A DNA stretch of 64,000 bases from Hymenobacter sp. J193 (GTDB taxonomy: Bacteria > Bacteroidota > Bacteroidia > Cytophagales > Hymenobacteraceae): the NCBI RefSeq assembly GCF_024700075.1, contig NZ_JAJONE010000001.1, positions 4,177,001 through 4,241,000 on the forward strand, written 5' to 3'. The position numbers and the translations under genes were made by a program. The number at the start of each line of letters is the position of its first letter. The stretch's first letter is position 1. Positions 1 through 64,000 of the stretch are shown piece after piece. The notes under the pieces are model-generated. The model saw only the letters and a program-made list of their open reading frames with translations, was not told where the DNA came from and did no database searches.

Positions 1-35
1 GCAGCCCGCCGCCCGCGTTTCCGGGCTCGTGGCCG

Positions 36-43
36 TATCTTTG
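36..43 (+). promoter_or_regulatory. -7 promoter element, almost leaderless
   Basis: TATCTTTG fits the Bacteroidota -7 consensus TAnnTTTG and lies only 5 bases before the methyltransferase ATG, so the transcript would have almost no leader. A clear -33 element is not certain. Confidence 0.45.
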
Positions 44-48
44 CGACC

Positions 49-783
49 ATGCCTCACTCTGTATCTTCGCCCGATGCCCTGGGCCACGCGCTGCTGACCT
101 ACCACCGTGGCCTCGACCCCGCCGCCACGCTCACCGTGCACTCCAACGTAGCCGAGGACGAGTCACTACCGGCCAGTTACTTCTTCCGCTCCCTCTGGGA
201 AATGCCCGAGATGGAGCGCCTGGCCCTGGATGAGTGTCAGGGCCGCGTGCTCGACCTGGGCGCCGGCGCCGGCTGCCACGCCCTGGAGCTGCAAAGCCGG
301 GGCTTTGCTGTGAAAGCCGTGGATGTATCGGTGGGGGCGGTGCAAACCATGCAGGAGCGCGGGGTACGGGAAGTGGCCTGCCACGAGCTGTTTGCCGTAC
401 CGGCCGAGGCGGGAGGCTACGACACGCTGCTGATGCTCATGAACGGTCTCGGGCTGGTAGGCACCCTGGACGGGCTGGAGCGTTTTCTGGTTTTTGCCCG
501 TACGCTGCTGGCGCCCGGCGGCCAGATTCTGGCTACTTCCTCGGATATTTCTTATCTGTATGAAGACGAGGAAGGCGCCTTGGTGTTCGACCTGAACGGC
601 CCCTACTACGGGGAAGTGGAGTACACCATGAGCTACCAGACCGAAACCGGCGCGGCCTTTTCCTGGTTGTTTGCCGATGCCAGCATTTTGCAGGATTACG
701 CCGAAGCCGCCGGCTACGAAGTCGAGTTTCTGGCCGAAGACGAGCAGCAGCAATACCTGGTACGCCTTACGCTGAGAAGCTAG
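49..783 (+). CDS. class I SAM-dependent methyltransferase
   Basis: A 244-residue cytosolic protein. The SAM-binding motif I is visible as VLDLGAGAGCHALEL (about residues 67-81), followed by an acidic strand end (VKAVDVS, about 88-94) that would bind the ribose. This is the Rossmann pattern of class I methyltransferases; a later LLAPGGQIL stretch (about 149-157) is also typical. The substrate cannot be told from sequence; the family includes small-molecule methylases. The ATG is placed directly after a TATCTTTG promoter element. The thioesterase gene follows 56 bases downstream on the same strand and may be co-transcribed. Confidence 0.85.
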   Translation: MPHSVSSPDALGHALLTYHRGLDPAATLTVHSNVAEDESLPASYFFRSLWEMPEMERLALDECQGRVLDLGAGAGCHALELQSRGFAVKAVDVSVGAVQTMQERGVREVACHELFAVPAEAGGYDTLLMLMNGLGLVGTLDGLERFLVFARTLLAPGGQILATSSDISYLYEDEEGALVFDLNGPYYGEVEYTMSYQTETGAAFSWLFADASILQDYAEAAGYEVEFLAEDEQQQYLVRLTLRS

Positions 784-839
784 AATATTCATCTTAGCCT
801 GCAACACCGGCTTCTGGCTTCTGCCTGATTTCTTCCCTT

Positions 840-1292
840 ATGGAATACGCCAAAACCTATACCGTCCGCTGGGCCGACCTCGACCCGAACATCCACATGC
901 GCCACTCGGCCTACACCGACTACGCGGCCCATACCCGGGTGCAGTTTCTGGCCGAGCAGGGTTTTACCATGGCGCGCTTTGCCCAGCTGGGCATCGGCCC
1001 CATCCTGTTTCGCGAAGACACCCGCTTTCTAAAAGAAGTGGGACTCGGCGAAACCATTCGCGTGACGGCCGAGCTGTCGGGGCTGAACGAGGATGGCTCC
1101 CGCTGGAATATCGTCCACGCAATCTATAAGGAAGATGGTCGGCTGGCCGCCACCGTGACAGTGGAAGGGGCCTGGCTGGATTTGCGCGCCCGCAAGCTGA
1201 CGGTGCCCCCGCCCGAAATTTCCACCGTTATGAGCAGCATCAGCCGGCACGCTTCTTACCAGGATATTGTGCGGGCGCCCCGCGAGGCGTAG
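840..1292 (+). CDS. acyl-CoA thioesterase, 4HBT (hotdog) family
   Basis: A 150-residue protein beginning MEYAKTYTVRWADLDPN. The segment VRWADLDPNIHMRHSAYTDY matches the N-terminal signature of 4-hydroxybenzoyl-CoA thioesterase-like hotdog enzymes, in which the Asp after the WADLD motif is catalytic. The family hydrolyses acyl-CoA thioesters; the natural acyl chain is unknown. Length is normal for a single hotdog domain. The ATG is preferred because it starts immediately before the conserved strand. It follows the methyltransferase gene with a 56-base gap, and no terminator was seen between them. Confidence 0.85.
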   Translation: MEYAKTYTVRWADLDPNIHMRHSAYTDYAAHTRVQFLAEQGFTMARFAQLGIGPILFREDTRFLKEVGLGETIRVTAELSGLNEDGSRWNIVHAIYKEDGRLAATVTVEGAWLDLRARKLTVPPPEISTVMSSISRHASYQDIVRAPREA

Positions 1293-1524
1293 TCGGGGCA
1301 TGAGGGCTCGGTCAAAAACCAGGCACTACCAGAAGATATTAATGGCCGTCACCAAGCGCTGTTCATTGCTTTAGCCAGGAGTTCCAGGAGTTGCTGCAGA
1401 AAGCAATACCTACTAAGAAGCAGTGTTTGGGCGACATGGCTGCGCCTGCTGCCCAATGGCCGCCAGCATTCGAAAAGGAGCGTAGGTAAAATAGTTGTCT
1501 GAATAATAGTGCGTTGTACAGGCT
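1293..1524. other. intergenic region, nothing recognised
   Basis: About 230 bases between the thioesterase stop and the first GTCTAC module. Short open frames here have no recognisable motif or start, and I see no RNA gene or hairpin of note. Confidence 0.4.
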
Positions 1525-1582
1525 GTCTACACTTTGTCTACACGCCTTTTTAGGAATGTAAGCCTATTCGGTTGAACTATTG
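1525..1582 (+). promoter_or_regulatory. GTCTAC direct-repeat module, copy 1
   Basis: Two GTCTAC hexamers at 1525 and 1536 (11-base period) are followed by TTTTTAGG and then CTATTG at 1577. The same elements with the same 52-base offset occur before the fibre genes at 6946 and 14035. The direct-repeat layout suggests a regulator binding site and promoter for the downstream fibre gene. The transcription start is not defined. Confidence 0.65.
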
Positions 1583-1734
1583 TAAAACTTAGAGCGTGTC
1601 GGCTTCGCTTCCTCTAGCTTCCTCTAGGCTTAGCGCTTTCTTGCATTCGTTGGTAGCTCCCTGCTCGGAAAACGGACGGCGGTTGGTGCCTTCATCAAGG
1701 GGCGTTTCCCTTTCTCTTATCTTCTGCTCACCTC

Positions 1735-4041
1735 ATGCCATACCAATACTCTTTTCCTGCTTTGCGCTATTCTTGCCTGCTTGCGCCATTGGCGACCCTG
1801 CTGCTACTGGCTGCTGCCCCTCAGGCCACCCAGGCCCAAAGCGTTGGTATCGGCACCACCGCGCCCAATGCCTCGGCGGCCCTCGAAATCAGGAGCACCT
1901 CGCAGGGCCTGCTGCTGCCCCGCCTCACCCTGGCCCAGCGCGACGCCCTTACGGCCAGCACTACGGCCCCGCCCGTGGCCGGCCTGGTGATTTATCAGTC
2001 CGACAACACCCCCGGCCTCTACGCCTTCGATGGCACGACCTGGGTGCGCCTGGGCGGTGACAATCTGGGCAGCCACACGGTTACCCAAAACCTGAACCTG
2101 GCCGATAAGCTGCTGGTGGGCAATGGCGGCACCCAGGGCCTGAGCATCGACAACGCCGGCAACGTAGGTCTGGGCACCACCGCCCCCAGCCAGAAGCTGG
2201 ACGTGCGCGGCAACGTGCGCCTGGGCGACAACGGCGGCCAGGCAGCCGGTACAGGGCAGGCCATTGAGTGGGTGGGGCCGGGCGTGAGCTCCGACCCGGT
2301 AGGTATCTACCGCCACAATCCAGCCGTAGACCAGAGCGAGCTGCGCGTGGTAGTGGGCGATGTGGCCGACCCGAGCGACAAGTTCGTGGTGGGCCGCATG
2401 GGCGGCACCAGCAGTGAGGGCGGCATCCCTACGGGTAACTTCACCCCGGCTTTCTCGGTGGGTGCCGACGGCAAGGTGAACGTGAACGGGCTGGTGGGCA
2501 CCGGCACCCGTTTCCTGGCCGCCGACCCTGACGGCAACCTGACGGCTACGGCCACCACCGGTACGGAAGGCGACAACCTGGGCGACCATGTGGCCACCCA
2601 GAACATCAACCTGAACGGCAACAAGCTGGTGGGCGGCACCACGGACCGCGCCATCCGGGGTGGTCTAAGCCTCGACGGCAACGGCCTGCTCACGGTCGGC
2701 GCGGCCCGCGTCAACGCCGACTCCACCAACCGCTACGGCGCGCGCCTGCTCGACATGGACCAGGACGTGGTCATCACCTCCAAGCAGGGCAAGGGCAACA
2801 CGACACCCGCCATCCTCGGGGCCGGCGACCGGCTGATGTGGCTCTCGTATTACGGGGCCTTCCGGGCCGGGGGCGTCACGGGCGACCGGTGGAACCGCAC
2901 GGCCGCGGGCAGCTCCAGCACCGTTATCGGCATGTACTCGGCGGCTTTCGGCCTCGACAACCAGGTCGGCAGCCCCTACGCCACGGGCTTTGGCTGGAAC
3001 AACCGTCTGCGCAACAGCGAAGGGGCGCTGGTCACGGGCCTCAACAACGACGTGGTGCAGGGCTTCTACGCGCTGGTGACTGGTGCGCGCAACTCCCCCA
3101 AAGGCTGGTACCACCTGATCGGCGGCTACCAGAACAAGGTGCTGGGGTCAACTTCCGCCGGCTACTCCGCCGCCGTGGGTGCCTACGTCCCGAGCTGGCC
3201 CCCGTCCTTGGCCTTTGGCCAGGGCTGCTACTCCCGCTCCAGCCGGGGCAACACCTACACCATGGGCTACTACGCCCGCACCAACGGCTACTACGGCAGC
3301 TTTGTACTGGCCGATATGTCGCCGCTTGTCGGTCTTGACCCTCAAGTCCAGACACCCTCCGACCGCCAGCAGGACTCGGTGTACAGCACCAACTACAACC
3401 AGATGACCATGCGCTTTGCCGGGGGCTACCGCCTCTTCACCTCCGTGGCCACCCGCACTGACCCCGGAGGGGTCACGCCGCTGGGTACGCCCGTGGGCGT
3501 ACAGGTGTTTCCCGGCGGCAATGCCTGGCAAACCCTCTCCGACTCGACCAAGAAGGAGCGGCGGGTGCTGGCCGACGGCAACCTGTTTCTGGCCCGCATC
3601 AACCGTATGCGCCTGGGCTCGTGGAACTACAAGGGCCAGAGCGCCGACACCATGCGCCACTACGGCCCCATGGCCCAGGACTTCTATGCCGCCTTCGGTC
3701 ACGACGGGGTAGGCAGTATTGGCGAGAAAACCAGCATCAACCAAGCCGACTTCGACGGGGTGAACCTGATTGCCATTCAGGCCCTGTACCGGCGGGTGCT
3801 GGCTCTGGAAGCAGAGAATGCCCGCCAGCAGCAGCAGATTCAGTTGCTGCAAGTCCCGGCCGGTGTCTCGCCCACGCCGGCTGCCGAGGTGGCGGAGCTG
3901 CGCCGTCAGCAGGCCGCCCTGCAAGCCCGCCTGACCCAGGCCGATGCCGACCACGCCAGCCTGCTTTCCCTGCAAGCCCAGATGGCCCGCCTGCTGGGCG
4001 CCGACGCCCAGGCCCGCCAAGAACCGACTCCGGCCCGGTAA
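1735..4041 (+). CDS. secreted fibre-like protein with C-terminal S74 endosialidase-chaperone domain
   Basis: A 768-residue secreted protein. Residues 1-35 are a signal peptide ending in TQAQ. Next comes the module common to this locus, VGIGTTAPNASAALEI, and further GNVGLGTTAPSQKLDV copies. The middle (about 390-530) is rich in short Gly/Asn/Tyr repeats like YadA-type heads. The C-terminus (about 600-690) is an S74 intramolecular chaperone domain: SDSTKKERR gives the Ser and the Lys five residues later that form the self-cleavage dyad in the family, followed by MRHYGPMAQDFYAAFG and DGVNLIAIQALYRR. A coiled coil (about 685-760) ends it. S74 domains help trimeric fibres fold and then cut themselves off. 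It is preceded by a GTCTAC module and followed by a long palindrome. Ligand and anchoring are unknown. Confidence 0.8.
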   Translation: MPYQYSFPALRYSCLLAPLATLLLLAAAPQATQAQSVGIGTTAPNASAALEIRSTSQGLLLPRLTLAQRDALTASTTAPPVAGLVIYQSDNTPGLYAFDGTTWVRLGGDNLGSHTVTQNLNLADKLLVGNGGTQGLSIDNAGNVGLGTTAPSQKLDVRGNVRLGDNGGQAAGTGQAIEWVGPGVSSDPVGIYRHNPAVDQSELRVVVGDVADPSDKFVVGRMGGTSSEGGIPTGNFTPAFSVGADGKVNVNGLVGTGTRFLAADPDGNLTATATTGTEGDNLGDHVATQNINLNGNKLVGGTTDRAIRGGLSLDGNGLLTVGAARVNADSTNRYGARLLDMDQDVVITSKQGKGNTTPAILGAGDRLMWLSYYGAFRAGGVTGDRWNRTAAGSSSTVIGMYSAAFGLDNQVGSPYATGFGWNNRLRNSEGALVTGLNNDVVQGFYALVTGARNSPKGWYHLIGGYQNKVLGSTSAGYSAAVGAYVPSWPPSLAFGQGCYSRSSRGNTYTMGYYARTNGYYGSFVLADMSPLVGLDPQVQTPSDRQQDSVYSTNYNQMTMRFAGGYRLFTSVATRTDPGGVTPLGTPVGVQVFPGGNAWQTLSDSTKKERRVLADGNLFLARINRMRLGSWNYKGQSADTMRHYGPMAQDFYAAFGHDGVGSIGEKTSINQADFDGVNLIAIQALYRRVLALEAENARQQQQIQLLQVPAGVSPTPAAEVAELRRQQAALQARLTQADADHASLLSLQAQMARLLGADAQARQEPTPAR

Positions 4042-4056
4042 AGCACCCTTGCTGCG

Positions 4057-4121
4057 CTACCGTGCCTACAGCAAAAAGCCAGACCCTACGTAGGGTCTGG
4101 CTTTTGCTGTAGGCACGGTAG
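4057..4121. terminator. long near-perfect palindrome, likely bidirectional terminator
   Basis: A 65-base inverted repeat centred at about 4090 (core CCCTACGTAGGG) with roughly 31 paired bases per arm and one unpaired A. The inner part AGCCAGACCC...GGGTCTGGCTTTT is a normal Rho-independent terminator. The outer arms make it much longer than usual. Confidence 0.75.
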
Positions 4122-4668
4122 GGTATTGTCTCAGATGCATAATTGATAGACTGTGCCTGTTGCAACGGTAGGGTGCCGCCTAAGCCAGCAGGAGCCTGGG
4201 GTAGCCAGGGAGGGTGGTAGCCGGGTAAGGGTTCATGATTCGATTTTGGCTAGCTGAGTGCGGTTTGATCCGAGCCTGGACCACTAATGGGCCGCTCGCA
4301 GCCCAATAGCGGGCACGGATGGCCGGTCGCATAGCAACGCCAGTTGATAGGAGCAGGGGGTAGGAGGCCAGCCAAAAACCTACCGGCAAAAGCACCCTCA
4401 CACGTTTTGGCGGGGGACTAGTGTAGGATGGTGCTAGTAGGAAATGGGTGAGCAAACCGTCATATGGTACTATTCTATTATCTGTATACAACGGGGCGCG
4501 CGGTCAGTTATCTTTACGGGGACGGCCGAGCTTTCCAGCAGCATGTGTACCTTAACTGTGCTGTCGTATTTTCCGTGTACGCGCTATTGTCCGTTACCTG
4601 GCAGTAGCGCGTCCTTATGTTCTGCTGCTGCTTTCCGGTCTGTTTCTGCCCGCTACCACACCGTTATT
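4122..4668. other. intergenic region upstream of the sensor-regulator gene
   Basis: About 550 bases. A minus-strand frame at 4180-4491 is open but has no signal, domain or codon-start support, so I do not call it. The segment 4460-4520 is more AT-rich and includes TATCTTTAC at 4508, a fair match to the -7 element, which may drive the downstream gene. Confidence 0.35.
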
Positions 4669-4695
4669 GTGCTTCCGTTACCTCTTGGTCTGTTT

Positions 4696-6591
4696 GTGCT
4701 AAAAAGGCTGCACCTACTGCTGCTGTGTTTGTGCCTGGCAGGTGGACTGCGCGCAGAAGCGCAGCCGGCAGTCAGCAAGGATACGGCTGCTGACCTCACC
4801 GTACGGTTGGAGGGCATGCTGCCCGATAAGAGCTATAGCTGGGAAAGAATTCATGCAGATTCCACGCTGGTCTTTGCCCCGGCCGACTCGCTGCGTCCGG
4901 CTCAGGCCCGCCGGTTCTGGCTTAAACTCACGGTTACCAACCGCAGCCGCTACGACCAGGCCGGCCGACTGCGGGTGCTGCCTGCCCTCGATAACACCCT
5001 GTTTTATTTCGATGCGGATGCCCAGCTGTGGCGTACCCACCGGGCTGGTCTGGCCATAGCCACGGATAGTGCCCGCCTGAAAGGGCAAATGACCCTGCTA
5101 CTGCAAGGACACACCACCACTACAGTTTATGTGCACGTGCGGCTGAGCCAGCAGGCTACGTTGCCGCCATCCATACACTTGGGAGTGAGCATAGAGCAAG
5201 AAGCAACGGCCCGGCACACCGAGTTGTTCTTCGGCGTGGCCTGGGCCGTGTCCATAGCGGTGCTGCTGCTGCTGCTGCTCACCAACCTGCACGGGTACGC
5301 CCGCTTTCCGGACCGCACTACCCTGTATTATATCTGCACGCAGGTAGGGGCGGCCCTGTACATTACGGCGTTCCGGAATTTTTTCAGAGTCTGGTTTCCG
5401 GCGCCGGTTTTCAGTTTGATGGTGCTGCCCAGCGGTATCGGGTACGGCTACTCCATCAACAATATATTTATGCACCTGAGCGTGGTGCTACTGCTCATTG
5501 GGTTTGGGCAGATGACCCGCTCATACCTGGAAACGCCCACCCACCTCCCCCGGCTCGACAAGGTGCTGCGCTACGCACTGCGGGGCTACATAGGCTTCAC
5601 CGTGGTGGTAGGGCTGGTGAACCTGAGCGGATTTTATCTGAACTACTACTCGCTGCTGCTCGACAACCTGCTGGTGCTGGGGGTGATAACGCTGCTGCTG
5701 TACATCACCTTCGTGGCTTACCGGCGGCGGCTGCCCCTGGCGCGCACCTACCTGCTGGCCAACGTGCTGCCCCTGCTGTGCATCATGGCCGTGGCCGTGT
5801 ACCACGTGGTACTGGGCTTCGACAATGAGGGCAAGCTCCTGCTGCCCGACCTGGCCGTGGTGTCGCACGCGCTGTGCTTTTCGGCCGCCATCAGCATCCG
5901 CCTCCAGAACCTGCAGCGCAGCCTGCTGGCCAGGGAGCGCGAAGCCAGTAACCTGGCCCTGGACATCCGGCAGCAGGAGCTGCGCAGCCGGGAAATAGCC
6001 CTGCAGAACACCCAGATTCAGGCGGCTTTCCAGCGGATGGAGCGGCAGCACCAGCAGGACCGGGAGCAGGCCTCGCAGCAGCTGAGCGAAGACCGGCGCC
6101 AGCAGGAAACCACCAACCAGGAGCTGCAGCAGCAGTTGGAAGCCAACCAGCGCGAGCTGGCCTCCACCACCCTGTACGTGCAGCAGAAAAACGCCCTGCT
6201 GGCCGAACTCAAGCAGCAGATAGGAGAACTGGGCGCGCAGAGCCCAGGAGGCCGACCGCAGGAGCTGGCGGGCATCAAGTCTATTCTGCAAACCAGCCTG
6301 TACCTGGACGAGGACTGGCAGCGGTTCAAGCTGCACTTCGAGCAGGTGCACCCGCGCTTTTTCGAGGAGCTGCAAAGCAAGTACCCGGCCCTCACCAAGC
6401 ACGAGCAGCGGCTGTACTGCTACTTCCACATCAACCTTTCTACCAAGGAAATTGCGGTGCTGCTCAACATCGACCCAGCCAGCGTGCGGCGGGCCAAAAC
6501 CAGGCTCTACAAAAAAATAGGTGCGGCCGACAAAGGGGAGGAGCTACCCCCATCCGGGCAGGAAGCAGCCGGGCCCCTGGCCGAAGAATAA
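4696..6591 (+). CDS. 7TM-DISM sensor fused to coiled coil and C-terminal LuxR-like HTH
   Basis: About 631 residues if started at GTG 4696; GTG 4669 is an alternative. The frame is open further upstream, but only these starts place a signal peptide (LHLLLLCLCLAGGLRAEA) at the N-terminus. An extracytoplasmic 7TMR-DISM-like sensory domain precedes seven hydrophobic segments (about 5220-5910), a long Gln/Glu-rich coiled coil (about 5920-6240), and a C-terminal HTH (LTKHEQRLYCYFHINLS, then STKEIAVLLNIDPASVRRAK). This architecture is known in Bacteroidota as a membrane-bound one-component regulator. It lies between fibre genes, so it may control them; that is inference. It ends just before a strong terminator. 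Confidence 0.75.
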   Translation: MLKRLHLLLLCLCLAGGLRAEAQPAVSKDTAADLTVRLEGMLPDKSYSWERIHADSTLVFAPADSLRPAQARRFWLKLTVTNRSRYDQAGRLRVLPALDNTLFYFDADAQLWRTHRAGLAIATDSARLKGQMTLLLQGHTTTTVYVHVRLSQQATLPPSIHLGVSIEQEATARHTELFFGVAWAVSIAVLLLLLLTNLHGYARFPDRTTLYYICTQVGAALYITAFRNFFRVWFPAPVFSLMVLPSGIGYGYSINNIFMHLSVVLLLIGFGQMTRSYLETPTHLPRLDKVLRYALRGYIGFTVVVGLVNLSGFYLNYYSLLLDNLLVLGVITLLLYITFVAYRRRLPLARTYLLANVLPLLCIMAVAVYHVVLGFDNEGKLLLPDLAVVSHALCFSAAISIRLQNLQRSLLAREREASNLALDIRQQELRSREIALQNTQIQAAFQRMERQHQQDREQASQQLSEDRRQQETTNQELQQQLEANQRELASTTLYVQQKNALLAELKQQIGELGAQSPGGRPQELAGIKSILQTSLYLDEDWQRFKLHFEQVHPRFFEELQSKYPALTKHEQRLYCYFHINLSTKEIAVLLNIDPASVRRAKTRLYKKIGAADKGEELPPSGQEAAGPLAEE

Positions 6592-6627
6592 CGCCTCGCC
6601 ACCGCACGCAGTATCCAGCCGACCAGG

Positions 6628-6672
6628 CAAGGGCCCTGGGTTTCCAATGAAACCCAGGGCCCTTGTTGTTTT
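6628..6672 (+). terminator. Rho-independent terminator of the sensor-regulator gene
   Basis: The arm CAAGGGCCCTGGGTTTC pairs perfectly with GAAACCCAGGGCCCTTG across a short CAAT-type loop, and a T-rich run (TTGTTTT) follows. It lies 36 bases after the stop codon at 6591. Confidence 0.9.
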
Positions 6673-6716
6673 ACAGGTAAATAAAAGTATCTGATTATCA
6701 GTAATGTGTAAACATT

Positions 6717-6774
6717 GTCCATACTTTGTCTACGCTCGGTTTTAGGGAAACGGGCCCTGCGCGTCGGACTATTG
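6717..6774 (+). promoter_or_regulatory. GTCTAC direct-repeat module, copy 2
   Basis: GTCCAT at 6717 and GTCTAC at 6728 (11-base period), then GGTTTTAGG, then CTATTG at 6769. Spacing from first repeat to CTATTG is 52 bases, as in copies 1 and 3. Probable promoter/operator of the large fibre gene starting at 6946. Confidence 0.65.
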
Positions 6775-6945
6775 CAGCACATAGCACGTGTCGTCCACGC
6801 CCCGCCGTTGGCTTAGGCCATTATCCACTCGGCAGCAGCTCCAGGGGGAGCTGGGTTGGCGCGCCGGCATCAGAGGTTGGCCCTCGGTGCTGGCGCGGCC
6901 CACCAGCTGGCGGCGCGTTTTTCAGTTGTCTTTCGCTCTTTGCCC

Positions 6946-9900
6946 ATGACCCACACCTACACTCTCCTGCCTGTGTTTTACCGTTACCTGCTCGCGCCCC
7001 TGGCGGCGCTGCTGCTGCTGGCTGCCGCGCCCACGGCCCTGGCCCAAACCACGCCCAGCGGCGGGGTAGGCATCGGCACCACGGCCCCCAATGCCAAGGC
7101 TGCCCTCGAAATCGTGAGCTCGGAAAAGGGCCTGCTCATTCCGCGCCTGACGGTGACGGAGCGGGGTGCCATTGCCGCCCCCGTGCCCGCCGGCCTGCTC
7201 GTGTACCAGACCGACGGCACCCAGCCCGGCTTCTGGTACTACGAGGCCACCAACGGCTGGACGTACCTGAACCCCACCGGCGACGGGGCTGGCGACAACC
7301 TGGGCGACCACACCGCCACCCAGGCCGTGCGCCTCAACGACAACGCCCTGACCAACAACGGCACCGGCGGCATCCGCATCGACGACGCGGGCCAGGTGGG
7401 CATTGGCACCAGCAGCCCCACAGCCCCGCTACACATTGCCAAAGCGGCGACAGTTACGACCTCCAGTTCGGGCCCCAACCTAGCTGCGAATGCCGTGGCC
7501 TCGGCTTCTTCCATTTATGACGCCGATTACCCGGCTTCCGGCGTCAACGATGGTAGTACCGGCAGTACGTGGTCGGCGGCCGGCGGGGCCGGGCTGCCGC
7601 AGTGGGTGCAGCTGGATTTGGGTAGCTCGCCCGCCGTCGTGAAGCAGTACCAGGTGTACCTGGGTGCTTACAACTACGCGGCCGGGGCCTGGGACATGCA
7701 GGGCAGCAACGACGCCAGCGCCTGGACCACTCTGCACACGGTAAGCACGGACCAGCCTGCTGGTACTTACAACACTTACGCGGTGACCAACACCACGGCC
7801 TACCGCTACTACCGCCTGCTCATCTCCCGCGCCCGCACCGGCTACACTAGCAGCGACGTGGACATTGCCGAGTGGCGCCTGATGAGTTCGGTAGGTGGGA
7901 CGACCTCCACGCCCGCCGTGGCCGTGCGCATCGACCCCGGCACCCTGCAGCTGGGCAGCGGCGCGGCCGTGGGCTCCTTCTCCACCGATGGCACCCTGGC
8001 CGGCAACTCCGATGCCAGCGTACCCACCGAGCAGGCTGTGAAAACCTACGTGGACGCCAAAGTAGCCGGCGGCGGCACCGGCAACCAGACGCTGAGCATC
8101 AATGGCCAGAACCTGAGCATCTCGGGCGGCAACACCATTACCCTTCCTGCCGCCAGCGGCGACAACCTGGGCAACCACACCGCCACCGAAGACCTGAACC
8201 TGCAAGGCAATGCCCTGACGGGGGACGGCGCCAACATTAATGGTATCGGGCTGGGCGTGCGTGCCGACGGCGGCCTGAACATCGGACAGAACGCGCCCCG
8301 CCGTAACTTCCTGCTAGGCTACGAAGCCGGCCAGAGCGCTACCACCGGCAACGACAACCACTTTGTGGGTTACCAGGCCGGCCAAGCTACTACCACGGGG
8401 GCGTTCAACCAGTTTGTGGGTCTGCAGAGCGGGTATTTCAACACCACAGGTAGCAGCAACCTGTTCAGCGGCTACCAGAGCGGCTACAATAGCACCACGG
8501 GCGACAATAACGTATTCAGTGGTTTTCGCAGCGGTGTGTACAGCAGCACGGGCAGCCAAAACGTATTTCTGGGCTCCTCCAGCGGCCTCATCAACACCAC
8601 TGGCAGCAACAACGTGGCTCTGGGTTACAACAGCGGGCCGAACAGAGGGGATCTGACGAATGCCATTGCCATTGGCGCGAACGTGCAGGCCACCCAGAGC
8701 AACACGATGGTGCTGGGCAACGGCGTGAAAGTGGGTATTGGCACCAGTGAGCCCACCCAGAAGCTGGAAGTGGCCGACGGCAACATCAAGATTGCAACTA
8801 CTGGCAATGGCTTGGTCTTTCCCGACGGTACTTTCCAGACCACGGCGGCCAGCGGCGACAACCTAGGCAACCACACCGCCACCACCAACATTGGCCTGAA
8901 CGGCAACTGGCTCAGCAACGCCCCCGGCAATGCCAACGGCCTACGCGTGACGGATGGTGGCAACGTGGGCATCGGTACGGCCGACCCGCAGGCTACGCTG
9001 CACGTGAACGGCAGCACCCGCCTAAGCGGCTTGGCCGGCTCCGGCACCCGCGTGGTAACGGCCGATGCCAACGGCAACCTGGCTACGACAGCCACCAGCA
9101 CCCTGGGCGACAATCTGGGCAACCACACCGCCACCCAGAACCTGAACTTGCAAACCAACGCTCTGACGGGCAACGGCGCCAACATCAGCGGTATTGGCCT
9201 GGGCGTGCGGGCCGATGGGGGCCTGAACATCGGGCAGAACAACCAGAATCAGAACCTGGCGCTGGGCTACGGCACCGGCTCCACCAGCTTGGGCGCCTAC
9301 AACCAGTTTGTGGGTTTGCAGAGTGGGGCCTACACCACGGGCGAAGGCAACCTGTTTGTGGGCTACCAGAGCGGCCTCTACAATGGCAGCGGCAACTACA
9401 ACCAGTTTGTGGGGCGCTACAGCGGCCGCAACAACACCACGGGCAGTTACAACCTGTTCATGGGTGAATCGAGCGGTAACAGCAACACCACGGGCAGCTA
9501 CAACCAGTTTGTGGGCTACCGGAGCGGCCAGGCCAATACTACGGGCGAATACAACCTGTTTATGGGCTATGAGAGCGGCAGAGCTAACACCACGGGCGGC
9601 CGCAATATGTTCAGCGGCAACTATAGCGGCTACTCCAACACCACGGGCATCTTCAACCAGTTTATAGGTAACTACAGCGGCTACGCCAACACCACGGGCC
9701 AGGAGAACCTGTTTGTAGGCTACGGGAGCGGCAGCACCAATACCACGGGCTTCTACAACCAATTTATTGGCTTCCGCAGTGGCGAGGCCAACACTACGGG
9801 CAGCAACAACCAGTTCAGCGGCTACTATAGTGGCTACCGCAATACGACGGGCAGCAGCAACCAGTTTAGCGGCTACGAGAGCGGCAACGCCAACACCTCG

Positions 9901-10689
9901 GGCAACAACAACCTGTTCAGCGGCTACCGTAGCGGCCTGTATAGCACTACGGGCAGCAATAACCAGTTCAGCGGCTATGAAAGCGGCTACTTCAACACCA
10001 CGGGTGAGAACAACCTGTTCCTGGGCTTCCGCAGCGGCTACCTTAACGAAACCGGCGTCGGCAACACGGTAGTAGGCTCCAACAGCGGCCCCACCTATGC
10101 GGCCCGCGCCATCACCAACGCCACGGCCCTGGGCGCCAACGTAACGCTGACTACCAGCAACACCGTGGTGCTGGGCAACGGCGCCAACGTGGGCATCGGC
10201 ACCAGCAGCCCCACCCAGAAGCTGGAAGTGGCCGGCGGCATCAAGTTCACCGGCCTAAGCAACGCCCTGACCTTCCCCGACGGTACCACCCAGACCAGCG
10301 CCGCCGCTAGTTCCACGGCCAGCAATGGCCTCACGCGCACGGGCACCAACATCACCCTGGGCGGCACCCTCACCCAGGCCACCACCATCGACCAGCAGAA
10401 CAATAACCTGAGCTTCACCAATGGCCGCGTGGGCATCGGCACCACCAGCCCCGGTCACCCGCTCACGGTGCAGTCCGACGCTAACGGGCGTTTCCTGGGC
10501 TTCAACGACATGTACGGCGGCGACCGGTATAACTTCAGCATGGTATCCGGCGGATTGGGCGGCCTCAACTTGAGCGAGAGCAACATTGCCAGCGGCCGCC
10601 TGTTCATCCAAGCGTTTTCAGGCAATATCGGCATCGGCACCATCACGCCCACCGATAAGCTTGAGTGGCCGATGGCAACATCCGAATAG
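6946..10689 (+). CDS. giant secreted fibre-like protein, N-terminal part (frameshifted): F5/8C domain and 17-residue repeats
   Basis: ATG 6946 is chosen because a clear signal peptide follows (ending TALAQ). A start at 6856 is possible but puts 30 non-signal residues first. Order: VGIGTTAPNAKAAL module; a discoidin/F5-8 type C carbohydrate-binding-like domain at about 7470-7890 (ASSIYDADYPASGVNDGS, then QWVQLDLG and DIAEWRLM); repeat array of 6 copies (8329-8634); more VGIGTSEPTQKLEV modules; a 15-copy array (9325-10086). The frame ends at 10689 after KLEWPMATSE, where KLEVADGNI is expected. One G is missing at about 10663-10665. With it, reading continues into 10665-13733 and gives one protein of about 2260 residues. 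Surface adhesin or fibre role is inferred. Confidence 0.75.
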   Translation: MTHTYTLLPVFYRYLLAPLAALLLLAAAPTALAQTTPSGGVGIGTTAPNAKAALEIVSSEKGLLIPRLTVTERGAIAAPVPAGLLVYQTDGTQPGFWYYEATNGWTYLNPTGDGAGDNLGDHTATQAVRLNDNALTNNGTGGIRIDDAGQVGIGTSSPTAPLHIAKAATVTTSSSGPNLAANAVASASSIYDADYPASGVNDGSTGSTWSAAGGAGLPQWVQLDLGSSPAVVKQYQVYLGAYNYAAGAWDMQGSNDASAWTTLHTVSTDQPAGTYNTYAVTNTTAYRYYRLLISRARTGYTSSDVDIAEWRLMSSVGGTTSTPAVAVRIDPGTLQLGSGAAVGSFSTDGTLAGNSDASVPTEQAVKTYVDAKVAGGGTGNQTLSINGQNLSISGGNTITLPAASGDNLGNHTATEDLNLQGNALTGDGANINGIGLGVRADGGLNIGQNAPRRNFLLGYEAGQSATTGNDNHFVGYQAGQATTTGAFNQFVGLQSGYFNTTGSSNLFSGYQSGYNSTTGDNNVFSGFRSGVYSSTGSQNVFLGSSSGLINTTGSNNVALGYNSGPNRGDLTNAIAIGANVQATQSNTMVLGNGVKVGIGTSEPTQKLEVADGNIKIATTGNGLVFPDGTFQTTAASGDNLGNHTATTNIGLNGNWLSNAPGNANGLRVTDGGNVGIGTADPQATLHVNGSTRLSGLAGSGTRVVTADANGNLATTATSTLGDNLGNHTATQNLNLQTNALTGNGANISGIGLGVRADGGLNIGQNNQNQNLALGYGTGSTSLGAYNQFVGLQSGAYTTGEGNLFVGYQSGLYNGSGNYNQFVGRYSGRNNTTGSYNLFMGESSGNSNTTGSYNQFVGYRSGQANTTGEYNLFMGYESGRANTTGGRNMFSGNYSGYSNTTGIFNQFIGNYSGYANTTGQENLFVGYGSGSTNTTGFYNQFIGFRSGEANTTGSNNQFSGYYSGYRNTTGSSNQFSGYESGNANTSGNNNLFSGYRSGLYSTTGSNNQFSGYESGYFNTTGENNLFLGFRSGYLNETGVGNTVVGSNSGPTYAARAITNATALGANVTLTTSNTVVLGNGANVGIGTSSPTQKLEVAGGIKFTGLSNALTFPDGTTQTSAAASSTASNGLTRTGTNITLGGTLTQATTIDQQNNNLSFTNGRVGIGTTSPGHPLTVQSDANGRFLGFNDMYGGDRYNFSMVSGGLGGLNLSESNIASGRLFIQAFSGNIGIGTITPTDKLEWPMATSE
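8329..8634 (+). repeat. 51-bp coding tandem repeats, array A (6 copies)
   Basis: Six in-frame 17-codon units of consensus GxxNTTGxxNxFxGxxS. The period is exact across the array. Confidence 0.85.
9325..10086 (+). repeat. 51-bp coding tandem repeats, array B (15 copies)
   Basis: Fifteen units of the same consensus; the first is 16 codons (GAYTTGEGNLFVGYQS), the rest 17. Units alternate loosely between NQF and NLF types. This is the longest array in the locus. Confidence 0.85.
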
Positions 10690-13600
10690 TGAGCCAGAAC
10701 CGCGGCCTCTTCTTCCCCGATGGCACCTTTCAGGGCACGGCGGCCGTCGGCGACAACCTAGGCAACCACGTGGCGACGCAGGGTATCACGGGCACCAACG
10801 GCGAGGACATCGGCACTGTGGTGGGCCTGGGCATCCGGCCCGACGGTGGCCTGAACCTGGCCCAGAACGGCGTGGGCCACAACCTGCTGATAGGCTACCT
10901 AGCCGGCCAGATGATTACGGTACCGGATGAGAATTCCATTTATGGGCAAGATAACCAGATTGTTGGCTACCTGGCCGGCAGGTACACCACGACCGGCCAC
11001 GCTAACCTCTTCAATGGCTACTATAGTGGCTACCGCAATACGACGGGCTTCTTCAACCAGTTTATCGGCTACCAGAGCGGCTACTCTAACACAGAAGGCG
11101 CGGCCAACCTGTTCTCGGGCTATCAGAGCGGCTTCCACAACACTCTGGGCAACCTCAACCAGTTCATCGGCTTTCGGAGCGGCTATAACAACACCACCGG
11201 CAACAATAACTCTTTTAACGGCAGTCAAAGCGGTTTGAGCAACACCACTGGCTCCTACAACGTGTTCAGCGGCGACCAAGCCGGTAGCGCCAACGAGACG
11301 GGCTCCTACAACACGGCCCTGGGCGCCAACAGCGGCCCCGACAGCAGCCACGGCAACATCACCAACGCCACGGCCCTGGGCGCCAACGTGGAGCTGACCA
11401 CCAGCAACACCGTAGTGCTGGGCAGCGGGGCCAACGTGGGCATCGGCACCAGCGGGCCAACCCAGAAGCTGGAAGTAGCCGGCACCATCTTCAGCAGCAC
11501 GGGCGGCTTCCAGTTCCCCGACGGTACCACCCAAACCACCGCCGCCGCCCCCTTCGACCTGACTGGCGACATCATCAGCACCGGCGTGGCCACCACCTAT
11601 AACAACGTGGTGCCCGCCACCAAGGGCGGCGCCGGCACGGTGAGTGGCATCCTCAAGGCCAATGGCAGCGGCACCGTAGCCGCCGCCCAGGTTGCCGATT
11701 TCCCCGTCCTTAACCAGAACACCACCGGCAACGCGGCCACGGCCACCTACGCCACCACGGCCGGCAATTCCGCTACCGTGACCACCAACGCCAACCTGAC
11801 GGGCGACATCACCAGCACCGGCAATGCCACCATCTACGCCGCCGTGGTGCCCGCCGCCAAGGGCGGCGCCGGCACCGTAAGCGGCTTGCTGAAAGCCAAT
11901 GGCAGCGGGGTGGTCTCGGCGGCCGTGGCCGGCACCGACTACCTGACCCCGGCCGCGGCAGGCACGGGCTTCATCCAGAACACCACCACCCAGCAAGCCA
12001 GCAGCAACTTCAACATCAGCGGCGCCGGCACCGTGGGCGGTCAGCTCACGGTGGGCAGTGCCACAATAAGCGGCGCCACCAAACTGGGTAGCCTGGCCGG
12101 CAGCAACTCCCGCATGGTAACGGCCGCCGCCGATGGCACCTTGGCCACCCAGGCCCTGCCTACCGACGCTCAGACGCTGACCCTAAGCAGCGGCAGCCTG
12201 AGCATCAGCGGGGGCAACAGTGTAACGCTGCCCGATGCCTCGGCCACCAATGAAGCCCAGACCCTCAGCAAAGCCGGTACCACGGTAACGCTAAGCACCG
12301 TGAACGGCGCTGGCGGCGGTTCCTTCACCGACCTGGATACCGACGCCCAGCAGTTGACGCTGGACGGCAATGCGCTACGCCTCTCCAACAGCACCAGCGT
12401 AATCCTGCCCGATGCCTCGGACACCAACGAGGCCCAGACCATCTTCAAGAACAACGGCCTGATCAGCCTGACGCCGATTAATGGCTTCGGCGGCGGCTCC
12501 GTAACCGATAACGACGGGCAGACCTTGAGCGTGAGCGGCGGCAACCTGAGCATCAGCGGGGGCAACAGCGTGGCCCTGAGCAGCCTGGGCGACAACCTGG
12601 GCAACCATACCGCCACCCAGAACCTGAATTTGACGACGGCCAACGACCTGCTGCTGAAAGATGCCAACCACGGTCTGGGCTGGTACGGCGCCGCCAAAAC
12701 CTGGAACAGCCTGACCACCGACGGCCCCGTGCTCTACGGGTACGACACCGGTATTCTGGGCATCAAGCGCAACGGCACTCAGCAGTCGGTGCTGTACTGG
12801 AACTATCTGGGCCGCGTGGGCATCGGCAACACGAATCCCACGCAGACGCTGGACGTGAACGGGGGCATCCTGGCCCGCGGCTTCGGGGCCATCAGCGACC
12901 AGGGCGCCTACCTGCAATGGAACCGCTCACTGGGGGAAGGCGAAACCTGGCTGCTCAACCAGAAGGGTGGCGGCAACCAGTACGGCGGCATCCGCTTTGG
13001 GGGCGCGAGTTCCTCGAACGCCGTGACGGAGTGGGCGCGCTTCATCGACAATGGCAACCTGGGCCTAGGCACGGCTACGCCCGATGCCCGGCTCGACATC
13101 GAGAGCAGCGCCCCGCAGCAGCTGATTCTGACCTCGACCAGCCCTGACCCGACGGGCATGCTTACCTTCAACTTCCCGGCCAGCAACTCCGCCGGCAACA
13201 CGGCCACGGAGATGATTGTCTTCAACAAGGCTGGCCACCCGACCTTTATCGGGGCCATCGGGGCCAATCTGAGCAGCAACACGGTCTACTACAACACGGC
13301 CTCGGACCGGCGCCTGAAGGAGAACATCCGCCCCACCCACTACGGGCTGGCTGACGTGCTCAAGCTGCGGGTGCAGGACTATAACTTCATCGGCACGGCA
13401 GCAGTGAACCGCACGACCGGCTTCCTGGCCCAGGACCTGTTCGGGGTATACCCGGAGGCCGTGAGCCCGGGTGATACGGGTGCCACGGTGAGCCGCCCCT
13501 GGGCCGTGGACTATGGCAAGCTCACGCCCCTGCTGGTGCAGGCCATTCAGGACCAGCAAGCCCAGATTGAGGACTTGAAAAAGCAGAACGCCGCCCTGCA

Positions 13601-13733
13601 GGCCCAGGCCAAAACCCAGGAGGCCCGCGCCACCTCGGCTGAGACCCAGGCCGCCCAGGCAACTGCCGCCACCGAAGCCTTTGAGCAGCGGCTGCGGCGC
13701 CTGGAAGCTGGTCAGGCCCAGGCCCAGAAATAG
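10665..13733 (+). CDS. giant fibre-like protein, C-terminal part (frameshifted): repeats and S74 domain
   Basis: Continuation of the frame that starts at 6946; taken alone it would begin at GTG 10665 with no signal peptide, which argues it is not an independent gene. It holds a 7-copy 17-residue array (10977-11333), several GNVGIGTSGPTQKLEV-like modules, low-complexity Gly/Thr/Ala linkers (about 11560-12600), and a C-terminal S74 chaperone domain. SDRRLKENIRPTHYG carries the Ser and Lys (five apart) of the self-cleavage dyad; NRTTGFLAQDLFGVYPEAV follows. A coiled coil rich in Ala/Gln (about 13550-13730) ends it. The last 890 bases are almost identical to the end of the gene at 15719. Confidence 0.75.
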   Translation: MADGNIRIVSQNRGLFFPDGTFQGTAAVGDNLGNHVATQGITGTNGEDIGTVVGLGIRPDGGLNLAQNGVGHNLLIGYLAGQMITVPDENSIYGQDNQIVGYLAGRYTTTGHANLFNGYYSGYRNTTGFFNQFIGYQSGYSNTEGAANLFSGYQSGFHNTLGNLNQFIGFRSGYNNTTGNNNSFNGSQSGLSNTTGSYNVFSGDQAGSANETGSYNTALGANSGPDSSHGNITNATALGANVELTTSNTVVLGSGANVGIGTSGPTQKLEVAGTIFSSTGGFQFPDGTTQTTAAAPFDLTGDIISTGVATTYNNVVPATKGGAGTVSGILKANGSGTVAAAQVADFPVLNQNTTGNAATATYATTAGNSATVTTNANLTGDITSTGNATIYAAVVPAAKGGAGTVSGLLKANGSGVVSAAVAGTDYLTPAAAGTGFIQNTTTQQASSNFNISGAGTVGGQLTVGSATISGATKLGSLAGSNSRMVTAAADGTLATQALPTDAQTLTLSSGSLSISGGNSVTLPDASATNEAQTLSKAGTTVTLSTVNGAGGGSFTDLDTDAQQLTLDGNALRLSNSTSVILPDASDTNEAQTIFKNNGLISLTPINGFGGGSVTDNDGQTLSVSGGNLSISGGNSVALSSLGDNLGNHTATQNLNLTTANDLLLKDANHGLGWYGAAKTWNSLTTDGPVLYGYDTGILGIKRNGTQQSVLYWNYLGRVGIGNTNPTQTLDVNGGILARGFGAISDQGAYLQWNRSLGEGETWLLNQKGGGNQYGGIRFGGASSSNAVTEWARFIDNGNLGLGTATPDARLDIESSAPQQLILTSTSPDPTGMLTFNFPASNSAGNTATEMIVFNKAGHPTFIGAIGANLSSNTVYYNTASDRRLKENIRPTHYGLADVLKLRVQDYNFIGTAAVNRTTGFLAQDLFGVYPEAVSPGDTGATVSRPWAVDYGKLTPLLVQAIQDQQAQIEDLKKQNAALQAQAKTQEARATSAETQAAQATAATEAFEQRLRRLEAGQAQAQK
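10977..11333 (+). repeat. 51-bp coding tandem repeats, array C (7 copies)
   Basis: Seven 17-codon units, from GRYTTTGHANLFNGYYS to GSANETGSYNTALGANS, in the frame of the 10665-13733 segment. Confidence 0.8.
12846..13733 (+). repeat. near-identical 3' S74 cassette, copy 1
   Basis: From ACGCTGGACGTGAACGGG onward this sequence matches 19376-20233 almost base for base over about 600 bases, with scattered substitutions and a net 30-base length difference in the coiled-coil part. It covers the end of the fibre shaft, the S74 domain and the coiled coil. Confidence 0.85.
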
Positions 13734-13752
13734 GCTTATCATCTGCTTAATA

Positions 13753-13794
13753 GCAACGCCTCCGGTCGACTTGGCCGGAGGCGTTGCAGTGTTT
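13753..13794 (+). terminator. Rho-independent terminator
   Basis: GCAACGCCTCCGG pairs with CCGGAGGCGTTGC over a 9-base loop, followed by AGTGTTT. It lies 20 bases after the stop of the giant fibre gene and before the next GTCTAC module, so it separates two transcription units. Confidence 0.8.
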
Positions 13795-13892
13795 AGAAGC
13801 CAGGTAGCTTAGGTCTTCGCTGCCTCAGGTTGCTGCCGGTTTTGATGCTTATTGAAAAGGTAACACTTGAATAGTAATCATTTACCCAGGTT

Positions 13893-13950
13893 GTCTACAC
13901 TTTGTCTACGCTCCTTTTTAGGAAAGCGGGGCCAGTGTGTCGGACTATTG
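13893..13950 (+). promoter_or_regulatory. GTCTAC direct-repeat module, copy 3
   Basis: GTCTAC at 13893 and 13904 (11-base period), CTTTTTAGGAAA, and CTATTG at 13945, again 52 bases from the first repeat. It precedes the fibre gene at 14035 and probably drives the run of genes 14035-21770. Confidence 0.65.
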
Positions 13951-14034
13951 TAGGTGCCGCCGCCAGTTGGCCCTACCGCCTGGTGCCGGGCACTTCGACC
14001 CCGGTTTCTTTTGCCCGCCTCTCTTCTTCGCTTG

Positions 14035-15663
14035 ATGACAAACTCGTACTTTCTCGCTCCGCTCACCGCCCTGCTGCTGGCCGCCTTGCCTCTGGCGGCT
14101 CAGGCTCAGACCACGCCCACTGGCTCCGTCGGCATCGGCACCACCGCCCCCGACGCTTCGGCCGCCCTCGATATTGTGAGTTCCGATAAAGGGCTGCTGC
14201 TACCCCGCGTGGCCGCTGCCTCGGCCATTGCCAGCCCGGCCGCTGGGCTGCTGGTGTACCAGACCGGCGGCATACCTGGCTTTTACTACAACGCCGGCAC
14301 GGCCGCCGCCGCCGACTGGCAACTGCTGGGCGCTGACAACCTGGGCAACCACGTGGCGACGCAGGGCCTCACCGGCACCAACGGCGAGGACATTGGCACC
14401 GTGGTGGGCTTGGGCATTCGGCCCGACGGCGGCCTGAACCTGGCCCAGAGCGGTGTGGGTCACAACCTGCTGCTGGGCTACCAGGCCGGCCAGATTCTGA
14501 TGCCTGTAGAGGCCGATGGCACGGGCATAGAGAACCAGTTCATCGGCTACCAAGCTGGTCAGCTCACCACCGTTGGCTCGCGCAACCACTTTAGTGGCTA
14601 CCAGGCCGGCTATGCTAACACTGAAGGCAACGGCAACCAGTTCATCGGCTTCCAGAGCGGCTACTCCAACACCACCGGTGAGGGCAACTTCTTCAGCGGC
14701 TACCACAGCGGCTACTCTAACACCACGGGCTTTGCCAACCACTTCGTTGGGGTGCGTAGCGGCTTCTTCAACACCACGGGCTTCTTCAACCAGTTTGACG
14801 GCAACAATAGTGGGGTGAGCAACACCGAGGGCAATTACAATATGTTCAGCGGCTTCGGCAGCGGCCTGGGCAACACCACCGGCTCCAACAACGTGTTCAG
14901 CGGCTACCTGGCCGGTAGCGCCAACGAGGAAGGTACCAACAACACCGCCATCGGCGCCAACAGCGGCCCCGACATCTACCACAAAAACATTGAAAATGCC
15001 ACAGCCCTGGGCGCCAACGTGGTCTTGACGCAGAGTAATACCGTAGTGCTGGGCAGCGGGGCCAACGTGGGCATCGGCACCAGCGAGCCAACTCAGAAGC
15101 TGGAAGTGGCTGGCACCATCTTCAGCAGCACGGGCGGCTTCCAGTTCCCCGACGGCACCACTCAAACCACCGCCGCCGGAGCCGACAACCTGGGCAACCA
15201 CACCGCCACCGAATCCCTGAAGCTCAACGGCAACACGCTCTCCAACACCGGCACCGGCGGCCTGACCGTGGACGATGCCGGCAACGTCGGCATTGGCACC
15301 AGCGCCCCCAACAGCGCCCTCACGGTGGGTGGGGCCGTGGCAATGCCCTACCTGATATCCACCACCCCGGCGGCCAACGTCACCGTCACCGACGCCCACC
15401 ATACCGTGCGGGTCTCCAACGCGGCGTCCATCACGCTGCCCAGCGCCGAGGGGCGGGCCGGGCGCATCTACATCCTGATTAATGCCCGCACCTCCAACGG
15501 CGGGGTATTCGTTGTGTGTAGCGGCAGCGAGACCATTACCGACGATACGGCCCATGCCACCGTTACCTCGCTGCTGCGCGGTGAGCGGATGACCATCCAG
15601 AGCGACGGGGCTAATTGGATTGTGCTGAGCATGAACCGCCTTTCGGGCTTCTTGGCCGAATAG
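14035..15663 (+). CDS. secreted fibre-like protein with 17-residue repeats, lacking an S74 domain
   Basis: A 542-residue protein. ATG 14035 is chosen because the signal peptide (AALLLAALPLAAQAQ type, ending about residue 26) starts there; the frame is open 27 codons further up. It has the VGIGTTAPDASAALDI module, an 8-copy array of the 17-residue repeat, two more VGIGT modules, and a C-terminal region (about 450-540, VRVSNAASITLPSAEGRAG to MNRLSGFLAE) that is not S74. That end resembles the small beta-structured tips found on some phage fibres, but I cannot name it. It is followed after 55 bases by the next fibre gene with no terminator, so co-transcription is likely. Confidence 0.75.
   Translation: MTNSYFLAPLTALLLAALPLAAQAQTTPTGSVGIGTTAPDASAALDIVSSDKGLLLPRVAAASAIASPAAGLLVYQTGGIPGFYYNAGTAAAADWQLLGADNLGNHVATQGLTGTNGEDIGTVVGLGIRPDGGLNLAQSGVGHNLLLGYQAGQILMPVEADGTGIENQFIGYQAGQLTTVGSRNHFSGYQAGYANTEGNGNQFIGFQSGYSNTTGEGNFFSGYHSGYSNTTGFANHFVGVRSGFFNTTGFFNQFDGNNSGVSNTEGNYNMFSGFGSGLGNTTGSNNVFSGYLAGSANEEGTNNTAIGANSGPDIYHKNIENATALGANVVLTQSNTVVLGSGANVGIGTSEPTQKLEVAGTIFSSTGGFQFPDGTTQTTAAGADNLGNHTATESLKLNGNTLSNTGTGGLTVDDAGNVGIGTSAPNSALTVGGAVAMPYLISTTPAANVTVTDAHHTVRVSNAASITLPSAEGRAGRIYILINARTSNGGVFVVCSGSETITDDTAHATVTSLLRGERMTIQSDGANWIVLSMNRLSGFLAE
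14557..14964 (+). repeat. 51-bp coding tandem repeats, array D (8 copies)
   Basis: Eight 17-codon units from GQLTTVGSRNHFSGYQA to GSANEEGTNNTAIGANS, same consensus as arrays A-C. Confidence 0.8.
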
Positions 15664-15718
15664 CAGCCTGGTCCTGCGCCCTCTTCTTCAATTATCCTGC
15701 TCCTGTAGCCTTAGCCTG

Positions 15719-18700
15719 ATGACACAAAAATACCTGCTTACCTCTCTGCTGGCGGGCCTGCTGCTGGCCGTCGCGCCCCTGGCCGCCCAGGCCCAGACGA
15801 CTACGCCCGCGGGCAGGGTGGGCATCGGCACCACCACGCCCAACGCCTCGGCCGCGCTCGATGTGAGCAGCACCAGCATGGGCCTGCTGCCCCCGCGCAT
15901 GACGCAGGTGCAGCGCGACGCCATCGGGCCGGCCGCCACGGCGGCGGGCCTCACCATCTACAACACCAGCACCAACAAGCTGAACGTGTGGAACGGCACG
16001 GCCTGGACGGAGGCCGTGAGTGCCGTAGACCAGTTTGTGGGTCCGGCCAGCAGCATCACCTTTAGCTATACTGGCGGCGTGCAAACCTATACCGTGCCGG
16101 CGGGCGTGACTAGCCTGCAAGTGGAAGCGCGCGGCGCGCAGGGCGGTGCCAATACCGGCGGCGGAGGCAACCAATACGGATTGGAATATGGTCCCCAGCC
16201 CGGCGGGTTGGGGGCGCGGGTGCAGGCCACGCTGGCCGTGACGCCCGGTCAGGTGCTTTACCTCTATGTAGGTGGGGCCGGCCGCCCCGCTACCAATGAC
16301 AGTGGCAGCAACGGCAGCGGCGGCTTCAACGGCGGCGGCAATGGGGGATTTATTTCCTACGCCAGTCCGCCCCGGGGCGGCGGCGGCGGCGGCGGGGCCA
16401 GCGACATCCGCACCAGCGCCAGCGGCGGCACCTACGCCGACCGGCTGCTGACGGCCGGCGGCGGCGGCGGCGGCGGCGGCCAGGGCAGCGGCGGCGGCGG
16501 CGGGGCTCCCAACGGCGCTGATGGCACCGGGACGGAGAATAGCGGGGCTACCCAGACCAGTGGCAATGCCTTGGGGCAGGGGGGCAACAACTTCCCGAAT
16601 GAATTCGCCGCCGGCGGTGGCGGCGGCTATTATGGCGGCGGCTTTGGTGGCGGTAGCGACGGCGGCGTATACGGCGCAGGCGGCGGCGGGGGCGGTAGCT
16701 CCTGGGTGACGCCCACCGGCGGCAGCAATGTGCAGCTGACCGCTACCTACAACGCCGGCAATGGAGTCATTATCCTGACTGCACCCAACTCCTACGCTGC
16801 TCCGGCCCTGGACGGGCGCAATTTTGTGAACGTGCCCGGCGACAACCTGGGCACGCACACCGCCACCCGGAACCTGGACCTGGCCGACAAGCTCCTGGTA
16901 GGCAACGGCGGCAGCACCGGCCTGGCCATTGGCAGCGGCGGCAACGTGGGCATTGGCACCCCGGCCACCGAGAAGCTGCAGGTAGCCGGCACGGTGTACA
17001 GCAGCGCCGGCGGCTTCAAGTTCCCCGACGGCACCACCCAGACCACGGCGGCCGTGACGGCCACCGGGGCCGGCTTCATCCAGAACACCATCACCCCGCA
17101 GGCGGGCGCCAATTTCAACATCAGCGGCAGCGGCACCATCGGGGGCAATAGCTCGGTGACGGGCAACAGCACCGTAGGCGGCACCAGCGCGGTGGCGGGC
17201 AACAGCACGACCGGGGGCACCAGCACCGTGACGGGCAACGCCTACGTGAACGGCGGGCTGGGCGTGGTGCTCAACAACCAGGACCGCCCGCTCATCACCC
17301 GCGGCTGGGACGCCTTTACCTCGGGTAAATACCAGGGCGCCGGCCGCTGGGGCCTGTTTATGGAGGCCGGCACCCTCACGTTCGGCGTGCCGGCGGCGGT
17401 GGGTAAGAACTTTCAGTGGGTGCGCTACAACGACAACTCCACCATCGCCAGCACGCTGATGACGCTCAGCCAGGCCGGGCAGCTGGGCCTCGGCACCGGC
17501 ACCACTGGCCCGACCACCACCCTGGACGTGCGCAGCCCGGACGACAACGCCGCCATTACGGTGGGCAGCACCGGCGGGGGCATGGGCGCCCTATACCTGG
17601 GCAACGCCAACCACGGCCTGAAGCGCAACTACGCCACCGGCAACGACGTGGGCCTTTATACTACTGGCGGCACGCTCTATCTCTCGGCCAACAGCACCAG
17701 CACGGCGCAGTTTGCCCTGCTTAATAGCGGCAACGTGGGCATCGGCACCAATATCCCGGGCGAAAAGCTGGAAGTGAAAGACGGCAGCATCCGGCTCTCG
17801 ACTACTACCCAGGCCATTGGGGTGGGCCTGACCAACGGCAGCGGCTCGCTGAACTTGGGCCTTGCCCAGGGCAACGGCAACTACTCCGACCTGGCCCGGC
17901 CCGGCGACGCCGTGCTGCGCGCCAACGGGGGCAACCTGCTGCTGGCCGGCCGCGACGGTGGCAACGTGCTCATCACGTCGGGGGCCACTGGCAGCGAGGC
18001 CGAGCGCCTGCGCGTGACCAGTGCCGGCAACGTGGGCATCGGCACCAACGACCCCCAGCAGAAGCTCGATGTGAACGGCAATGTGCGGGTGCGCGGCCTG
18101 TCCGGCACCGGCAGCCGCCTGCCCGTGGTGCTGGCCGATGGCACCCTCGGCATCAGTGCCCCGGTGTATACCACCAGCACGCCCACTACCAGCACGCCCA
18201 CGGCGGCCGGCCAGGCCAACACCGGCGACTTTCCCAACGGCGTGGCTGTGAGCGGCGTGACGGCCTACGTGGTGAACAATGTCCCCGACAATCTCCAGAT
18301 ATACGACGTGAGCAACCCCGACGCGCCGGTTTCGGTGGGCACGGTGGGCACGGGCAGCGCCCCCATGAGCGTAGAGGTGAGCGGCACCATCCTCTACGTG
18401 GCCAACCAGGGCGGCACGCTCCAGCTCTTCGACATCAGCAGCCCCCGGTTTCCGGTGCTGCTGGGCACCGCCGCCACGGGCGAGAACACCTACGACGTGG
18501 CCGTGAGCGGCACCCGCGCCTACGTGGTGAACAACAACAGCAAAACCATGCAGGTCTTCGACGTGAGCAACCCCCGGCTGCCGACTCTACTGGGCAGCAC
18601 CAACACGGGCAATGCCCCGCAGTCGGTGGCTGTGAGCGGCACCACCGTGTACGTAGGCAACGTGAGCAGCAGCAACGTGCAGATTTTCAACGCCAGCAAC

Positions 18701-20233
18701 CCGGCTGCCATCAGTCTGGCGGGCACCATTGGCACCATTCAGTACCCCACCGGCTTGGCCGTGAGCGGCACCACCGTGTACGTGGTGGGCTACAACTCCT
18801 CGAACAACAGCCAGCTGCAGATTTTCAACGCCGGTAACCCCGCCTCCGTCACCCAGACTGGAAGCATCGGCACGACGATGGGGGTCAGCGACGTGGTGCT
18901 GAGCGGCACCACGGCTTACACCATCAGCGAAACCGGCAATACCCTGCAGCTCTTCAACGTGAGCAACCCCGCCGCACCCGCTCTGCTTTCTACCGTAGGC
19001 ACGAACCGGCCGTTTGGGGTGGCCGTGAGCGGTACCACCGCCTACGTGACCGATGCCGACAACGACAAGCTGAAAGTCTTCAGCGGAGCCAGCACCGGCC
19101 GGCCCGTCACGGTGAACCCCGACGGCTCGTTCTCGTCGGGCACCGCGCCCACGTTGAGCGTGAGCGGGCCGAACTTAAGCATCAGCGGCGGCAACACGGT
19201 GCTGCTGCCCCTGGTAACAGCCGGCCCTGGCCTGAGCAGCAGCACCAGTGGCGGCGTAACCACGCTACGCCTGGGTGGCGCCCTCACGGCAGCCACCGAC
19301 GTGCCGCTGGCCGGCCAGAACCTCACCTTCTCCGGTTCGGGCCGGGTGGGCGTCGGCCTCACCGTCCCCACGCAAACGCTGGACGTGAACGGGGGCATCC
19401 TGGCCCGCGGCTTCGGGGCCATCAGCGACCAGGGCGCCTACCTGCAATGGAACCGCTCACTGGGGGAAGGCGAAACCTGGCTGCTCAACCAGAAGGGCGG
19501 CGGCAACCAGTACGGCGGCATCCGCTTTGGGGGCGTAAGCTCCTCGAACGCCGTGACGGAGTGGGCACGCTTCATCGACAATGGCAACCTGGGCCTAGGC
19601 ACGGCTACGCCCGATGCCCGGCTCGACATCGAGAGCAGTGCCCCGCAGCAGCTGATTCTGACCTCGACCAGCAATGACCCGACGGGCATGCTCACCTTCA
19701 ACTTCCCGGCCGGCAACTCCGCCGGCAACACGGCCACGGAGATGATTGTCTTCAACAAGGCCGGCCACCCGACCTTCATCGGCGCCATCGGGGCGAATCT
19801 GAGCAGCAACACGGTCTACTACAACACAGCCTCGGACCGGCGCCTGAAGGAGAACATCCGCCCCACGCACTACGGCCTGAGCGATTTGCTCAGGCTGCGG
19901 GTGCAGGACTACAACTTCATCGGCACGGGAGCAGTGAACCGGACGACCGGCTTTCTGGCCCAGGACCTGTTCGGGGTGTATCCGGAGGCCGTGACGCCCG
20001 GCGACGCGGGCACGACGGTGAGCCGGGCCTGGTCGGTGGACTACGGCAAGCTCACGCCCCTGCTCGTGCAGGCCATCCAGGACCAGCAGAAGCTCATCGA
20101 GCAGCAGCAGGCCGAAATTCAGGCGTTAAAAGCCCGCGCCACCTCGGCCGAAGCCCAGGCAACTGCCGCCACCGAAGCCTTTGAGACCCGGCTGCGGCGC
20201 CTGGAAGCTGGTCAGGCCCAGGCTCACAAATAA
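15719..20233 (+). CDS. giant secreted fibre-like protein: Gly-rich domain, seven-bladed LVIVD propeller, S74 domain
   Basis: 1504 residues with a signal peptide ending AAQAQ at about residue 26. Order: VGIGTTTPNASAAL module; a glycine-rich domain (about 16040-16790) with ASDIRTSASGGTYADRLL between poly-Gly runs, the pattern of the Gly_rich family that also occurs in ALK-type receptors; several VGIGT modules; seven blades of about 42 residues each with QIYDVSNP or QLFDISSP motifs (18216-19095), the LVIVD propeller type; and a C-terminal S74 domain (SDRRLKENIRPTHYG) plus coiled coil. No T9SS sorting domain or membrane anchor is visible. It probably forms a trimeric surface or released fibre, with the propeller as a binding head; this is inferred. 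Confidence 0.8.
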   Translation: MTQKYLLTSLLAGLLLAVAPLAAQAQTTTPAGRVGIGTTTPNASAALDVSSTSMGLLPPRMTQVQRDAIGPAATAAGLTIYNTSTNKLNVWNGTAWTEAVSAVDQFVGPASSITFSYTGGVQTYTVPAGVTSLQVEARGAQGGANTGGGGNQYGLEYGPQPGGLGARVQATLAVTPGQVLYLYVGGAGRPATNDSGSNGSGGFNGGGNGGFISYASPPRGGGGGGGASDIRTSASGGTYADRLLTAGGGGGGGGQGSGGGGGAPNGADGTGTENSGATQTSGNALGQGGNNFPNEFAAGGGGGYYGGGFGGGSDGGVYGAGGGGGGSSWVTPTGGSNVQLTATYNAGNGVIILTAPNSYAAPALDGRNFVNVPGDNLGTHTATRNLDLADKLLVGNGGSTGLAIGSGGNVGIGTPATEKLQVAGTVYSSAGGFKFPDGTTQTTAAVTATGAGFIQNTITPQAGANFNISGSGTIGGNSSVTGNSTVGGTSAVAGNSTTGGTSTVTGNAYVNGGLGVVLNNQDRPLITRGWDAFTSGKYQGAGRWGLFMEAGTLTFGVPAAVGKNFQWVRYNDNSTIASTLMTLSQAGQLGLGTGTTGPTTTLDVRSPDDNAAITVGSTGGGMGALYLGNANHGLKRNYATGNDVGLYTTGGTLYLSANSTSTAQFALLNSGNVGIGTNIPGEKLEVKDGSIRLSTTTQAIGVGLTNGSGSLNLGLAQGNGNYSDLARPGDAVLRANGGNLLLAGRDGGNVLITSGATGSEAERLRVTSAGNVGIGTNDPQQKLDVNGNVRVRGLSGTGSRLPVVLADGTLGISAPVYTTSTPTTSTPTAAGQANTGDFPNGVAVSGVTAYVVNNVPDNLQIYDVSNPDAPVSVGTVGTGSAPMSVEVSGTILYVANQGGTLQLFDISSPRFPVLLGTAATGENTYDVAVSGTRAYVVNNNSKTMQVFDVSNPRLPTLLGSTNTGNAPQSVAVSGTTVYVGNVSSSNVQIFNASNPAAISLAGTIGTIQYPTGLAVSGTTVYVVGYNSSNNSQLQIFNAGNPASVTQTGSIGTTMGVSDVVLSGTTAYTISETGNTLQLFNVSNPAAPALLSTVGTNRPFGVAVSGTTAYVTDADNDKLKVFSGASTGRPVTVNPDGSFSSGTAPTLSVSGPNLSISGGNTVLLPLVTAGPGLSSSTSGGVTTLRLGGALTAATDVPLAGQNLTFSGSGRVGVGLTVPTQTLDVNGGILARGFGAISDQGAYLQWNRSLGEGETWLLNQKGGGNQYGGIRFGGVSSSNAVTEWARFIDNGNLGLGTATPDARLDIESSAPQQLILTSTSNDPTGMLTFNFPAGNSAGNTATEMIVFNKAGHPTFIGAIGANLSSNTVYYNTASDRRLKENIRPTHYGLSDLLRLRVQDYNFIGTGAVNRTTGFLAQDLFGVYPEAVTPGDAGTTVSRAWSVDYGKLTPLLVQAIQDQQKLIEQQQAEIQALKARATSAEAQATAATEAFETRLRRLEAGQAQAHK
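18216..19095 (+). repeat. seven LVIVD-type propeller repeats within the fibre gene
   Basis: Seven blades, each containing a VAVSGTxxYV strand and a (L/V)Q(I/L/V)F(D/N)xSNP-like turn; the last lacks the SNP part. Seven is the usual number for a closed LVIVD propeller. Confidence 0.75.
19376..20233 (+). repeat. near-identical 3' S74 cassette, copy 2
   Basis: Partner of 12846-13733. The match begins within the TLDVNGG module and runs through the S74 domain into the coiled coil. Confidence 0.85.
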
Positions 20234-20303
20234 GTAGTAGAGTGCAGTAAGCCTGCTTGCTGGCCCGGGCTGCCTCTTTTCCCAGTCGATTCTTCTCTTG
20301 CGT

Positions 20304-21770
20304 ATGAAACTTCCGCTTACTCTTGCATTGCTGCTGCCTTCTCTGGCCGGCCTGGCCCAAACCCTCACCAATGACGGCGGCACGCTCACGGTCGAAGCCG
20401 GTGCCACGCTCTACGTGGAAGGCGGCGTACAAAGTAAGGCTACCAGCGTGGTCACCAATGCGGGCACCGTGCAGCTTACCGGCGACCTGACCAACGAAGG
20501 CACGCTCACTTCCTCGGGCCAGCTGCAGTTCACGGGCGCGGCCAACCAGGTATTCCAGCCCGGCCCGGCCGCCGTCACCAACCTTACGCTCAACAATACC
20601 GGGGCCAACGGCCAGCGTACCCTGAGCATTCCGGCCAACCTCACCCTCACCGGCCAGCTTACCCTGCTGAGCGGTCTGGTGCGCACCGCCTCGGTGGGCG
20701 CTACCACGCCACTGGCTACCCTCACCCTGACCGACGGGGCCAGTGTAGTAGGGGAGGCCGCCGGCCGGTACGTGCAGGGCAACCTGCGCGTCCTGCGCGC
20801 GGCCGTGAATGCCTCTACCGGTTCAGTTGACTTCAGCAATGGGCTCGTGCTGAACCCCAACGGCCAGAGCCTGGGAGCCGTGGCCGTGACGCGCACGGCA
20901 GGTCTGCAGGCAGCCGGGGTAAGCTACGGCCAGAACCTAGAAGGCACCCAGAAAGGCATCGACCGGGTGTGGGCGGTAGAGGCTGCCAGCCAGCCAGCTC
21001 AGCCCGTAGCCGTAACGCTGAGTTGGGTGAGCGACGATGATAACGGGTTTGATACCAGCCTGCCGGGCCAGCTGTGGCGGGCGGCCACCGCTGCCGGCCC
21101 CTGGGTGCGGCAGGGCGCGGCAGCCAGCGCCAGCAGCCGCAGCTTTACGGCGGCTGTGGCGCAGCTGGGTACCCTTACGGTGAGCAACATCAACGCCCCG
21201 CTGCCGGTGGAGCTGACAAACTTCACGGCCGAGCCCCGCGCCGACGATGCGCTGCTGCACTGGACCACGGCCTCGGAGAAAGACAACGACCGGTTCGAGG
21301 TGGAGGCCAGCGCCGATGGGCACACGTTCCACCGCATTGGCACGGTGGCCGGGCACGGCACCACTTCCCAGCCGCAGCAGTACCAGTTGGTGGATAAAGG
21401 CATTTCCCGCTACGCCACCGACCTGGTGTACTACCGTCTGCGTCAGGTAGACCGAAACGGCACAGCCTCGCTCTCGCCGGTACGCACCGTGCGCGTGCTG
21501 GGGCTGGCTGGCTTCGCGGTTCAGCTTTATCCCAATCCGCTCCACACCGGCGAAACGCCTACGCTGCTGGTGCGCACCGCCCAGGCCGGTCCCGTGCAGT
21601 GGCAGCTGACCGATGTCCTGGGCCGTACCATATTCAGCCGGACCGGTTCGGTGCCCGTTGGCACCAGCCCGCTGAGTTTGCTGCCCACCAAAGACCTGGC
21701 TATGGGCGTGTACCTGGTGCGCGTGCAGCAGGGCAAGCAAAGCCAGACGCTCAAGCTGATCCGCGAGTAG
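20304..21770 (+). CDS. secreted protein with T9SS type A sorting domain
   Basis: 488 residues from ATG 20304. A TTG six bases upstream is in frame but less likely. Signal peptide KLPLTLALLLPSLAGLAQ; then beta-rich repeats (TNAGTVQLTGDLTNEGT); a fibronectin-like segment (about 300-400, LPVELTNFTAEPRADDALLHW) that commonly precedes T9SS tails; and a C-terminal sorting domain with QLYPNPLHTGE, LTDVLGRTIF and MGVYLVRVQQGKQSQTLKLI. T9SS cargo is cleaved and attached to the cell surface or released. It lies 70 bases after the giant fibre gene, apparently in the same transcript, so it may be a surface partner or anchor for the fibres; that is a guess. Confidence 0.85.
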   Translation: MKLPLTLALLLPSLAGLAQTLTNDGGTLTVEAGATLYVEGGVQSKATSVVTNAGTVQLTGDLTNEGTLTSSGQLQFTGAANQVFQPGPAAVTNLTLNNTGANGQRTLSIPANLTLTGQLTLLSGLVRTASVGATTPLATLTLTDGASVVGEAAGRYVQGNLRVLRAAVNASTGSVDFSNGLVLNPNGQSLGAVAVTRTAGLQAAGVSYGQNLEGTQKGIDRVWAVEAASQPAQPVAVTLSWVSDDDNGFDTSLPGQLWRAATAAGPWVRQGAAASASSRSFTAAVAQLGTLTVSNINAPLPVELTNFTAEPRADDALLHWTTASEKDNDRFEVEASADGHTFHRIGTVAGHGTTSQPQQYQLVDKGISRYATDLVYYRLRQVDRNGTASLSPVRTVRVLGLAGFAVQLYPNPLHTGETPTLLVRTAQAGPVQWQLTDVLGRTIFSRTGSVPVGTSPLSLLPTKDLAMGVYLVRVQQGKQSQTLKLIRE

Positions 21771-21897
21771 AAAGGAAGAAGGCTGTCTGGCCGCTGCTAT
21801 GCAGGTAAACGAGCGGAGCTGGTTTGCTTGCCTGTAAGCTTACTGGGCCCCAGGCGGCGCGGTAACAGCCGGCATATTTCGTAAATGACGATATCGT

Positions 21898-21945
21898 AAA
21901 GCGTCCTATCAGGCCCTGCTCAGGACTGGTAGGACGCTTTTCTTT
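21898..21945 (+). terminator. Rho-independent terminator of the fibre locus
   Basis: AAAGCGTCCTA pairs with TAGGACGCTTT across a 22-base loop, then TCTTT. It lies about 130 bases after the T9SS-protein gene and closes the 14-21.8 kb run. The rest of the 314-base gap to 22085 shows nothing recognisable. Confidence 0.75.
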
Positions 21946-22084
21946 GGATGCTCCGGGTTCTGTATGTGCACAACTATGCAGGCTGGAAATCAGGAGCTGA
22001 GGGTGGGAGAGAAAAAAGTTAGGTAGGCGCATAGGGGTAAACAGCTGGCAGCGGCTCTTACCTCTACAAACTTCTCGCACACCT

Positions 22085-22696
22085 ATGAAAACACTACTTA
22101 CCAGCCTGAGCCTGTTGGCCAGCACCGCAGCCTTTGCTCAGCAGGCAGAACAGCCCGCCCTTCAAACCCTGTTACGGCCCGGAACGCACTGCGGCTTTTT
22201 CGTGGCCGCTTCTGCTCAGTATGCCCGCCTGGCCGGGCAGGATGCCCTGGCCGCCACGGGCCGCCTTGGCGTCAGCTTCAACCGCTCGTTTGCGCTGGGG
22301 CTGGGTGGCACGGCCCTGACCAATGGGCGTATTCCCAACCGCTGGAACCACCCCGCAGACACACCCTCTGATTACCTCGCGGCGGCTTACGGCGGCATTT
22401 ACCTGGAGCCCATGTTTCCGGCGGGGAAAGCCATTCACCTGACGTTTCCCGTACTGCTCGGGGCCGGCGCCGCTACCAGGGAAGGCAGCCTGAATGGGCC
22501 TTACTACCGCTACCAGGCCGATGAGTTTCTGATTGTGGAGCCAGGGGTGCAGCTCGAAGTCAACCTGCTCAAGTTCGTCGCCCTCGGCGCCGGGGCTTCA
22601 TACCGACTGACGACCGGCTTAAATCTACCGGACACGTCGTCGAAAGCTCTGAACGGTATGTCGGCGGGCCTAACCTTGAAGCTCGGGCTACTATAG
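22085..22696 (+). CDS. secreted protein, probably small outer-membrane beta-barrel
   Basis: 203 residues. Signal peptide (LLTSLSLLASTAAFAQ) followed by alternating polar/hydrophobic strands with Gly and aromatic residues (CGFFVAASAQYARL, GVSFNRSFALGLGGTALTN, GLTLKLGLL). The layout resembles small OmpW/PorT-like barrels in Bacteroidota, but no family-specific motif is seen. The terminal hydrophobic residue fits a barrel. It is convergent with the DinB-like gene, 14 bases apart. Confidence 0.6.
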   Translation: MKTLLTSLSLLASTAAFAQQAEQPALQTLLRPGTHCGFFVAASAQYARLAGQDALAATGRLGVSFNRSFALGLGGTALTNGRIPNRWNHPADTPSDYLAAAYGGIYLEPMFPAGKAIHLTFPVLLGAGAATREGSLNGPYYRYQADEFLIVEPGVQLEVNLLKFVALGAGASYRLTTGLNLPDTSSKALNGMSAGLTLKLGLL

Positions 22697-22710
22697 CCGA
22701 GGCGGCGTTT

Positions 22711-23256
22711 TCAGACCAGCTGCTTGCCGATGCGCTGCACCTGCCGTTGGTGGTGCAGCACGTGGTCAACCATGAAATCCAGCGTCTGGTAGATGTTGAG
22801 CATACCCGAGCGGGGGTGCTTGAAAATGGCTTTGTCGAGCAGCTTGCTCGGAAACTCATTGAGCATACGCTCCAGCTGGCGGCGCGAGGTGGCCCAGTCG
22901 GTGCGGAGCTGCGGCAGCGGCGGCACGGCGGCGCCTTCGGGCATGAGGGCTGCCAAGCGGGCCGGCGCCTTGAACTTGAGAAACGGGGCCCGCAGCAGCA
23001 CCCGCAACAGCCCCGCCCGCAGCCGCGCGCCCACGCCGGATTTCAGTAGTCCTTCTTCCTGCTGCACCTTCTTTCCGATGTACTGCCCAATGCCCTGCTC
23101 CGCTACCAGCAAGTGCTGCACCACCTGCGCCGCCGACCATTGGTTGGGGCCCGGGGCCTGATGGGTGCGGGTTTCGCCCAGGGAAGCGGCGGAGTTCAAT
23201 AATTTCTCGGTGGCACGCTCAAGCTGCTCGAAACGGACGTGTAAACGGTGGTTCAT
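22711..23256 (-). CDS. DinB-superfamily protein
   Basis: 181 residues from ATG 23256, chosen because homologous four-helix DinB proteins begin with a short basic helix (MNHRLHVRFEQLERATEKLL); an upstream start at 23286 adds ten unlikely residues. PGPNQWSAAQVVQHLLVAEQ (about 38-57) and the later MVDHVLHHQRQVQRI supply the histidines that bind a metal ion in this fold. The family includes thiol transferases and stress-induced proteins; the substrate here is unknown. A terminator-like hairpin separates it from pdhB upstream. Confidence 0.75.
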   Translation of the reverse strand: MNHRLHVRFEQLERATEKLLNSAASLGETRTHQAPGPNQWSAAQVVQHLLVAEQGIGQYIGKKVQQEEGLLKSGVGARLRAGLLRVLLRAPFLKFKAPARLAALMPEGAAVPPLPQLRTDWATSRRQLERMLNEFPSKLLDKAIFKHPRSGMLNIYQTLDFMVDHVLHHQRQVQRIGKQLV

Positions 23257-23353
23257 GGGGTGGGTAGTAGGGGTGGCAGAGGGCAAAAGGTACGGAAATT
23301 TCCTGCGCAGGTCGGAGCCTGAGAGCTGGTCGACCTCCGCAGGCTACAAACGT

Positions 23354-23389
23354 AAAACGGCCCGCTACCGGATGGTGGCGGGCCGTTTT
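23354..23389 (-). terminator. terminator after pdhB
   Basis: AAAACGGCCCGC pairs with GCGGGCCGTTTT over a 12-base loop. T runs flank it on both strands, so it can act in either direction. It lies just past the restored end of pdhB. Confidence 0.75.
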
Positions 23390-23406
23390 GCAGGAGGGGA
23401 AGCCGG

Positions 23407-24391
23407 CTATTTGCTTACGTACAGCACGTCCTTCACGGCTTTCACCGTGCGGGCCACGTTGGGTAAGGAGGCCTCAATGAGCGTGGGCGCGTAGGGCAGG
23501 GGGCACGTCGCCGCAGGTGATGCGGATAACGGGCGCGTCGAGGTAGTCGAAGGCGCGGCGCTGCACAATGTAGGCCAGCTCCGAGCTGATGCTGGCCAGC
23601 GGCCAGGCTTCCTCTACCACTACCATCCGGTTGGTTTTCTTCACCGACTCAATGAGGGTGTCGTAGTCGATGGGGCGCACGGAGCGCAGGTCAATTACCT
23701 CGGCGCTGATGCCTTCCTTGGCCAGCTCATCGGCGGCAGACAAGGCAATTTTCATCATTTTGCCGAAGCTCACCAGGGTCACGCTGTCGCCGGGGCGCAC
23801 TACGTTGGCTTTGCCGATGGGCAGCAGGTACTCTTCCTCGGGCACCTCGCCCTTGTCGCCGTACATCAGCTCCGACTCCATGAAAATCACCGGATCCGGG
23901 TCGCGAATAGCCGATTTCAGCAAGCCCTTGGCATCGTAGGGGTTCGAGGGTACCACCACTTTCAGGCCGGGGCAGTTGGCGTACCAGTTCTCGAAGTTCT
24001 GGGAGTGCTGGGAGGACAGCATGCCCGCGTTGCCCGTGGGCCCGCGGAACACGATGGGGCAGGAGTACTGCCCACCCGACATCGAATAAATCTTGGCCGC
24101 CGAGTTAATCACCTGGTCAATGGCCACCAGGGAGAAGTTGAAGGTCATGAACTCGATGATGGGCAGCAGGCCGTTGATGGCCGCGCCTACCCCGATGCCG
24201 GCAAAGCCCAGCTCGGCAATGGGCGTGTCAATCACCCGCTCGGCGCCAAACTCGTCCAGCATGCCCTGGCTTACTTTGTAGGCGCCGTTGTATTCGGCTA
24301 CTTCTTCGCCCATCAGAAACACGCGCGGGTCGCGGCGCATTTCCTCGGACATGGCTTCACGCAGGGCTTCCCGGAATTGGATGGTCCGCAT
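23407..24391 (-). CDS. pdhB: pyruvate dehydrogenase E1 component subunit beta (frameshifted near the 3' end)
   Basis: The E1-beta subunit pairs with E1-alpha for thiamine-diphosphate-dependent decarboxylation of pyruvate. Start [18 protein letters not shown] and motifs [37 protein letters not shown] and [15 protein letters not shown] are typical. As sequenced, the frame stops at 23474 after [16 protein letters not shown] run of five C on the coding strand (23499-23503) should be four; with one fewer the frame reads [17 protein letters not shown] and ends VKDVLYVSK at 23407, the usual C-terminus, giving about 327 residues. The gene stands without an E1-alpha neighbour. I judge this a functional gene with a sequencing indel more likely than a pseudogene. 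Confidence 0.85.
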
Positions 24392-24433
24392 AGTCAGTCG
24401 GTCAGTGACAGAAAGTCGAAATCAAAAAGAAAA

Positions 24434-24452
24434 GGCCGGAAAAATTCCGGCC
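24434..24452 (-). terminator. short hairpin with T-rich tail
   Basis: GGCCGGAA pairs with TTCCGGCC around AAA; on the minus strand it is followed by TTTTCTTTTT. It would terminate transcripts arriving from the lipoprotein gene upstream of pdhB. Confidence 0.6.
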
Positions 24453-24576
24453 CGTAAAGCTACAACGAGGAAGGCGGCCGGGCAAACAGTAATGCAAGGA
24501 CGAAGTGTAATCATCATAAGCTCGTCATGCCGAGCGCAGCCAATGTACCTCGCGTGCTGATGTTGGGGTAGTAATT

Positions 24577-24659
24577 GTCATGCTGAGCGAAGTCGAAGCA
24601 TCTCTGCCGCTTCGTGGATTACTATACTAGCGAGATGCCTCGGCTACGCTCGGCATGAC
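24577..24659. mobile_element. short inverted-repeat element (MITE-like), GTCATGCTGAGC family
   Basis: GTCATGCTGAGCGAAG...GCATCTC and GAGATGC...GCTCGGCATGAC form imperfect arms around a 27-base middle. A partial extra arm (GTCATGCCGAGCGCAGC) lies at 24523-24539. Elements with this kind of end are repeated in many Bacteroidota genomes, and related ends occur at 54.1 and 55.8 kb here. Confidence 0.6.
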
Positions 24660-24678
24660 GATCAACTACTTGCTTATC

Positions 24679-26484
24679 CTACTTCAGCGCCTCCACAAAC
24701 GCCTTATTCCCCGCAAACTCCCGGAACTCCAGGTCCTCCACGGCGCGCTGGGCGAAGCTGCGGTCCAGCTGCACGGCGCGGCGCAGGTGCAGGCCCATCA
24801 TAGCGGCGTCCTGCTGGCGGGCAGCAATGATGGCCAGGCAGTAGTAGGCCAGCGGGTCGTTGGGCTTGATGGTCAGGGCCTCCTGGTAGATGGTGGCGGC
24901 CCCGGCGGGGTTGTCCTTGAGCAGGTACACCAAGGCCCGGTTCATGGTGTTCTGGTAGGATTTGTCGCTGAAGCTGATGCTGCGCAGGGCGTCTTCGGGC
25001 TGCCCGATTTCAATTTCCAGTGCGGCCTTATCGGCAAACACCTGGTTGAGAATGGAACGAGGGCCACCGAGCTTAATGGCGTAGTCGTAGCTCTGCAGGG
25101 CCTCCAGTTTGTCGCCGGCGCGGTGGTAGGCCGTAGCGGCCCGGTAGAACGTGAGGGCCGTGGGGTTGCGGTGCGCGGCCAGGATAAAGTTGGTGGCGGC
25201 CCGGCGCTGGTAGGCGCGCTTCACCCGCAGGCTCACTTCCTTGTCGGCGCGGGCAGCCAGCACCACGCCCAGGTTGTGGTAGGCTTCCCAGCGGCCGGTG
25301 GTGGCAATAGCGGTTTCGTAGATGCGCTGCTTTTCGGCCAGCAGGGGCGTGAGCGTGGCCGAGTAGCGCAGCTCCTCGGGCGTGAGGGCATCGGCTTCCA
25401 TCTGCTTGTCCACAATCTTCTTGGAGAGCAGGTAGATTTCCGACTCGTAGCGCTGGGGCGCCGAGTATTGCACGGCCACCGTACCGAAGCGCATCACCGG
25501 GTAGATGTACTGCTCCAGGTAATCGAAGTAGGAAAGCCGGTGCAGCTGCTCCTCCCGCTCGGCAAACGTGCCCTTCGACTCGTTCAGAATAGTAATAATC
25601 GAATCGACCTGCGCGGGCTGCAGCGCCGACTCCTGCACTTTCTGCATAAACAGGTCCCAACGGTTGCGGTAGGCTTTCGTCTCGAAGCGCACGGTGCTGA
25701 CCGAGTTCAGGTAAGAGCTGACGTCGATACGGTTCTTGAAGTATTTTACCAGCGCCTGGGTGCGCTGCTCGGCCAGGCGCGGGTTTTTGGTTTCCAGGGG
25801 CTCGGGCGAGTTGGCGGCTACCACCATTACCAGCTCGGTTTTCTGGTTGGCTTCAATGAACTCCTCCAAGGCCGCTACGTTGGTGCCCAGGTAGTTGCGA
25901 ATTTTGCTTTCGCCGGTGTCAAAGAAGAAGGGCAGCACGCGGGTGCCGCCACCGGCCAGGTTGGCGGGCGGTTCCGGCAAATACGGAATCAGCGAATCCG
26001 GGCGCACCACCAAGCGGCTGGTCGTCACGATGCCGCGGGCAACGAGAAAGGGCTTGCCCGCTTTGCGCTTGCCGTTGGGCTTGAGCTGCCGCGCTTCGGG
26101 TGTGGCCATCAGTTGCCCCGGGTTTTTGCGCGGCACAAACGGGATGTTGAATTGCTTGGTGGCGACAAGCTGGTCTTTCTTTTCCTCGTCGTACACGTAG
26201 TCGCCGGAGGCAAAGCTGATGCGGCCCACCGTGTCTTCGCGCAGGCCATTGTCGTAGTGATAGCGCAGGTTGAGGCCGTAGGCGTAGCCCTTTTTCAGGT
26301 GTTTGGCCGGCACGCGGGCCTGCACTTCAAAGAGCACGTTTTCGCCATTAGTTTCCAGCACGGCGGGCCGTACGGCCACTTGCTGGCCTTCGCCCGCAAC
26401 CTTTAGCATACGCGGCAGCGTACAACCCGGCAGCAACGCGCTGACCAGCAGTACCAGAGGGAAAAGACGCAATAGGTTGGGCAT
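24679..26484 (-). CDS. lipoprotein with OmpA-like segment and tetratricopeptide repeats
   Basis: 601 residues. A lipoprotein signal (LVLLVSALLPGC, Cys 21) predicts membrane attachment. A middle section (about 185-260) with FFFDTGESKI, LEEFIEANQKTEL and RLAEQRTQALVKYF resembles a degenerate OmpA-like peptidoglycan-binding fold. The C-terminal 200 residues are TPR-like helices (NPTALTFYRAATAYHRAGD; PNDPLAYYCLAIIAARQQD). This combination fits a cell-envelope scaffold; no partner is visible nearby. The start is set by the lipoprotein signal. Confidence 0.65.
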   Translation of the reverse strand: MPNLLRLFPLVLLVSALLPGCTLPRMLKVAGEGQQVAVRPAVLETNGENVLFEVQARVPAKHLKKGYAYGLNLRYHYDNGLREDTVGRISFASGDYVYDEEKKDQLVATKQFNIPFVPRKNPGQLMATPEARQLKPNGKRKAGKPFLVARGIVTTSRLVVRPDSLIPYLPEPPANLAGGGTRVLPFFFDTGESKIRNYLGTNVAALEEFIEANQKTELVMVVAANSPEPLETKNPRLAEQRTQALVKYFKNRIDVSSYLNSVSTVRFETKAYRNRWDLFMQKVQESALQPAQVDSIITILNESKGTFAEREEQLHRLSYFDYLEQYIYPVMRFGTVAVQYSAPQRYESEIYLLSKKIVDKQMEADALTPEELRYSATLTPLLAEKQRIYETAIATTGRWEAYHNLGVVLAARADKEVSLRVKRAYQRRAATNFILAAHRNPTALTFYRAATAYHRAGDKLEALQSYDYAIKLGGPRSILNQVFADKAALEIEIGQPEDALRSISFSDKSYQNTMNRALVYLLKDNPAGAATIYQEALTIKPNDPLAYYCLAIIAARQQDAAMMGLHLRRAVQLDRSFAQRAVEDLEFREFAGNKAFVEALK

Positions 26485-26650
26485 AGAAAACGGAGCGGAT
26501 CAGCGGGCGGAATTTCGGACATCAAACGGAAAACTGCCGCCAACCGCCGTAACTTGCCTTGAATTAGCGAAGAAAGTCTTGGGTATTTCCGGCCAGTAGC
26601 ATAATTTACACAAGGTTAGCCCGAAGTGGCGGCTGTTGCAGAAAAGAGCT

Positions 26651-26869
26651 ATGAAACGACTAACCGACTTTATCGAGAAACAGAGCTTTGGTGTGTGTAA
26701 CACGCTGGGCCAGCGCCTGGGCTTTTCGACCAGCAGCGTGCGGCTCTCGTTCGTGTACGCTTCCTTTTTCACGTTCGGCTCACCCATTGTGCTCTACTTT
26801 GCGCTGGCGTTCTGGATGAACGTGCGCCGGGCCATGCGCCGACAGCGCAGCACCGTCTGGGATTTGTAA
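26651..26869 (+). CDS. small PspC-domain membrane protein
   Basis: 72 residues from ATG 26651 (a TTG five codons upstream is in frame). LTDFIEKQSFGVCNTLGQRLGFSTSSVRL, then a hydrophobic helix FVYASFFTFGSPIVLYFALAFWM, is the PspC pattern: a short amphipathic start, a G-x-x-LG-x-RLG motif and one membrane helix. PspC proteins sense envelope stress together with PspA/PspB in enterobacteria; in Bacteroidota the role is not clear. Its last 90 bases overlap the tail of the convergent glycosyltransferase gene. Confidence 0.75.
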   Translation: MKRLTDFIEKQSFGVCNTLGQRLGFSTSSVRLSFVYASFFTFGSPIVLYFALAFWMNVRRAMRRQRSTVWDL

Positions 26870-27907
26870 GTCCCGAAACGTCCGCACGCCTCGCCCAAAG
26901 TACGCCCACACCAGACTGCCCGCATACGTACCGGCCCGTTCCGCTACCCGCAGGTGCGGCCGGCCCAGCTGCCGCCGCTGCCGCCAGTAGGCGCGCTGCT
27001 GCCACACGTGCCAGTGGGCCCGCCCAATAGCCTGCGCATCGGCCCAGGCTCCCTGCGTGAGAAACCGCGCCGCCGCCACCCAGTCCAGCAACACCCGCGC
27101 CGCCACCGTGCCGAACAGCTCGGCCGGGGCGGCATTTTTGTATACCAGCGCCAGCCCGTTGCGAAAGTTGAGGTAGGTTTTGCGCGGGTTGGATTTCGGC
27201 AGCGTGCCGCCGCCCACGTGGAATACCGTGCTTTGCCCGCAGTACCACACGCCGTAGCCCGCGTTCTGGAGGCGCCAGCACAAGTCTATTTCCTCCATGT
27301 GAGCAAAAAATGCCGGCTCCAGCCCACCCAGCGCGTGCCAGGCCGAGGCCCGCACCAGCATACAGGCGCCCGTAGCCCAGGCCACCGGCCGGGAGTCGTC
27401 GTACTGGCCGTGGTCGGTTTCGAGGGTATCGAAGAGGCGCCCCCGGCAGAAGGGGTAGCCCAGCTGGTCGAGGTAGCCGCCGCCGGCCCCGGCGTACTCA
27501 AACGCTTCGGGCTGATTGAATGCACGGATTTTGGGCTGGCAGGCCGCAATGGTGGCGTCGCGCTCCAGCAGCTCCCGTAGCGGTAGCAGCCAGCCGGGCG
27601 TCACCTGCACGTCGGAGTTCAGCAGCACGTAGTAGCGAAAATCGAGCTGGCGCAGGGCGTGGTTATAACCTTCGCAAAAGCCCAGATTTTCGGCGTGCTG
27701 CAGCAGGCGTACGGCCGGGAAATGCTGTTGCAGCCAGGCTACGGAGTCATCCGTGGAGGCATTGTCGGCTACCACGATGGTGGCGCCATCGGCGTGCTCT
27801 ACCACGGCGGGCAGAAACTGCTGTAGCCAGTGGCGGCCGTTCCAGTTCAGAATAACTACCGCCACGTCGGCGCAGGGTCCGGCGGGCGGGAGGGGGCTAG
27901 AGGCCAA
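26780..27907 (-). CDS. family 2 glycosyltransferase
   Basis: About 375 residues. VAVVILNWNGRHWL and VVADNASTDDSVAWL give the nucleotide-sugar-binding GT-A fold; YYVLLNSDVQV holds the DxD-like metal site; GLEPAFFAHMEEIDLCWR is the acceptor/ED motif of rhamnosyl-type GT2 enzymes. It probably adds sugars to cell-surface polysaccharide. The first codon that is in frame is TTG at 27907, overlapping the ybaB stop by 11 bases; GTG at 27865 would begin exactly at the first strand. The C-terminal 25 residues (after TFRDL) look unlike the family and run into the convergent PspC gene, so the stop may have been lost or moved. Confidence 0.8.
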   Translation of the reverse strand: MASSPLPPAGPCADVAVVILNWNGRHWLQQFLPAVVEHADGATIVVADNASTDDSVAWLQQHFPAVRLLQHAENLGFCEGYNHALRQLDFRYYVLLNSDVQVTPGWLLPLRELLERDATIAACQPKIRAFNQPEAFEYAGAGGGYLDQLGYPFCRGRLFDTLETDHGQYDDSRPVAWATGACMLVRASAWHALGGLEPAFFAHMEEIDLCWRLQNAGYGVWYCGQSTVFHVGGGTLPKSNPRKTYLNFRNGLALVYKNAAPAELFGTVAARVLLDWVAAARFLTQGAWADAQAIGRAHWHVWQQRAYWRQRRQLGRPHLRVAERAGTYAGSLVWAYFGRGVRTFRDLQIPDGAALSAHGPAHVHPERQRKVEHNG

Positions 27908-28232
27908 GGCTGCCGAAGTCGAGGCCCGGAATGTTGGGCATCAGGCCGGAGGTTTTGCGCTTGAGCTCTTCCTTGGCCTGGTTGGCCACGTCATCCATTA
28001 CCTTGTTCACGGCGGCCACTACCAGGTCGGCCAGCATGTCGCGGTCGGGGCCGGAGAGCAGGCTTTCGTCGATGTCGAGCTTGAGCAGGCGGCGTTGCCC
28101 GTTGGCGGTGGCTTTCACCAGCCCGCCACCCGATTCGGCCGTGGCGGTCAGGAATTGCAACTCGTCCTGGGCCTGCTTCATCTTTTCCTGAAGCTCCTTT
28201 ACTTTGCCCATCATGCCCATCATGTCAAACAT
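27897..28232 (-). CDS. ybaB: YbaB/EbfC nucleoid-associated protein
   Basis: 111 residues, the usual size. MGKVKELQEKMKQAQDELQFL is the N-terminal helix, and the middle strand GGLVKATANGQRRLLKLDIDESLL is the family core, followed by DMLADLVVAAVNKVMDDV. YbaB is a small dimeric DNA-binding protein, often next to dnaX/recR; those genes are not here. It overlaps the glycosyltransferase start by a few bases, suggesting coupled translation. Confidence 0.88.
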   Translation of the reverse strand: MFDMMGMMGKVKELQEKMKQAQDELQFLTATAESGGGLVKATANGQRRLLKLDIDESLLSGPDRDMLADLVVAAVNKVMDDVANQAKEELKRKTSGLMPNIPGLDFGSLGL

Positions 28233-28320
28233 AGCGTCGTTGATTTAGTCGGTTGAAGTAGGGAAGAAGATGCGGTAGGCGGGTAGTTCGTTGCTTGAGG
28301 CACTACCTACGCGGCAGGGT

Positions 28321-28328
28321 CAAAAGTA
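28321..28328 (-). promoter_or_regulatory. -7 promoter element for ybaB
   Basis: TACTTTTG on the minus strand matches TAnnTTTG and lies about 90 bases upstream of the ybaB start, between it and the T9SS type B gene. Confidence 0.35.
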
Positions 28329-28347
28329 CGCACCCAAACGTTGGCGG

Positions 28348-30261
28348 TCAGCGCAGCAGCGTCACGGAGCCATTCTGCACGATAACGCGGCCGGTCTCAT
28401 CGGTGGCCTCAAACCGAAATACGTACACGCCGGGCACCGGGGCGGCCCCGTTCACGCGCCCATCCCAGGTCTCGCGGCGGCTGGTGCTGCGAAACACTTC
28501 CCGCCCGTTCCGGTCGCGCAGAATCAGCACGTAGTTGGTCAGAAACCGGCCTTTCACTTCCAGCACGTCGTTCAGCCCGTCGCCGTTTGGGGTGAAGGCC
28601 GTAGGCAGCACCAGCCGCAGCGGCCGCACCAGCGTGACGAGGTTGGAGTAGCTCACGGTCCCCGAGCCAGTTGTGGCCTCCAATCGGTAGCGCAGCACCT
28701 GCCGGTCGGCGGGTGGGGTCAGATCCAGGGTTTCGAGGCCGTTTACGGGCTGGGCGCGCAGCACCTGCCCATCGGCAGCCAGCAGCAGCAGGCGGTAGCG
28801 CGCCGTCGTGCGGCCAGCGTCCAGGGGCGTCCACTGCAGGGCTACTGCGCTTTGCCCGGCCGTTTCCTGCTCCCGGGCCGTGAGGATAACCGGACAGGCC
28901 GCAGCACTCGGGCCTGAGGTCTGCCCACAGCCATCCTGCAGCCGGGCCGTGTAGCAGGGTGGCAGCTCCGGCGAAATTGTCAGTGCGGAGTCCCGCAGTG
29001 TGCCCTGAGTTGTGCCAAGTACCACCGTGGCGTTATCCTGCTCCCGGCTGAACGTGGCCTGACTGCCGGCGGGCGCGGGTTCGGCCGTCAGCACCACGCG
29101 GTTGCGCAGGTCGAAGCTGGCCGTGAGGGTGGGCGTTGGTGGGGGCGGCCCGGTCACAGCGCGTACCCTAATTTCGCTGGAGGTAGCCGTGACCGGGCTG
29201 TTGACGGCCGTTATGCGGTAGGCGTACTCCGAGCCGCACACCACACTGGCATCGGTATAGGAGCGGGCTGACCCCGCCAGGCGCGCTACTACCTGTCCGT
29301 CGCGGCTTACCTCGAAGCTGACGGGGGAGTTGCCAATGGTCCAGCGCAGCTCGTTGCGGCCCGGCGCAGCCGCGGCCGTAAGCTGTACCGCGCAGCCCTC
29401 CGCCGACACGTACCGCGCGCCTACTGACTCGCAGGCGTCGGTGAGCCGCAGCCGGAAGCAACCGGTGGTAGGAGAAGTTAAGGTGTACGTGGAGCTGCTG
29501 CCAGGTACTTCGGCCACGCGCCGGTAGCCGCCGGGCTGGGTTGCATCGGCGGTTTCCAGCACGTACTGGTATTGGACCTGTAAGCCGCCGAAGGTGAATT
29601 GCAGGCCGTTATTCTGTGTCGTGAGGCTGAGGAGCTGCGGGGCTATGGGCGCGGGCAACGTGGGCAGAGGCTGCGAAGCCTCGGCACTGCACAGCCCCGC
29701 AGCGGCGTAGCTGCCGCGAACCCGCACGGTAGTGGCCCCGGCCGGTACCGCGTAGCTGGCCGTGGTGCCGGCCGCCACGGCCTGGGCTGGCCCACTGCCG
29801 ATCTGCACCGTGAACCGGTCGTAGGTTCGGTCCGTAATGGCCACCTGCACGCGGCCGGGGGCGCAGGATGTTACGCTGAAGGAGGGCGCGGGCGTGGCGT
29901 ACACCGTGAGCTGCCGGGAGAAGATGATGCCAGTGCCCGCGCTGGAATTGGTGTTCTGAGAAATGACCAGCAAACCCGGCGTGGCCGGCACCGTGCGCGT
30001 GGTGGTGGTATCCGCAAAGCCACTGCACAGCGTAGTAGATCCAAACTGATAATAAGTCTTCTTAGGGTCCAGCGGCCGGCCGCTACAGTCGCGCAGGCGG
30101 ATGCGCTGGCCGGCACACAGGGCCGTGACTTCCTGGCGCGTGGCCTCGTCAAACACCCGAAAGCAGGCCCCGGAACCAGGCGTATCCCGGCACTGCGCCT
30201 GAGCCTGCGACAGGGCCAGACCAAGCGTAAAAATCAACAGCAAAAAGGCCCGCAGCTTCAA
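28348..30261 (-). CDS. secreted protein with gliding-motility (CHU_C, T9SS type B) C-terminal domain
   Basis: 637 residues. Signal peptide (AFLLLIFTLGLALSQAQAQ), Ig/fibronectin-like beta modules (PAPSFSVTSCAPGRVQVAI; NELRWTIGNSPVSFEVSRDG) and a C-terminal domain beginning LVLPTAFTPNGDGLNDVLEV and ending GRVIVQNGSVTLLR. The FTPNGDGLND motif identifies the CHU_C family, used as a T9SS type B sorting signal. The protein is therefore expected on the surface or secreted. It stands alone in its transcription direction with a 250-base gap from hutH upstream; that gap shows no obvious feature. Confidence 0.88.
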   Translation of the reverse strand: MKLRAFLLLIFTLGLALSQAQAQCRDTPGSGACFRVFDEATRQEVTALCAGQRIRLRDCSGRPLDPKKTYYQFGSTTLCSGFADTTTTRTVPATPGLLVISQNTNSSAGTGIIFSRQLTVYATPAPSFSVTSCAPGRVQVAITDRTYDRFTVQIGSGPAQAVAAGTTASYAVPAGATTVRVRGSYAAAGLCSAEASQPLPTLPAPIAPQLLSLTTQNNGLQFTFGGLQVQYQYVLETADATQPGGYRRVAEVPGSSSTYTLTSPTTGCFRLRLTDACESVGARYVSAEGCAVQLTAAAAPGRNELRWTIGNSPVSFEVSRDGQVVARLAGSARSYTDASVVCGSEYAYRITAVNSPVTATSSEIRVRAVTGPPPPTPTLTASFDLRNRVVLTAEPAPAGSQATFSREQDNATVVLGTTQGTLRDSALTISPELPPCYTARLQDGCGQTSGPSAAACPVILTAREQETAGQSAVALQWTPLDAGRTTARYRLLLLAADGQVLRAQPVNGLETLDLTPPADRQVLRYRLEATTGSGTVSYSNLVTLVRPLRLVLPTAFTPNGDGLNDVLEVKGRFLTNYVLILRDRNGREVFRSTSRRETWDGRVNGAAPVPGVYVFRFEATDETGRVIVQNGSVTLLR

Positions 30262-30513
30262 GAATCGAAAGGTTGGTAATCCTGGGAGAAACTACAGAAC
30301 GGGGAAGACGGCAAAAAGCTTACGAACTGCCAGAAAAAAAGCCGGCCTGCATGGCTTGGTATATATGGAGCAGCGCAAGATGACCTTCTTAAATCTCGTT
30401 GCGAAGCAACAAGCTTCCATTGTAAGGTTAGCACGCTGCTCCGGCTTCGCTCAGTATAATTGGCTGGAATATTATGAATGCTTTGGCGCTGACAGGCTTC
30501 GTGCTGACTTCTG

Positions 30514-32007
30514 CTACGGCCACTCGTAGGTGCGCACGAAGGCGGCGGCGGCGTGCATATCGGGGTAGAGAATTCGGTCCTGGCTTACGAACGACACACG
30601 CTGGCGGAAATCGGCTACTACCTGTTCCAGTTGGGGAGAGGTGCGGGCCGGGCGGCGGAATTCCAGGGCCTGCACGGCGTTCATCAACTCGATACCCAGC
30701 ACCTGCTCGGTGTTCTGCACCACGCGCAGGGCTTTGGTAGCGGCGTTGGCACCCATGCTCACGTGGTCTTCCTGGCCGTTGCTGCTCACAATGCTGTCCA
30801 CCGACGCGGGCGTGCACAGCTGTTTGCTCTGGCTCACGATGCCGGCGGCCGTGTATTGCGGAATCATGAAACCGGAGTTGAGCCCCGGCTCGGCTACCAG
30901 AAACGGCGGCAGCCCGCGCTGCCCCGAAACTAGCTGATACGTGCGCCGCTCCGAAATCGAGCCCAGCTCGGCCACCGCAATAGCCATGAAGTCCAAGGCC
31001 AGCGCCAGCGGCTGCCCGTGGAAGTTGCCGCCCGACAGAATAGCGTCGTCCTCGGGAAAGATATTGGGGTTGTCCGTCACGGCATTTACTTCTGTTTCCA
31101 TCACCTGAGCCACGTAGGTTAACGCGTCGCGGGAGGCACCGTGCACCTGAGGCAGGCAGCGGAAGGAGTAAGGGTCCTGCACGGCTGTTTTGGGCTGATT
31201 CTGCAAATCACTGCCGGCCAGCAGTTCGCGCAGGTGGGCGGCCGCGGCCAGCTGCCCGGCGTGCGGCCGGATTTGGTGTAGGCGCTCATCGAATGGCTCA
31301 GGGCGGCCATCAAAGGCTTCCAGGGAAAGCGCCCCAATCACGTCGGCTGCGCGGCTGAGGCGCTGGGCGCGCAGGGTGCAGTGCACGCCGTAGGCCAGCA
31401 TAAACTGGGTGCCGTTCAGCAGGGCAAGGCCTTCCTTGGCTTCGAGGCGCAGGGGCTGCCAGCTGAACAGGTGCAGCACATCCGTAACGGCCAGGTTGTA
31501 GCCCTGGTACTGCACCTGGCCCAGGCCCAGCAGCGGCAAACACAGGTGCGCCAGCGGGGCCAGGTCGCCGCTGGCCCCGAGGGAGCCTTGCTGGTAGACC
31601 ACGGGCAGAATGTCGCGGTTGTAGAAGTCGAGCAGACGCTGCACCGTGCTTAGCTGCACCCCGCTGTGGCCGTAGCTCAGGCTGCGGGCCTTTAGCAGGA
31701 GCATCAGCTTCACCAGCTCCAGCGGCACGGTTTCGCCGGTTCCGCAGGCGTGCGACATCATCAGGTTCACTTGCAGCTGCTCGCGCTCGGCCGGGGCAAT
31801 GCTGGTGTTGCACAGTGCCCCAAACCCGGTATTGATGCCATACACGGGGGCGTCGGACTGCTCCAGTCGGTCGTGGAGGTAGCGGTGGCAAGCTTGTATG
31901 CGCTCCTGGGCGTCGGCGCTGAGCGTGACGGGGCTTTTCTCCGTTAGAATACGACCAAGGTCGGCCAGGGTGAGAAACTGGGTGGGCGAAATGGAATGGG
32001 TGGACAT
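30514..32007 (-). CDS. hutH: histidine ammonia-lyase
   Basis: 497 residues from ATG 32007; the frame stays open to 32070, but the chosen start puts the family N-terminus first and avoids overlap with the gene upstream. The enzyme converts histidine to urocanate and ammonia, the first step of histidine breakdown. GSLGASGDLAPLAH contains the Ala-Ser-Gly triad that cyclises into the MIO electrophile. YGINTGFGALCNTSI and GNFHGQPLALALDF are conserved active-site segments. Other hut genes are absent from the window. Confidence 0.92.
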   Translation of the reverse strand: MSTHSISPTQFLTLADLGRILTEKSPVTLSADAQERIQACHRYLHDRLEQSDAPVYGINTGFGALCNTSIAPAEREQLQVNLMMSHACGTGETVPLELVKLMLLLKARSLSYGHSGVQLSTVQRLLDFYNRDILPVVYQQGSLGASGDLAPLAHLCLPLLGLGQVQYQGYNLAVTDVLHLFSWQPLRLEAKEGLALLNGTQFMLAYGVHCTLRAQRLSRAADVIGALSLEAFDGRPEPFDERLHQIRPHAGQLAAAAHLRELLAGSDLQNQPKTAVQDPYSFRCLPQVHGASRDALTYVAQVMETEVNAVTDNPNIFPEDDAILSGGNFHGQPLALALDFMAIAVAELGSISERRTYQLVSGQRGLPPFLVAEPGLNSGFMIPQYTAAGIVSQSKQLCTPASVDSIVSSNGQEDHVSMGANAATKALRVVQNTEQVLGIELMNAVQALEFRRPARTSPQLEQVVADFRQRVSFVSQDRILYPDMHAAAAFVRTYEWP

Positions 32008-32063
32008 CGGGGAGAAATGGGTGGGGATGCAAGGGGCAGCAAAGTTCGCACATGGCGGGGCTT

Positions 32064-33383
32064 TTACCACAGGCCCCGCACCTGGAGCATGCGAGCCAGC
32101 GGGGTGCCAGGGCGCACCAGCGGGCGTAGCTCGCGGTAGGGAATCGTGGTTGTGTTGGCGCCATGTGCTACGTAAGCTGCTAGGGCATAGTCGCCGTACT
32201 CGGCTTGTAGGCCACCGGGCGTTAGGGTAAACGAATCAGGCATTGGTGGGACTTTCTTCCAGTGCCAGTTGTCGCCCTCGTTCATTTCAGGATAGTCTTG
32301 CCGAAGGTGCTTGGCCAGCAGCTTTAGCAGCGCCGGCTCGGTACCGGAGCGCAGCAGCTTATCTATTAGCAATTCCTTGCCGGTTCTCAGGTCCACTATG
32401 AAACCCTCAATGCTATGCTCAGGGTGGGCGCCGTAGTAGTAACTGTTGGTCCACATGCTGTAAGAAAACAGACTAAAATCGTTAAGCTTTACATTGAGCG
32501 ACTGGCTAACCTGCTGACAGGCTTCGCTCCGCAGCCACCGGCGTAATGAGTCGCGCCGGGCACCGGGTGGCGGTGCTTGCCAGCGGCCTAGACGTAACGA
32601 GTCAGCTCCCAGCAGGTGCAGGAAATCGGTGGAATAATACGTTTTCACGCTTTCCGACTCCTCGCACCAGTAACGGCGCTGGGCCGTAAGGCGCAGCAGC
32701 TCGTAGGGCGTGGCTTGGGAATAGTCTTCGTGCAGCTGTATGGTTTGCTGCTTTGAGTTATAAACCGCCCGGCGTTGGCCTTGCAGGTTGCGGCCCAGCG
32801 GCCAGTCGAACCGCCACTCCATGTGGGCTGTGTCAGCAGCAGATGCTTTATCGGGAGCTTCTTCGGCCAGCACCAACTGGGCGCCGTGCTGACGGCGGAA
32901 AAGCAGCCGGTGTTCGGCTGGCTGCCGGGCGTAACGGTAGTACCAGCTGCCGGCCAAGTACTCCCTGTAGGATTTGACTTGAAGATTGTCCTGAATCGAC
33001 AGATGCACTACAATAGCCTGCCCGTCCAGCGCACCGAGGTAGCGGCGGTAGGTGCGTGGTTGGGCCAGCGTGTCGTCTTCGAGCGGGGAGTAGGTAGCGA
33101 AGCGAATGGTCGTGTCGACCGGAATTTTCTGCAGTTCCTGCGGTAGCTCAGCTTCGGCAGCCGTTGCCAGTAAGGCAGTAGCTGAAATGGTATCTGCTGC
33201 CACCTTTTCGCCATTTTGAAGAGCCGTCGTTGTTAGGAGCTTGACTTCTGGGGCCGTTGCTACCGGCAGAACCGGCAGCGGCGCGGGCAGCAAGGACCTG
33301 CCTAACAGGTTAGCCGTAAGCAGGATCAGCAGCCCCGCTACGCTGGCCGGCCACCAGGTTTTCCGGTGCGGAGGTTGCCTCAT
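32064..33383 (-). CDS. membrane-anchored protein with DUF3298/RsiV-like C-terminal domain
   Basis: 439 residues. One N-terminal membrane helix (VAGLLILLTANLLGRSLL) is followed by a periplasmic region. The end, YYYGAHPEHSIEGFIVDLRT, then GKELLIDKLLRSGTEPALL and FTLTPGGLQAEYGDYALAAY, is the pattern of DUF3298 domains found in RsiV-type anti-sigma factors and other envelope proteins. No sigma factor lies next to it, so an anti-sigma role is not supported. Its ATG overlaps the hisS stop (ATGA), so it is probably translated with hisS. Confidence 0.65.
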   Translation of the reverse strand: MRQPPHRKTWWPASVAGLLILLTANLLGRSLLPAPLPVLPVATAPEVKLLTTTALQNGEKVAADTISATALLATAAEAELPQELQKIPVDTTIRFATYSPLEDDTLAQPRTYRRYLGALDGQAIVVHLSIQDNLQVKSYREYLAGSWYYRYARQPAEHRLLFRRQHGAQLVLAEEAPDKASAADTAHMEWRFDWPLGRNLQGQRRAVYNSKQQTIQLHEDYSQATPYELLRLTAQRRYWCEESESVKTYYSTDFLHLLGADSLRLGRWQAPPPGARRDSLRRWLRSEACQQVSQSLNVKLNDFSLFSYSMWTNSYYYGAHPEHSIEGFIVDLRTGKELLIDKLLRSGTEPALLKLLAKHLRQDYPEMNEGDNWHWKKVPPMPDSFTLTPGGLQAEYGDYALAAYVAHGANTTTIPYRELRPLVRPGTPLARMLQVRGLW

Positions 33384-34783
33384 GCCGTTAAGGCGGCCAC
33401 AATCTCACTCATAGGCAACAACCGCTCCTGACCGGTACTTAACTCTTTAAGCTTGAAATGACTGGCGGCACGCTCCTCGGGGCCTTGCAGCAGCACGTAG
33501 GGAATGCCCTTGGCGTCGGCGTACTTGAACTGCTTGCCCAGCTTGGCCTCATCGGGGTACAGCTCGCTGGGGATGCCGGCCTCGCGCAGCTGGCGCAGCA
33601 CGGGCAGCATCAGGCGGGCCGATTCGGCATCGAAGGAAGCCAGCAGGCAGCGCGTGGTAGTCGCCACGGCTTCGGGGAACAAATTCAGCTCATCCAGGCA
33701 GTCGTAGAGCCGGTCTACGCCGAAGGAGAAGCCCACGCCCGACACGCCCGGCAGCCCGAAGGCGCCCGTGAGGTTGTCGTAGCGGCCGCCGCCGCTCACG
33801 CTGCCCATGTTCACGTTGTTGATCTTGATTTCGAAGATGCAGCCGGTGTAATAGGAGAGGCCGCGGGCCAGCGTCGGGTCGAACTCAAGGTGGCCGAACT
33901 GTGTGAAGCCAAAATCCTGGAGAAGCTGCTGCACCTGCTGTAGCTCCTGCAGGCCTTTGTAGCTGCCATCGGTTTCGGTGGGCACGTTGGCGGCGGCAAA
34001 GGCGGTTTGCAGCTGACTTAGCTTCTCGCCAAAAGAGCCCTGCACCCCCAGCAGCCCGAACAGCCGCTCCACCGAAGCTTCCGAGAAGCCACGTTCCAGC
34101 AGCTCCCGCGTTACGCCGTCCTGCCCGATTTTGTCGAGCTTGTCGATGGCCGTGAACAAGTCCACTTCCGTGCCCTCGCCCCCCAGAGCCTGGTAGAACG
34201 CACCCAGCACGCGGCGGTGGTTGATCTTAATGGTGTGCTCCGTGAGGCCCAGCGTGTTCAGCACTTCCGACATCATCAGCACGATTTCGGCCTCGCAGAG
34301 CAGCGAGTCGGTGCCTACCACGTCGGCGTCGCACTGGTAAAATTCGCGGTAGCGGCCGCGCTGGGGACGGTCGGCGCGCCACACGGGCTGAATCTGGTAG
34401 CGCTTGAAGGGAAAGGTGAGCGTGCCCCGGTTCATCACCACGTAGCGGGCGAAGGGCACGGTGAGGTCGTAGCGCAGGCCTTTTTCGGCAATTTTGGGCA
34501 GCACTTTCTTGGAGCCAGCCTCCAGGTCTTCGGGCGTTACGGCCGCGTTTTTCTTGTTCAGGAAGTCGCCCGAGTTCAGCACTTTAAACAGCAGCTGGTC
34601 GCCCTCGTCGCCGTACTTGCCGGTGAGCACCGACAGGTTTTCCATGGTAGGCGTTTCGAGCGGGGCGTAGCCAAACTTCTCGAATACGCGGCGAATTACG
34701 CCAAAAATGTAGTTGCGGCGGGCCACCACGGCCGGGCCAAAGTCGCGGGTGCCTTGCGGAATGCTGGGTTTCTGAACGCTCAT
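33380..34783 (-). CDS. hisS: histidyl-tRNA synthetase
   Basis: 467 residues from ATG 34783, where MSVQKPSIPQGTRDFGP gives the class II N-terminus; the frame is open 15 codons further. Motif 2 (FKRYQIQPVWRADRPQRGRYREFYQCD), the HisA signature GLSYYTGCIFEI, and motif 3 (GVGFSFGVDRL) are present, as is a C-terminal anticodon-binding domain (TTRCLLASFDAESARL to the end). It charges tRNA-His. The four-base overlap with the following gene suggests an operon. Confidence 0.93.
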   Translation of the reverse strand: MSVQKPSIPQGTRDFGPAVVARRNYIFGVIRRVFEKFGYAPLETPTMENLSVLTGKYGDEGDQLLFKVLNSGDFLNKKNAAVTPEDLEAGSKKVLPKIAEKGLRYDLTVPFARYVVMNRGTLTFPFKRYQIQPVWRADRPQRGRYREFYQCDADVVGTDSLLCEAEIVLMMSEVLNTLGLTEHTIKINHRRVLGAFYQALGGEGTEVDLFTAIDKLDKIGQDGVTRELLERGFSEASVERLFGLLGVQGSFGEKLSQLQTAFAAANVPTETDGSYKGLQELQQVQQLLQDFGFTQFGHLEFDPTLARGLSYYTGCIFEIKINNVNMGSVSGGGRYDNLTGAFGLPGVSGVGFSFGVDRLYDCLDELNLFPEAVATTTRCLLASFDAESARLMLPVLRQLREAGIPSELYPDEAKLGKQFKYADAKGIPYVLLQGPEERAASHFKLKELSTGQERLLPMSEIVAALTA

Positions 34784-34860
34784 CGGATGCCAAAATGTGG
34801 CCGCGAAGGTACTCACACTTCCCGGCACTCGGGCAAGGCCTTTGGCGGGCTGGTGGGAAA

Positions 34861-35217
34861 CTACTGCGGCTTGCCCGTAGGGAGGAGCAGGCGGTGAGCA
34901 TCGAGCAGGGAAGGCACTACCAACGGTGCTTCTTCGGCCGGCAGCTGGGCAAAACGCGCCGCAGCCGCCTCGGGCAAATGGCAGAGCACCAGCTGGCGCT
35001 GCTGGCAGCGGAGCGTGAAGTCGTAGGCCAGCAACAGATCCACGGCATCCTCCGGCAGTTCCGTCAGCAGGCTGCAGTCCACGCAGATCAGGCGCTTCTC
35101 GCTCCGGCTGGCCCGATGCAGGCCCCGGGCCAGCTTGTGCTGGTCGTTGGGGTCGAAGTCAGGCGCTATAATCAGCAGGTAGCTGTCCGGCAATTGCTCG
35201 CGTTGCACATCCATCAT
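34861..35217 (-). CDS. STAS-like small protein
   Basis: 118 residues from ATG 35217 (35214 is equally possible). The frame is open for 50 further codons, but that part is AT-rich and non-coding in character. RLICVDCSLLTELPEDAVDLL followed by a second strand QRQLVLCHLP gives the alternating beta/alpha order of anti-sigma-factor antagonist (STAS) domains, although the phosphorylated Ser of SpoIIAA is not evident. It may be a regulatory or cytosolic adaptor. It is not in a clear operon with hisS, from which it is separated by 77 bases. Confidence 0.5.
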   Translation of the reverse strand: MMDVQREQLPDSYLLIIAPDFDPNDQHKLARGLHRASRSEKRLICVDCSLLTELPEDAVDLLLAYDFTLRCQQRQLVLCHLPEAAAARFAQLPAEEAPLVVPSLLDAHRLLLPTGKPQ

Positions 35218-35482
35218 GCTGACTATAACGCAGGGTAACAGGGAAAAGTGACAGTGAGCAGTAGTACGGTATGAGGATTTATTCGGTTTGAATATTACTG
35301 AAAAATGACATAACGATTTGACAACCAAGATTAAAAATGTGTTATTGAGGTTGCTGATAATTGACAAAATTTTATTCGGTGGGTAAAGTATATAATAGAA
35401 TTATGCAATTCTTAATAAATTTTGGCGGTCTTCGCACTTGGTTCTGAGTCTGCTCAGGACATGAAAACGCCTAAAACGCGCA
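35218..35482. other. AT-rich upstream region of the STAS-like gene
   Basis: About 260 bases, clearly more AT-rich than the flanks (35260-35420). Likely promoter DNA for the STAS-like gene on the minus strand; no exact consensus could be fixed. Confidence 0.35.
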
Positions 35483-35527
35483 CCGCCCGACTGGCTGCCT
35501 CCGGGCGGAGAGCAGTTCGTCGGGCGG
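35483..35527. other. strong stem-loop of unknown role
   Basis: CCGCCCGAC pairs with GTCGGGCGG, and inside that CTGC-CTCCG pairs with CGGAG-GCAG around a tiny loop, giving a nearly continuous hairpin. It has no T-run directly after it on either strand, so it may be a structured RNA element or protein site rather than a terminator. Confidence 0.45.
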
Positions 35528-35591
35528 GGTTGTTCGGGTGCATAGCTACCACCAGAACCAAAGGCGAAAGAGGCGGAAAGTAAGCGGAAGT

Positions 35592-36017
35592 TTAGCCCTG
35601 CGGCTGAACAGTAGAGCAGGTTGGGGCCGTAACGGCGGCGGTGGTTTTGGCGGCTTTGCGGGCACCCAGGGGCTGGAGAAGCACATTGCCGACTGCAATG
35701 CGAGTTTGCACACCATTGACCAAGATGCGCGGCTGCTGCGGCTTAAAGCCCAGTACCGTAGTGGCCAGCTTGTATTTGCCGAAAGGCACCTTACCTACCT
35801 GGAACGAGCCGTCGGCGTTGGTGGCTACCGTGCGAATCACGGCGTTGTCGTCGGCCCGCAGGATGGCTACGGTAGCGCTGGGAATTGGCTCATTGGTTTC
35901 GCCGTCGCGCAGCGTGCCGGTGATGGTGCCGTTGTAGAAAGTGCTGGCGGAAAGCTGAAGGCCAGCCAGAACGAAGGTGAAACCCAGAAGGATGCGGTTG
36001 ATGGCGAAAGTTTTCAT
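35592..36017 (-). CDS. secreted CarboxypepD_reg-like protein
   Basis: 141 residues. A signal peptide (RILLGFTFVLAGLQLSAS) precedes a single carboxypeptidase-regulatory-like beta-sandwich: GTITGTLRDGETNEPIPSATVAI, then TNADGSFQVGKVPFGKYKLATTVLGFKP. In Bacteroidota this domain usually sits at the N-terminus of TonB-dependent receptors; here it is free-standing. The gene shares a promoter dyad with the receptor-like gene at 36734-39202, so the two may be co-regulated. Confidence 0.7.
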   Translation of the reverse strand: MKTFAINRILLGFTFVLAGLQLSASTFYNGTITGTLRDGETNEPIPSATVAILRADDNAVIRTVATNADGSFQVGKVPFGKYKLATTVLGFKPQQPRILVNGVQTRIAVGNVLLQPLGARKAAKTTAAVTAPTCSTVQPQG

Positions 36018-36226
36018 AGCTCAGAAAGACAAAGAAGGAGGAGGCGGATTGGGCGAAGGAAGCTGCTGCGGTAGCCGCGGTTCTGCAGCAGAAGCTTCCG
36101 AAGGCCCGGAAAAAGAGAAAAAGCAAGTCGGCAGCAGGAAAAGAAGTGGTGCCGAACAAAGACCGGAGGCCGGTTACCCAACGCTGGCGAACAGGACTTT
36201 CGCGGGGCTGAGTTGGAAGAACAAAT

Positions 36227-36262
36227 CAAAGGTAATACTTACTACTATGCTTTGCAAGGTAC
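36227..36262 (-). promoter_or_regulatory. promoter with ACTATGC-N3-GCAAGGTAC dyad, copy 1
   Basis: On the minus strand a -7 element TACCTTTG (36227-36234) lies 20 bases after a TTG in CCTTGC. The plus-strand dyad ACTATGC-TTT-GCAAGGTAC (36244-36262) covers the -33 to -7 spacer, an ideal place for a repressor. The dyad arms and the 17-base offset equal those before the receptor-like gene. It would drive the small protein at 36017, about 210 bases away. Confidence 0.6.
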
Positions 36263-36630
36263 CTTCGATAATTATTTTTTAGTTCTGTTTTTTCAGGCTG
36301 GCCAGGAGCGAAGAGCAACTGGCCGGCAAGAGTGAATGAAGCGGGAAAGGGCGCGGAAAACGAAGCGGGAAGCGGGTAAGTGCCTGCGTAGAAAAGCTTT
36401 GTTACTCCATTAGATGGGACTTCTTGAATGAGGGTTGCCTGCGGCAGCGTAATTTTTTACAACTTCTTCTGGCCTTGGTAAAAACGAGCAAAACCAGCCG
36501 GTTGAGGTAATCCTCGAAAGAATGGCACAAAGGTACAGGGTGCTTGGGGCGGCGTCAACCGCACGATGATGTGAGCAGGCCGGCTCTGGCCATAACATTA
36601 TCAGGCGGCTTGCTGGTTAGCCCTAACGAC
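36263..36630. other. intergenic region, nothing recognised
   Basis: About 370 bases between the dyad promoter and the hairpin after the receptor-like gene. Short frames lack starts, motifs and typical codon use. Confidence 0.35.
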
Positions 36631-36663
36631 ATACTGCCGGCCTCCAAAGGAAACCGGCAGTAT
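36631..36663 (-). terminator. hairpin downstream of the receptor-like gene
   Basis: ATACTGCCGG pairs with CCGGCAGTAT over a 13-base loop, about 70 bases past the stop. The T-tract is poor, so the terminator call is moderate. Confidence 0.5.
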
Positions 36664-36733
36664 AACAGCACTAGAAGAAAGAGGGCAACGGAAACACAGC
36701 ACTCGTATTCGTTGGCCTGGCTGGCGGGCGTGC

Positions 36734-39202
36734 TTAGCCCCCAAACCCGCCACCGCCTCCCTGCGGCTGGCTTTCAATTTTCTTGGGCGGCTTGGTGGCC
36801 CCGATGTACCAGGTGAAGCCCAGCCAGCCCACGCGGGTTTCGTTTTTGTAGCGGTTGCGCACCGTCAGCTCGTCGGTGTTGATTTCGGAGCGGCTCACCT
36901 GCGTATCGAAGAGGTCGGAAACCCGCAAGGTGAGGGCGGCGCGGTCCTGGAACAGGCGCTGGCGCAAAGCCAGGTCGAGGCCGCCGTAGGAAAGCTGCCG
37001 GCCCTGGGCCGTGAGCGTGGCCGAGCGCCACGAGCCAGTCAGCTGCACATCGAGCGTGGGCCGGGGCGTGAAGTTGCTGCTCAGGCGCACGTTGCCGGCC
37101 ACCGTGCGGCGGTTGATGCCATTGGAGCCATTGGATGCTACCTCGTTGCGGTACAAAGAGCCCGAGGCCGCTACGCGCCACCACTTCGTGAGCGACTGGT
37201 TCCAGGTGGCTTCGGCGCCCAGGTTGGCGGTGTTGCCGAAGTTGCGGTAGGTTTCAGCCGTTACGATGCCAGCCTGATTGAGGCGCGTGGCCATGGTGTC
37301 GATTTCGCGCACCCGCTGCACCACGTCCTGCGAAAAGCGTCCGAACAGCGTAGCGGTGATGGAAGCGCCGCCGCTCAGGTTCAGCTGGTGGCCCAGCTCC
37401 AGGTTGTGGCTGAACTCGGCCCGCAGCGCCGGGTTGCCCTGGCGGTAGTTGCGGGCGTCCTGGTAGAGTTGGAAGGGCAGTTGCTCCATAAAGTTGGGCC
37501 GGTCGATGCGGCGGGCGTAGCTGAGCTGCAGGCGCTGCTGGCCGGGTTCCTTACCTAGCTCCTTGGCCAGCGTAGCCGACGGAAACAAGCTCAGGTAATC
37601 GAGTCCTACGCGGCCGGTGCCGCCTTTCACGGTGCCGCTCAGGTTGGTGTATTCGGTGCGCAGGCCGCTTTGCAGGTTGTAGCCGTGGCCCAGGGTGCGC
37701 TGGTACGTCACGTAGGCGGCGGGCAGCACTTCCTGAATGTTGTACTCCACGGAGCGGGCTGCGTCGCGCTCAAACTCGGTGGGCCGGTCAGTGGGCGCCG
37801 TAAACAGGGCCGCGGTGCCGTGGTTGTCGGTGGTCTGTATTTTCAGGCCGGTTTCCAGCTTGCCGTTGGCCAGTGGGTGCGTGTAGTCCAGCGTGCCGTA
37901 CAGGATGCGCGCATCAACGGCAAACTCCTGGCGCTGGGTGGGCGCGTTGCTCAGCTGCTGAGTGAAGGGCACCTCACCCGTGATGGAAACGAAGCCGGCG
38001 TTGGCGGTTAGCTCGCGGCCTTTCTGCTTGGCCCAGGTGCGGCGGTAAGAAGCATCGGTGTTCCACACGCGCACATCCACATCTACGCGCTGCTGGCCCA
38101 GTTGATCGGGCTTGCTCTCCCCGTCAATTTTGGTAGTCAGTGTTTGGCGGTTGAAGCCCTTTTCGCCTTCCTTCGACGGCGACACGCTGAAACTCAGGCT
38201 TTGCTCGTCGCTCAGCTCGTAGTCCACGCCCAGGTTCAGGGAGTGGTTGATGCGCCGCTCGGTGCCGTTGCCTTCCTGGGTGGTTTCGATGAGGGTGCCA
38301 TCTTCGAGGCGGGCGGTTTGGGCTCCCCGGGAGTTGTCGGAGAAGCGCTGGTCGCGGCCGTTGTAGCCGAAGTTCCAGGTGGCTTTGCCCCGGCGGCGGC
38401 TCAGGTTCAGGGTGGGGGCGTACTTGTTGCCGTTGCCCGCTACCAGTCCGATCTGGCCGTTGGTGCCTTCCTTCTTATCCTTCTTGGTGATGATGTTGAT
38501 GACGCCGGCGCCCGAGGCGTCGTATTTGGCCGAGGGGTTCGTCATTATCTCCACCTGCGAAATGCGTGAGGCAGGGAGCTGGTCGAGGCGGGGTCCCGAG
38601 CCGGCGCCGCCGTTGCTGGTGCCGGCAGGCTTGCCGTCAATGAGAATAGTAAGGTTGGAGGAGCCGCGCAAGCTCACAGTGCCATTGGCGTCTACCGCTA
38701 CCGAGGGCACATTCTGCAGCACGTTCACGGCCGTGCCGCCCACGCTGCTTAGGTCTTTCTCTACGTTGATGACGCGCTTGCCCAGGTCGTTCTGCACGGT
38801 TTCCTTCTGGCCCGTCACCGTCACGCCTTTCAGTTGCGTGGTGATGGGGGCAAGCGAAAAAGAGCCCAGCCGTGCATCCGGGGCCGTGGTGGTAAGCGTT
38901 ACCGTGCGGCGCACCGGCTGGTAGCCGATAACCGAGGTTTTCACCAGGTACTTGCCCATGCCCAGCGAGGCCAGCGTGAAGGTGCCGTTTTCGCCGGTTT
39001 CGGCGCCCGCCACAAAGGTGGAATCCTGGGCGCGCAGCACGACTACGTTGGCAAACGGTACGGGCTGCTTGTTGCTTTGGTCGAGCAGGGTGCCGCTGAC
39101 GGAGCCCGTGGGTTGCTGCTGGGCGGCGGCGGCCAGCGGAAAGAACATAGTGAGGAGGCCCAGGCCCCGCAGGGTCCGGTAGAGAGGTAGCTGAGTTTTC
39201 AT
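36734..39202 (-). CDS. outer-membrane beta-barrel receptor-like protein (CarboxypepD_reg, plug, barrel)
   Basis: 822 residues from ATG 39202, where the signal peptide (GLGLLTMFFPLAAAAQQ) begins; an upstream start at 39253 adds 17 residues. A CarboxypepD_reg domain (TGSVSGTLLDQSNKQPVPFANV) is followed by a TonB-receptor plug (VLQNVPSVAVDANGTVSLRG, then QVEIMTNPSAKYDASGAGVI) and a long barrel. It fits the outer-membrane beta-barrel family that resembles TonB-dependent receptors without an adjacent SusD, so a glycan-uptake role is not supported. The C-terminal tail is Gly-rich. Transcription is from the copy 2 dyad promoter. Confidence 0.8.
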   Translation of the reverse strand: MKTQLPLYRTLRGLGLLTMFFPLAAAAQQQPTGSVSGTLLDQSNKQPVPFANVVVLRAQDSTFVAGAETGENGTFTLASLGMGKYLVKTSVIGYQPVRRTVTLTTTAPDARLGSFSLAPITTQLKGVTVTGQKETVQNDLGKRVINVEKDLSSVGGTAVNVLQNVPSVAVDANGTVSLRGSSNLTILIDGKPAGTSNGGAGSGPRLDQLPASRISQVEIMTNPSAKYDASGAGVINIITKKDKKEGTNGQIGLVAGNGNKYAPTLNLSRRRGKATWNFGYNGRDQRFSDNSRGAQTARLEDGTLIETTQEGNGTERRINHSLNLGVDYELSDEQSLSFSVSPSKEGEKGFNRQTLTTKIDGESKPDQLGQQRVDVDVRVWNTDASYRRTWAKQKGRELTANAGFVSITGEVPFTQQLSNAPTQRQEFAVDARILYGTLDYTHPLANGKLETGLKIQTTDNHGTAALFTAPTDRPTEFERDAARSVEYNIQEVLPAAYVTYQRTLGHGYNLQSGLRTEYTNLSGTVKGGTGRVGLDYLSLFPSATLAKELGKEPGQQRLQLSYARRIDRPNFMEQLPFQLYQDARNYRQGNPALRAEFSHNLELGHQLNLSGGASITATLFGRFSQDVVQRVREIDTMATRLNQAGIVTAETYRNFGNTANLGAEATWNQSLTKWWRVAASGSLYRNEVASNGSNGINRRTVAGNVRLSSNFTPRPTLDVQLTGSWRSATLTAQGRQLSYGGLDLALRQRLFQDRAALTLRVSDLFDTQVSRSEINTDELTVRNRYKNETRVGWLGFTWYIGATKPPKKIESQPQGGGGGFGG

Positions 39203-39483
39203 CGGAAAAAGGGAGGTTGGAAGGGCGAAGAAGGCAAAGGGAGGCCGCCCCAACGGCCGCGGCTCCGTTGGAAAGGGTGTTTGCCCGGAATGTAGACACG
39301 AGTAGCAGGGGCACTACCTGCTTAGAGCAGGAGCGCCGGAAAGCCAGTTCCCAAGGGGCGCCGCCGGAACCAGAGGTTTCCGGGAGGGCGCCGCGCTACC
39401 TGGCCCGATTGGCGCAGGGTAGGAGGGGCAGCCGGGGCGGGAAGTAAAAGCAGCGCCGCCGGGGTATTTGCGAATCAATAAGC
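39203..39483. other. leader of the receptor-like gene
   Basis: About 280 bases, GC-rich, between the start codon at 39202 and its promoter. No small gene or structured RNA was recognised. Confidence 0.35.
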
Positions 39484-39519
39484 CAAAGGTAACAGAAGGT
39501 ACTATGCAACGCAAGGTAC
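39484..39519 (-). promoter_or_regulatory. promoter with ACTATGC-N3-GCAAGGTAC dyad, copy 2
   Basis: Minus-strand -7 element TACCTTTG at 39484-39491 and dyad ACTATGC-AAC-GCAAGGTAC at 39501-39519, offset 17 bases as in copy 1. It lies about 285 bases upstream of the receptor-like gene. The arms are a plausible operator for a PadR- or MarR-like repressor; no such gene is in the window. Confidence 0.6.
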
Positions 39520-39723
39520 TTGTTGAAAATATTTTTTGGCTACTCGATTTTGCTCTGCTGTCTTTGGCAAGCACCTGGTAAAACCGGGTGCTGCTGCGCG
39601 CCCATCTTAACCTTATAAAGAGCCAGATGGACAAGCCCACAGAGCCGTTGCCTGACCAAGGAAAAAAGCCGCCGCACGCCGGCCAATGGCGGTGTCCGGT
39701 ACCCTAAAAAGGCCTGCGCAATT

Positions 39724-39749
39724 CCGAACACCCTGTCCGTAATCGGACA
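39724..39749 (+). promoter_or_regulatory. activator inverted repeat TGTCCG-N4-CGGACA, copy 1
   Basis: CTGTCCG-TAAT-CGGACAG is a perfect seven-base dyad (39733-39750), preceded at 39724 by CCGAACA. It lies 73.5 bases from its centre to the sigma54-like element at 39815, a normal upstream-activator distance. A second copy at 43.3 kb has the same features and spacing. Confidence 0.7.
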
Positions 39750-39814
39750 GTTTTTTACTGCCGATAGCAAGGTATTAGGTAGATAAATAATTGAAAGATT
39801 GGTTTTTATAAAAC

Positions 39815-39831
39815 TGGCACTTCGCTTGGCT
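39815..39831 (+). promoter_or_regulatory. sigma54-like -24/-12 promoter, copy 1
   Basis: TGGCAC-TTCGC-TTGGCT. The -24 part is exact; the -12 part reads TTGG instead of TTGC. It lies 35 bases before the HlyD-type gene. The same deviation occurs in copy 2. Confidence 0.65.
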
Positions 39832-39866
39832 AGGGTAGGGCATAACCTCTACACGACCGAACGAAA

Positions 39867-41117
39867 ATGGACAGAGCTATTTCCTCCGCTATTCAAAACC
39901 GCCGCGTCCGCCAGCGCTGGCTGCTGGTGCTGGCTGGCGTGCTGGTAGTAGCCGCCGCGTTGTGGGGCTTCCGCAGCGTGCTGCGCCCCAGCATCAACCA
40001 GGCTGATCTGCTCACCACTACCGTCGAAACCGGCGACGTGGAAGCCACCATTACGGCGGCCGGGCTGGTTATTCCGGCTCGGGAGGCCGTTGTCACCAGC
40101 CCTATTCAGTCGACCATCCGGCGGGTGCTGCTCACGGCCGGCGACGAGGTGAAGCCCGGCCAGCCCATTGTGGAGCTCGATAAGGAAATGACGTCTTCCA
40201 GCCTGGCTAAGCTCCAGGACGAGCAACTCCAGAACCAGAATAAGAGCACTGTGCTGCAACTTTCCCTGGAGCGCAGCCTCAACGACCTGGAAGCCCAGGA
40301 GCAGGTGCAGCAGGAGAAAGTGCGCAGCCTGCAGTCGGCCCTGCGCGACGAGCAGCACCTGCTGAGCATTGGCTCGGGTACTCAGGAAAACGTGCGCCAG
40401 GCCGAGCTCAACCTGAAAATTGCCCAGCTGGAGCTGCAGAAGGTGCGTCGCCAGATAGCCAACCAGCGCCGCTCCAACCAGGCCGATGAGCGGGGTCTGG
40501 GCTATACTCGCCAGATTCAGGCCCGCAGCATTGCCGAGCTGGCCCGCGAGCTGCAGCAGGCCACCATCAGCGCCGACCAGGCCGGGGTGCTTACGTGGGT
40601 GAGCGAGGACGTGGGTGGGGCCGTGAGCAAGGGCCAAGTGCTGGCCCGCGTGGCCGACCTGAGCTCCTACCGGGTGCGCGCCACCGTGGCCGACACCTAC
40701 GCCGACTCCCTGCACGTGGGCGACGCCGTGCGTGTGCGCCTTGGCGGCACTGATTTAGCCGGCACTATTGCCTCCATCAGCCCGGCCGTGGAGAAGGGCG
40801 TGGTCACGTTCTACGCCCGCCTGCGCGAAAACCACCACCCCGTGCTGCGCGCCAACCAGCGGGCCGAAGTGTACGTGGTGACGCGGGCTCACCCCCGGGT
40901 AACGCGCGTGAAAAACGGGCCCTTCTACCAGGGTGGCCGCGAGCAGTCGGTGTTTGTGCTGCAGGATGGCCGCGCCGTGCGCCGCACCGTGCGCTTCGGC
41001 GACGCCAACTTCGACTATGTGCAGGTAGTGCAGGGCCTGCGCCCCGGCGAGGAGCTCATCCTCACCAATATGAAGGACTACGAGCAAGTAAACGAGCTGT
41101 CCGTTTCGGCCAACTAG
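39867..41117 (+). CDS. HlyD/MacA-type periplasmic adaptor
   Basis: 416 residues. One N-terminal membrane helix (WLLVLAGVLVVAAALWGFRSVL) is followed by the membrane-fusion fold: lipoyl half-motifs (ATITAAGLVIPAREAVVTSP; LLTAGDEVKPGQPIVELD), a coiled-coil hairpin (about 105-225), and a beta-barrel part (SYRVRATVADTYADSLHVGD). It would link an inner-membrane transporter to TolC. It is the first gene after a sigma54-like promoter; tolC follows 57 bases later, and the ABC transporter genes lie 2.4 kb downstream, making a MacA-MacB-TolC-like export system likely. Confidence 0.85.
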   Translation: MDRAISSAIQNRRVRQRWLLVLAGVLVVAAALWGFRSVLRPSINQADLLTTTVETGDVEATITAAGLVIPAREAVVTSPIQSTIRRVLLTAGDEVKPGQPIVELDKEMTSSSLAKLQDEQLQNQNKSTVLQLSLERSLNDLEAQEQVQQEKVRSLQSALRDEQHLLSIGSGTQENVRQAELNLKIAQLELQKVRRQIANQRRSNQADERGLGYTRQIQARSIAELARELQQATISADQAGVLTWVSEDVGGAVSKGQVLARVADLSSYRVRATVADTYADSLHVGDAVRVRLGGTDLAGTIASISPAVEKGVVTFYARLRENHHPVLRANQRAEVYVVTRAHPRVTRVKNGPFYQGGREQSVFVLQDGRAVRRTVRFGDANFDYVQVVQGLRPGEELILTNMKDYEQVNELSVSAN

Positions 41118-41174
41118 CAGCGGGCAACTGACAACTGGCAACTGATTTTTCCGCCGCTTCTGCTTTTCTGAGTT

Positions 41175-42668
41175 ATGAAAACCTCTGCTTTTTACCTGGA
41201 AGTATTACGCCTCTGGAGTTTGCTGCTGGCCATTGTGAGCCTGCTGCTGGGCGCGGTCATCAGCGCCTCGGCTCAAGCCCCGACCCTCACGCTGCCCCAG
41301 GCTATTGAGCTTACTCTGGCGCAGTCGGCCGTGGCCAAGCAGGCCGTGACGGCCCGCGAAACCAGCTACTGGCAGTACCGCTCCTTCCGCGCTGACTATA
41401 AGCCCCAACTGGCTCTGGAAGGCGTACTGCCCGACTATAGCCGCTCCATTCTGGCCGTGACGCAGCCCGACGGCACGACTGATTTTCGGGCCGTGCGCAT
41501 CAACACTTCTTACCTGGCTACCACGGCCACCCAAGCCATTGGCTTCACGGGCGGCAAAATCACGGTGGGCTCCACGCTCCAGCGCTTCGATAATCTTGAG
41601 GGCAAGCAGCGCCTTTACAACAGCAGCCCCGTAGCCCTGGGCTTCTTGCAGCCCATCGGGGCCTTCAACGCGCTGAGCTGGAACAAGCGCATCGAGCCGC
41701 TGCGCTACCAGGAATCGGGTCGCCAGTATGCCCAGGACCGCGAAACTATTGCCCAACGCGTGACGGAGCTCTACTTCGACGTGCTGCTGCAGCAGGTGAA
41801 TGCCGACGTAGCCCGCCAGAACCGCCAGGCCAGCGCCGACATGCTGCGCATGGGCCGGGAGCGGTATAAGCTAGGCCGCCTTTCCGAAAACGACCTGCTC
41901 TTGCTGGAGTTGAACCTGCTCGGCGCCGAGCAGGCCGAGCTTCAGGCCGGGGTAGAATCCCGCCAGGCGGCCGTGCAGCTCACGAGCTACGCCGGCCTCA
42001 CGCTGGACCCCGCCGTTCCCCTGGTCGTGCCAGCTTTGCTACCCGCCCTGCAGGTTTCGGCCGACGATGCCCTGGCCCAGGCCCGCCGCTACCGCCGCGA
42101 AACGCTGCTGTTTCAGCGGCGCCTGCTCGAAGCCGACCGCGGCGTGGCCCAGGCCAAAGGCACCACCGGCTTTCAGGCCAGCCTTTCGGCCGGTTTCGGG
42201 CTGGCCAGCAGTGCCGACCAGCTGGGCCGTAGCTACGTGAACCCCAACGACCAGCAGCAGGTGCGCCTGGGCTTCTCCATGCCGATTGTGGATTGGGGCA
42301 AGACGCGCGCCGCCGTGAAAACCGCCGAGCTCAGCCGCCAGCAGGTGCAGCAGCAAGTGCAGCAGGAGCAGCTCACCTTCGAGCAGACCGTGCGCGCCCA
42401 GGCCACCCAGCTCGGGGCGCTAAACCAGCAGCTTGCCCTGGCTTCCCGCGCCGATTCCCTGGCCCAGCGCCGTTACGCCATCAGCCGGGCCACCTACCAG
42501 GTGGGCCGCATTTCCCTCACCGACCTCAACATTGCCCAGAGCGAAAAGGACCGCGCCAAGCGCGCCTACATTGCCGCGCTACGGGCCTGTTGGGTAGCCT
42601 ACTACCAGCTGCGTACCCTCACCCTCTACGACTTTGAGCACCAGCAGCCGCTGGTGGTGGAAGGGTAG
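41175..42668 (+). CDS. TolC-family outer-membrane efflux protein
   Basis: 497 residues with a signal peptide ending ASAQA. Two long repeated alpha-helical halves rich in Gln/Ala (DVLLQQVNADVARQNRQASAD; EQTVRAQATQLGALNQQLAL) and the SLTDLNIAQSEKDRAK motif near the end are typical of OEP/TolC proteins, which form a trimeric channel through the outer membrane and periplasm. Same operon as the adaptor gene. Confidence 0.87.
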   Translation: MKTSAFYLEVLRLWSLLLAIVSLLLGAVISASAQAPTLTLPQAIELTLAQSAVAKQAVTARETSYWQYRSFRADYKPQLALEGVLPDYSRSILAVTQPDGTTDFRAVRINTSYLATTATQAIGFTGGKITVGSTLQRFDNLEGKQRLYNSSPVALGFLQPIGAFNALSWNKRIEPLRYQESGRQYAQDRETIAQRVTELYFDVLLQQVNADVARQNRQASADMLRMGRERYKLGRLSENDLLLLELNLLGAEQAELQAGVESRQAAVQLTSYAGLTLDPAVPLVVPALLPALQVSADDALAQARRYRRETLLFQRRLLEADRGVAQAKGTTGFQASLSAGFGLASSADQLGRSYVNPNDQQQVRLGFSMPIVDWGKTRAAVKTAELSRQQVQQQVQQEQLTFEQTVRAQATQLGALNQQLALASRADSLAQRRYAISRATYQVGRISLTDLNIAQSEKDRAKRAYIAALRACWVAYYQLRTLTLYDFEHQQPLVVEG

Positions 42669-42677
42669 GAGGGAATG

Positions 42678-43169
42678 TTATTGCATCTGCTCAATATGGG
42701 ATTTGCTTATCAGATACTGCTCCCGGGTACAGACACTTATACTTTGATTGCCTTCACGACCCCGGTAAAGTATAACGCAATAGTCGGTATCCTTGTAGAA
42801 ACGAAAATAGCCTTTGGTCAAAGTAGTGTGAAAGTCGCCATCAGCGGTAAGGTGGGCAGCAGAGAGTTGCTGGAGCAGTGCTCTAAAACACTGTCTGGCG
42901 GGGTTAACACTGTATTCCACACGGTTAGTGGTCATACTCTCACCACTAAAATGAGTGAGAAACTGCCCGCTATTCCCGTTAGTGTTATCCAGCCAACGGA
43001 TTTTGCTTCCTCCAACGTCGCCATAAGTAAAGCCGCGCTGCATCATAAACGCATCTTCTGCCCCAAGCTGCCGGCCTAACAGACTACGCATATCCTGCAA
43101 CGATAAACATTGGGCCTGTCCTTCTAGCCCTGCACAAATCAACCATAGCATAAGTAAGAATCTGTACAT
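42678..43169 (-). CDS. small secreted protein of unknown function
   Basis: 163 residues from ATG 43169, chosen because a signal peptide (MYRFLLMLWLICAGLEGQAQ) starts there; the frame is open 47 codons upstream without support. The mature part has no motif I recognise; it includes two Cys near CLSLQDM and CFRALL. It lies antisense between tolC and the ABC ATPase gene, 9 bases after tolC, and is less GC-rich than its neighbours, which suggests a separate origin. Confidence 0.55.
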   Translation of the reverse strand: MYRFLLMLWLICAGLEGQAQCLSLQDMRSLLGRQLGAEDAFMMQRGFTYGDVGGSKIRWLDNTNGNSGQFLTHFSGESMTTNRVEYSVNPARQCFRALLQQLSAAHLTADGDFHTTLTKGYFRFYKDTDYCVILYRGREGNQSISVCTREQYLISKSHIEQMQ

Positions 43170-43217
43170 CGGTTGGAGTGGTAGTGGATTGGATAGCCTG
43201 TAAAACACGGTAGTTGG

Positions 43218-43255
43218 CGCAAAGCCGGGCGGTAGTCCGGCTTTGTGCTTTTTTT
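43218..43255 (+). terminator. Rho-independent terminator
   Basis: CGCAAAGCCGG pairs with CCGGCTTTGTG and is followed by CTTTTTTT on the plus strand. It would end transcripts from the adaptor-tolC operon just before the second sigma54-like promoter. Confidence 0.65.
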
Positions 43256-43302
43256 CAGTTCTGCAAAATGTGGACATCAATATGTTCTTTCCCGACTTAT
43301 TT

Positions 43303-43328
43303 CCGAACACCTTGTCCGTTTTTGGACA
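43303..43328 (+). promoter_or_regulatory. activator inverted repeat TGTCCG-N4-TGGACA, copy 2
   Basis: TGTCCG-TTTT-TGGACA (one mismatch between arms) at 43313-43328, with CCGAACA ten bases upstream at 43303. Centre-to-promoter distance is 73.5 bases, as in copy 1. Confidence 0.7.
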
Positions 43329-43393
43329 GATTATTTACAGAGTAATATAATGATTTACAAGGTAAAGTTCTTTAAATCAATTGTTTATTAAAA

Positions 43394-43410
43394 TGGCACG
43401 CGGCTTGGCT
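43394..43410 (+). promoter_or_regulatory. sigma54-like -24/-12 promoter, copy 2
   Basis: TGGCAC-GCGGC-TTGGCT, again with TTGG in the -12 part. It precedes the ABC ATPase ATG by about 105 bases. Confidence 0.65.
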
Positions 43411-43515
43411 ACTTACCAGGCAGGAAGGGCTCCGATAGTGCAAAACCGGACACTTCTTCCGCCCATAGCAAGCAACTCCCTTCCTTCTCTCTCCCTAAAC
43501 AAACCAGCCAGCCCC

Positions 43516-44262
43516 ATGACCACGATGACTGCCCAACCAAACCACCTGACGGCTGCCCAGGCCACGGCTACCGCCCCGGCGCCTGCTCAGCCTATCATCC
43601 AGCTCACCGACATTGAAAAGGTGTACCAGACCAGCACCGTGGAAACGCTGGCGCTGAACCGCGTGAACCTGACCATCAACCAGGGCGAGTTTGTGAGCAT
43701 CATGGGCCCCTCGGGCTGCGGCAAATCCACGCTGCTCAGCATCATGGGGCTGCTCGACGAGCCCACGCACGGTACCGTTACGCTGTCGGGCCGGGCCGTG
43801 ACGTCGTACTCCGACCGAGAGCTGGCCGACCTGCGCAACCAGCGCCTAGGCTTCGTGTTCCAGAGCTACCACCTCATCAACGACCTCTCGGTGCTCGACA
43901 ACGTGGAGCTGCCGCTGCTTTACCGCAAGGGGGTGTCGGGCAAGGAGCGGCGGCAGCGCGCCCTGGCCGCCCTCGACAAAGTGGGCCTGAACGCCCGCAC
44001 CAGCCACTTTCCCAGTCAGCTTTCGGGTGGGCAGCGCCAGCGCGTGGCCATTGCCCGCGCCCTGGTAGGCCAGCCCGACATCATCCTGGCCGACGAACCC
44101 ACCGGTAACCTCGACTCGGTGATGGGGGAGGAGATTATGGACCTGCTGCTGACCCTGAACCGCCGCGACAACACCACCATCGTGATGGTCACCCACGACG
44201 AGCAGCAGGCCCTCAAAACCGAGCGCATCATCCGCTTCTTCGACGGCAGCCAGGTGAAGTAG
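43516..44262 (+). CDS. ABC transporter ATP-binding protein, MacB/LolD type
   Basis: 248 residues from ATG 43516. The frame is open from 43381, but that would start inside the sigma54-like promoter. Walker A GPSGCGKSTLLS, signature LSGGQRQRVAIARAL, Walker B DIILADEPTGNLDS and the H-loop MVTHD are all present. The pattern fits the MacB/LolD subgroup that works with FtsX-type permeases; the two permease genes lie downstream in the same direction. Confidence 0.92.
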   Translation: MTTMTAQPNHLTAAQATATAPAPAQPIIQLTDIEKVYQTSTVETLALNRVNLTINQGEFVSIMGPSGCGKSTLLSIMGLLDEPTHGTVTLSGRAVTSYSDRELADLRNQRLGFVFQSYHLINDLSVLDNVELPLLYRKGVSGKERRQRALAALDKVGLNARTSHFPSQLSGGQRQRVAIARALVGQPDIILADEPTGNLDSVMGEEIMDLLLTLNRRDNTTIVMVTHDEQQALKTERIIRFFDGSQVK

Positions 44263-44270
44263 CGTTTCTG

Positions 44271-44348
44271 GTTTCTAGTTGCTGGTTTCTGGTTGGCAGC
44301 GGAGACAAACAACCAGGAACAAGAAACTAGAAACCAGCAACTAGAAAC
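44271..44348. repeat. 24-bp inverted repeat between ATPase and sigma-factor genes
   Basis: Left arm GTTTCTAGTTGCTGGTTTCT... at 44271-44294 and right arm ...AGAAACCAGCAACTAGAAAC at 44325-44348 differ at one of 24 positions, with a 30-base loop. It may lower downstream expression or be a small repeat element; it has no terminator tail. Confidence 0.65.
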
Positions 44349-44363
44349 TTTCCCTACCGAGCT

Positions 44364-44951
44364 ATGAAAACGACTTCCACCGCCCTGCTTTCCGAAACCG
44401 CGCTGCTGGCCGACTGCTGCCGCGGCAACGCCCGCGCCCAGCGCCTGCTCTATGACCGGCTGGCGCCTAAAATGCTGGCTGCCTGCCGCCGCTACCTGCG
44501 TAACCCCGACGACGCCGAGGAAGCCATGATGACCGGCTTCGTGAAGGTGTTCCGGGGCCTGGGCAGCTTCCGCCACGAGGGCTCCTTCGAAGGCTGGGTG
44601 CGCCGCATTATGGTGCGCGAGTGCCTGAACGTGCTGGGCCGCCACGAGCCCCTGCTGCTGACCCTCGACGATTGCCCCAGTCTGGCGCCCGCCCTGCCCG
44701 CCGCAGCCGAAACCGACCTACAGGCGGCCGACCTGCTGGCTTTGGTGCAGGGGCTGCCCGTCGGCTACCGCACCGTGTTCAACCTGTTTGCGCTGGAAGG
44801 CTACAACCACCCCGAAATAGCCGCGCTGCTAGGCATTTCGGAGGGCACCAGCAAGTCGCAGCTGAGCAAGGCCCGCGCCCTGCTGCAGCGCCGCGTGGCG
44901 GCGCTTTTCCTTTCCTCCACTCCCGAAACCTGCCTTCGCTATGCTGCTTAG
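44364..44951 (+). CDS. ECF-type RNA polymerase sigma factor
   Basis: 195 residues. Region 2 (LLYDRLAPKMLAACRRYL, NPDDAEEAMMTGFVKVF) and region 4 (GLPVGYRTVFNLFALEGYNHPEIAALLG, ISEGTSKSQLSKARALL) are clear, without an anti-sigma gene next to it. It sits between the ABC ATPase and permease genes and overlaps the first permease gene by 11 bases, so it belongs to the same operon. Target promoters are unknown. Confidence 0.85.
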   Translation: MKTTSTALLSETALLADCCRGNARAQRLLYDRLAPKMLAACRRYLRNPDDAEEAMMTGFVKVFRGLGSFRHEGSFEGWVRRIMVRECLNVLGRHEPLLLTLDDCPSLAPALPAAAETDLQAADLLALVQGLPVGYRTVFNLFALEGYNHPEIAALLGISEGTSKSQLSKARALLQRRVAALFLSSTPETCLRYAA

Positions 44952-46200
44952 CTATCTGAAAATTGCCTGGAAGGTGCTGCTGCGCCGCAAGTTCTTCACC
45001 GCCATCAGCCTGTTTGGCATTTCCTTCACCCTCATGATTCTGCTCGTGCTGGTGGCCGTGGTCGACCACTTCAGCGGGGCCCACGCCCCCGAGAAGCGCC
45101 TCGACCAGATGGCCTTCGTGAATTCCCTGCGGGAGCGGTTCAAGGACGGCGGCTCCAACAACATGCCCGTGAGTGCCTACTTCATCGACAAGTACGTGCG
45201 CACCCTCAAAACGCCCGAGCTGGTGGCCCTCACCTCGATAACGAATGCCGCCACCTCCTTCGCCAACAACCAGACCCTGACGCTGGACGTGCGCTACACC
45301 GATGCCAACTTCTGGCGCCTGATGGACTTTGAGTTTCTGGATGGTCGTCCGTTTTCGGCCGCTGAAACCGACCAGCGCAGCCGCGTGTGCGTTATCAACC
45401 AGCACACGGCCCGCACTTACTTCGGCACCGAGAAAGGAGTAGCCGGCCGCACCCTCGAAATCGGGCCCTACACCTACCGCATTACCGGCGTAGTGCCCGA
45501 TGTACCCGTGATGCGCCTCTACTCCAGCTCCGACGTGTGGGTGCCCTACACTCTGAGCAACGAGCTATTTGGTGACCAGCGCCTGGAAGGCGCGTTTATG
45601 GCCATTATGCTAGCTCCCTCTGCCAGTCAGGTGCCAGCCATGCGCCAGGAGTTTGAGCAGGTTGCCAGGCGCATTCCGCTGCCCGATCCGCAGCGCTTCG
45701 ACAAGCTCTCCGTGCACGCCGACCCGGCCCTGGCCAGCGTAGTGCGCCAGCTGACGAGCAGCCAGGAAAAGGAATCCGATGGGATGGAGCTGTTTCTGAG
45801 CGTGTGTGGGGGGCTGGCGCTGCTGTTTATGCTGCTGCCTGCCCTGAACCTGGTGAACCTGAACGTGACGCGGATTTTGGAGCGCAGCAGCGAGATTGGG
45901 GTGCGTAAGGCCTTCGGTGCCTCGCGCCGGGTGCTGGTAGGCCAGTTCCTGGTCGAAAATATTGTGCTGGCCCTGCTGGGCGGCGTGCTGGGCCTGGGCC
46001 TGGCGTCCGTGGTGCTGTACATCCTCAACGAGTCGCAGTTTATTGCCTACTCCCACTTTGGATTGAGCTGGAGCGCCTTCGCGGCGGGGCTGGGCCTCAC
46101 GCTGGTGTTTGGGCTGATGAGCGGGGTATACCCGGCCTGGAAAATGGCCCGCCTCAACCCCGTAACGGCGCTGCGTGGCAGCGGAGCCGGGCCGCGCTAG
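44941..46200 (+). CDS. ABC transporter permease, MacB/FtsX type (1)
   Basis: 419 residues. An N-terminal membrane helix (FFTAISLFGISFTLMILLVLVAV), a large periplasmic domain, and three C-terminal helices with the FtsX pattern (LNLVNLNVTRILERSSEIGVRKAFGASRR, then ENIVLALLGGVLGLGLASVVLYI, then FAAGLGLTLVFGLMSGVYPAWKMARLNPVTALR). Together with the ATPase and the second permease it forms a mechanotransmission-type ABC transporter. Confidence 0.88.
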   Translation: MLLSYLKIAWKVLLRRKFFTAISLFGISFTLMILLVLVAVVDHFSGAHAPEKRLDQMAFVNSLRERFKDGGSNNMPVSAYFIDKYVRTLKTPELVALTSITNAATSFANNQTLTLDVRYTDANFWRLMDFEFLDGRPFSAAETDQRSRVCVINQHTARTYFGTEKGVAGRTLEIGPYTYRITGVVPDVPVMRLYSSSDVWVPYTLSNELFGDQRLEGAFMAIMLAPSASQVPAMRQEFEQVARRIPLPDPQRFDKLSVHADPALASVVRQLTSSQEKESDGMELFLSVCGGLALLFMLLPALNLVNLNVTRILERSSEIGVRKAFGASRRVLVGQFLVENIVLALLGGVLGLGLASVVLYILNESQFIAYSHFGLSWSAFAAGLGLTLVFGLMSGVYPAWKMARLNPVTALRGSGAGPR

Positions 46201-46239
46201 CCGCCCGGGTTTCTTCCTTACCTTCCTTTTCTTCCGGCC

Positions 46240-47439
46240 ATGATTCGTCATTTATTTCGCCTGATCTGGAACCGCAAGCGCACCAACGTGCTGCTGCTGT
46301 CCGAAATCTTCTTCTCCTTCGTGGTGCTCTTCGGGGTGGCCACCATTTTCATCGGCTTCGGCCGCAACTACGTGCTGCCCCGGGGCTTTGCCCACGAGCA
46401 GGTATGGCGCTTGAACATTGCCGCCGGGCAGGGCGAGAAAATGCCCCACCCCCAGCTCGACGACGTGCTGCGCCAGGTGCGCGCTCTGCCCGGCGTGCAG
46501 GAGCTTACCCTTACCAGTCAGAACACGCCCTTCCGCTTTATCACCATGAACGGGGAGTTTGAGGCCGGTAAAAACAAGATGGACAACGTAGACCGCTACG
46601 ATGCCGACGACCGGTATGCGGCCACTATGGGTCTGCAGCTGCTGGAAGGCCGCTGGTTCCAGCCCTCCGACGACGCTTCCACGCGTCGGCCGGCCGTCAT
46701 CAGCCGCAACATGCGCGAAAAGCTGTTTGGCGACGCGCCGCGCGTGGTGGGCCAGGTAGTCCGGGAAAGCGCGGGACCCGGCACCGAGACCAGAACGGAG
46801 TTTCAGGTAGTGGGCGTAACGGAAAACGTGCGTCCTCATAGCGACTTCGACGGTGAGGCTCCTTCGATGTGGATGCGCCTGCAGCCTCACGATACCACCC
46901 GGTGGGAAGGCGCCACCGTGCTGGTGCGCGTGGCCCCCGGCCAGGGTGCCGAGCTGCAGCAGAAGATGGTGCACACCATAGCCGGCGTCACCCGCAAGTG
47001 GAGCACCCAGGTATACGCCCTGGAAACCGACCGCCTCGACAAGCTCAAAATCACCGTGGCACCGCTGGCCGCCCTGGCCGTGGTGGGGCTGTTTCTGATT
47101 GTGAATGTGGCCCTGGGCTTGTTTGGGGTGCTGTGGTACAACATCAACCAGCGTCGCGCTGAAATAGGCCTGCGCCGCGCCCTCGGAGCTTCAGGCCCCG
47201 GTATCAGCGCGCAGTTTCTGGGCGAGATGCTGGTGCTGACTACGCTGGGCGTAACGTTGGGCTTGCTGCTGGCGGCGCAGTTTCCGCTGCTGGACGCCTT
47301 CGACGTGCCCTCCAACGTGTATGTACTAGGCATGCTGGCCGCCACCGGCCTCATCTTCCTGCTCACCGCCTTGTGCGCCTGGCAGCCCAGCCGCCTGGCG
47401 GCCCGCATTCAGCCTGCCGTAGCCCTGCGCGAGGAGTAG
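46240..47439 (+). CDS. ABC transporter permease, MacB/FtsX type (2)
   Basis: 399 residues with the same layout as the preceding permease: N-terminal helix (SEIFFSFVVLFGVATIFIGF), periplasmic domain (about 60-270), and C-terminal FtsX helices with NQRRAEIGLRRALGASGPGI and AWQPSRLAARIQPAVALREE at the end. Two different permeases imply a heterodimeric transporter. It is 39 bases after the first permease. A long repeat-rich gap separates it from the response regulator. Confidence 0.88.
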   Translation: MIRHLFRLIWNRKRTNVLLLSEIFFSFVVLFGVATIFIGFGRNYVLPRGFAHEQVWRLNIAAGQGEKMPHPQLDDVLRQVRALPGVQELTLTSQNTPFRFITMNGEFEAGKNKMDNVDRYDADDRYAATMGLQLLEGRWFQPSDDASTRRPAVISRNMREKLFGDAPRVVGQVVRESAGPGTETRTEFQVVGVTENVRPHSDFDGEAPSMWMRLQPHDTTRWEGATVLVRVAPGQGAELQQKMVHTIAGVTRKWSTQVYALETDRLDKLKITVAPLAALAVVGLFLIVNVALGLFGVLWYNINQRRAEIGLRRALGASGPGISAQFLGEMLVLTTLGVTLGLLLAAQFPLLDAFDVPSNVYVLGMLAATGLIFLLTALCAWQPSRLAARIQPAVALREE

Positions 47440-47441
47440 GG

Positions 47442-47720
47442 GTGACAGGTGATGAGGTAACAGGTGACAGGTAACACGTGACAGGTAAAAAGTTGTCATT
47501 GCGAGGCATGTGGCGCATCAAGTCAGGGTCCGAAGCAATCCGTCCTGTACAAAACCAGCCCCGTTCTTCTACCAGAAAGCTCCTGACGCTGGCTACACGC
47601 TGAAGGCTTGTCACATCCTGGGGCTTGATGCGTTGCCCAGGACGGATTGCTTCGCTACACTGGCAATGACGGTGTTTTTTTCCTTGTCACCTATCACCTG
47701 TCACCTGCTCACCTGTCATC
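47442..47720. mobile_element. nested inverted-repeat element
   Basis: Outer arms made of short GTGACAGGT / ACCTGTCAC repeats enclose an inner pair GTCATTGCGAGG...GAAGCAATCCGTCCTG and CAGGACGGATTGCTTCG...GGCAATGAC. No gene lies inside. The inner ends are of a type widely repeated in bacterial genomes. It fills the 318-base gap between permease and response regulator. Confidence 0.55.
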
Positions 47721-47757
47721 ATAAATTCCGTCCTTCGCTTCTCTATTTTCTGTACGC

Positions 47758-49155
47758 ATGATTCTGATTGTCGACGACGACGTGGCGGTGCGCACCTCGC
47801 TTAGCCTGCTGCTCAAGCAGGCCGGCTACGTGGCCAAAGCGGTGGGTACGCCCGATGCGGCCCTGGCCGTGGTGCCCGACCCGGCCGTGCAGCTGGTACT
47901 GATGGATATGAACTACTCCCTCGATACCACCGGCCACGACGGGCTGGCGCTGCTGGCGCAGGTGAAGGCCGTGCGCCCGGCCCTGCCGGTCATCCTTATC
48001 ACGGGCTGGGGCTCTATCTCGCTGGCCGTAGAAGGGATGAAGGCCGGCGCTGCCGAGTTTATAACCAAGCCCTGGAACAACGACGCCCTGCTGCAAACCA
48101 TCCGCACCTGCCTGGACCTGGCTGCATCTGATGCTGCACCGGCCCCCGACGATGCCCAGGCGCCCACCCGCCGCCAGCTCGACAAGCAGTTTGCCTTCCA
48201 GAACATCATCGGGCAGGATGCGCGGCTGCTGCACGTGCTGCGCAGCGTGGGCCAAGTGGCCGCCACCGATGCCTCAGTGCTGATCGAGGGTGAGTCGGGC
48301 ACGGGCAAGGAGCTGATTGCGGAAGCCGTGCACCAGAACTCCCACCGCCGCCGCCAGCCCTTCGTGAAGGTGAACCTGGGCGGCATTTCGGCCTCCCTGT
48401 TTGAAAGCGAAATGTTCGGACACCGGCGCGGGGCCTTCACCGACGCCAAAACCGACCGGGTGGGCCGCTTCGAGTTGGCCAACGGCGGCACCATTTTCCT
48501 CGACGAGATAGGGGAGCTGGACATGACCTCGCAGGTGAAGCTGCTGCGCGTGCTGCAGGACCGCACCTACGAGGTGCTGGGCGACAGCAAGGCGCGCCGC
48601 CTCGATATCCGCGTCATCTGCGCTACCAACCGGGACCTGGCCCAGGAAGTGCGCGAGGGCCGCTTCCGCGAAGATTTGTTTTACCGCATCAACCTGATAA
48701 CCGTGCGCCTGCCCGCCCTGCGCGAGCGGCCCACCGACATTCCGCTGCTGGTCCAGCACTTCGTGGATTACCTGCGCGCTACCTACAACCGGGCTTCGCT
48801 GAAGGTTAATACCCGCGCTATGCACTGGCTGCGCGAGCAGCCGCTGCCCGGCAATATCCGGGAGCTGAAAAACCTGGTGGAGCGGGCCGTGCTGGTCAGC
48901 GGCAAGGACGAGCTGGGCCCCGAGGACTTCCAGGCGCAGTTTCGACCCACGGCCGTGCCCGTCGCGGCGCAGCCGGGCGAGCTGCCCGCCGTGGGCTCCA
49001 TCACCCTCGATGAGCTGGAAGCGCAGATGATCCGCAAGTCGATGGAGCACTACGCCGGCAACGTGAGCCGCGTGGCCAAAGCCCTGGGCCTGAGCCGTGG
49101 CGCCCTCTACCGCCGCCTGGAGAAATACGCCATTCCGTTCGACGTGACGCAGTAG
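47758..49155 (+). CDS. NtrC-family sigma54-dependent response regulator
   Basis: 465 residues. Receiver domain with DDD near residue 6-8, phospho-acceptor Asp 50 (VLMDMNYS) and Lys (ITKPWNN). AAA+ domain with Walker A GESGTGKELIAE and Walker B GGTIFLDEIGEL; the sigma54-contact loop reads GAFTDA instead of GAFTGA. The Fis-type HTH is at the end (NVSRVAKALGLSRGALYRRL). The gene is followed by its probable partner kinase and lies downstream of two sigma54-like promoters, so it is the best candidate to bind the TGTCCG dyads. Confidence 0.9.
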   Translation: MILIVDDDVAVRTSLSLLLKQAGYVAKAVGTPDAALAVVPDPAVQLVLMDMNYSLDTTGHDGLALLAQVKAVRPALPVILITGWGSISLAVEGMKAGAAEFITKPWNNDALLQTIRTCLDLAASDAAPAPDDAQAPTRRQLDKQFAFQNIIGQDARLLHVLRSVGQVAATDASVLIEGESGTGKELIAEAVHQNSHRRRQPFVKVNLGGISASLFESEMFGHRRGAFTDAKTDRVGRFELANGGTIFLDEIGELDMTSQVKLLRVLQDRTYEVLGDSKARRLDIRVICATNRDLAQEVREGRFREDLFYRINLITVRLPALRERPTDIPLLVQHFVDYLRATYNRASLKVNTRAMHWLREQPLPGNIRELKNLVERAVLVSGKDELGPEDFQAQFRPTAVPVAAQPGELPAVGSITLDELEAQMIRKSMEHYAGNVSRVAKALGLSRGALYRRLEKYAIPFDVTQ

Positions 49156-49166
49156 CGCAGCCAGTT

Positions 49167-49325
49167 CTCCTCCTTTTTTTCAAGGAGGGGTAGCCGGAGG
49201 CCGGGGTGGTAGAGCTAGAAGGTAGAAAAAGCTAGGACTACCCGTTCTTTCTGTATTCTTGGCGCCGGTTTCTAACTCTGGTTTAACCACCCCGGCCTCC
49301 GGTCCCTCCTTGAAAAAAGGAGGGG
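49167..49325. mobile_element. inverted-repeat element (MITE-like), CCTCCTT...CCGGGGTGGT family
   Basis: Left arm begins CTCCTCCTTTTTTTCAAGGA and ends CCGGGGTGGT at about 49210; the right arm at 49286-49325 is nearly its reverse complement. The small palindrome CAAGGAGG/CCTCCTTG sits in each arm. It separates the regulator gene from the kinase gene, so it may affect their coupling. Confidence 0.6.
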
Positions 49326-49353
49326 CGTTTCTTAGCTCTAGCTGTATTGCTTG

Positions 49354-50652
49354 ATGTCACTGCGTCTGAAGTTCCTGCTGTTTGCCTTTCTGATTCATGG
49401 CCTGCTGCTGGGGCTTACGTGGCAGGTACTGCGCCAGCATACGGCGTGGTTTATCGGGGCGGAGGTGCTGCTGGTGGCGTCGGTTATCCTCACGGTGCAG
49501 CTGTACCGGGATTTTGTGCGGCCCTTCCAGTTGATTGCGGCCGGTACGGAAGCCATTCGGGCCAAGGATTTCTCCACCAAGTTTGTGCCCGTGCAGCAGC
49601 GCGAAATGGACCAGCTGATTGACGTTTACAATCACATGATTGATGAGCTGCGCCAGGAGCGCATAACCCAGCACGAGAAAAGCTTTCTGCTGGAACACCT
49701 TATCCAAGCCTCGCCGGCCGGTATTCTGCTGCTGGATTTCGAGGGCCGGATTGAGTCGGTAAACCCGGCGGCGGTGCGGCTGCTACAAGTGCCGGCCGCT
49801 GCGCTGGTAGGCCAGTTGCCCGCTGCCCTGCCCGGCGACTGGGGCGTGGCCCTGGGCAGCCTGCGCCCGGGTCAGCCGCAGGCGGTTCAGCTCTCGGGCA
49901 TGCAGAGCTACCGCGCCCACGCCTCGCACTTCCTCGACCGGGGCTTCACGCGCTACTTTATCGTGCTGGAAGAGCTGACCCAGGACATCATCCGCCAGGA
50001 AAAGCAGGCCTATGAGAAGCTGATCCGGATGATGTCGCACGAGGTCAACAACTCCATCGGGGCCGTCAACTCCATCCTGCAAAGCTTCCACTATTACGCC
50101 CCCCAGCTAGCCCAGGACGACCGCGCCGACTTCACCGAAGCGCTGGATGTATCCGTGACGCGCAGCACGCACCTGGCCAACTTCATTGCCAACTTTGCCC
50201 ACCTGGTGCGCCTGCCCCCGCCTGCGCGCCGCCCCATAGATGTGCACGAGCTGCTGAAATCAACCTGCCGGCTGCTGCAGGTACAGAGCGAGAAGCGCCG
50301 CATCCGCTGGCACTGGCAGCTCACGGAGGGGCCGCTGTTCGTGAATCTCGATGCCCAGCAGCTGGAGCAGGCCCTGCTCAACATTGGCAAAAACGCCCTC
50401 GAAGCCATTGGGGAAGAGGGTAATGTGTGGGTGCGCACCACGGCGCAGCCGCCCACCGTCGTCATCGAAAACGACGGGCCCGGCATTCCGGCCGAAGTGC
50501 AGCGCCACCTGTTCACGCCCTTCTACAGCACGAAGCCCGATGGCCAAGGCATCGGCCTCACCCTCATCCGCGACATCCTGCTGCAGCACGAGTTTGCCTT
50601 CACGCTGCAAACCGAGGAGGCGGGCCGCACGGCGTTTACTATTCGGTTTTAG
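49354..50652 (+). CDS. NtrB-like sensor histidine kinase
   Basis: 432 residues from ATG 49354; a TTG directly before it is in frame. Two N-terminal membrane helices (FLLFAFLIHGLLLGLTWQVL; AEVLLVASVILTVQLY) with almost no periplasmic loop, then HAMP-like region, a PAS domain (ASPAGILLLDFEGRIESVNPAAVRLL), the phospho-acceptor His (MMSHEVNNSIGAVNSIL), N box (LLNIGKNALEAIGEEG) and G boxes (IENDGPGIP; GQGIGLTLIRDIL). It would phosphorylate the adjacent response regulator. Confidence 0.9.
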   Translation: MSLRLKFLLFAFLIHGLLLGLTWQVLRQHTAWFIGAEVLLVASVILTVQLYRDFVRPFQLIAAGTEAIRAKDFSTKFVPVQQREMDQLIDVYNHMIDELRQERITQHEKSFLLEHLIQASPAGILLLDFEGRIESVNPAAVRLLQVPAAALVGQLPAALPGDWGVALGSLRPGQPQAVQLSGMQSYRAHASHFLDRGFTRYFIVLEELTQDIIRQEKQAYEKLIRMMSHEVNNSIGAVNSILQSFHYYAPQLAQDDRADFTEALDVSVTRSTHLANFIANFAHLVRLPPPARRPIDVHELLKSTCRLLQVQSEKRRIRWHWQLTEGPLFVNLDAQQLEQALLNIGKNALEAIGEEGNVWVRTTAQPPTVVIENDGPGIPAEVQRHLFTPFYSTKPDGQGIGLTLIRDILLQHEFAFTLQTEEAGRTAFTIRF

Positions 50653-50678
50653 GCCGCCCTGCGCTACGGAGAGAGGAT

Positions 50679-50708
50679 GCCAGCCACGCTGCCTGGCGCA
50701 CTTTTTTT
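50679..50708 (+). terminator. Rho-independent terminator of the kinase gene
   Basis: GCCAG...CTGGC hairpin (50679-50697) followed by GCACTTTTTTT, 27 bases after the kinase stop. Confidence 0.7.
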
Positions 50709-50828
50709 GGCTAGGGTGTGAGCAGTGTGGGCTTCTGAGCGTACCCGCGTTCTGCCCGCAGCCCTGCAGGCGCCGTTCCACGCCTTCCCGGTGGCTTCAA
50801 GCTACTACGCTACAGCTCGGCTTTTAGC

Positions 50829-51758
50829 TTAGACCCAGTTCACACCTTTGCGCAGCCACTGCTGGGTGGCGTCTTCGGGGGAGCCGGGCTCGATGGGGAA
50901 GTTGTAGTGCCACTCGGCCTGGGGCGGCAAGCTCATCAGAATACTCTCGGTGCGGCCCCCGGTTTCCAGCCCGAACTTGGTGCCCCGGTCAATGGCCAGG
51001 TTGAACTCGGCGTAGCGGCCCCGGCGCACCAGCTGCCACTGCTTCTGCCGCTCAGTGTACGGCAGGCAGGCATTCTGGCGCATGATGGTACCATAAGTGC
51101 GGCCGTAGACCTCGCCCACATCCTGCACAAACGCAAACAGCTCCTCAAATGAGCCGTCCTTACCCACGGTGAGCCGGTCGAAGAAGATGCCGCCGATGCC
51201 GCGGGTTTCCTGACGGTGGGGCAGAAAGAAGTACTCATCGGCCCACCGCTTGAAGTGCGGGTAGTAGCTGGTGTCGTGGCGCTGGCATACGGCCTGAATC
51301 TGCTCATGAAACCAGCGGGCCTGGGCCTCGTCCACGTAGATAGGCGTCAGATCCAGCCCGCCGCCAAACCAGGCATCCCCGTTGTCGGTCTCGAAGTAGC
51401 GCACGTTCATGTGCGAAATCGGCACCAGTGGGCTGCCCGGGTGCTGCACCACCGAGACGCCGGTGGCAAAGTAGTTCGGGTCGGGCATGAGCAGCGCGCG
51501 GGCCGCCGCCTCGCTCATCTGGCCCCACACGGCCGAGAAGGCGACCCCGCCTTTTTCCAGCACCGTCCCGTTCTGCAGCACGCGGGTGGCCCCGCCGCCC
51601 CCGCCAACATGCTGCCAGGCGTCCTCCTGAAAGCGTTTTCCGCTGCCGTCGGCGGCTTCGAGGCGGTGGCAGAGCCAGTCCTGAAACTGGCGCATCCAGT
51701 TTTCAGCCAAAATGCGGGGCGGAGCAACAGCGAGGGCAGCGGTAGTCATGGTAAGCAT
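50829..51758 (-). CDS. hemF: oxygen-dependent coproporphyrinogen III oxidase
   Basis: 309 residues. It decarboxylates coproporphyrinogen III to protoporphyrinogen IX using oxygen, a late step of haem synthesis. Conserved segments: PLVPISHMNVRYFE, then AWFGGGLDLTPIYVDEAQARWFH, and GGIFFDRL. ATG 51749 would remove three residues. It is the last gene of the cbb3 cluster, 36 bases after the universal stress protein gene, which makes sense because the oxidase needs haem. Confidence 0.93.
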   Translation of the reverse strand: MLTMTTAALAVAPPRILAENWMRQFQDWLCHRLEAADGSGKRFQEDAWQHVGGGGGATRVLQNGTVLEKGGVAFSAVWGQMSEAAARALLMPDPNYFATGVSVVQHPGSPLVPISHMNVRYFETDNGDAWFGGGLDLTPIYVDEAQARWFHEQIQAVCQRHDTSYYPHFKRWADEYFFLPHRQETRGIGGIFFDRLTVGKDGSFEELFAFVQDVGEVYGRTYGTIMRQNACLPYTERQKQWQLVRRGRYAEFNLAIDRGTKFGLETGGRTESILMSLPPQAEWHYNFPIEPGSPEDATQQWLRKGVNWV

Positions 51759-51794
51759 GAAGGTAAAAGCTGTGTAGGGTATCCGGGCCGGGAA

Positions 51795-52715
51795 TCAGGC
51801 CCAATGGACAGCATAGTAATCGGGCAACAGAGCATTGACCTGCTCTTTCTTCAGCTGTTCGGCGCACCGGGCGCAGCAGGCTACCCGGGGCTGACGCTCC
51901 ACGGCCCGCAGCACCAGCACCGGAATCTGGGTGTGGTAGGCACGGGTGGTGGTGTAGCAAGAGTCGAAGTAGCGTAACAGCTCCGCCTCGCTGTTGGGGG
52001 CAATAATGAGCAGTTGGGCCTGCTGCCGGGCACAGAACTCGCCGACGCCTTCCAGCGGGGCATCATCTTCCACCAAGTGGGGAGTAGTAGTGAGCCAGGT
52101 GAGCTGAGCCCCGACCTTGCCGAGGGCCTGCTTGAGTTGGCGTCGCCGGGGCCGCTCGGCCGGCGAATAAAACTGCACCAGGTCTAACGGGGCCGGGAAA
52201 GCGCCTTCCAGCGCTGACAAGCGGGGCAGGATGTCGGTATTCAGGGCGGTGAAATCAGCGGCGAAAACCACCCGCGCAGGCAGAGCGCGGCGCCCTGGCG
52301 GCACTACCAGCACCGGGCACGTGACCAGCCGGGTGATGGAGGCGGCGTGGTTGCCGGGTGCGGCCTGCTGGCCGCAGTCGATGTGCTCAAGGCCCATCAC
52401 CACCAGGTCGGCGGCGCAGCGGGCTGCTTCGGCCTGCACATGGTCGTGGAGGCAGCCGCTCAGAATGCGGTAGCGGTACTGAATGCGGCGGCCATCCTGG
52501 CGGGTAAGCTGCTGATAGCGCAGGCGCTCCACCAGGCTCCGCAGCCGCTGTTCCTGCACGTCAAGCGCCTTCTCCGCTGCCGCCATACCATCCGATTCGG
52601 GGTGGCAATAAAGCAGCACCACTTCGGCAGGCCAGCGCACGGCCAGCTTGTTGGCGTAAGCCAGCGTGGGTTCAGCCGCAGCAGTATGGTCGATGGGAAC
52701 GAGAATGGTTTTCAT
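51795..52715 (-). CDS. tandem universal stress protein
   Basis: 306 residues with two Usp folds. The first runs from TILVPIDHTAAAEPTLAYA and contains GLEHIDCGQQAAPGNHAASI, the loop that binds ATP in ATP-binding members; the second (about 165-290, VFAADFTALNTDIL) is more divergent and lacks a full loop. It lies between the DsbD_2-type gene and hemF in the cbb3 cluster; Usp proteins are often found with microaerobic respiration genes. Confidence 0.8.
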   Translation of the reverse strand: MKTILVPIDHTAAAEPTLAYANKLAVRWPAEVVLLYCHPESDGMAAAEKALDVQEQRLRSLVERLRYQQLTRQDGRRIQYRYRILSGCLHDHVQAEAARCAADLVVMGLEHIDCGQQAAPGNHAASITRLVTCPVLVVPPGRRALPARVVFAADFTALNTDILPRLSALEGAFPAPLDLVQFYSPAERPRRRQLKQALGKVGAQLTWLTTTPHLVEDDAPLEGVGEFCARQQAQLLIIAPNSEAELLRYFDSCYTTTRAYHTQIPVLVLRAVERQPRVACCARCAEQLKKEQVNALLPDYYAVHWA

Positions 52716-52769
52716 AAGGAGAAACGTAACGAAAGGAAAGCAGGGAGGAAAAAAAGGCAGCAGCAGACC

Positions 52770-53558
52770 CTACCGGCAGTTGTGCACCGACTGCGGCTGA
52801 CGAGCCTGGATTTTCTCCGGCGTGCTCAGCTGCGGGCTCAGGTACGGAATGCCCAGCCCCAGCCCGCGCATGATAAAAAGCACGGCCAGCCCCGAAGCCG
52901 CGTAGGGTACCGCCTGCCGCATGCGGGTGCGCCACAGCAGCGGCACTAGCCGCCCGGAGAGAGAAAGACCCAGCATCAGTGGGAGCGTGCCCAGGCCAAA
53001 GCTGGCCATGTAAGCCGCTGCGCCCGGTATGCCCGGTGCACTCAGGGCCCCGGCCAGCGCCAGGTACACCAGGCCGCAGGGCAGCAGCCCGTTGAGGACG
53101 CCCGTGAGGTACAAGGCCCGCCACGAAGGCTGCTGAAAAAGCCCGGCCAGCGTGTTCTTAACCCAGGCCAGGGGACGGCGCAAGCCCAGCAGGCCGGCCA
53201 GCCGGTCGGTGTAGCGCGGGGGCAGCCCCACGAGCACCAGAATCAGCAGGCCCGAGGCTATGGAGAGGCCTTGCTGCAGTCCGGCCAGGCGCAGGCTCTG
53301 GCCCAGCAGGCCGGCCGCCGCGCCCAGTGTGGCGTAGGTTGTGATGCGGCCCAGGTTATACAGCAGACGCCCGCCCACGTAGCGCGCCGAGGCAGCCTCC
53401 GCGCGGCCGGGCAGCGCCAGGGCAATGGCCCCACACATGCCTACGCAGTGGAAGCTGCCCAATAACCCAAAAACAAACCCGGCCCAAAGCATTGGCAGTA
53501 GAGAAATGGCGTATCTGATTCGGCCGGCAAGTACGGCCGCCCGGGCTGGGGCTAACAT
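52770..53558 (-). CDS. DsbD_2/TauE-like membrane protein of the cbb3 cluster
   Basis: 262 residues, or 240 if started at ATG 53492, which directly precedes the first conserved helix. Six or so membrane helices; FGLLGSFHCVGMCGAIAL and GVLNGLLPCGLVYLALA are the paired Cys motifs of the transmembrane cytochrome-biogenesis family often labelled sulfite exporter TauE/SafE. Next to ccoG and fixH this type of protein is thought to help metal or redox delivery for oxidase assembly. It overlaps no gene; fixH ends 8 bases upstream. Confidence 0.75.
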   Translation of the reverse strand: MLAPARAAVLAGRIRYAISLLPMLWAGFVFGLLGSFHCVGMCGAIALALPGRAEAASARYVGGRLLYNLGRITTYATLGAAAGLLGQSLRLAGLQQGLSIASGLLILVLVGLPPRYTDRLAGLLGLRRPLAWVKNTLAGLFQQPSWRALYLTGVLNGLLPCGLVYLALAGALSAPGIPGAAAYMASFGLGTLPLMLGLSLSGRLVPLLWRTRMRQAVPYAASGLAVLFIMRGLGLGIPYLSPQLSTPEKIQARQPQSVHNCR

Positions 53559-53566
53559 GATGAAAG

Positions 53567-54058
53567 TCAGTCAGTCAGGGTGATATTTCTTTCCAAGAAG
53601 TAGGCCTGCCCGCCCGCGGTAAAATCGAGGCGCACGCGCCAGTAGCCGGCTTTCATCTGGCCGGTATTGATTTGCTGCACACCATCGACGGGCTGCAACG
53701 GCAGGGAGAAATCCAGCTTCTGGTCGGAAGGCCGAAAGAAGTGCAACTGGCCCTGCACGGTCTGTGTGGTCAGCTCGGCGGGCAACTGCAGGGTTAGGCG
53801 GTGAGCGGCGGCATCATGCTCCAGCTTTACCGGCGCGGGCAGGGCAGCCGTACGGGCTACGGTTTCCATCTGTTGCTGGTAGCGCAGCTCCTGTTGGTAG
53901 TAGTCGGGGCTGACCAGGTCGACGCTGGTGCGCATGGCCTGCTGCACCATGTAGCCGATGTAGCCGGCAAACAGCACGAAGGTCATCACAATGGCGTAGG
54001 GCCAGATGGTGCGGGTTTTGGGGGCGGAAGTTGCCATAGAAATTGGGTTGTGAGCCAT
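53567..54058 (-). CDS. ccoH: FixH/CcoH family assembly protein
   Basis: 163 residues; ATG 54037 is an alternative start. One N-terminal membrane helix (WPYAIVMTFVLFAGYIGYMV) and a periplasmic beta domain with LVSPDYYQQELRYQQQME, the FixH signature, and PVKLEHDAAAHRLTLQLP. FixH/CcoH helps assemble the cbb3 oxidase. It is separated from ccoG by a MITE-like element. Confidence 0.8.
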   Translation of the reverse strand: MAHNPISMATSAPKTRTIWPYAIVMTFVLFAGYIGYMVQQAMRTSVDLVSPDYYQQELRYQQQMETVARTAALPAPVKLEHDAAAHRLTLQLPAELTTQTVQGQLHFFRPSDQKLDFSLPLQPVDGVQQINTGQMKAGYWRVRLDFTAGGQAYFLERNITLTD

Positions 54059-54110
54059 GCAGAGACGGAGTGTTTTGCGGGCTGATATTGTTTAGACTGT
54101 TATTATTCGT

Positions 54111-54270
54111 CTGTCATCCTGAGCAAAGCGAAGGACCTTCCTCGCCTGATTGATAAGCCTGATTCACTGTGACCAAGCCTTACTGCTTGCTTGATAAAGG
54201 CTTGGTCACACTGGTAGAAGCCGCCGTGGGGTTAGGAGAGGAAGTTCCTTCGCTTTGCTCAGGATGACAG
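54111..54270. mobile_element. MITE-like element, CTGTCATCCTGAGC family, copy 1
   Basis: Terminal arms CTGTCATCCTGAGCAAAGCG... (54111-54143) and ...CGCTTTGCTCAGGATGACAG (54238-54270) are almost perfect, about 33 bases. An inner pair TGTGACCAAGCCT / AGGCTTGGTCACA forms a second hairpin. No coding sequence inside. It lies between ccoG and ccoH. Confidence 0.75.
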
Positions 54271-54331
54271 ACGACGAGAGTTGCCATTGCGGTAGAGATG
54301 TCTCGCGCTGCTCGACATGACCTTCTATTTC

Positions 54332-55741
54332 TTACTGTACCGGCCCCAGAAACTTGGTGCTGGTTTCGGCAATCAGCTCGTTGCCCGAATACAGGCCGAT
54401 GCGAATTTTCTGGTTGGTACGCAGTAGGGTGCGGCGGGGCAGCTCGGCAAAGAACACGCCTTCGGTCATGCCCTGGGCGGGCAGCGTCAGGCTGGCCGTG
54501 CCTACCAGGGAAATGGTGCCCTGGGCCGGCTCCAGCACCCGTAGCGTGAGCGGATAGGGCCGGTTGGTTTTGTTGATAACCGAGATATTGTAGAGGTTGG
54601 TGATGGAGCCGCGGTCGGTTTTCTGGAACAGCTGCCCCGGCGTGCGCAGCACCGTGGCCGCCACATTGGCGCGGGATACCAGCAGCCCCGTCATCACCAC
54701 GAGCAATACGCCCAGCACCCCCGACAGTACCTTCATGCGGCCCGTAAACCGCGGGCGGGTGCCTTGGGCAATGTCGTTTTCCGAGGCATGGCGGATCAGG
54801 CCTTCGGGCAGGTTCACGAGGGTCATTATCGTGTTGCAGGCGTCGATGCAGGCCGTGCAGTTGGTGCATTCCATCTGCTGGGCCCCGTTGCGGATGTCGA
54901 TGCCGGTGGGGCACACCTGCACGCACTGGTGGCAGTCGATACAGTCGCCGGCGGTGCGCTCCTGGTTTTTGCGGAGCTTCTCCCGCGGCTCGCCCCGCTT
55001 GTAGTCGTAGGCTACCACTAGGCTGTTTTTGTCGAGCAATACGCCCTGCAGCCGCCCGTAGGGACAGGCAATGGTGCAGACCTGCTCCCGAAACCGGGCA
55101 AACACGGCGTAGAACAGGCCGGTAAACAAAACCATCGAAGCCAGGCCGCCCAGGTGCCCGGCGGGCCGGTCCGTCACGATTTGCAGCAGCTCGTCGGTGC
55201 CAATGATGTAGGCCAGGAAGGTATTGGCAATCAGGAAGGACAGGATCAGAAACAGCGCGTGCTTGGTGGTTTTGCGCCAGGTTTTGTTCCAGTCCCAGTC
55301 GGCGCGGTCAAGGGCCTTTTGCTGGGGCGCGTCGCCTTCCAGCCAGTACTCGATGCGCCGGAATACCATTTCCAGGAAGATGGTCTGGGGACAGACCCAG
55401 CCGCAGAACACGCGCCCGTACACCACCGTGAAGATGATGATGAACAGCACGAAGGTGAGGCTGCCCAGCAGCAGGATAAAGAAATCCTGGGGCCAGAAAA
55501 TCTGCCCCAGAATGATAAAGCGCCGGGCCGGCAGGTTCAGCATTAGCAGCGGCAGGCCGTGGATGCGCAGCCAGGGCCCGGCAAACAGCAGTGCCAGCAG
55601 CCCGTAGCTAAGCCATTTACGGTAGCGGTAAAGCCGGCCGCCGGGTTTTTTGGGGTACAGCCACACCCGCTTGCCGGCCGCGTCCACCGTGGCAATGGTG
55701 TCGCGGAAAGACGCGGCGGGCTGGGGTTGGGTAGTAGCCAT
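54332..55741 (-). CDS. ccoG: CcoG, cbb3 oxidase accessory iron-sulfur protein
   Basis: 469 residues. Several membrane helices (LLALLFAGPWLRIHGLPLLML; FILLLGSLTFVLFIIIFTVV) surround Cys motifs: CGWVCPQTIF, CTIACPYGRLQG, CIDCHQCVQVCPTGI and CTNCTACIDAC, the last two being ferredoxin-type 4Fe-4S sites. A C-terminal Ig-like domain (NISVINKTNRPYPLTLRV) is also typical. CcoG works in copper reduction and delivery to cbb3 oxidase. MITE-like elements lie on both sides. Confidence 0.9.
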   Translation of the reverse strand: MATTQPQPAASFRDTIATVDAAGKRVWLYPKKPGGRLYRYRKWLSYGLLALLFAGPWLRIHGLPLLMLNLPARRFIILGQIFWPQDFFILLLGSLTFVLFIIIFTVVYGRVFCGWVCPQTIFLEMVFRRIEYWLEGDAPQQKALDRADWDWNKTWRKTTKHALFLILSFLIANTFLAYIIGTDELLQIVTDRPAGHLGGLASMVLFTGLFYAVFARFREQVCTIACPYGRLQGVLLDKNSLVVAYDYKRGEPREKLRKNQERTAGDCIDCHQCVQVCPTGIDIRNGAQQMECTNCTACIDACNTIMTLVNLPEGLIRHASENDIAQGTRPRFTGRMKVLSGVLGVLLVVMTGLLVSRANVAATVLRTPGQLFQKTDRGSITNLYNISVINKTNRPYPLTLRVLEPAQGTISLVGTASLTLPAQGMTEGVFFAELPRRTLLRTNQKIRIGLYSGNELIAETSTKFLGPVQ

Positions 55742-55770
55742 GAGGCGGAATCTTTGAATCGTTGTTTAAC

Positions 55771-55933
55771 CTGTCATCCTGAGCAGAGCGCAGGCCCTGC
55801 CTCCATGTTGTGGCAGGCTCTATTCACTCTGACAAACCTTTTAGTAAGTCAGTGGTAAAAGAGCTTTGTCACGTTGGTACCGAACAGCAGTGGAGTTGGT
55901 GAGGAAGGTCCTTCGCTGTGCTCAGGATGACAG
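55771..55933. mobile_element. MITE-like element, CTGTCATCCTGAGC family, copy 2
   Basis: Arms CTGTCATCCTGAGCAGAGCG... (55771-55803) and ...GCTGTGCTCAGGATGACAG (55901-55933) match copy 1 at the ends; the inner hairpin is more divergent. It ends 11 bases after the ccoP stop. Confidence 0.75.
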
Positions 55934-55944
55934 ACAAAAAGAGC

Positions 55945-56826
55945 TTACAGCCGGGCAACGCGCTGGCCGGGGGCTTCCTTCTCGCCCTGCGGCTCTTTGG
56001 CTCCGGCCGGCTTGGAGCCCTGCAAACTCAACAGGTAGGAGCTGACCTGCAGGATCTGTTTGCCGGAGAGCTTGCCTTTCCAGGCCACCATACCTTTCCC
56101 CTGCACCCCGAACTTGATGGTCTTGTAGACGTGGTTTACCTCGCCGCCGTGCAGCCAGTACTCGTCGGTCAGGTTGGGCCCCACTTTGCCTTCGGCATTG
56201 GCCCCGTGGCAGGGGGCGCAGTTGGTCGTATACAGCGCTTTGCCACTGTTTAGGTCACCGGCAGCCGTCAGAGGCTGGTAGGTGGTAAGCTTGTTGGGGT
56301 CGTCGGCCTCGGTGGAAACGAAAAGGGCAGCCTGCTGCATTTCGGCGGCATACTCGGCGCCCTGCAGCTGCCCGGCTTCGGCCAGGTGATAGTAGCTGAG
56401 GTAGCCGATGGCAAACAGAATGGTGGCGTAGAAGCTGTATTTCCACCACGGCGGCAGGTCGTTGTCGAACTCGTGGATGCCGTCGTAGTCGTGGTCCAGA
56501 AGCTCGTCGCGCACCTCACCCCGTACCAGCGTGGCGTCGCCTACGAGCAGGCCCAGCACCCGCCCGCTCCAGGTGGGGCGCACGGTGGGCAGCTCGTAGA
56601 GGCGGCGCAGCTGAGGCCGCAGGCGTACCACCAGCGTGGCCGCCAGCAGCACCATCAGCAGGATAACCAGGCCCAGCGTAGCCAGTAGCGCCCAAAGTAG
56701 CAGCAGCTGGGAATCGGCTGGTCCGGCCTTGGCTTCCGGGGTTTGCGCCAGCGCCGGACCGGCGGCCAGCACTACCAGGCCCGCGCCGGTTGCGGCTACG
56801 CGCCAGGAGAATGGATAGTACCTCAT
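55945..56826 (-). CDS. ccoP: cbb3 oxidase subunit III with one haem c
   Basis: 293 residues. Signal-like N-terminus, one membrane helix (LLLLWALLATLGLVILLMVLL), the CcoP N-domain motif DHDYDGIHEFDNDLPPWWKY and a second helix (FYATILFAIGYLSYYHL), followed by a single cytochrome c domain: NCAPCHG binds haem and GKGMVAWKGKLS supplies the axial Met. Proteobacterial CcoP has two CxxCH sites; only one is present here. Its ATG overlaps the preceding gene by four bases. Confidence 0.9.
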   Translation of the reverse strand: MRYYPFSWRVAATGAGLVVLAAGPALAQTPEAKAGPADSQLLLLWALLATLGLVILLMVLLAATLVVRLRPQLRRLYELPTVRPTWSGRVLGLLVGDATLVRGEVRDELLDHDYDGIHEFDNDLPPWWKYSFYATILFAIGYLSYYHLAEAGQLQGAEYAAEMQQAALFVSTEADDPNKLTTYQPLTAAGDLNSGKALYTTNCAPCHGANAEGKVGPNLTDEYWLHGGEVNHVYKTIKFGVQGKGMVAWKGKLSGKQILQVSSYLLSLQGSKPAGAKEPQGEKEAPGQRVARL

Positions 56827-57125
56827 GCGGCAATGCGCTGCCCGGCCACTGCCGGGGCGGGAGTTGCAGTTGGCGCGGCCGCCAGCACATCGGCCTGTTC
56901 GGCTTCTTGCTGCCCGGCCTGCTGCTGCGCAGCGGCGGCAGCGGCCGAGGCCAGGGAGGTGGCCGTCATCATCCCAAAAATCAACACCACGGCGGCCAGG
57001 CCCCAGGCCGCCAAGCTTAGCAGGGAACCAGGGGTGGGACCGGTAGCAGCCGGGGTTTGGGCAGCCGCCGCATAGCTGGCGAGCAGGCCCGGGACGATCA
57101 GCAGAAGAGTGCGTTTGGTTAGCAT
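56823..57125 (-). CDS. small membrane protein of the cbb3 operon
   Basis: 100 residues. Two hydrophobic stretches (TLLLIVPGLLASYAAAA, which may be a signal peptide, and LAAWGLAAVVLIFGMMTATSLA), then an Ala/Gln-rich tail. Its start overlaps the ccoQ end by 7 bases and its stop overlaps the ccoP start (ATGA), so it is translationally coupled within the operon. I do not recognise a named family; a role in oxidase assembly or stability is inferred only from position. Confidence 0.7.
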   Translation of the reverse strand: MLTKRTLLLIVPGLLASYAAAAQTPAATGPTPGSLLSLAAWGLAAVVLIFGMMTATSLASAAAAAAQQQAGQQEAEQADVLAAAPTATPAPAVAGQRIAA

Positions 57126-57325
57126 AGCACGTCGTGGTTAAGGTGATGATTCAGGGGTTCGTCGTGGTCAGGCGCCAGCGGAAGCTGGCTCATGGTGCTG
57201 ATGTGCTGGCGGTTGGCTACGGCCACGTACACCAGCAGGCCCAGGAAAAAGAGAAAGAAGATGACAAAGGAAATGAGCGGGTATATCTCAATGCCCGCTA
57301 TGGATTGCAACACGTTCTTGTGCAT
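57119..57325 (-). CDS. ccoQ: CcoQ-like cbb3 oxidase subunit
   Basis: 68 residues with one membrane helix (LISFVIFFLFFLGLLVYVAVA) and a short polar tail rich in His. Size and position between ccoNO and ccoP fit CcoQ, which stabilises the complex. Confidence 0.7.
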   Translation of the reverse strand: MHKNVLQSIAGIEIYPLISFVIFFLFFLGLLVYVAVANRQHISTMSQLPLAPDHDEPLNHHLNHDVLC

Positions 57326-57371
57326 GATCGGGGAGGGTTAGGGGAGCAGTGGCTGGGAGGAAATCCGGGCG

Positions 57372-59579
57372 TTACTTTGCTGCCGCGGCTTGCTCAGGCT
57401 TTACTTTGATGTCGGTGCCCAGGCGCTGGAGGTAAGCAATCAGAGCCACGATTTCCTTGTCGGACTTCACTTCGATATCCTCCTTTTTCAGCTCGGCCAC
57501 GATGCCCTGGGCCTGACGTTGCGCGTCGGCCACGGCCTGCTGCTCGTAGCCGGCGGGGTAAGGCGTGCCCAGGTCACGCAGCACCCTGATCTTGGTGGGC
57601 AGCGTGGAGTAGTCGATGTTGTTGTCGAACAGCCAGGGGTAGGCGGGCATGATGGAGCCGGGTGACATACTGGTGGGGTCCAGCATGTGGTTGTAGTGCC
57701 AGGAGTGCGGATATTTCTGACCCACGCGGTGCAGATCGGGGCCGGTGCGCTTGCTGCCCCACAGGAAGGGACGGTCGTAGACGAACTCGCCGGCCTTGCT
57801 GTACTCGCCGTACCGCTCGGTTTCGGAGCGGAAGGGGCGTACCATCTGGGTGTGGCAGTTGGAGCAGCCTTCCTTGATGTACAGGTCCCGACCCTGCAGC
57901 TCGAGCGAGGTATAGGGCTTCACCGAGGCAATGGTAGGCACGTTGCTTTTCACCAGGAACGTGGGAATCATTTCGATAGCCCCGCCGATAAGAATGGCGA
58001 CGGTAGCTCCCACGGCCAGCTGGAATGGCCGCCGCTCGATCCAGCGGTGCCAGTGGCCGCCCTGGTGCTCTTCCACTAGCGCGGCCGGCATAAGGGGCGC
58101 GGCCTGGGCTTTTTCGTTGGCCAGCAGAGAGCCGGCTCTGGCCGTCCGGTAGAGGTTGAACATCATCACGAACACCCCGCTCAGGTACAGCACCCCGCCG
58201 ATGCCGCGCAGGTAGTACATGGGCACTAGCTGCATGACCGTTTCCAGGAAGTTGGGGTACTGCAGCATGCCCTCGGCATTGAACTGCTTCCACATCAGAC
58301 CCTGGGTGAAGCCGGCCCAGTACATGGGCAGGGCGTAGAACAGGATGCCCAGGGTGCCCAGCCAGAAGTGGGTATTCGCCAGCTTTTTGGAGTGCAGGGG
58401 CGTGCGGTAAAGGCGCGGCCACAGCCAGTAGAGCATACCGAAGGTCAGGAAGCCGTTCCAGCCCAGGGCGCCTACGTGCACGTGCGCCACAATCCAGTCG
58501 GTGAAGTGGGCAATGGCATTCACGTTTTTGAGGCTCAGCATGGGCCCCTCGAAGGTGGCCATGCCGTAGGCCGTCACGGCCACTACAAAGAACTTGAGCA
58601 CCGGCTCCTCCCGCACTTTGTCCCAGGCTCCGCGCAGCGTCAGCAGCCCGTTGATCATGCCGCCCCAGCTGGGCGCAATCAGCATTACGCTAAAGGCCAC
58701 GCCCAGGCTCTGGGCCCAGTCGGGCAGGGCGGTGTAAAGCAGGTGGTGCGGTCCGGCCCAGATGTAGATGAAAATCAGGGACCAAAAGTGGATGATGCTC
58801 AGGCGGTAGGAGTACACCGGTCGTTCGGCCGCCTTGGGCAGGAAGTAGTACATCAGCCCCAGGTAGGGCGTGGTCAGGAAAAAGGCTACCGCGTTGTGGC
58901 CGTACCACCACTGCACCAGAGCATCCTGCACGCCGGCGTAGGCCGAGTAGCTTTTCATAAAGCTCACGGGCAGGGCCGCCGAGTTGACGATGTGCAGCAC
59001 GGCTACCGTCAGGAAGGTGGCAATGTAGAACCAGATGCCCACGTACAGGTGCCGCTCGCGCCGCCGGACAATGGTGCCGAACATGTTCCAGCCAAACACC
59101 ACCCACACCAGCGTAATGGCAATGTCGATAGGCCACTCCAGCTCGGCGTACTCCTTGCTGGTGGTGAAGCCCATGGGCAGTGTGGCCACAGCCGAGAGAA
59201 TAATCAGCTGCCAGCCCCAGAAGTGGATTTTGCTGAGCTTGTCCGAGAACATGCGGGTTTTGCACAGGCGCTGCAGGGAGTAGTACACGCCGGTGAAGAT
59301 GCCGTTGCCAACGAAGGCAAAAATCACGGCGTTGGTATGCAGCGGCCGGATGCGGCCGAAGGTAGTAGCGGCCGTGCCCATGTTCAGCTCGGGCCGGGCC
59401 AGCTGAAACGCCGCCAGCACCCCCACCAGCATCCCGATAATGCCCCAGATGACGGTGGCAATACCGAAGTCGCGCACGATGCGGTTGTCGTAAAAGAACG
59501 TGTCAATTGCCCGGCTGGCTGGGCTGGCAACCAGCGGCGGCTTGGGCGCGGCTACCGGCGGTAGGGGTTCGACTTGCAT
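57372..59579 (-). CDS. ccoNO: fused cbb3 oxidase subunits I and II
   Basis: 735 residues. Residues about 25-480 are CcoN: His 81 in RPLHTNAVIF, His 228 in YGHNAVAFFLT, His 278-279 in AGPHHLLYT and His 366/368 in AHVHVGALGWNGF are the expected haem b, haem b3 and copper ligands. Residues about 515-735 are CcoO with one membrane helix and the haem c site GCSNCHTQMVRP (572-576). The fusion occurs in Bacteroidota. It is the catalytic core of a high-affinity oxygen reductase. The start MQVEPLPP is set by the promoter and by the length of the N-terminal tail. Confidence 0.95.
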   Translation of the reverse strand: MQVEPLPPVAAPKPPLVASPASRAIDTFFYDNRIVRDFGIATVIWGIIGMLVGVLAAFQLARPELNMGTAATTFGRIRPLHTNAVIFAFVGNGIFTGVYYSLQRLCKTRMFSDKLSKIHFWGWQLIILSAVATLPMGFTTSKEYAELEWPIDIAITLVWVVFGWNMFGTIVRRRERHLYVGIWFYIATFLTVAVLHIVNSAALPVSFMKSYSAYAGVQDALVQWWYGHNAVAFFLTTPYLGLMYYFLPKAAERPVYSYRLSIIHFWSLIFIYIWAGPHHLLYTALPDWAQSLGVAFSVMLIAPSWGGMINGLLTLRGAWDKVREEPVLKFFVVAVTAYGMATFEGPMLSLKNVNAIAHFTDWIVAHVHVGALGWNGFLTFGMLYWLWPRLYRTPLHSKKLANTHFWLGTLGILFYALPMYWAGFTQGLMWKQFNAEGMLQYPNFLETVMQLVPMYYLRGIGGVLYLSGVFVMMFNLYRTARAGSLLANEKAQAAPLMPAALVEEHQGGHWHRWIERRPFQLAVGATVAILIGGAIEMIPTFLVKSNVPTIASVKPYTSLELQGRDLYIKEGCSNCHTQMVRPFRSETERYGEYSKAGEFVYDRPFLWGSKRTGPDLHRVGQKYPHSWHYNHMLDPTSMSPGSIMPAYPWLFDNNIDYSTLPTKIRVLRDLGTPYPAGYEQQAVADAQRQAQGIVAELKKEDIEVKSDKEIVALIAYLQRLGTDIKVKPEQAAAAK

Positions 59580-59608
59580 GGCCTTCAGAAGTGGATGATT
59601 TACTTCTC

Positions 59609-59674
59609 CAAAGGTCTTTCCGGGCCGATTTCGAAAAGATGACGAATGTCAGTTCTGTACCTGATTGATATCAG
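59609..59674 (-). promoter_or_regulatory. ccoNO promoter with two Crp/Fnr-like dyads
   Basis: TGACGAATGTCAGT (59640-59653) and CTGATTGATATCAG (59661-59674) are dyads 21 bases apart; the second extends to CCTGAT-TGAT-ATCAGG and resembles the Fnr box TTGAT-N4-ATCAA. On the minus strand GACCTTTG (59609-59616), a near-match to TAnnTTTG, lies 31 bases from the nearer dyad. The ccoI promoter has the same layout. Confidence 0.75.
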
Positions 59675-59779
59675 GCGGGGTGCAAAGGCCCGCCGCATTT
59701 AGCTGAGTGCTGCCTGAAAAAGCCCACGGCACCCGGTCGGGCAGGGCCCAAAAGTCAGCGTGAATCCGAGCGGGCAACC

Positions 59780-59929
59780 CTACTCCTCCGGCTCATCCTC
59801 AAAGAGCATGCGTACCGAAGGCGTGTAGTCGTCCTCGTACTGGCCCGAGCGCACCGCCCACAGAAAGCCGCCCAGAAACGTAAGCGCCACCAGCAGGCTG
59901 ATGCCGATCAGCAGAAAGATAATAGTCAT
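59780..59929 (-). CDS. ccoS: CcoS, cbb3 oxidase maturation protein
   Basis: 49 residues (ATG 59929, stop 59780). MTIIFLLIGISLLVALTFLG, then GFLWAVRSGQYEDDYTPSVR and an acidic end (LFEDEPEE). The single helix followed by W-A-V-R-x-G-Q-Y/F-E/D-D is the CcoS signature. CcoS is needed for cofactor insertion into cbb3 oxidase. The gene lies 12 bases after the ccoI stop, so the two are co-transcribed. Confidence 0.9.
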   Translation of the reverse strand: MTIIFLLIGISLLVALTFLGGFLWAVRSGQYEDDYTPSVRMLFEDEPEE

Positions 59930-59941
59930 AGCAAAAGGGAA

Positions 59942-62360
59942 TTAGAGGCCCCGCCGGTGAGCGGCGTACCGAACCAGCAGGGTAGCAAACACCATCACAC
60001 TCAGGGAGCTGATGGGCATCAGAATAGCCGATACGATGGGTGTGAACCGGCCCTGCACGGCCAGCCCCAGCCCGATACCGTTGTAGCAGAACGACAACAC
60101 GAAAGTGGCCAGAACCACCTGCAGGCAGTCCTGCGAAAACCGTAGAAACGTGCTGAGCTGCTTTAGGCTGCCCGCGTCCAGAATAGCGTCGCAGGCAGGG
60201 GAGAAGTTGGTGAGCGTCTCGCTCAGGGCCAGGCCGGCATCGGCGCGCTGTAGGGCTCCGGCATCGTTCAGCCCGTCGCCGACCATAACCACGCGGCGGC
60301 CGCGCTGCTGCTGCGTTTGCACGTAGTGCAGCTTATCCAGCGGCGACTGGTTGAAGCGCAGCTCGGCCGCAGAACCAAAAAGCTGGCGCAGATGGGGCTC
60401 GTCGGCGTCGTTGTCGCCGGTAAGCAAGGCCAGTTGGTAGGTTTTGCCCAGCTCCTGCAGCAGGCCAGGCAGGTCGGCGCGGTATTCGTTGCTTACTTCG
60501 TACCAGCCCAAGGGCTGCCCATCCAAAGCCACATATACGCGGGCTTGCTGCCCGCCGTGCGGGGCCGCCGGCAGGCCCACGAAAGCCGCGGAGCCCAGGC
60601 GTACTTCCCGGCCAGCCACGCGCCCGCACAAGCCTTGCCCGGGCGTTTCCCGGCAGGCGTCCACCGGCAGGGTGGAAGCCCCCAGCTTTTCAGCCAGCCG
60701 CTGGCTTAGCGGGTGCGTCGACTGCCGGGCCAGTGCGGCCACAAGCTGCTCATCGGCTTCACTTAGCGGCGGTCCGCAAAAGCTCACCACCGCCCGCTTG
60801 GTGTCGGTAAGCGTGCCGGTTTTGTCGAACACGAGCGTATCGGCGCGGCCCAGCGTTTCGATGACGGCGGAATTTTTCAGGTAGAGCCGGCGCCGGCCCA
60901 GCCACCGCAGAGCGGCTCCCAGCGCAAAGGGCGTGGCCAGCGACAGGGCGCAGGGGCAGGCAATGACGAGCACCGAGGTGCAGGCCCGCAGGGCCATTTG
61001 TGGGTCCTGCGGGTACCAGTACAGCGCCGCGCCCAGGGCCAGAGCCAGGGTCACGCCCACGAAGTAGCGGCCCACTTTGTTGGCGTAGGTTTCCAGCGTG
61101 GGCTTGGTTTCCTTCTGGAATGCGGGGTTGTTCCAAAGCTGGGTAAGGTAGCCCTGCGACACTTCGCGCACCACTTCCAGCTCCAGGGCTTCGCCCACCT
61201 GCCGGCCGCCGGCGTACACCACCTCCCCGGGTTCCTTGGGTACCGGCACACTTTCGCCCGATACAAAGCTGTAGTCAATCTGCCCCGCACCGCGCAGCAG
61301 CACCGCGTCGGCCGGAATAATTTCCTGGTGCCGCACCCGGATGCGCTGCCCGGTCCTGAGCTCCCGCACGGGCACCGACTGCTCCCCGTCCTTGGTCAGC
61401 AAGGTCACGGCCACCGGGAAGTAAGAGGTGAAGTCCCGGTCGAAGCGCAGCGCGTCGTAGGTGCGCTGCTGCACCCACTTGCCGATGAGCATGAAAAAAA
61501 CCAGCCCCGTAAACGAGTCGAAGTAGCCGGGGCCGCGCCCGGTGGCAATGTCAAAGACGCTGGTGGCAAAAAGCGCCGTCAGCCCCAGGCTGATGGGAAA
61601 GTCGAGGTTGATGTGGTGCTGGCGCAGGCCCTGCCAGGCCGAGCGGTAAAAGTCGCGGGCACTGATCAGCAGCACGGGCAAAGCCAGCAACAGGCTCAAC
61701 CCGCCAAAAAAGCGCCCAAACAGCGTCTGCAGCTGCTCGGTGAAGGAGAAGTAATCGGGAAAGGCCATGAGCATCACATTGCCGAAGGCAAAGGCGGCCA
61801 AACCCAGCTGGTAGGTAAGGCGGCGGCTGCCGTGGTGGGGCTGGGCGCCCAGCTCGGCCAGGGTTATCTGGGGCTCATAGCCTACCGAGGCCAGCAGCTG
61901 CACCACTTCCCGCAGGCTGGTCGTCTGGGGCTGGTAGGTAACCGTCAGCTCTTTGCGCAGGAAGTTGACCCGCGAGGCCGAGATACCGGGGTTGAGCCTG
62001 AACAGGTTTTCGAGCAGCCAGATGCAGGAGGCGCAGTGCATCTGCGGAATAGCGAAGGTGAGCCGGCTGAGTGTGGGCGAGCGAAACGCCAGCAGCTGGC
62101 TTTGCACCGATTCCAGGTCGAGGTAGTCGAAGCGGCCGGGTAGCTCCAGCTTCCTTTACTTTCTGGCCGGGCTTCTCGTCGAGGCGGTAGTAGGTGCTGC
62201 ATAGGTTGCTGGCGTCAAGCAGCTCATACACGGCCTTGCAGCCCTGGCAGCAGAAGTGCAGCGTGGGCCGGGCTGCCAGCCGGACAGGTTCCGCGGGGCA
62301 GTCGTCGCCGCAGTGGGAGCAGGCCAGGTAAGTGAGGGGCGGGGCAGTGGCAGTAGGCAC
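59942..62360 (-). CDS. ccoI: CcoI/FixI copper-transporting P-type ATPase (frameshifted near the N-terminus)
   Basis: About 805 residues after correction. The N-terminal Cys-rich domain (LACSHCGDDCP; HFCCQGCKAVYELL) lies in one frame and ends at about 62148; the rest is in another, starting before FAIPQMHCASCIWLLENL (HMA domain). The junction reads VKEAGATRPLRLP where VKEAELPGRFDYLDLES is expected; one extra C at 62146-62147 (plus strand) explains it. Later motifs are intact: CPCALSLATPF, DKTGTLTDTK, and VMVGDGLNDAGAL. It exports or supplies copper for cbb3 assembly. The start is GTG 62360; a downstream start at 62107 gives only the second part. Confidence 0.85.
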
Positions 62361-62383
62361 AGGCAGGCAGACTAGTGGAAACC

Positions 62384-62449
62384 CAAAGCTCCGGCACGCT
62401 GCCCGCCAAAAAGCTGACGAACGTCAGTCCCCAGGCTGATTCATCTCAG
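62384..62449 (-). promoter_or_regulatory. ccoI promoter with two Crp/Fnr-like dyads
   Basis: TGACGAACGTCAGT (62415-62428) and CTGATTCATCTCAG (62436-62449), 21 bases apart, with GAGCTTTG on the minus strand at 62384-62391, 31 bases from the nearer dyad. All three spacings equal those before ccoNO. The site also lies upstream of the plus-strand gene at 62544, which has a weaker -7-like CATCTTTG at 62473, so it may act in both directions. Confidence 0.75.
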
Positions 62450-62543
62450 CCCCCAAGCTGGGACCGAACCCGCATCTTTGTGCTGTTGTTCCAGGACGGT
62501 CGGGCGGAAGCTGCTTTCGGTCCGGCCGTTTTTGCCTGTTTTT

Positions 62544-63038
62544 ATGTCCCGCTCCCTTGCCACTGGTTCGTTGCTGCTGGTACTGGCCCTGTTCGTGTGG
62601 GCCGGTATGGTTGGCGGTATTTCCTTTCTCGAAGCCCCGCTTAAGTTTACCGCTCCCCATATTACCGTGCCGCTGGGCCTGGGCATTGGCCGCATCGTGT
62701 TTGCCGCCCTGAATAAAGCGGAGCTGCTGCTGGCCGCTGTGGCCGTAGGCAGCGCAGTTTACGTGCGTGTGCCGGCTCACCTGGCGGGCGCGCTGGGTTT
62801 GCTCAGCAGTATTCTGCTGCTCCAGACCTTCTGGCTGCTGCCGGCCCTCGACGTGCGGGCCCTGGCGCTGCTGGCCGGCCGCCCGGCCCCGCCCAGCTCC
62901 CTGCACATGGTTTATATTGGGCTGGAAGTCGTGAAGCTGCTTACCCTGCTGCTCACTGGTAGCTGGGCGTTTCGGTGGACGTTACAGGCCGCCCGCGAAC
63001 AGAGCCTCAACCGGCGCGCCGGGCAGCTGGCCGCCTGA
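62544..63038 (+). CDS. four-helix membrane protein of unknown function
   Basis: 164 residues from ATG 62544, where the first helix begins. Four hydrophobic segments: LLLVLALFVWAGMVGGISFL, ELLLAAVAVGSAVYV, LGLLSSILLLQTFWLLPAL, VVKLLTLLLTGSWAFRW. The layout recalls DUF4149-type proteins, but I cannot assign it firmly. It shares an intergenic region with ccoI and is 22 bases ahead of the haemoglobin gene, which suggests the same microaerobic regulation. Confidence 0.6.
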   Translation: MSRSLATGSLLLVLALFVWAGMVGGISFLEAPLKFTAPHITVPLGLGIGRIVFAALNKAELLLAAVAVGSAVYVRVPAHLAGALGLLSSILLLQTFWLLPALDVRALALLAGRPAPPSSLHMVYIGLEVVKLLTLLLTGSWAFRWTLQAAREQSLNRRAGQLAA

Positions 63039-63060
63039 ATAATACCTGTTTGTTTCTGCC

Positions 63061-63450
63061 ATGACTGATTCCCGCCCCGATATTCAAACCGAAGCCGACG
63101 TGCAGCGCCTGGTCGATGCGTTCTACCTGAAAGTCAACCAGGACGATTTGCTTAGCCCCGTATTCAACGGCTTTGCCCACGTCGACTGGGCCCGGCACCT
63201 GCCCATTATGTACGATTTCTGGAGCAGCCTGCTGCTGGGCACCTCGCGCTATAGCGGGCGGCCCTTCCCCAAGCACATGCCACTGCCCGTGAATGCCACG
63301 CACTTTAGCCGCTGGCTGCAGCTTTTCGAGGCGACGGTAGATGAGCTCTTCGCCGGCCCCGTAGCCGACACCGCCAAAGTACGGGCCCTGAACATTGCCA
63401 CGATGTTTGAGTATCGCCTGCGCAAGCGCGACCCGCTGTCCTTGCTGTAG
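63061..63450 (+). CDS. group III truncated haemoglobin
   Basis: 129 residues. VQRLVDAFYLKVNQDDLLSPVF and MYDFWSSLLLGTSRYSGRPF match the truncated haemoglobin helices; HFSRWLQLF supplies the proximal His (about residue 81). These proteins bind oxygen or NO. It probably shares a transcript with the membrane protein gene just upstream. Confidence 0.85.
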   Translation: MTDSRPDIQTEADVQRLVDAFYLKVNQDDLLSPVFNGFAHVDWARHLPIMYDFWSSLLLGTSRYSGRPFPKHMPLPVNATHFSRWLQLFEATVDELFAGPVADTAKVRALNIATMFEYRLRKRDPLSLL

Positions 63451-63463
63451 AAAATAAGTACTG

Positions 63464-63507
63464 CCAAAAAGGGGCTGTCAACATACAGGTTGGCAGCCCC
63501 TTTTTGG
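63464..63507. terminator. bidirectional terminator
   Basis: CCAAAAAGGGGCTGTCA pairs with TGGCAGCCCCTTTTTGG across a 10-base loop (one G-T mismatch region). It separates the convergent haemoglobin and cupin genes and works on both strands. Confidence 0.9.
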
Positions 63508-63519
63508 TGGTAGTAGCCT

Positions 63520-63828
63520 CTACCGGAAAATCAGAATACGGGCTTCTTCCAGGCAGGAAAGGGAGTGAGGCGCCCCGGCGGAAATAATGACGTAGTCGCC
63601 GGCCGTAACTTCGGTTGGCTGGTCTTCCTGCGTAATGATAAGGCGGCCGGCCAGCACCGTCACGAATACGTCGACGGGCGCGTGGTGAGTGGACATAACC
63701 TCGCCGGCGCGGAAGGACTTGTAAATAACTTTCTGGCCGCTTTTATCGAGCAACACCAGGGCTTTCTGCTCGCCGACGGGCATATGGCCGCCGCTTAGCA
63801 GGCTACCGCTTTTCAGAGGTGGGTACAT
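63520..63828 (-). CDS. small cupin-domain protein
   Basis: 102 residues. EVMSTHHAPVDVFVTVLAGRL gives cupin motif 1 (two His and a Glu/Asp-like position, here Asp), and GDYVIISAGAPHSLSCLEE gives motif 2 with the last His. The small one-domain barrel usually binds a metal. Function beyond that is unknown. Confidence 0.78.
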   Translation of the reverse strand: MYPPLKSGSLLSGGHMPVGEQKALVLLDKSGQKVIYKSFRAGEVMSTHHAPVDVFVTVLAGRLIITQEDQPTEVTAGDYVIISAGAPHSLSCLEEARILIFR

Positions 63829-63872
63829 GAGGAATGGGGATGAGGTGGACGGGTCTGGCCCGGTTTGCTGGC

Positions 63873-64000
63873 TTAAAGCACGAGCATTTGCCCCGGCTTA
63901 CCCATGACGAAAATCACGAACTCCGCTGAGTAGTGGCAGGCTTTCCAGGCAGCAGCCAGGACTTGCCTGGGCCTAACACAGGAAAAGCCGTCGGGGCTCG
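63873..64000 (-). CDS. possible partial gene running off the window end
   Basis: An open minus-strand frame of 41 codons ending at TAA 63873 and reading VLAAAWKACHYSAEFVIFVM then GKPGQMLVL at its end. Codon use is like that of real genes here, but the frame is cut by the window and I recognise no family. Confidence 0.35.
   Translation of the reverse strand, partial: SPDGFSCVRPRQVLAAAWKACHYSAEFVIFVMGKPGQMLVL

Follow-up and report, generated by a model that had tools for sequence, protein, structure and literature searches.

Two exporter promoters of Hymenobacter sp. J193 share tandem dyads and a sigma54-like core at identical spacing

The two operons that encode a MacAB-TolC-type exporter in Hymenobacter sp. 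J193 are preceded by promoters, P1 and P2, with one composite layout: TGTCC-N6-GGACA, 65 bp, and TGGCAC-N5-TTGGCT. Comparison with related genomes suggests that both operons very probably form one regulon, in which a phosphorylated NtrC-type regulator on tandem dyads would drive sigma54 RNA polymerase at both promoters. The window, i.e., the whole stretch of DNA analysed, comprises 64,000 nt of assembly GCF_024700075.1 (contig NZ_JAJONE010000001.1, positions 4,177,001-4,241,000, forward strand).

The exporter locus and its two promoters

All genes and sites described below lie on the + strand of the window. P1 precedes the genes for a periplasmic adaptor (HlyD/MacA-like, 39867..41117) and a TolC-family outer membrane protein (41175..42668). 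P2 precedes the ABC operon, with the genes for an ABC transporter ATPase (LolD/MacB-type, 43516..44262), an ECF sigma factor (44364..44951, overlapping the first permease gene) and two FtsX/MacB-like permeases (44941..46200 and 46240..47439). Further downstream are the genes for an NtrC-type response regulator, the proposed activator (47758..49155), and a sensor histidine kinase with HAMP, PAS and HATPase_c domains (49351..50652; start codon uncertain). All MacAB-TolC-type parts are encoded (adaptor, TolC, ATPase and FtsX/MacB permease), but MacB is an ATPase-permease fusion, whereas the ATPase is separate here and accompanied by two permease genes.

P1 carries CCGAACA (39724-39730), the dyad TGTCCGTAATCGGACA (39734-39749) and the core TGGCACTTCGCTTGGCT (39815-39831). 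P2 carries CCGAACA (43303-43309), the dyad TGTCCGTTTTTGGACA (43313-43328) and the core TGGCACGCGGCTTGGCT (43394-43410). From start to start, CCGAACA and dyad are 10 bases apart and dyad and core 81 bases apart in both copies; these coordinates confirm the claim of a preliminary description that the two exporter promoters have the same dyad and sigma54-like element at equal spacing. We term the dyads O2, and propose them as activator sites. CCGAACA had been described as a shared element in its own right; its position stood, but it is no stand-alone box: it forms the right-hand half of another dyad, O1, which is degenerate. O1 of P1 (39715..39730) reads TGCGC-N6-GAACA and lies 19 bp upstream of O2; in O1 of P2 (43294..43309) the right half is GAACA and the left half is unrecognisable in the window.

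Each promoter part, taken singly, occurred in the window at chance level. With no mismatch, TGGCAC-N5-TTGGCT was found in the window, and TGTCCG-N5-GGACA in the 5.66-Mb genome, at just these two sites. When one mismatch was allowed the latter gave 34 genomic matches, strands summed, which is not above the 74 of the reversed control, and TGGCAC-N5-TTG[CG]C[AT] gave 4 versus 4. Since the single parts are unremarkable, it is the composite that counts. Genome-wide motif scans revealed no convincing further regulon member in the J193 genome, and a plasmid scan gave two partial matches that were of no help.

Conservation of the composite and its core

Related genomes were searched for the composite, as the preliminary description had suggested, with the -12 box left out of the pattern (TGTCC-N6-GGACA-N50-80-TGGCAC). 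It was found in 67/120 Hymenobacter genomes, at 93 places, against 2 hits in the reversed control. Its length was 87 at 88 of the 93 places (86, 88, 88, 88 and 90 at the other five), and with N7 in place of N6 inside the dyad the composite was found in 1/120 genomes. In shuffled 105-bp upstream stretches the dyad (≤1 mismatch) appeared in 1/1880. That the two promoters are alike by chance, as the chance-level frequency of their single parts in the window might suggest, is refuted by this recurrence, and we give the idea practically no credence. Rows aligned from composite matches are preselected on TGTCC-N6-GGACA and TGGCAC, so that independent evidence comes from their other columns only. Conservation within one genus stems partly from common descent. 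Spacers of different genomes share little sequence (median identity 0.33), although their length is fixed.

We also consider a gene-anchored set of 97 loci, in which the best core and best dyad were chosen per row; 94 were usable for P1 (2 lacked the gene, 1 lay at an edge) and 93 for P2 (4 lacked the gene). The set took 56 of the 67 motif-positive genomes (55 plus the window's own), leaving out G065, G076, G096, G097, G106, G107, G110, G114, G117, G118 and G119, and 40 of the 42 genomes that have the regulator without the exact motif (G095 and G099 were excluded as fragmented). The locus is syntenic. In 94/94 usable P1 loci the dyad stood at -80/-81/-82, or the best match at the partner position -99/-100/-101, and the distance from core to ATG was identical in 92/94. 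O2 of P1 was at -81 from TGGCAC with ≤2 mismatches in 87/94 rows. For O1 of P1, the right half was within one mismatch of GGACA in 65/94 rows and the left half within one of TGTCC in 31/94, and its register (-100) held the best dyad in 10/92 loci; for O1 of P2 the right half was within one mismatch in 50/54 rows and the left half in 1/54. P2 was found before the ABC gene in 54/93 loci, one of which (L088) shows 2 mismatches in the core; a P2 row with TTTTCC, no TTG and 4 dyad mismatches was taken as no promoter. The tolC-ABC gap, approximate because it was measured between tblastn ends, exceeded 200 bp in 54/54 loci with P2 and was below 200 bp in 31/39 without it, a pattern that a P2 serving a split operon would predict, and that partly follows from the room P2 needs.

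The sigma54-like element agrees with the sigma54 type in its -24 box and 5-bp spacing, but its -12 box is TTGGC and departs from the canonical TTGC. In the gene-anchored set, 92 P1 rows had a core, picked for likeness to TGGCAC-N5-TTG, with ≤1 mismatch; their -24 box was TGGCAC in 67 and TGGCAT in 20. TTG stood exactly 5 bp after TGGCAC in 77/77 genus rows for which TGGCAC was the sole core requirement, and in 41/61 order-level rows; of the 20 without TTG some may be chance matches (the reversed control gave 9 hits). The order-level set comprises 54 loci (14 short, ∼1.7-3 kb, and 40 longer) from composite places outside the genus. Both window copies have TTGG, and a -12 C was found in 0/146 gene-anchored rows with a core of ≤1 mismatch and in 0/41 order-level rows with TTG. 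The missing canonical -12 C (TTGG, not TTGC) in every row examined is new. According to one study (PMC4551910), a consensus -12 C holds basal transcription in check. Spirosoma-like genomes (the label is a guess) have TTGA or TTGT at -12, and composite lengths across the order cluster at 84-87 and 93-97. A related-genome search that required TTGG and a spacing ≤72, and so censored -12 letters and upper spacings, gave 84 matches in the 80 stretches listed of 84.

The rpoN gene is present in the J193 genome and in 120/120 Hymenobacter genomes. Canonical TGGCAY-N5-TTGCW occurs at 4 sites in the J193 genome versus 6 in the reversed control; at each of the four, frames open from stop to stop overlap the site, the longest measuring 443 to 1577 bases, and two additional TGGCAC-N5-TTGGCA sites lie inside open frames of 2165 and 833 bases, although open frames in G+C-rich DNA are no proof of genes. 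With canonical sites at control level and inside open frames, this genome cannot decide if TTGG is the genus rule. None of the five core forms tested was found at four other activator loci of the genome (20 kb each).

An A/T element and a downstream site

Between dyad and core lies an A/T element, at 39784..39808 in P1 (TAA-N5-TGA-N5-A-N5-TTR, IHF-consensus-like) and, conserved, at 43363..43387 in P2, where it contains AATCAATTGTTTA, a full match to the IHF consensus. Columns -31..-7 have high information in both promoters. The IHF consensus was matched with ≤2 mismatches at offset -19 in 63/94 P1 and 26/54 P2 rows, against 18 and 9 at the next best offset. This fixed, IHF-like element is also new.

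Both promoters have a third, new site, O3, at 39858..39873 in P1 and 43437..43452 in P2. Its GGACA overlaps the adaptor start codon in P1 (39869-39873; the left dyad half is poor in the window); in P2 (43448-43452) it has the same +54 offset but falls in a leader that codes for nothing. GGACA at +54 from TGGCAC was present in 93/94 P1 and 52/54 P2 rows. O3 is perhaps an additional site for the regulator, through which the promoter is restrained or gated, possibly as a brake on a leaky -12 box. It might instead be start-codon context in P1 and a relic of promoter duplication in P2, a reading to which we assign substantial, if somewhat under even, weight: genes often have rare codons and A-rich sequence around their starts, P2 may descend from P1, and the partner half-site is weak, most of all in P2. 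Against this, GGACA is kept in P2 where nothing is coded and most of the leader drifts, and adaptor codons 2-3 are GAC AGA in 93/93 in-frame P1 rows, despite AGA being used for only 7/3379 Arg codons elsewhere in these genes.

An inverted repeat lies in the P1 leader at 39835..39852, near the expected transcription start. A stem of at least 6 (G-U allowed) was present in 84/94 P1 leaders versus 16% of shuffled leaders. Pairing was 0.65, whereas column shuffles gave 0.60 (highest of 500: 0.62); because the register varies among clades, a conserved RNA hairpin was rejected and the repeat is kept as a side feature.

The regulator and the proposed switch

The 47758 regulator matched Pfam PF00072, PF00158 and PF02954 above cut-off, i.e., a receiver, an AAA+ sigma54 domain and a Fis helix-turn-helix. 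Its loop is GAFTDA, where the NtrC-type standard is GAFTGA; GAFTDA was found in 83/86 ortholog stretches scanned, the other 3 having no pattern match. An ortholog (E ≤ 1e-150) is present in 109/120 Hymenobacter genomes. The exact motif occurs in 67/109 genomes with the ortholog and 0/11 without it (raw counts, relatedness ignored); 8 of these 11 also lack the adaptor. Outside Hymenobacter, the motif adjoins a divergently oriented regulator gene with this type of loop in 12/20 loci, and no regulator of this type was found in 7/20. The loops of motif-linked regulators there read G[AS]FTDA or GAYTDA and their helices [ST]R..LYRR, and the 47758 regulator, with GAFTDA and LYRR, resembles these regulators of other Cytophagales. 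Motif-linked regulators from outside Hymenobacter differ in loop from the four other strong sigma54 activators of the J193 genome, and in helix from the two of these four whose helix aligned. The presence of P1 in 94/94 and P2 in 54/93 loci, the co-occurrence of motif and regulator, and the divergent neighbours support, as the best reading, the earlier claim of one activator and one sigma54-type regulon across both exporter halves.

We propose that the kinase (49351) would phosphorylate the regulator (47758), which would bind O1/O2, some 100-120 bp ahead of the expected start in either promoter. A bend at the A/T element would let it reach sigma54 RNA polymerase at TGGCAC-N5-TTGGC. P1 and P2 would then be opened by ATP hydrolysis, and adaptor, TolC, ATPase and permeases would be produced jointly.

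The dyads could be operators of another regulator, a repressor or second activator, with the 47758 regulator acting elsewhere. This would fit the 29/54 order-level loci (a set in which some of the short loci are the same DNA as loci of the TTGG search above, so that it overlaps the 20 loci) in which no regulator of this type was found, ten of them Spirosoma-like stretches 12-14 kb long (L270-L273, L284-L289). However, regulators with the same loop and recognition helix lie near the motif in several families, the exact motif is absent from the 11 Hymenobacter genomes without a found ortholog, and sigma54 activators usually bind where these tandem dyads lie, ∼100 bp ahead of a -24 box; we consider such an operator role improbable. 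We hold it to be, if anything, slightly less probable that another sigma factor, e.g., an ECF sigma, uses TGGCAC-N5-TTGGC. The consistent lack of a -12 C and the ECF gene within the operon speak for it, but TGGCAC and TTG keep their exact 5-bp distance throughout the genus and in most order-level rows, a sigma54 activator gene adjoins the exporter operon, and an ECF gene ortholog is present in just 31/93 loci, as compared with P1 in every usable one.

Under the one-regulon reading, a more tentative idea, which we think possible yet doubtful, is that Cytophagales have a distinct class of sigma54 promoters whose -12 C was replaced, the activator loop changing along with it (GAFTGA to GAFTDA). 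The Hymenobacter promoter would then form a closed unit of fixed length, the polymerase being flanked on either side by activator sites, and the downstream site over the adaptor start codon would hold a leaky promoter shut until a signal arrives. Few sigma54 promoters would be expected to have a control element of this kind, fixed downstream over a start codon.

Among the closest known systems is QseF/GlrR of E. coli (glmY, rpoE), which, in the excerpts of PMC6075780 at hand, likewise combines a response-regulator activator, a sigma54 promoter, several TGT...ACA upstream sites, IHF help (here suggested by the promoter sequence), an envelope role and an ECF sigma link. Its sites are TGT-N12-ACA, in contrast to TGT-N10-ACA here, it drives a small RNA and rpoE rather than an exporter, and those excerpts mention no downstream site comparable to GGACA at +54. 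The GlrR model scored far below cut-off for the regulator (305 vs 763 bits). Sigma54 control of COG0577 FtsX-type permeases, enriched in Bacteroidia among others, has been predicted (PMC12316311, PLoS One 2025); in the sections of that paper available, the consensus is TGGCACN5-7TTGCT, and neither the TTGG variant nor, for the exporters, any activator or upstream site is named, whereas both of the latter are proposed here. Available parts of PMC4740811 describe Vibrio qrr sigma54 enhancers as constrained in helical phase, insensitive to changes of 10-11 bp and sensitive to 5-6 bp. As such enhancers are reported to tolerate helical-turn changes, the length fixed within the genus exceeds looping needs, a point against the proposed switch. 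In the open-access literature found, matches for Cytophagales sigma54 and for RpoN with Bacteroidetes efflux were off topic, and no work on Hymenobacter sigma54 promoters appeared.

The regulon would give an orphan exporter its own two-component activator, and the motif finds the exporter regulon in other Cytophagales. GAFTDA is reported to be among the loop variants able to activate, as in DVU2106 of Desulfovibrio, a GAFTDA activator like the 47758 regulator; a linked -12 change, such as TTGG here, is not described in the portions of PMC4641369 available. With the -12 C invariably replaced and the loop other than GAFTGA, co-evolution of loop and promoter becomes testable.

The composite motif and its core

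The preliminary description had reported two composites, each a dyad followed at a fixed distance by TGGCAC-N5-TTGGCT, one before the adaptor-tolC operon (P1, core 39815-39831, plus strand) and one before the ABC operon (P2, core 43394-43410, plus strand). Both were confirmed in the window with all spacings equal. The single parts of the motif occurred at chance level in the window as in the genome, the composite was above chance, and the perfect dyad had no occurrence other than these two anywhere in the 5.66 Mb genome. Among related genomes, TGTCC-N6-GGACA-N50-80-TGGCAC was present in 67 of 120 Hymenobacter genomes versus 2 hits in the reversed control, and counting from the listing its total length was 87 at 88 of 93 places (otherwise 86, 88, 88, 88 and 90). 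A tighter pattern with TTGG added retrieved 84 stretches from 84,980 species; the 80 listed comprised 60 from Hymenobacter, 18 that title or genus assigned to other Bacteroidetes, and two strays (one Roseicyclus, one Acidobacteria bin).

The promoters were also analyzed with the adaptor and ABC genes as anchor, in 96 same-genus loci with the window as the 97th; 40 of the 96 came from genomes that have the regulator and lack an exact motif match. P1 was usable in 94 loci, and its core was present with at most one mismatch in 92. The best dyad of these 92 rows (0 or 1 mismatch) lay at -81 in 72, at -82 in 4 and at -80 in 1, and in 15 it was a second dyad at -99, -100 or -101; the two weak-core rows carried a perfect dyad at -81. 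The distance from core to start was -52 in 92 of the 94 rows and -51 in the other two. A P2 dyad at -80, -81 or -82 with at most one mismatch was observed in 54 of 93 loci. Spacer length was fixed, yet spacer identity between genomes was low (median 0.33 for P1 and 0.37 for P2, over 30 columns).

Column counts (index 0, the T of TGGCAC) gave TGGCAC-N5-TTGGC as the core of both promoters. The -12 box was TTGG in 90 and TTGA in 2 of the 92 P1 rows, and TTGG in 52 and TTGA in 1 of the 54 P2 rows, with one row lacking TTG. At the order level TTG was present in 41 of 61 rows; the next base was G in 27, A in 10, T in 4 and C in none. Under the strict definition these promoters fall outside the sigma54 consensus, but the other sequence features tested fit a sigma54 promoter. 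According to published work, C at -12 holds down basal transcription (PMC4551910), the GAFTGA loop makes contact with region I of sigma54 and lies within reach of the DNA, the activator contacting -20 to -12 (PMC7057263), and GAFTDA is a loop variant thought to retain activity (PMC4641369).

Elements flanking the core

CCGAACA was found where the preliminary description had placed it, but not as a standalone element. At offset -100 the column counts revealed a degenerate dyad, O1, whose right half was within one mismatch of GGACA in 65/94 P1 and 50/54 P2 rows, and whose left half was within one mismatch of TGTCC in 31/94 and 1/54. In some loci (L046 and L235) O1 forms a complete or almost complete dyad. 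CCGAACA is thus one half of a dyad that stands in tandem with O2, the downstream dyad, at a distance of 19 bp. In P2 the left half of O1 is decayed.

Nearer the core, P1 and P2 share an A/T element (TAA at -31, TGA at -23, A at -15, TTR at -9; column counts). The IHF consensus was matched with at most two mismatches at -19 in 63/94 P1 and 26/54 P2 rows, the next best offset giving 18 and 9. An IHF site would be expected farther from -24 than this element sits; it may therefore have some other function in bending or contact.

Downstream, GGACA recurred at +54 (O3) in 93/94 P1 and 52/54 P2 rows. In P1 it overlies the adaptor start codon (AAAATGGACAGA), and adaptor codon 3 was AGA in 93/93 in-frame rows, compared with 7 of 3379 Arg codons elsewhere in the same genes; one further row was read one base off. 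In P2, O3 is non-coding at the same offset. The partner half-site of O3 resembled TGYMC in P1 but was weak in P2. Possibly O3 restrains a promoter leaky through its -12 box, a guess that could go either way. Close to the expected start, P1 leaders had an inverted repeat with a stem of at least 6 in 84/94 versus 16% of shuffles; the window copy (39835-39852) adjoins the expected transcription start, and the register varies by clade across the genus.

Operon organization and the candidate activator

The P1 operon encodes the adaptor and TolC; the P2 operon encodes an ATPase, an ECF sigma factor and two FtsX/MacB-like permeases, and is followed by the response regulator (47758-49155, plus strand) and histidine kinase (49351) genes. 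Where P2 was absent, the tolC-ABC gap was below 200 bp in 31 of 39 loci, versus above 200 bp in 54/54 loci with P2, a difference partly built in because P2 itself needs ~200 bp. We infer that P2 marks a split operon and that repeating the control layout coordinates its two parts. Within the ABC operon, the ECF gene (44364-44951) overlaps that of the first permease. Its ortholog was confined to loci with P2 (31/54 versus 0/39), which suggests a sigma54-to-ECF cascade. A small minus-strand open frame without a Pfam match (42678-43163) lies between tolC and P2. By eye, a dispersed-repeat-like unit (GTCATTGCGAGG ... GGACGGATTGCTTCG ... CAATGACGG) occurs in inverted copies in the intergenic stretch before the regulator gene (47480-47700), as do short repeats containing CACCTGTCA.

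An ortholog of this NtrC-type regulator (E ≤1e-150), the candidate proposed to bind the dyad, was present in 109 of 120 genus genomes. Exact motif matches occurred in 67 of these 109 and in 0 of the 11 others, kinship being ignored. Eight of the 11 also lacked the adaptor at E 1e-20. Among the ortholog-negative genomes, G062 has the exporter and a P1-like promoter, with regulator matches in pieces across several frames; in G108 the adaptor is present and preceded by P1; and G094 has the adaptor, with no motif seen within the 250 bp examined. Apparent absence of the regulator can therefore be fragmentation. In-frame stops or broken frames (assembly error or decay) were observed in the regulator orthologs of G002, G029, G034, G074 and G062.

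Among the matches listed from the 84,980-species scan, 13 of 20 non-Hymenobacter loci had a regulator match and 7 had none. For twelve of the 13 regulators identity was 41-42% and the gene lay divergent to the motif; that of Solirubrum was 81% identical and downstream of it, as in the window. The loop was G[AS]FTDA in 13/13, and [ST]R..LYRR[LM] was found in all 12 regulators whose helix was complete. In the Hymenobacter sp. J193 genome the four other strong activators have GAFTGA, GAFTGA, GSFTGA and GSFTSA, and the two of these four with aligned helices differ from [ST]R..LYRR[LM] there. Of 54 loci at the order level, which overlap in part with the 20, a regulator match was seen in 25, all G[AS]FTDA or GAYTDA, and none in 29, including ten Spirosoma-like stretches of 12-14 kb.

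Proposed switch and spacing across the order

Most likely, a signal would act through the kinase to phosphorylate the regulator, which would occupy O1/O2; the DNA would be bent at the A/T element, and sigma54 polymerase would be opened at both operons. QseF is a close analogue (PMC6075780), and sigma54 control of FtsX-type permeases was predicted earlier (PMC12316311). In the accessible parts of the open literature searched we found no account of the site upstream or the activator for it, of three sites in a fixed layout, or of a non-C -12 with GAFTDA, which does not in itself establish that they are unpublished.

Without the -12 requirement, the composite was present in 95 of 390 Cytophagales genomes, the genus included (reversed control, 9 hits). 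The 88 non-genus lengths clustered at 84-87 (33) and 93-97 (48), two groups that differ by roughly a helical turn. Vector strength, uncorrected for relatedness, was 0.70 at 10.5 bp against a maximum of 0.35 over 2000 uniform draws; it was similar at 9.5-11 and still 0.63-0.64 at 9 and 12, and two length clusters cannot prove a helical period. Among the matches listed from the 84,980-species scan, the dyad lay 5-7 bp farther out in 15 outside Hymenobacter. Published work predicts that changes of 10-11 bp would be tolerated and changes of 5-6 bp would not (PMC4740811); the 6-7 bp between Hymenobacter (87) and Cyclobacteriaceae-type loci (93-94) is no simple fit to that tolerance.

Several Cyclobacteriaceae-type loci (e.g., L122, L125, L144, L180 and L181) carry, by eye, a second palindrome, GTTCA-N4-TGAAC, 5 bp downstream of the dyad. 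In a genus of the same family as Hymenobacter, six of eight loci (L258-L265) have a tandem pair of full dyads, spaced 5 bp apart and flanked on each side by TGGCAC; five of the six have TTGG on one side and no TTG box on the other, and in L258 neither side has one.
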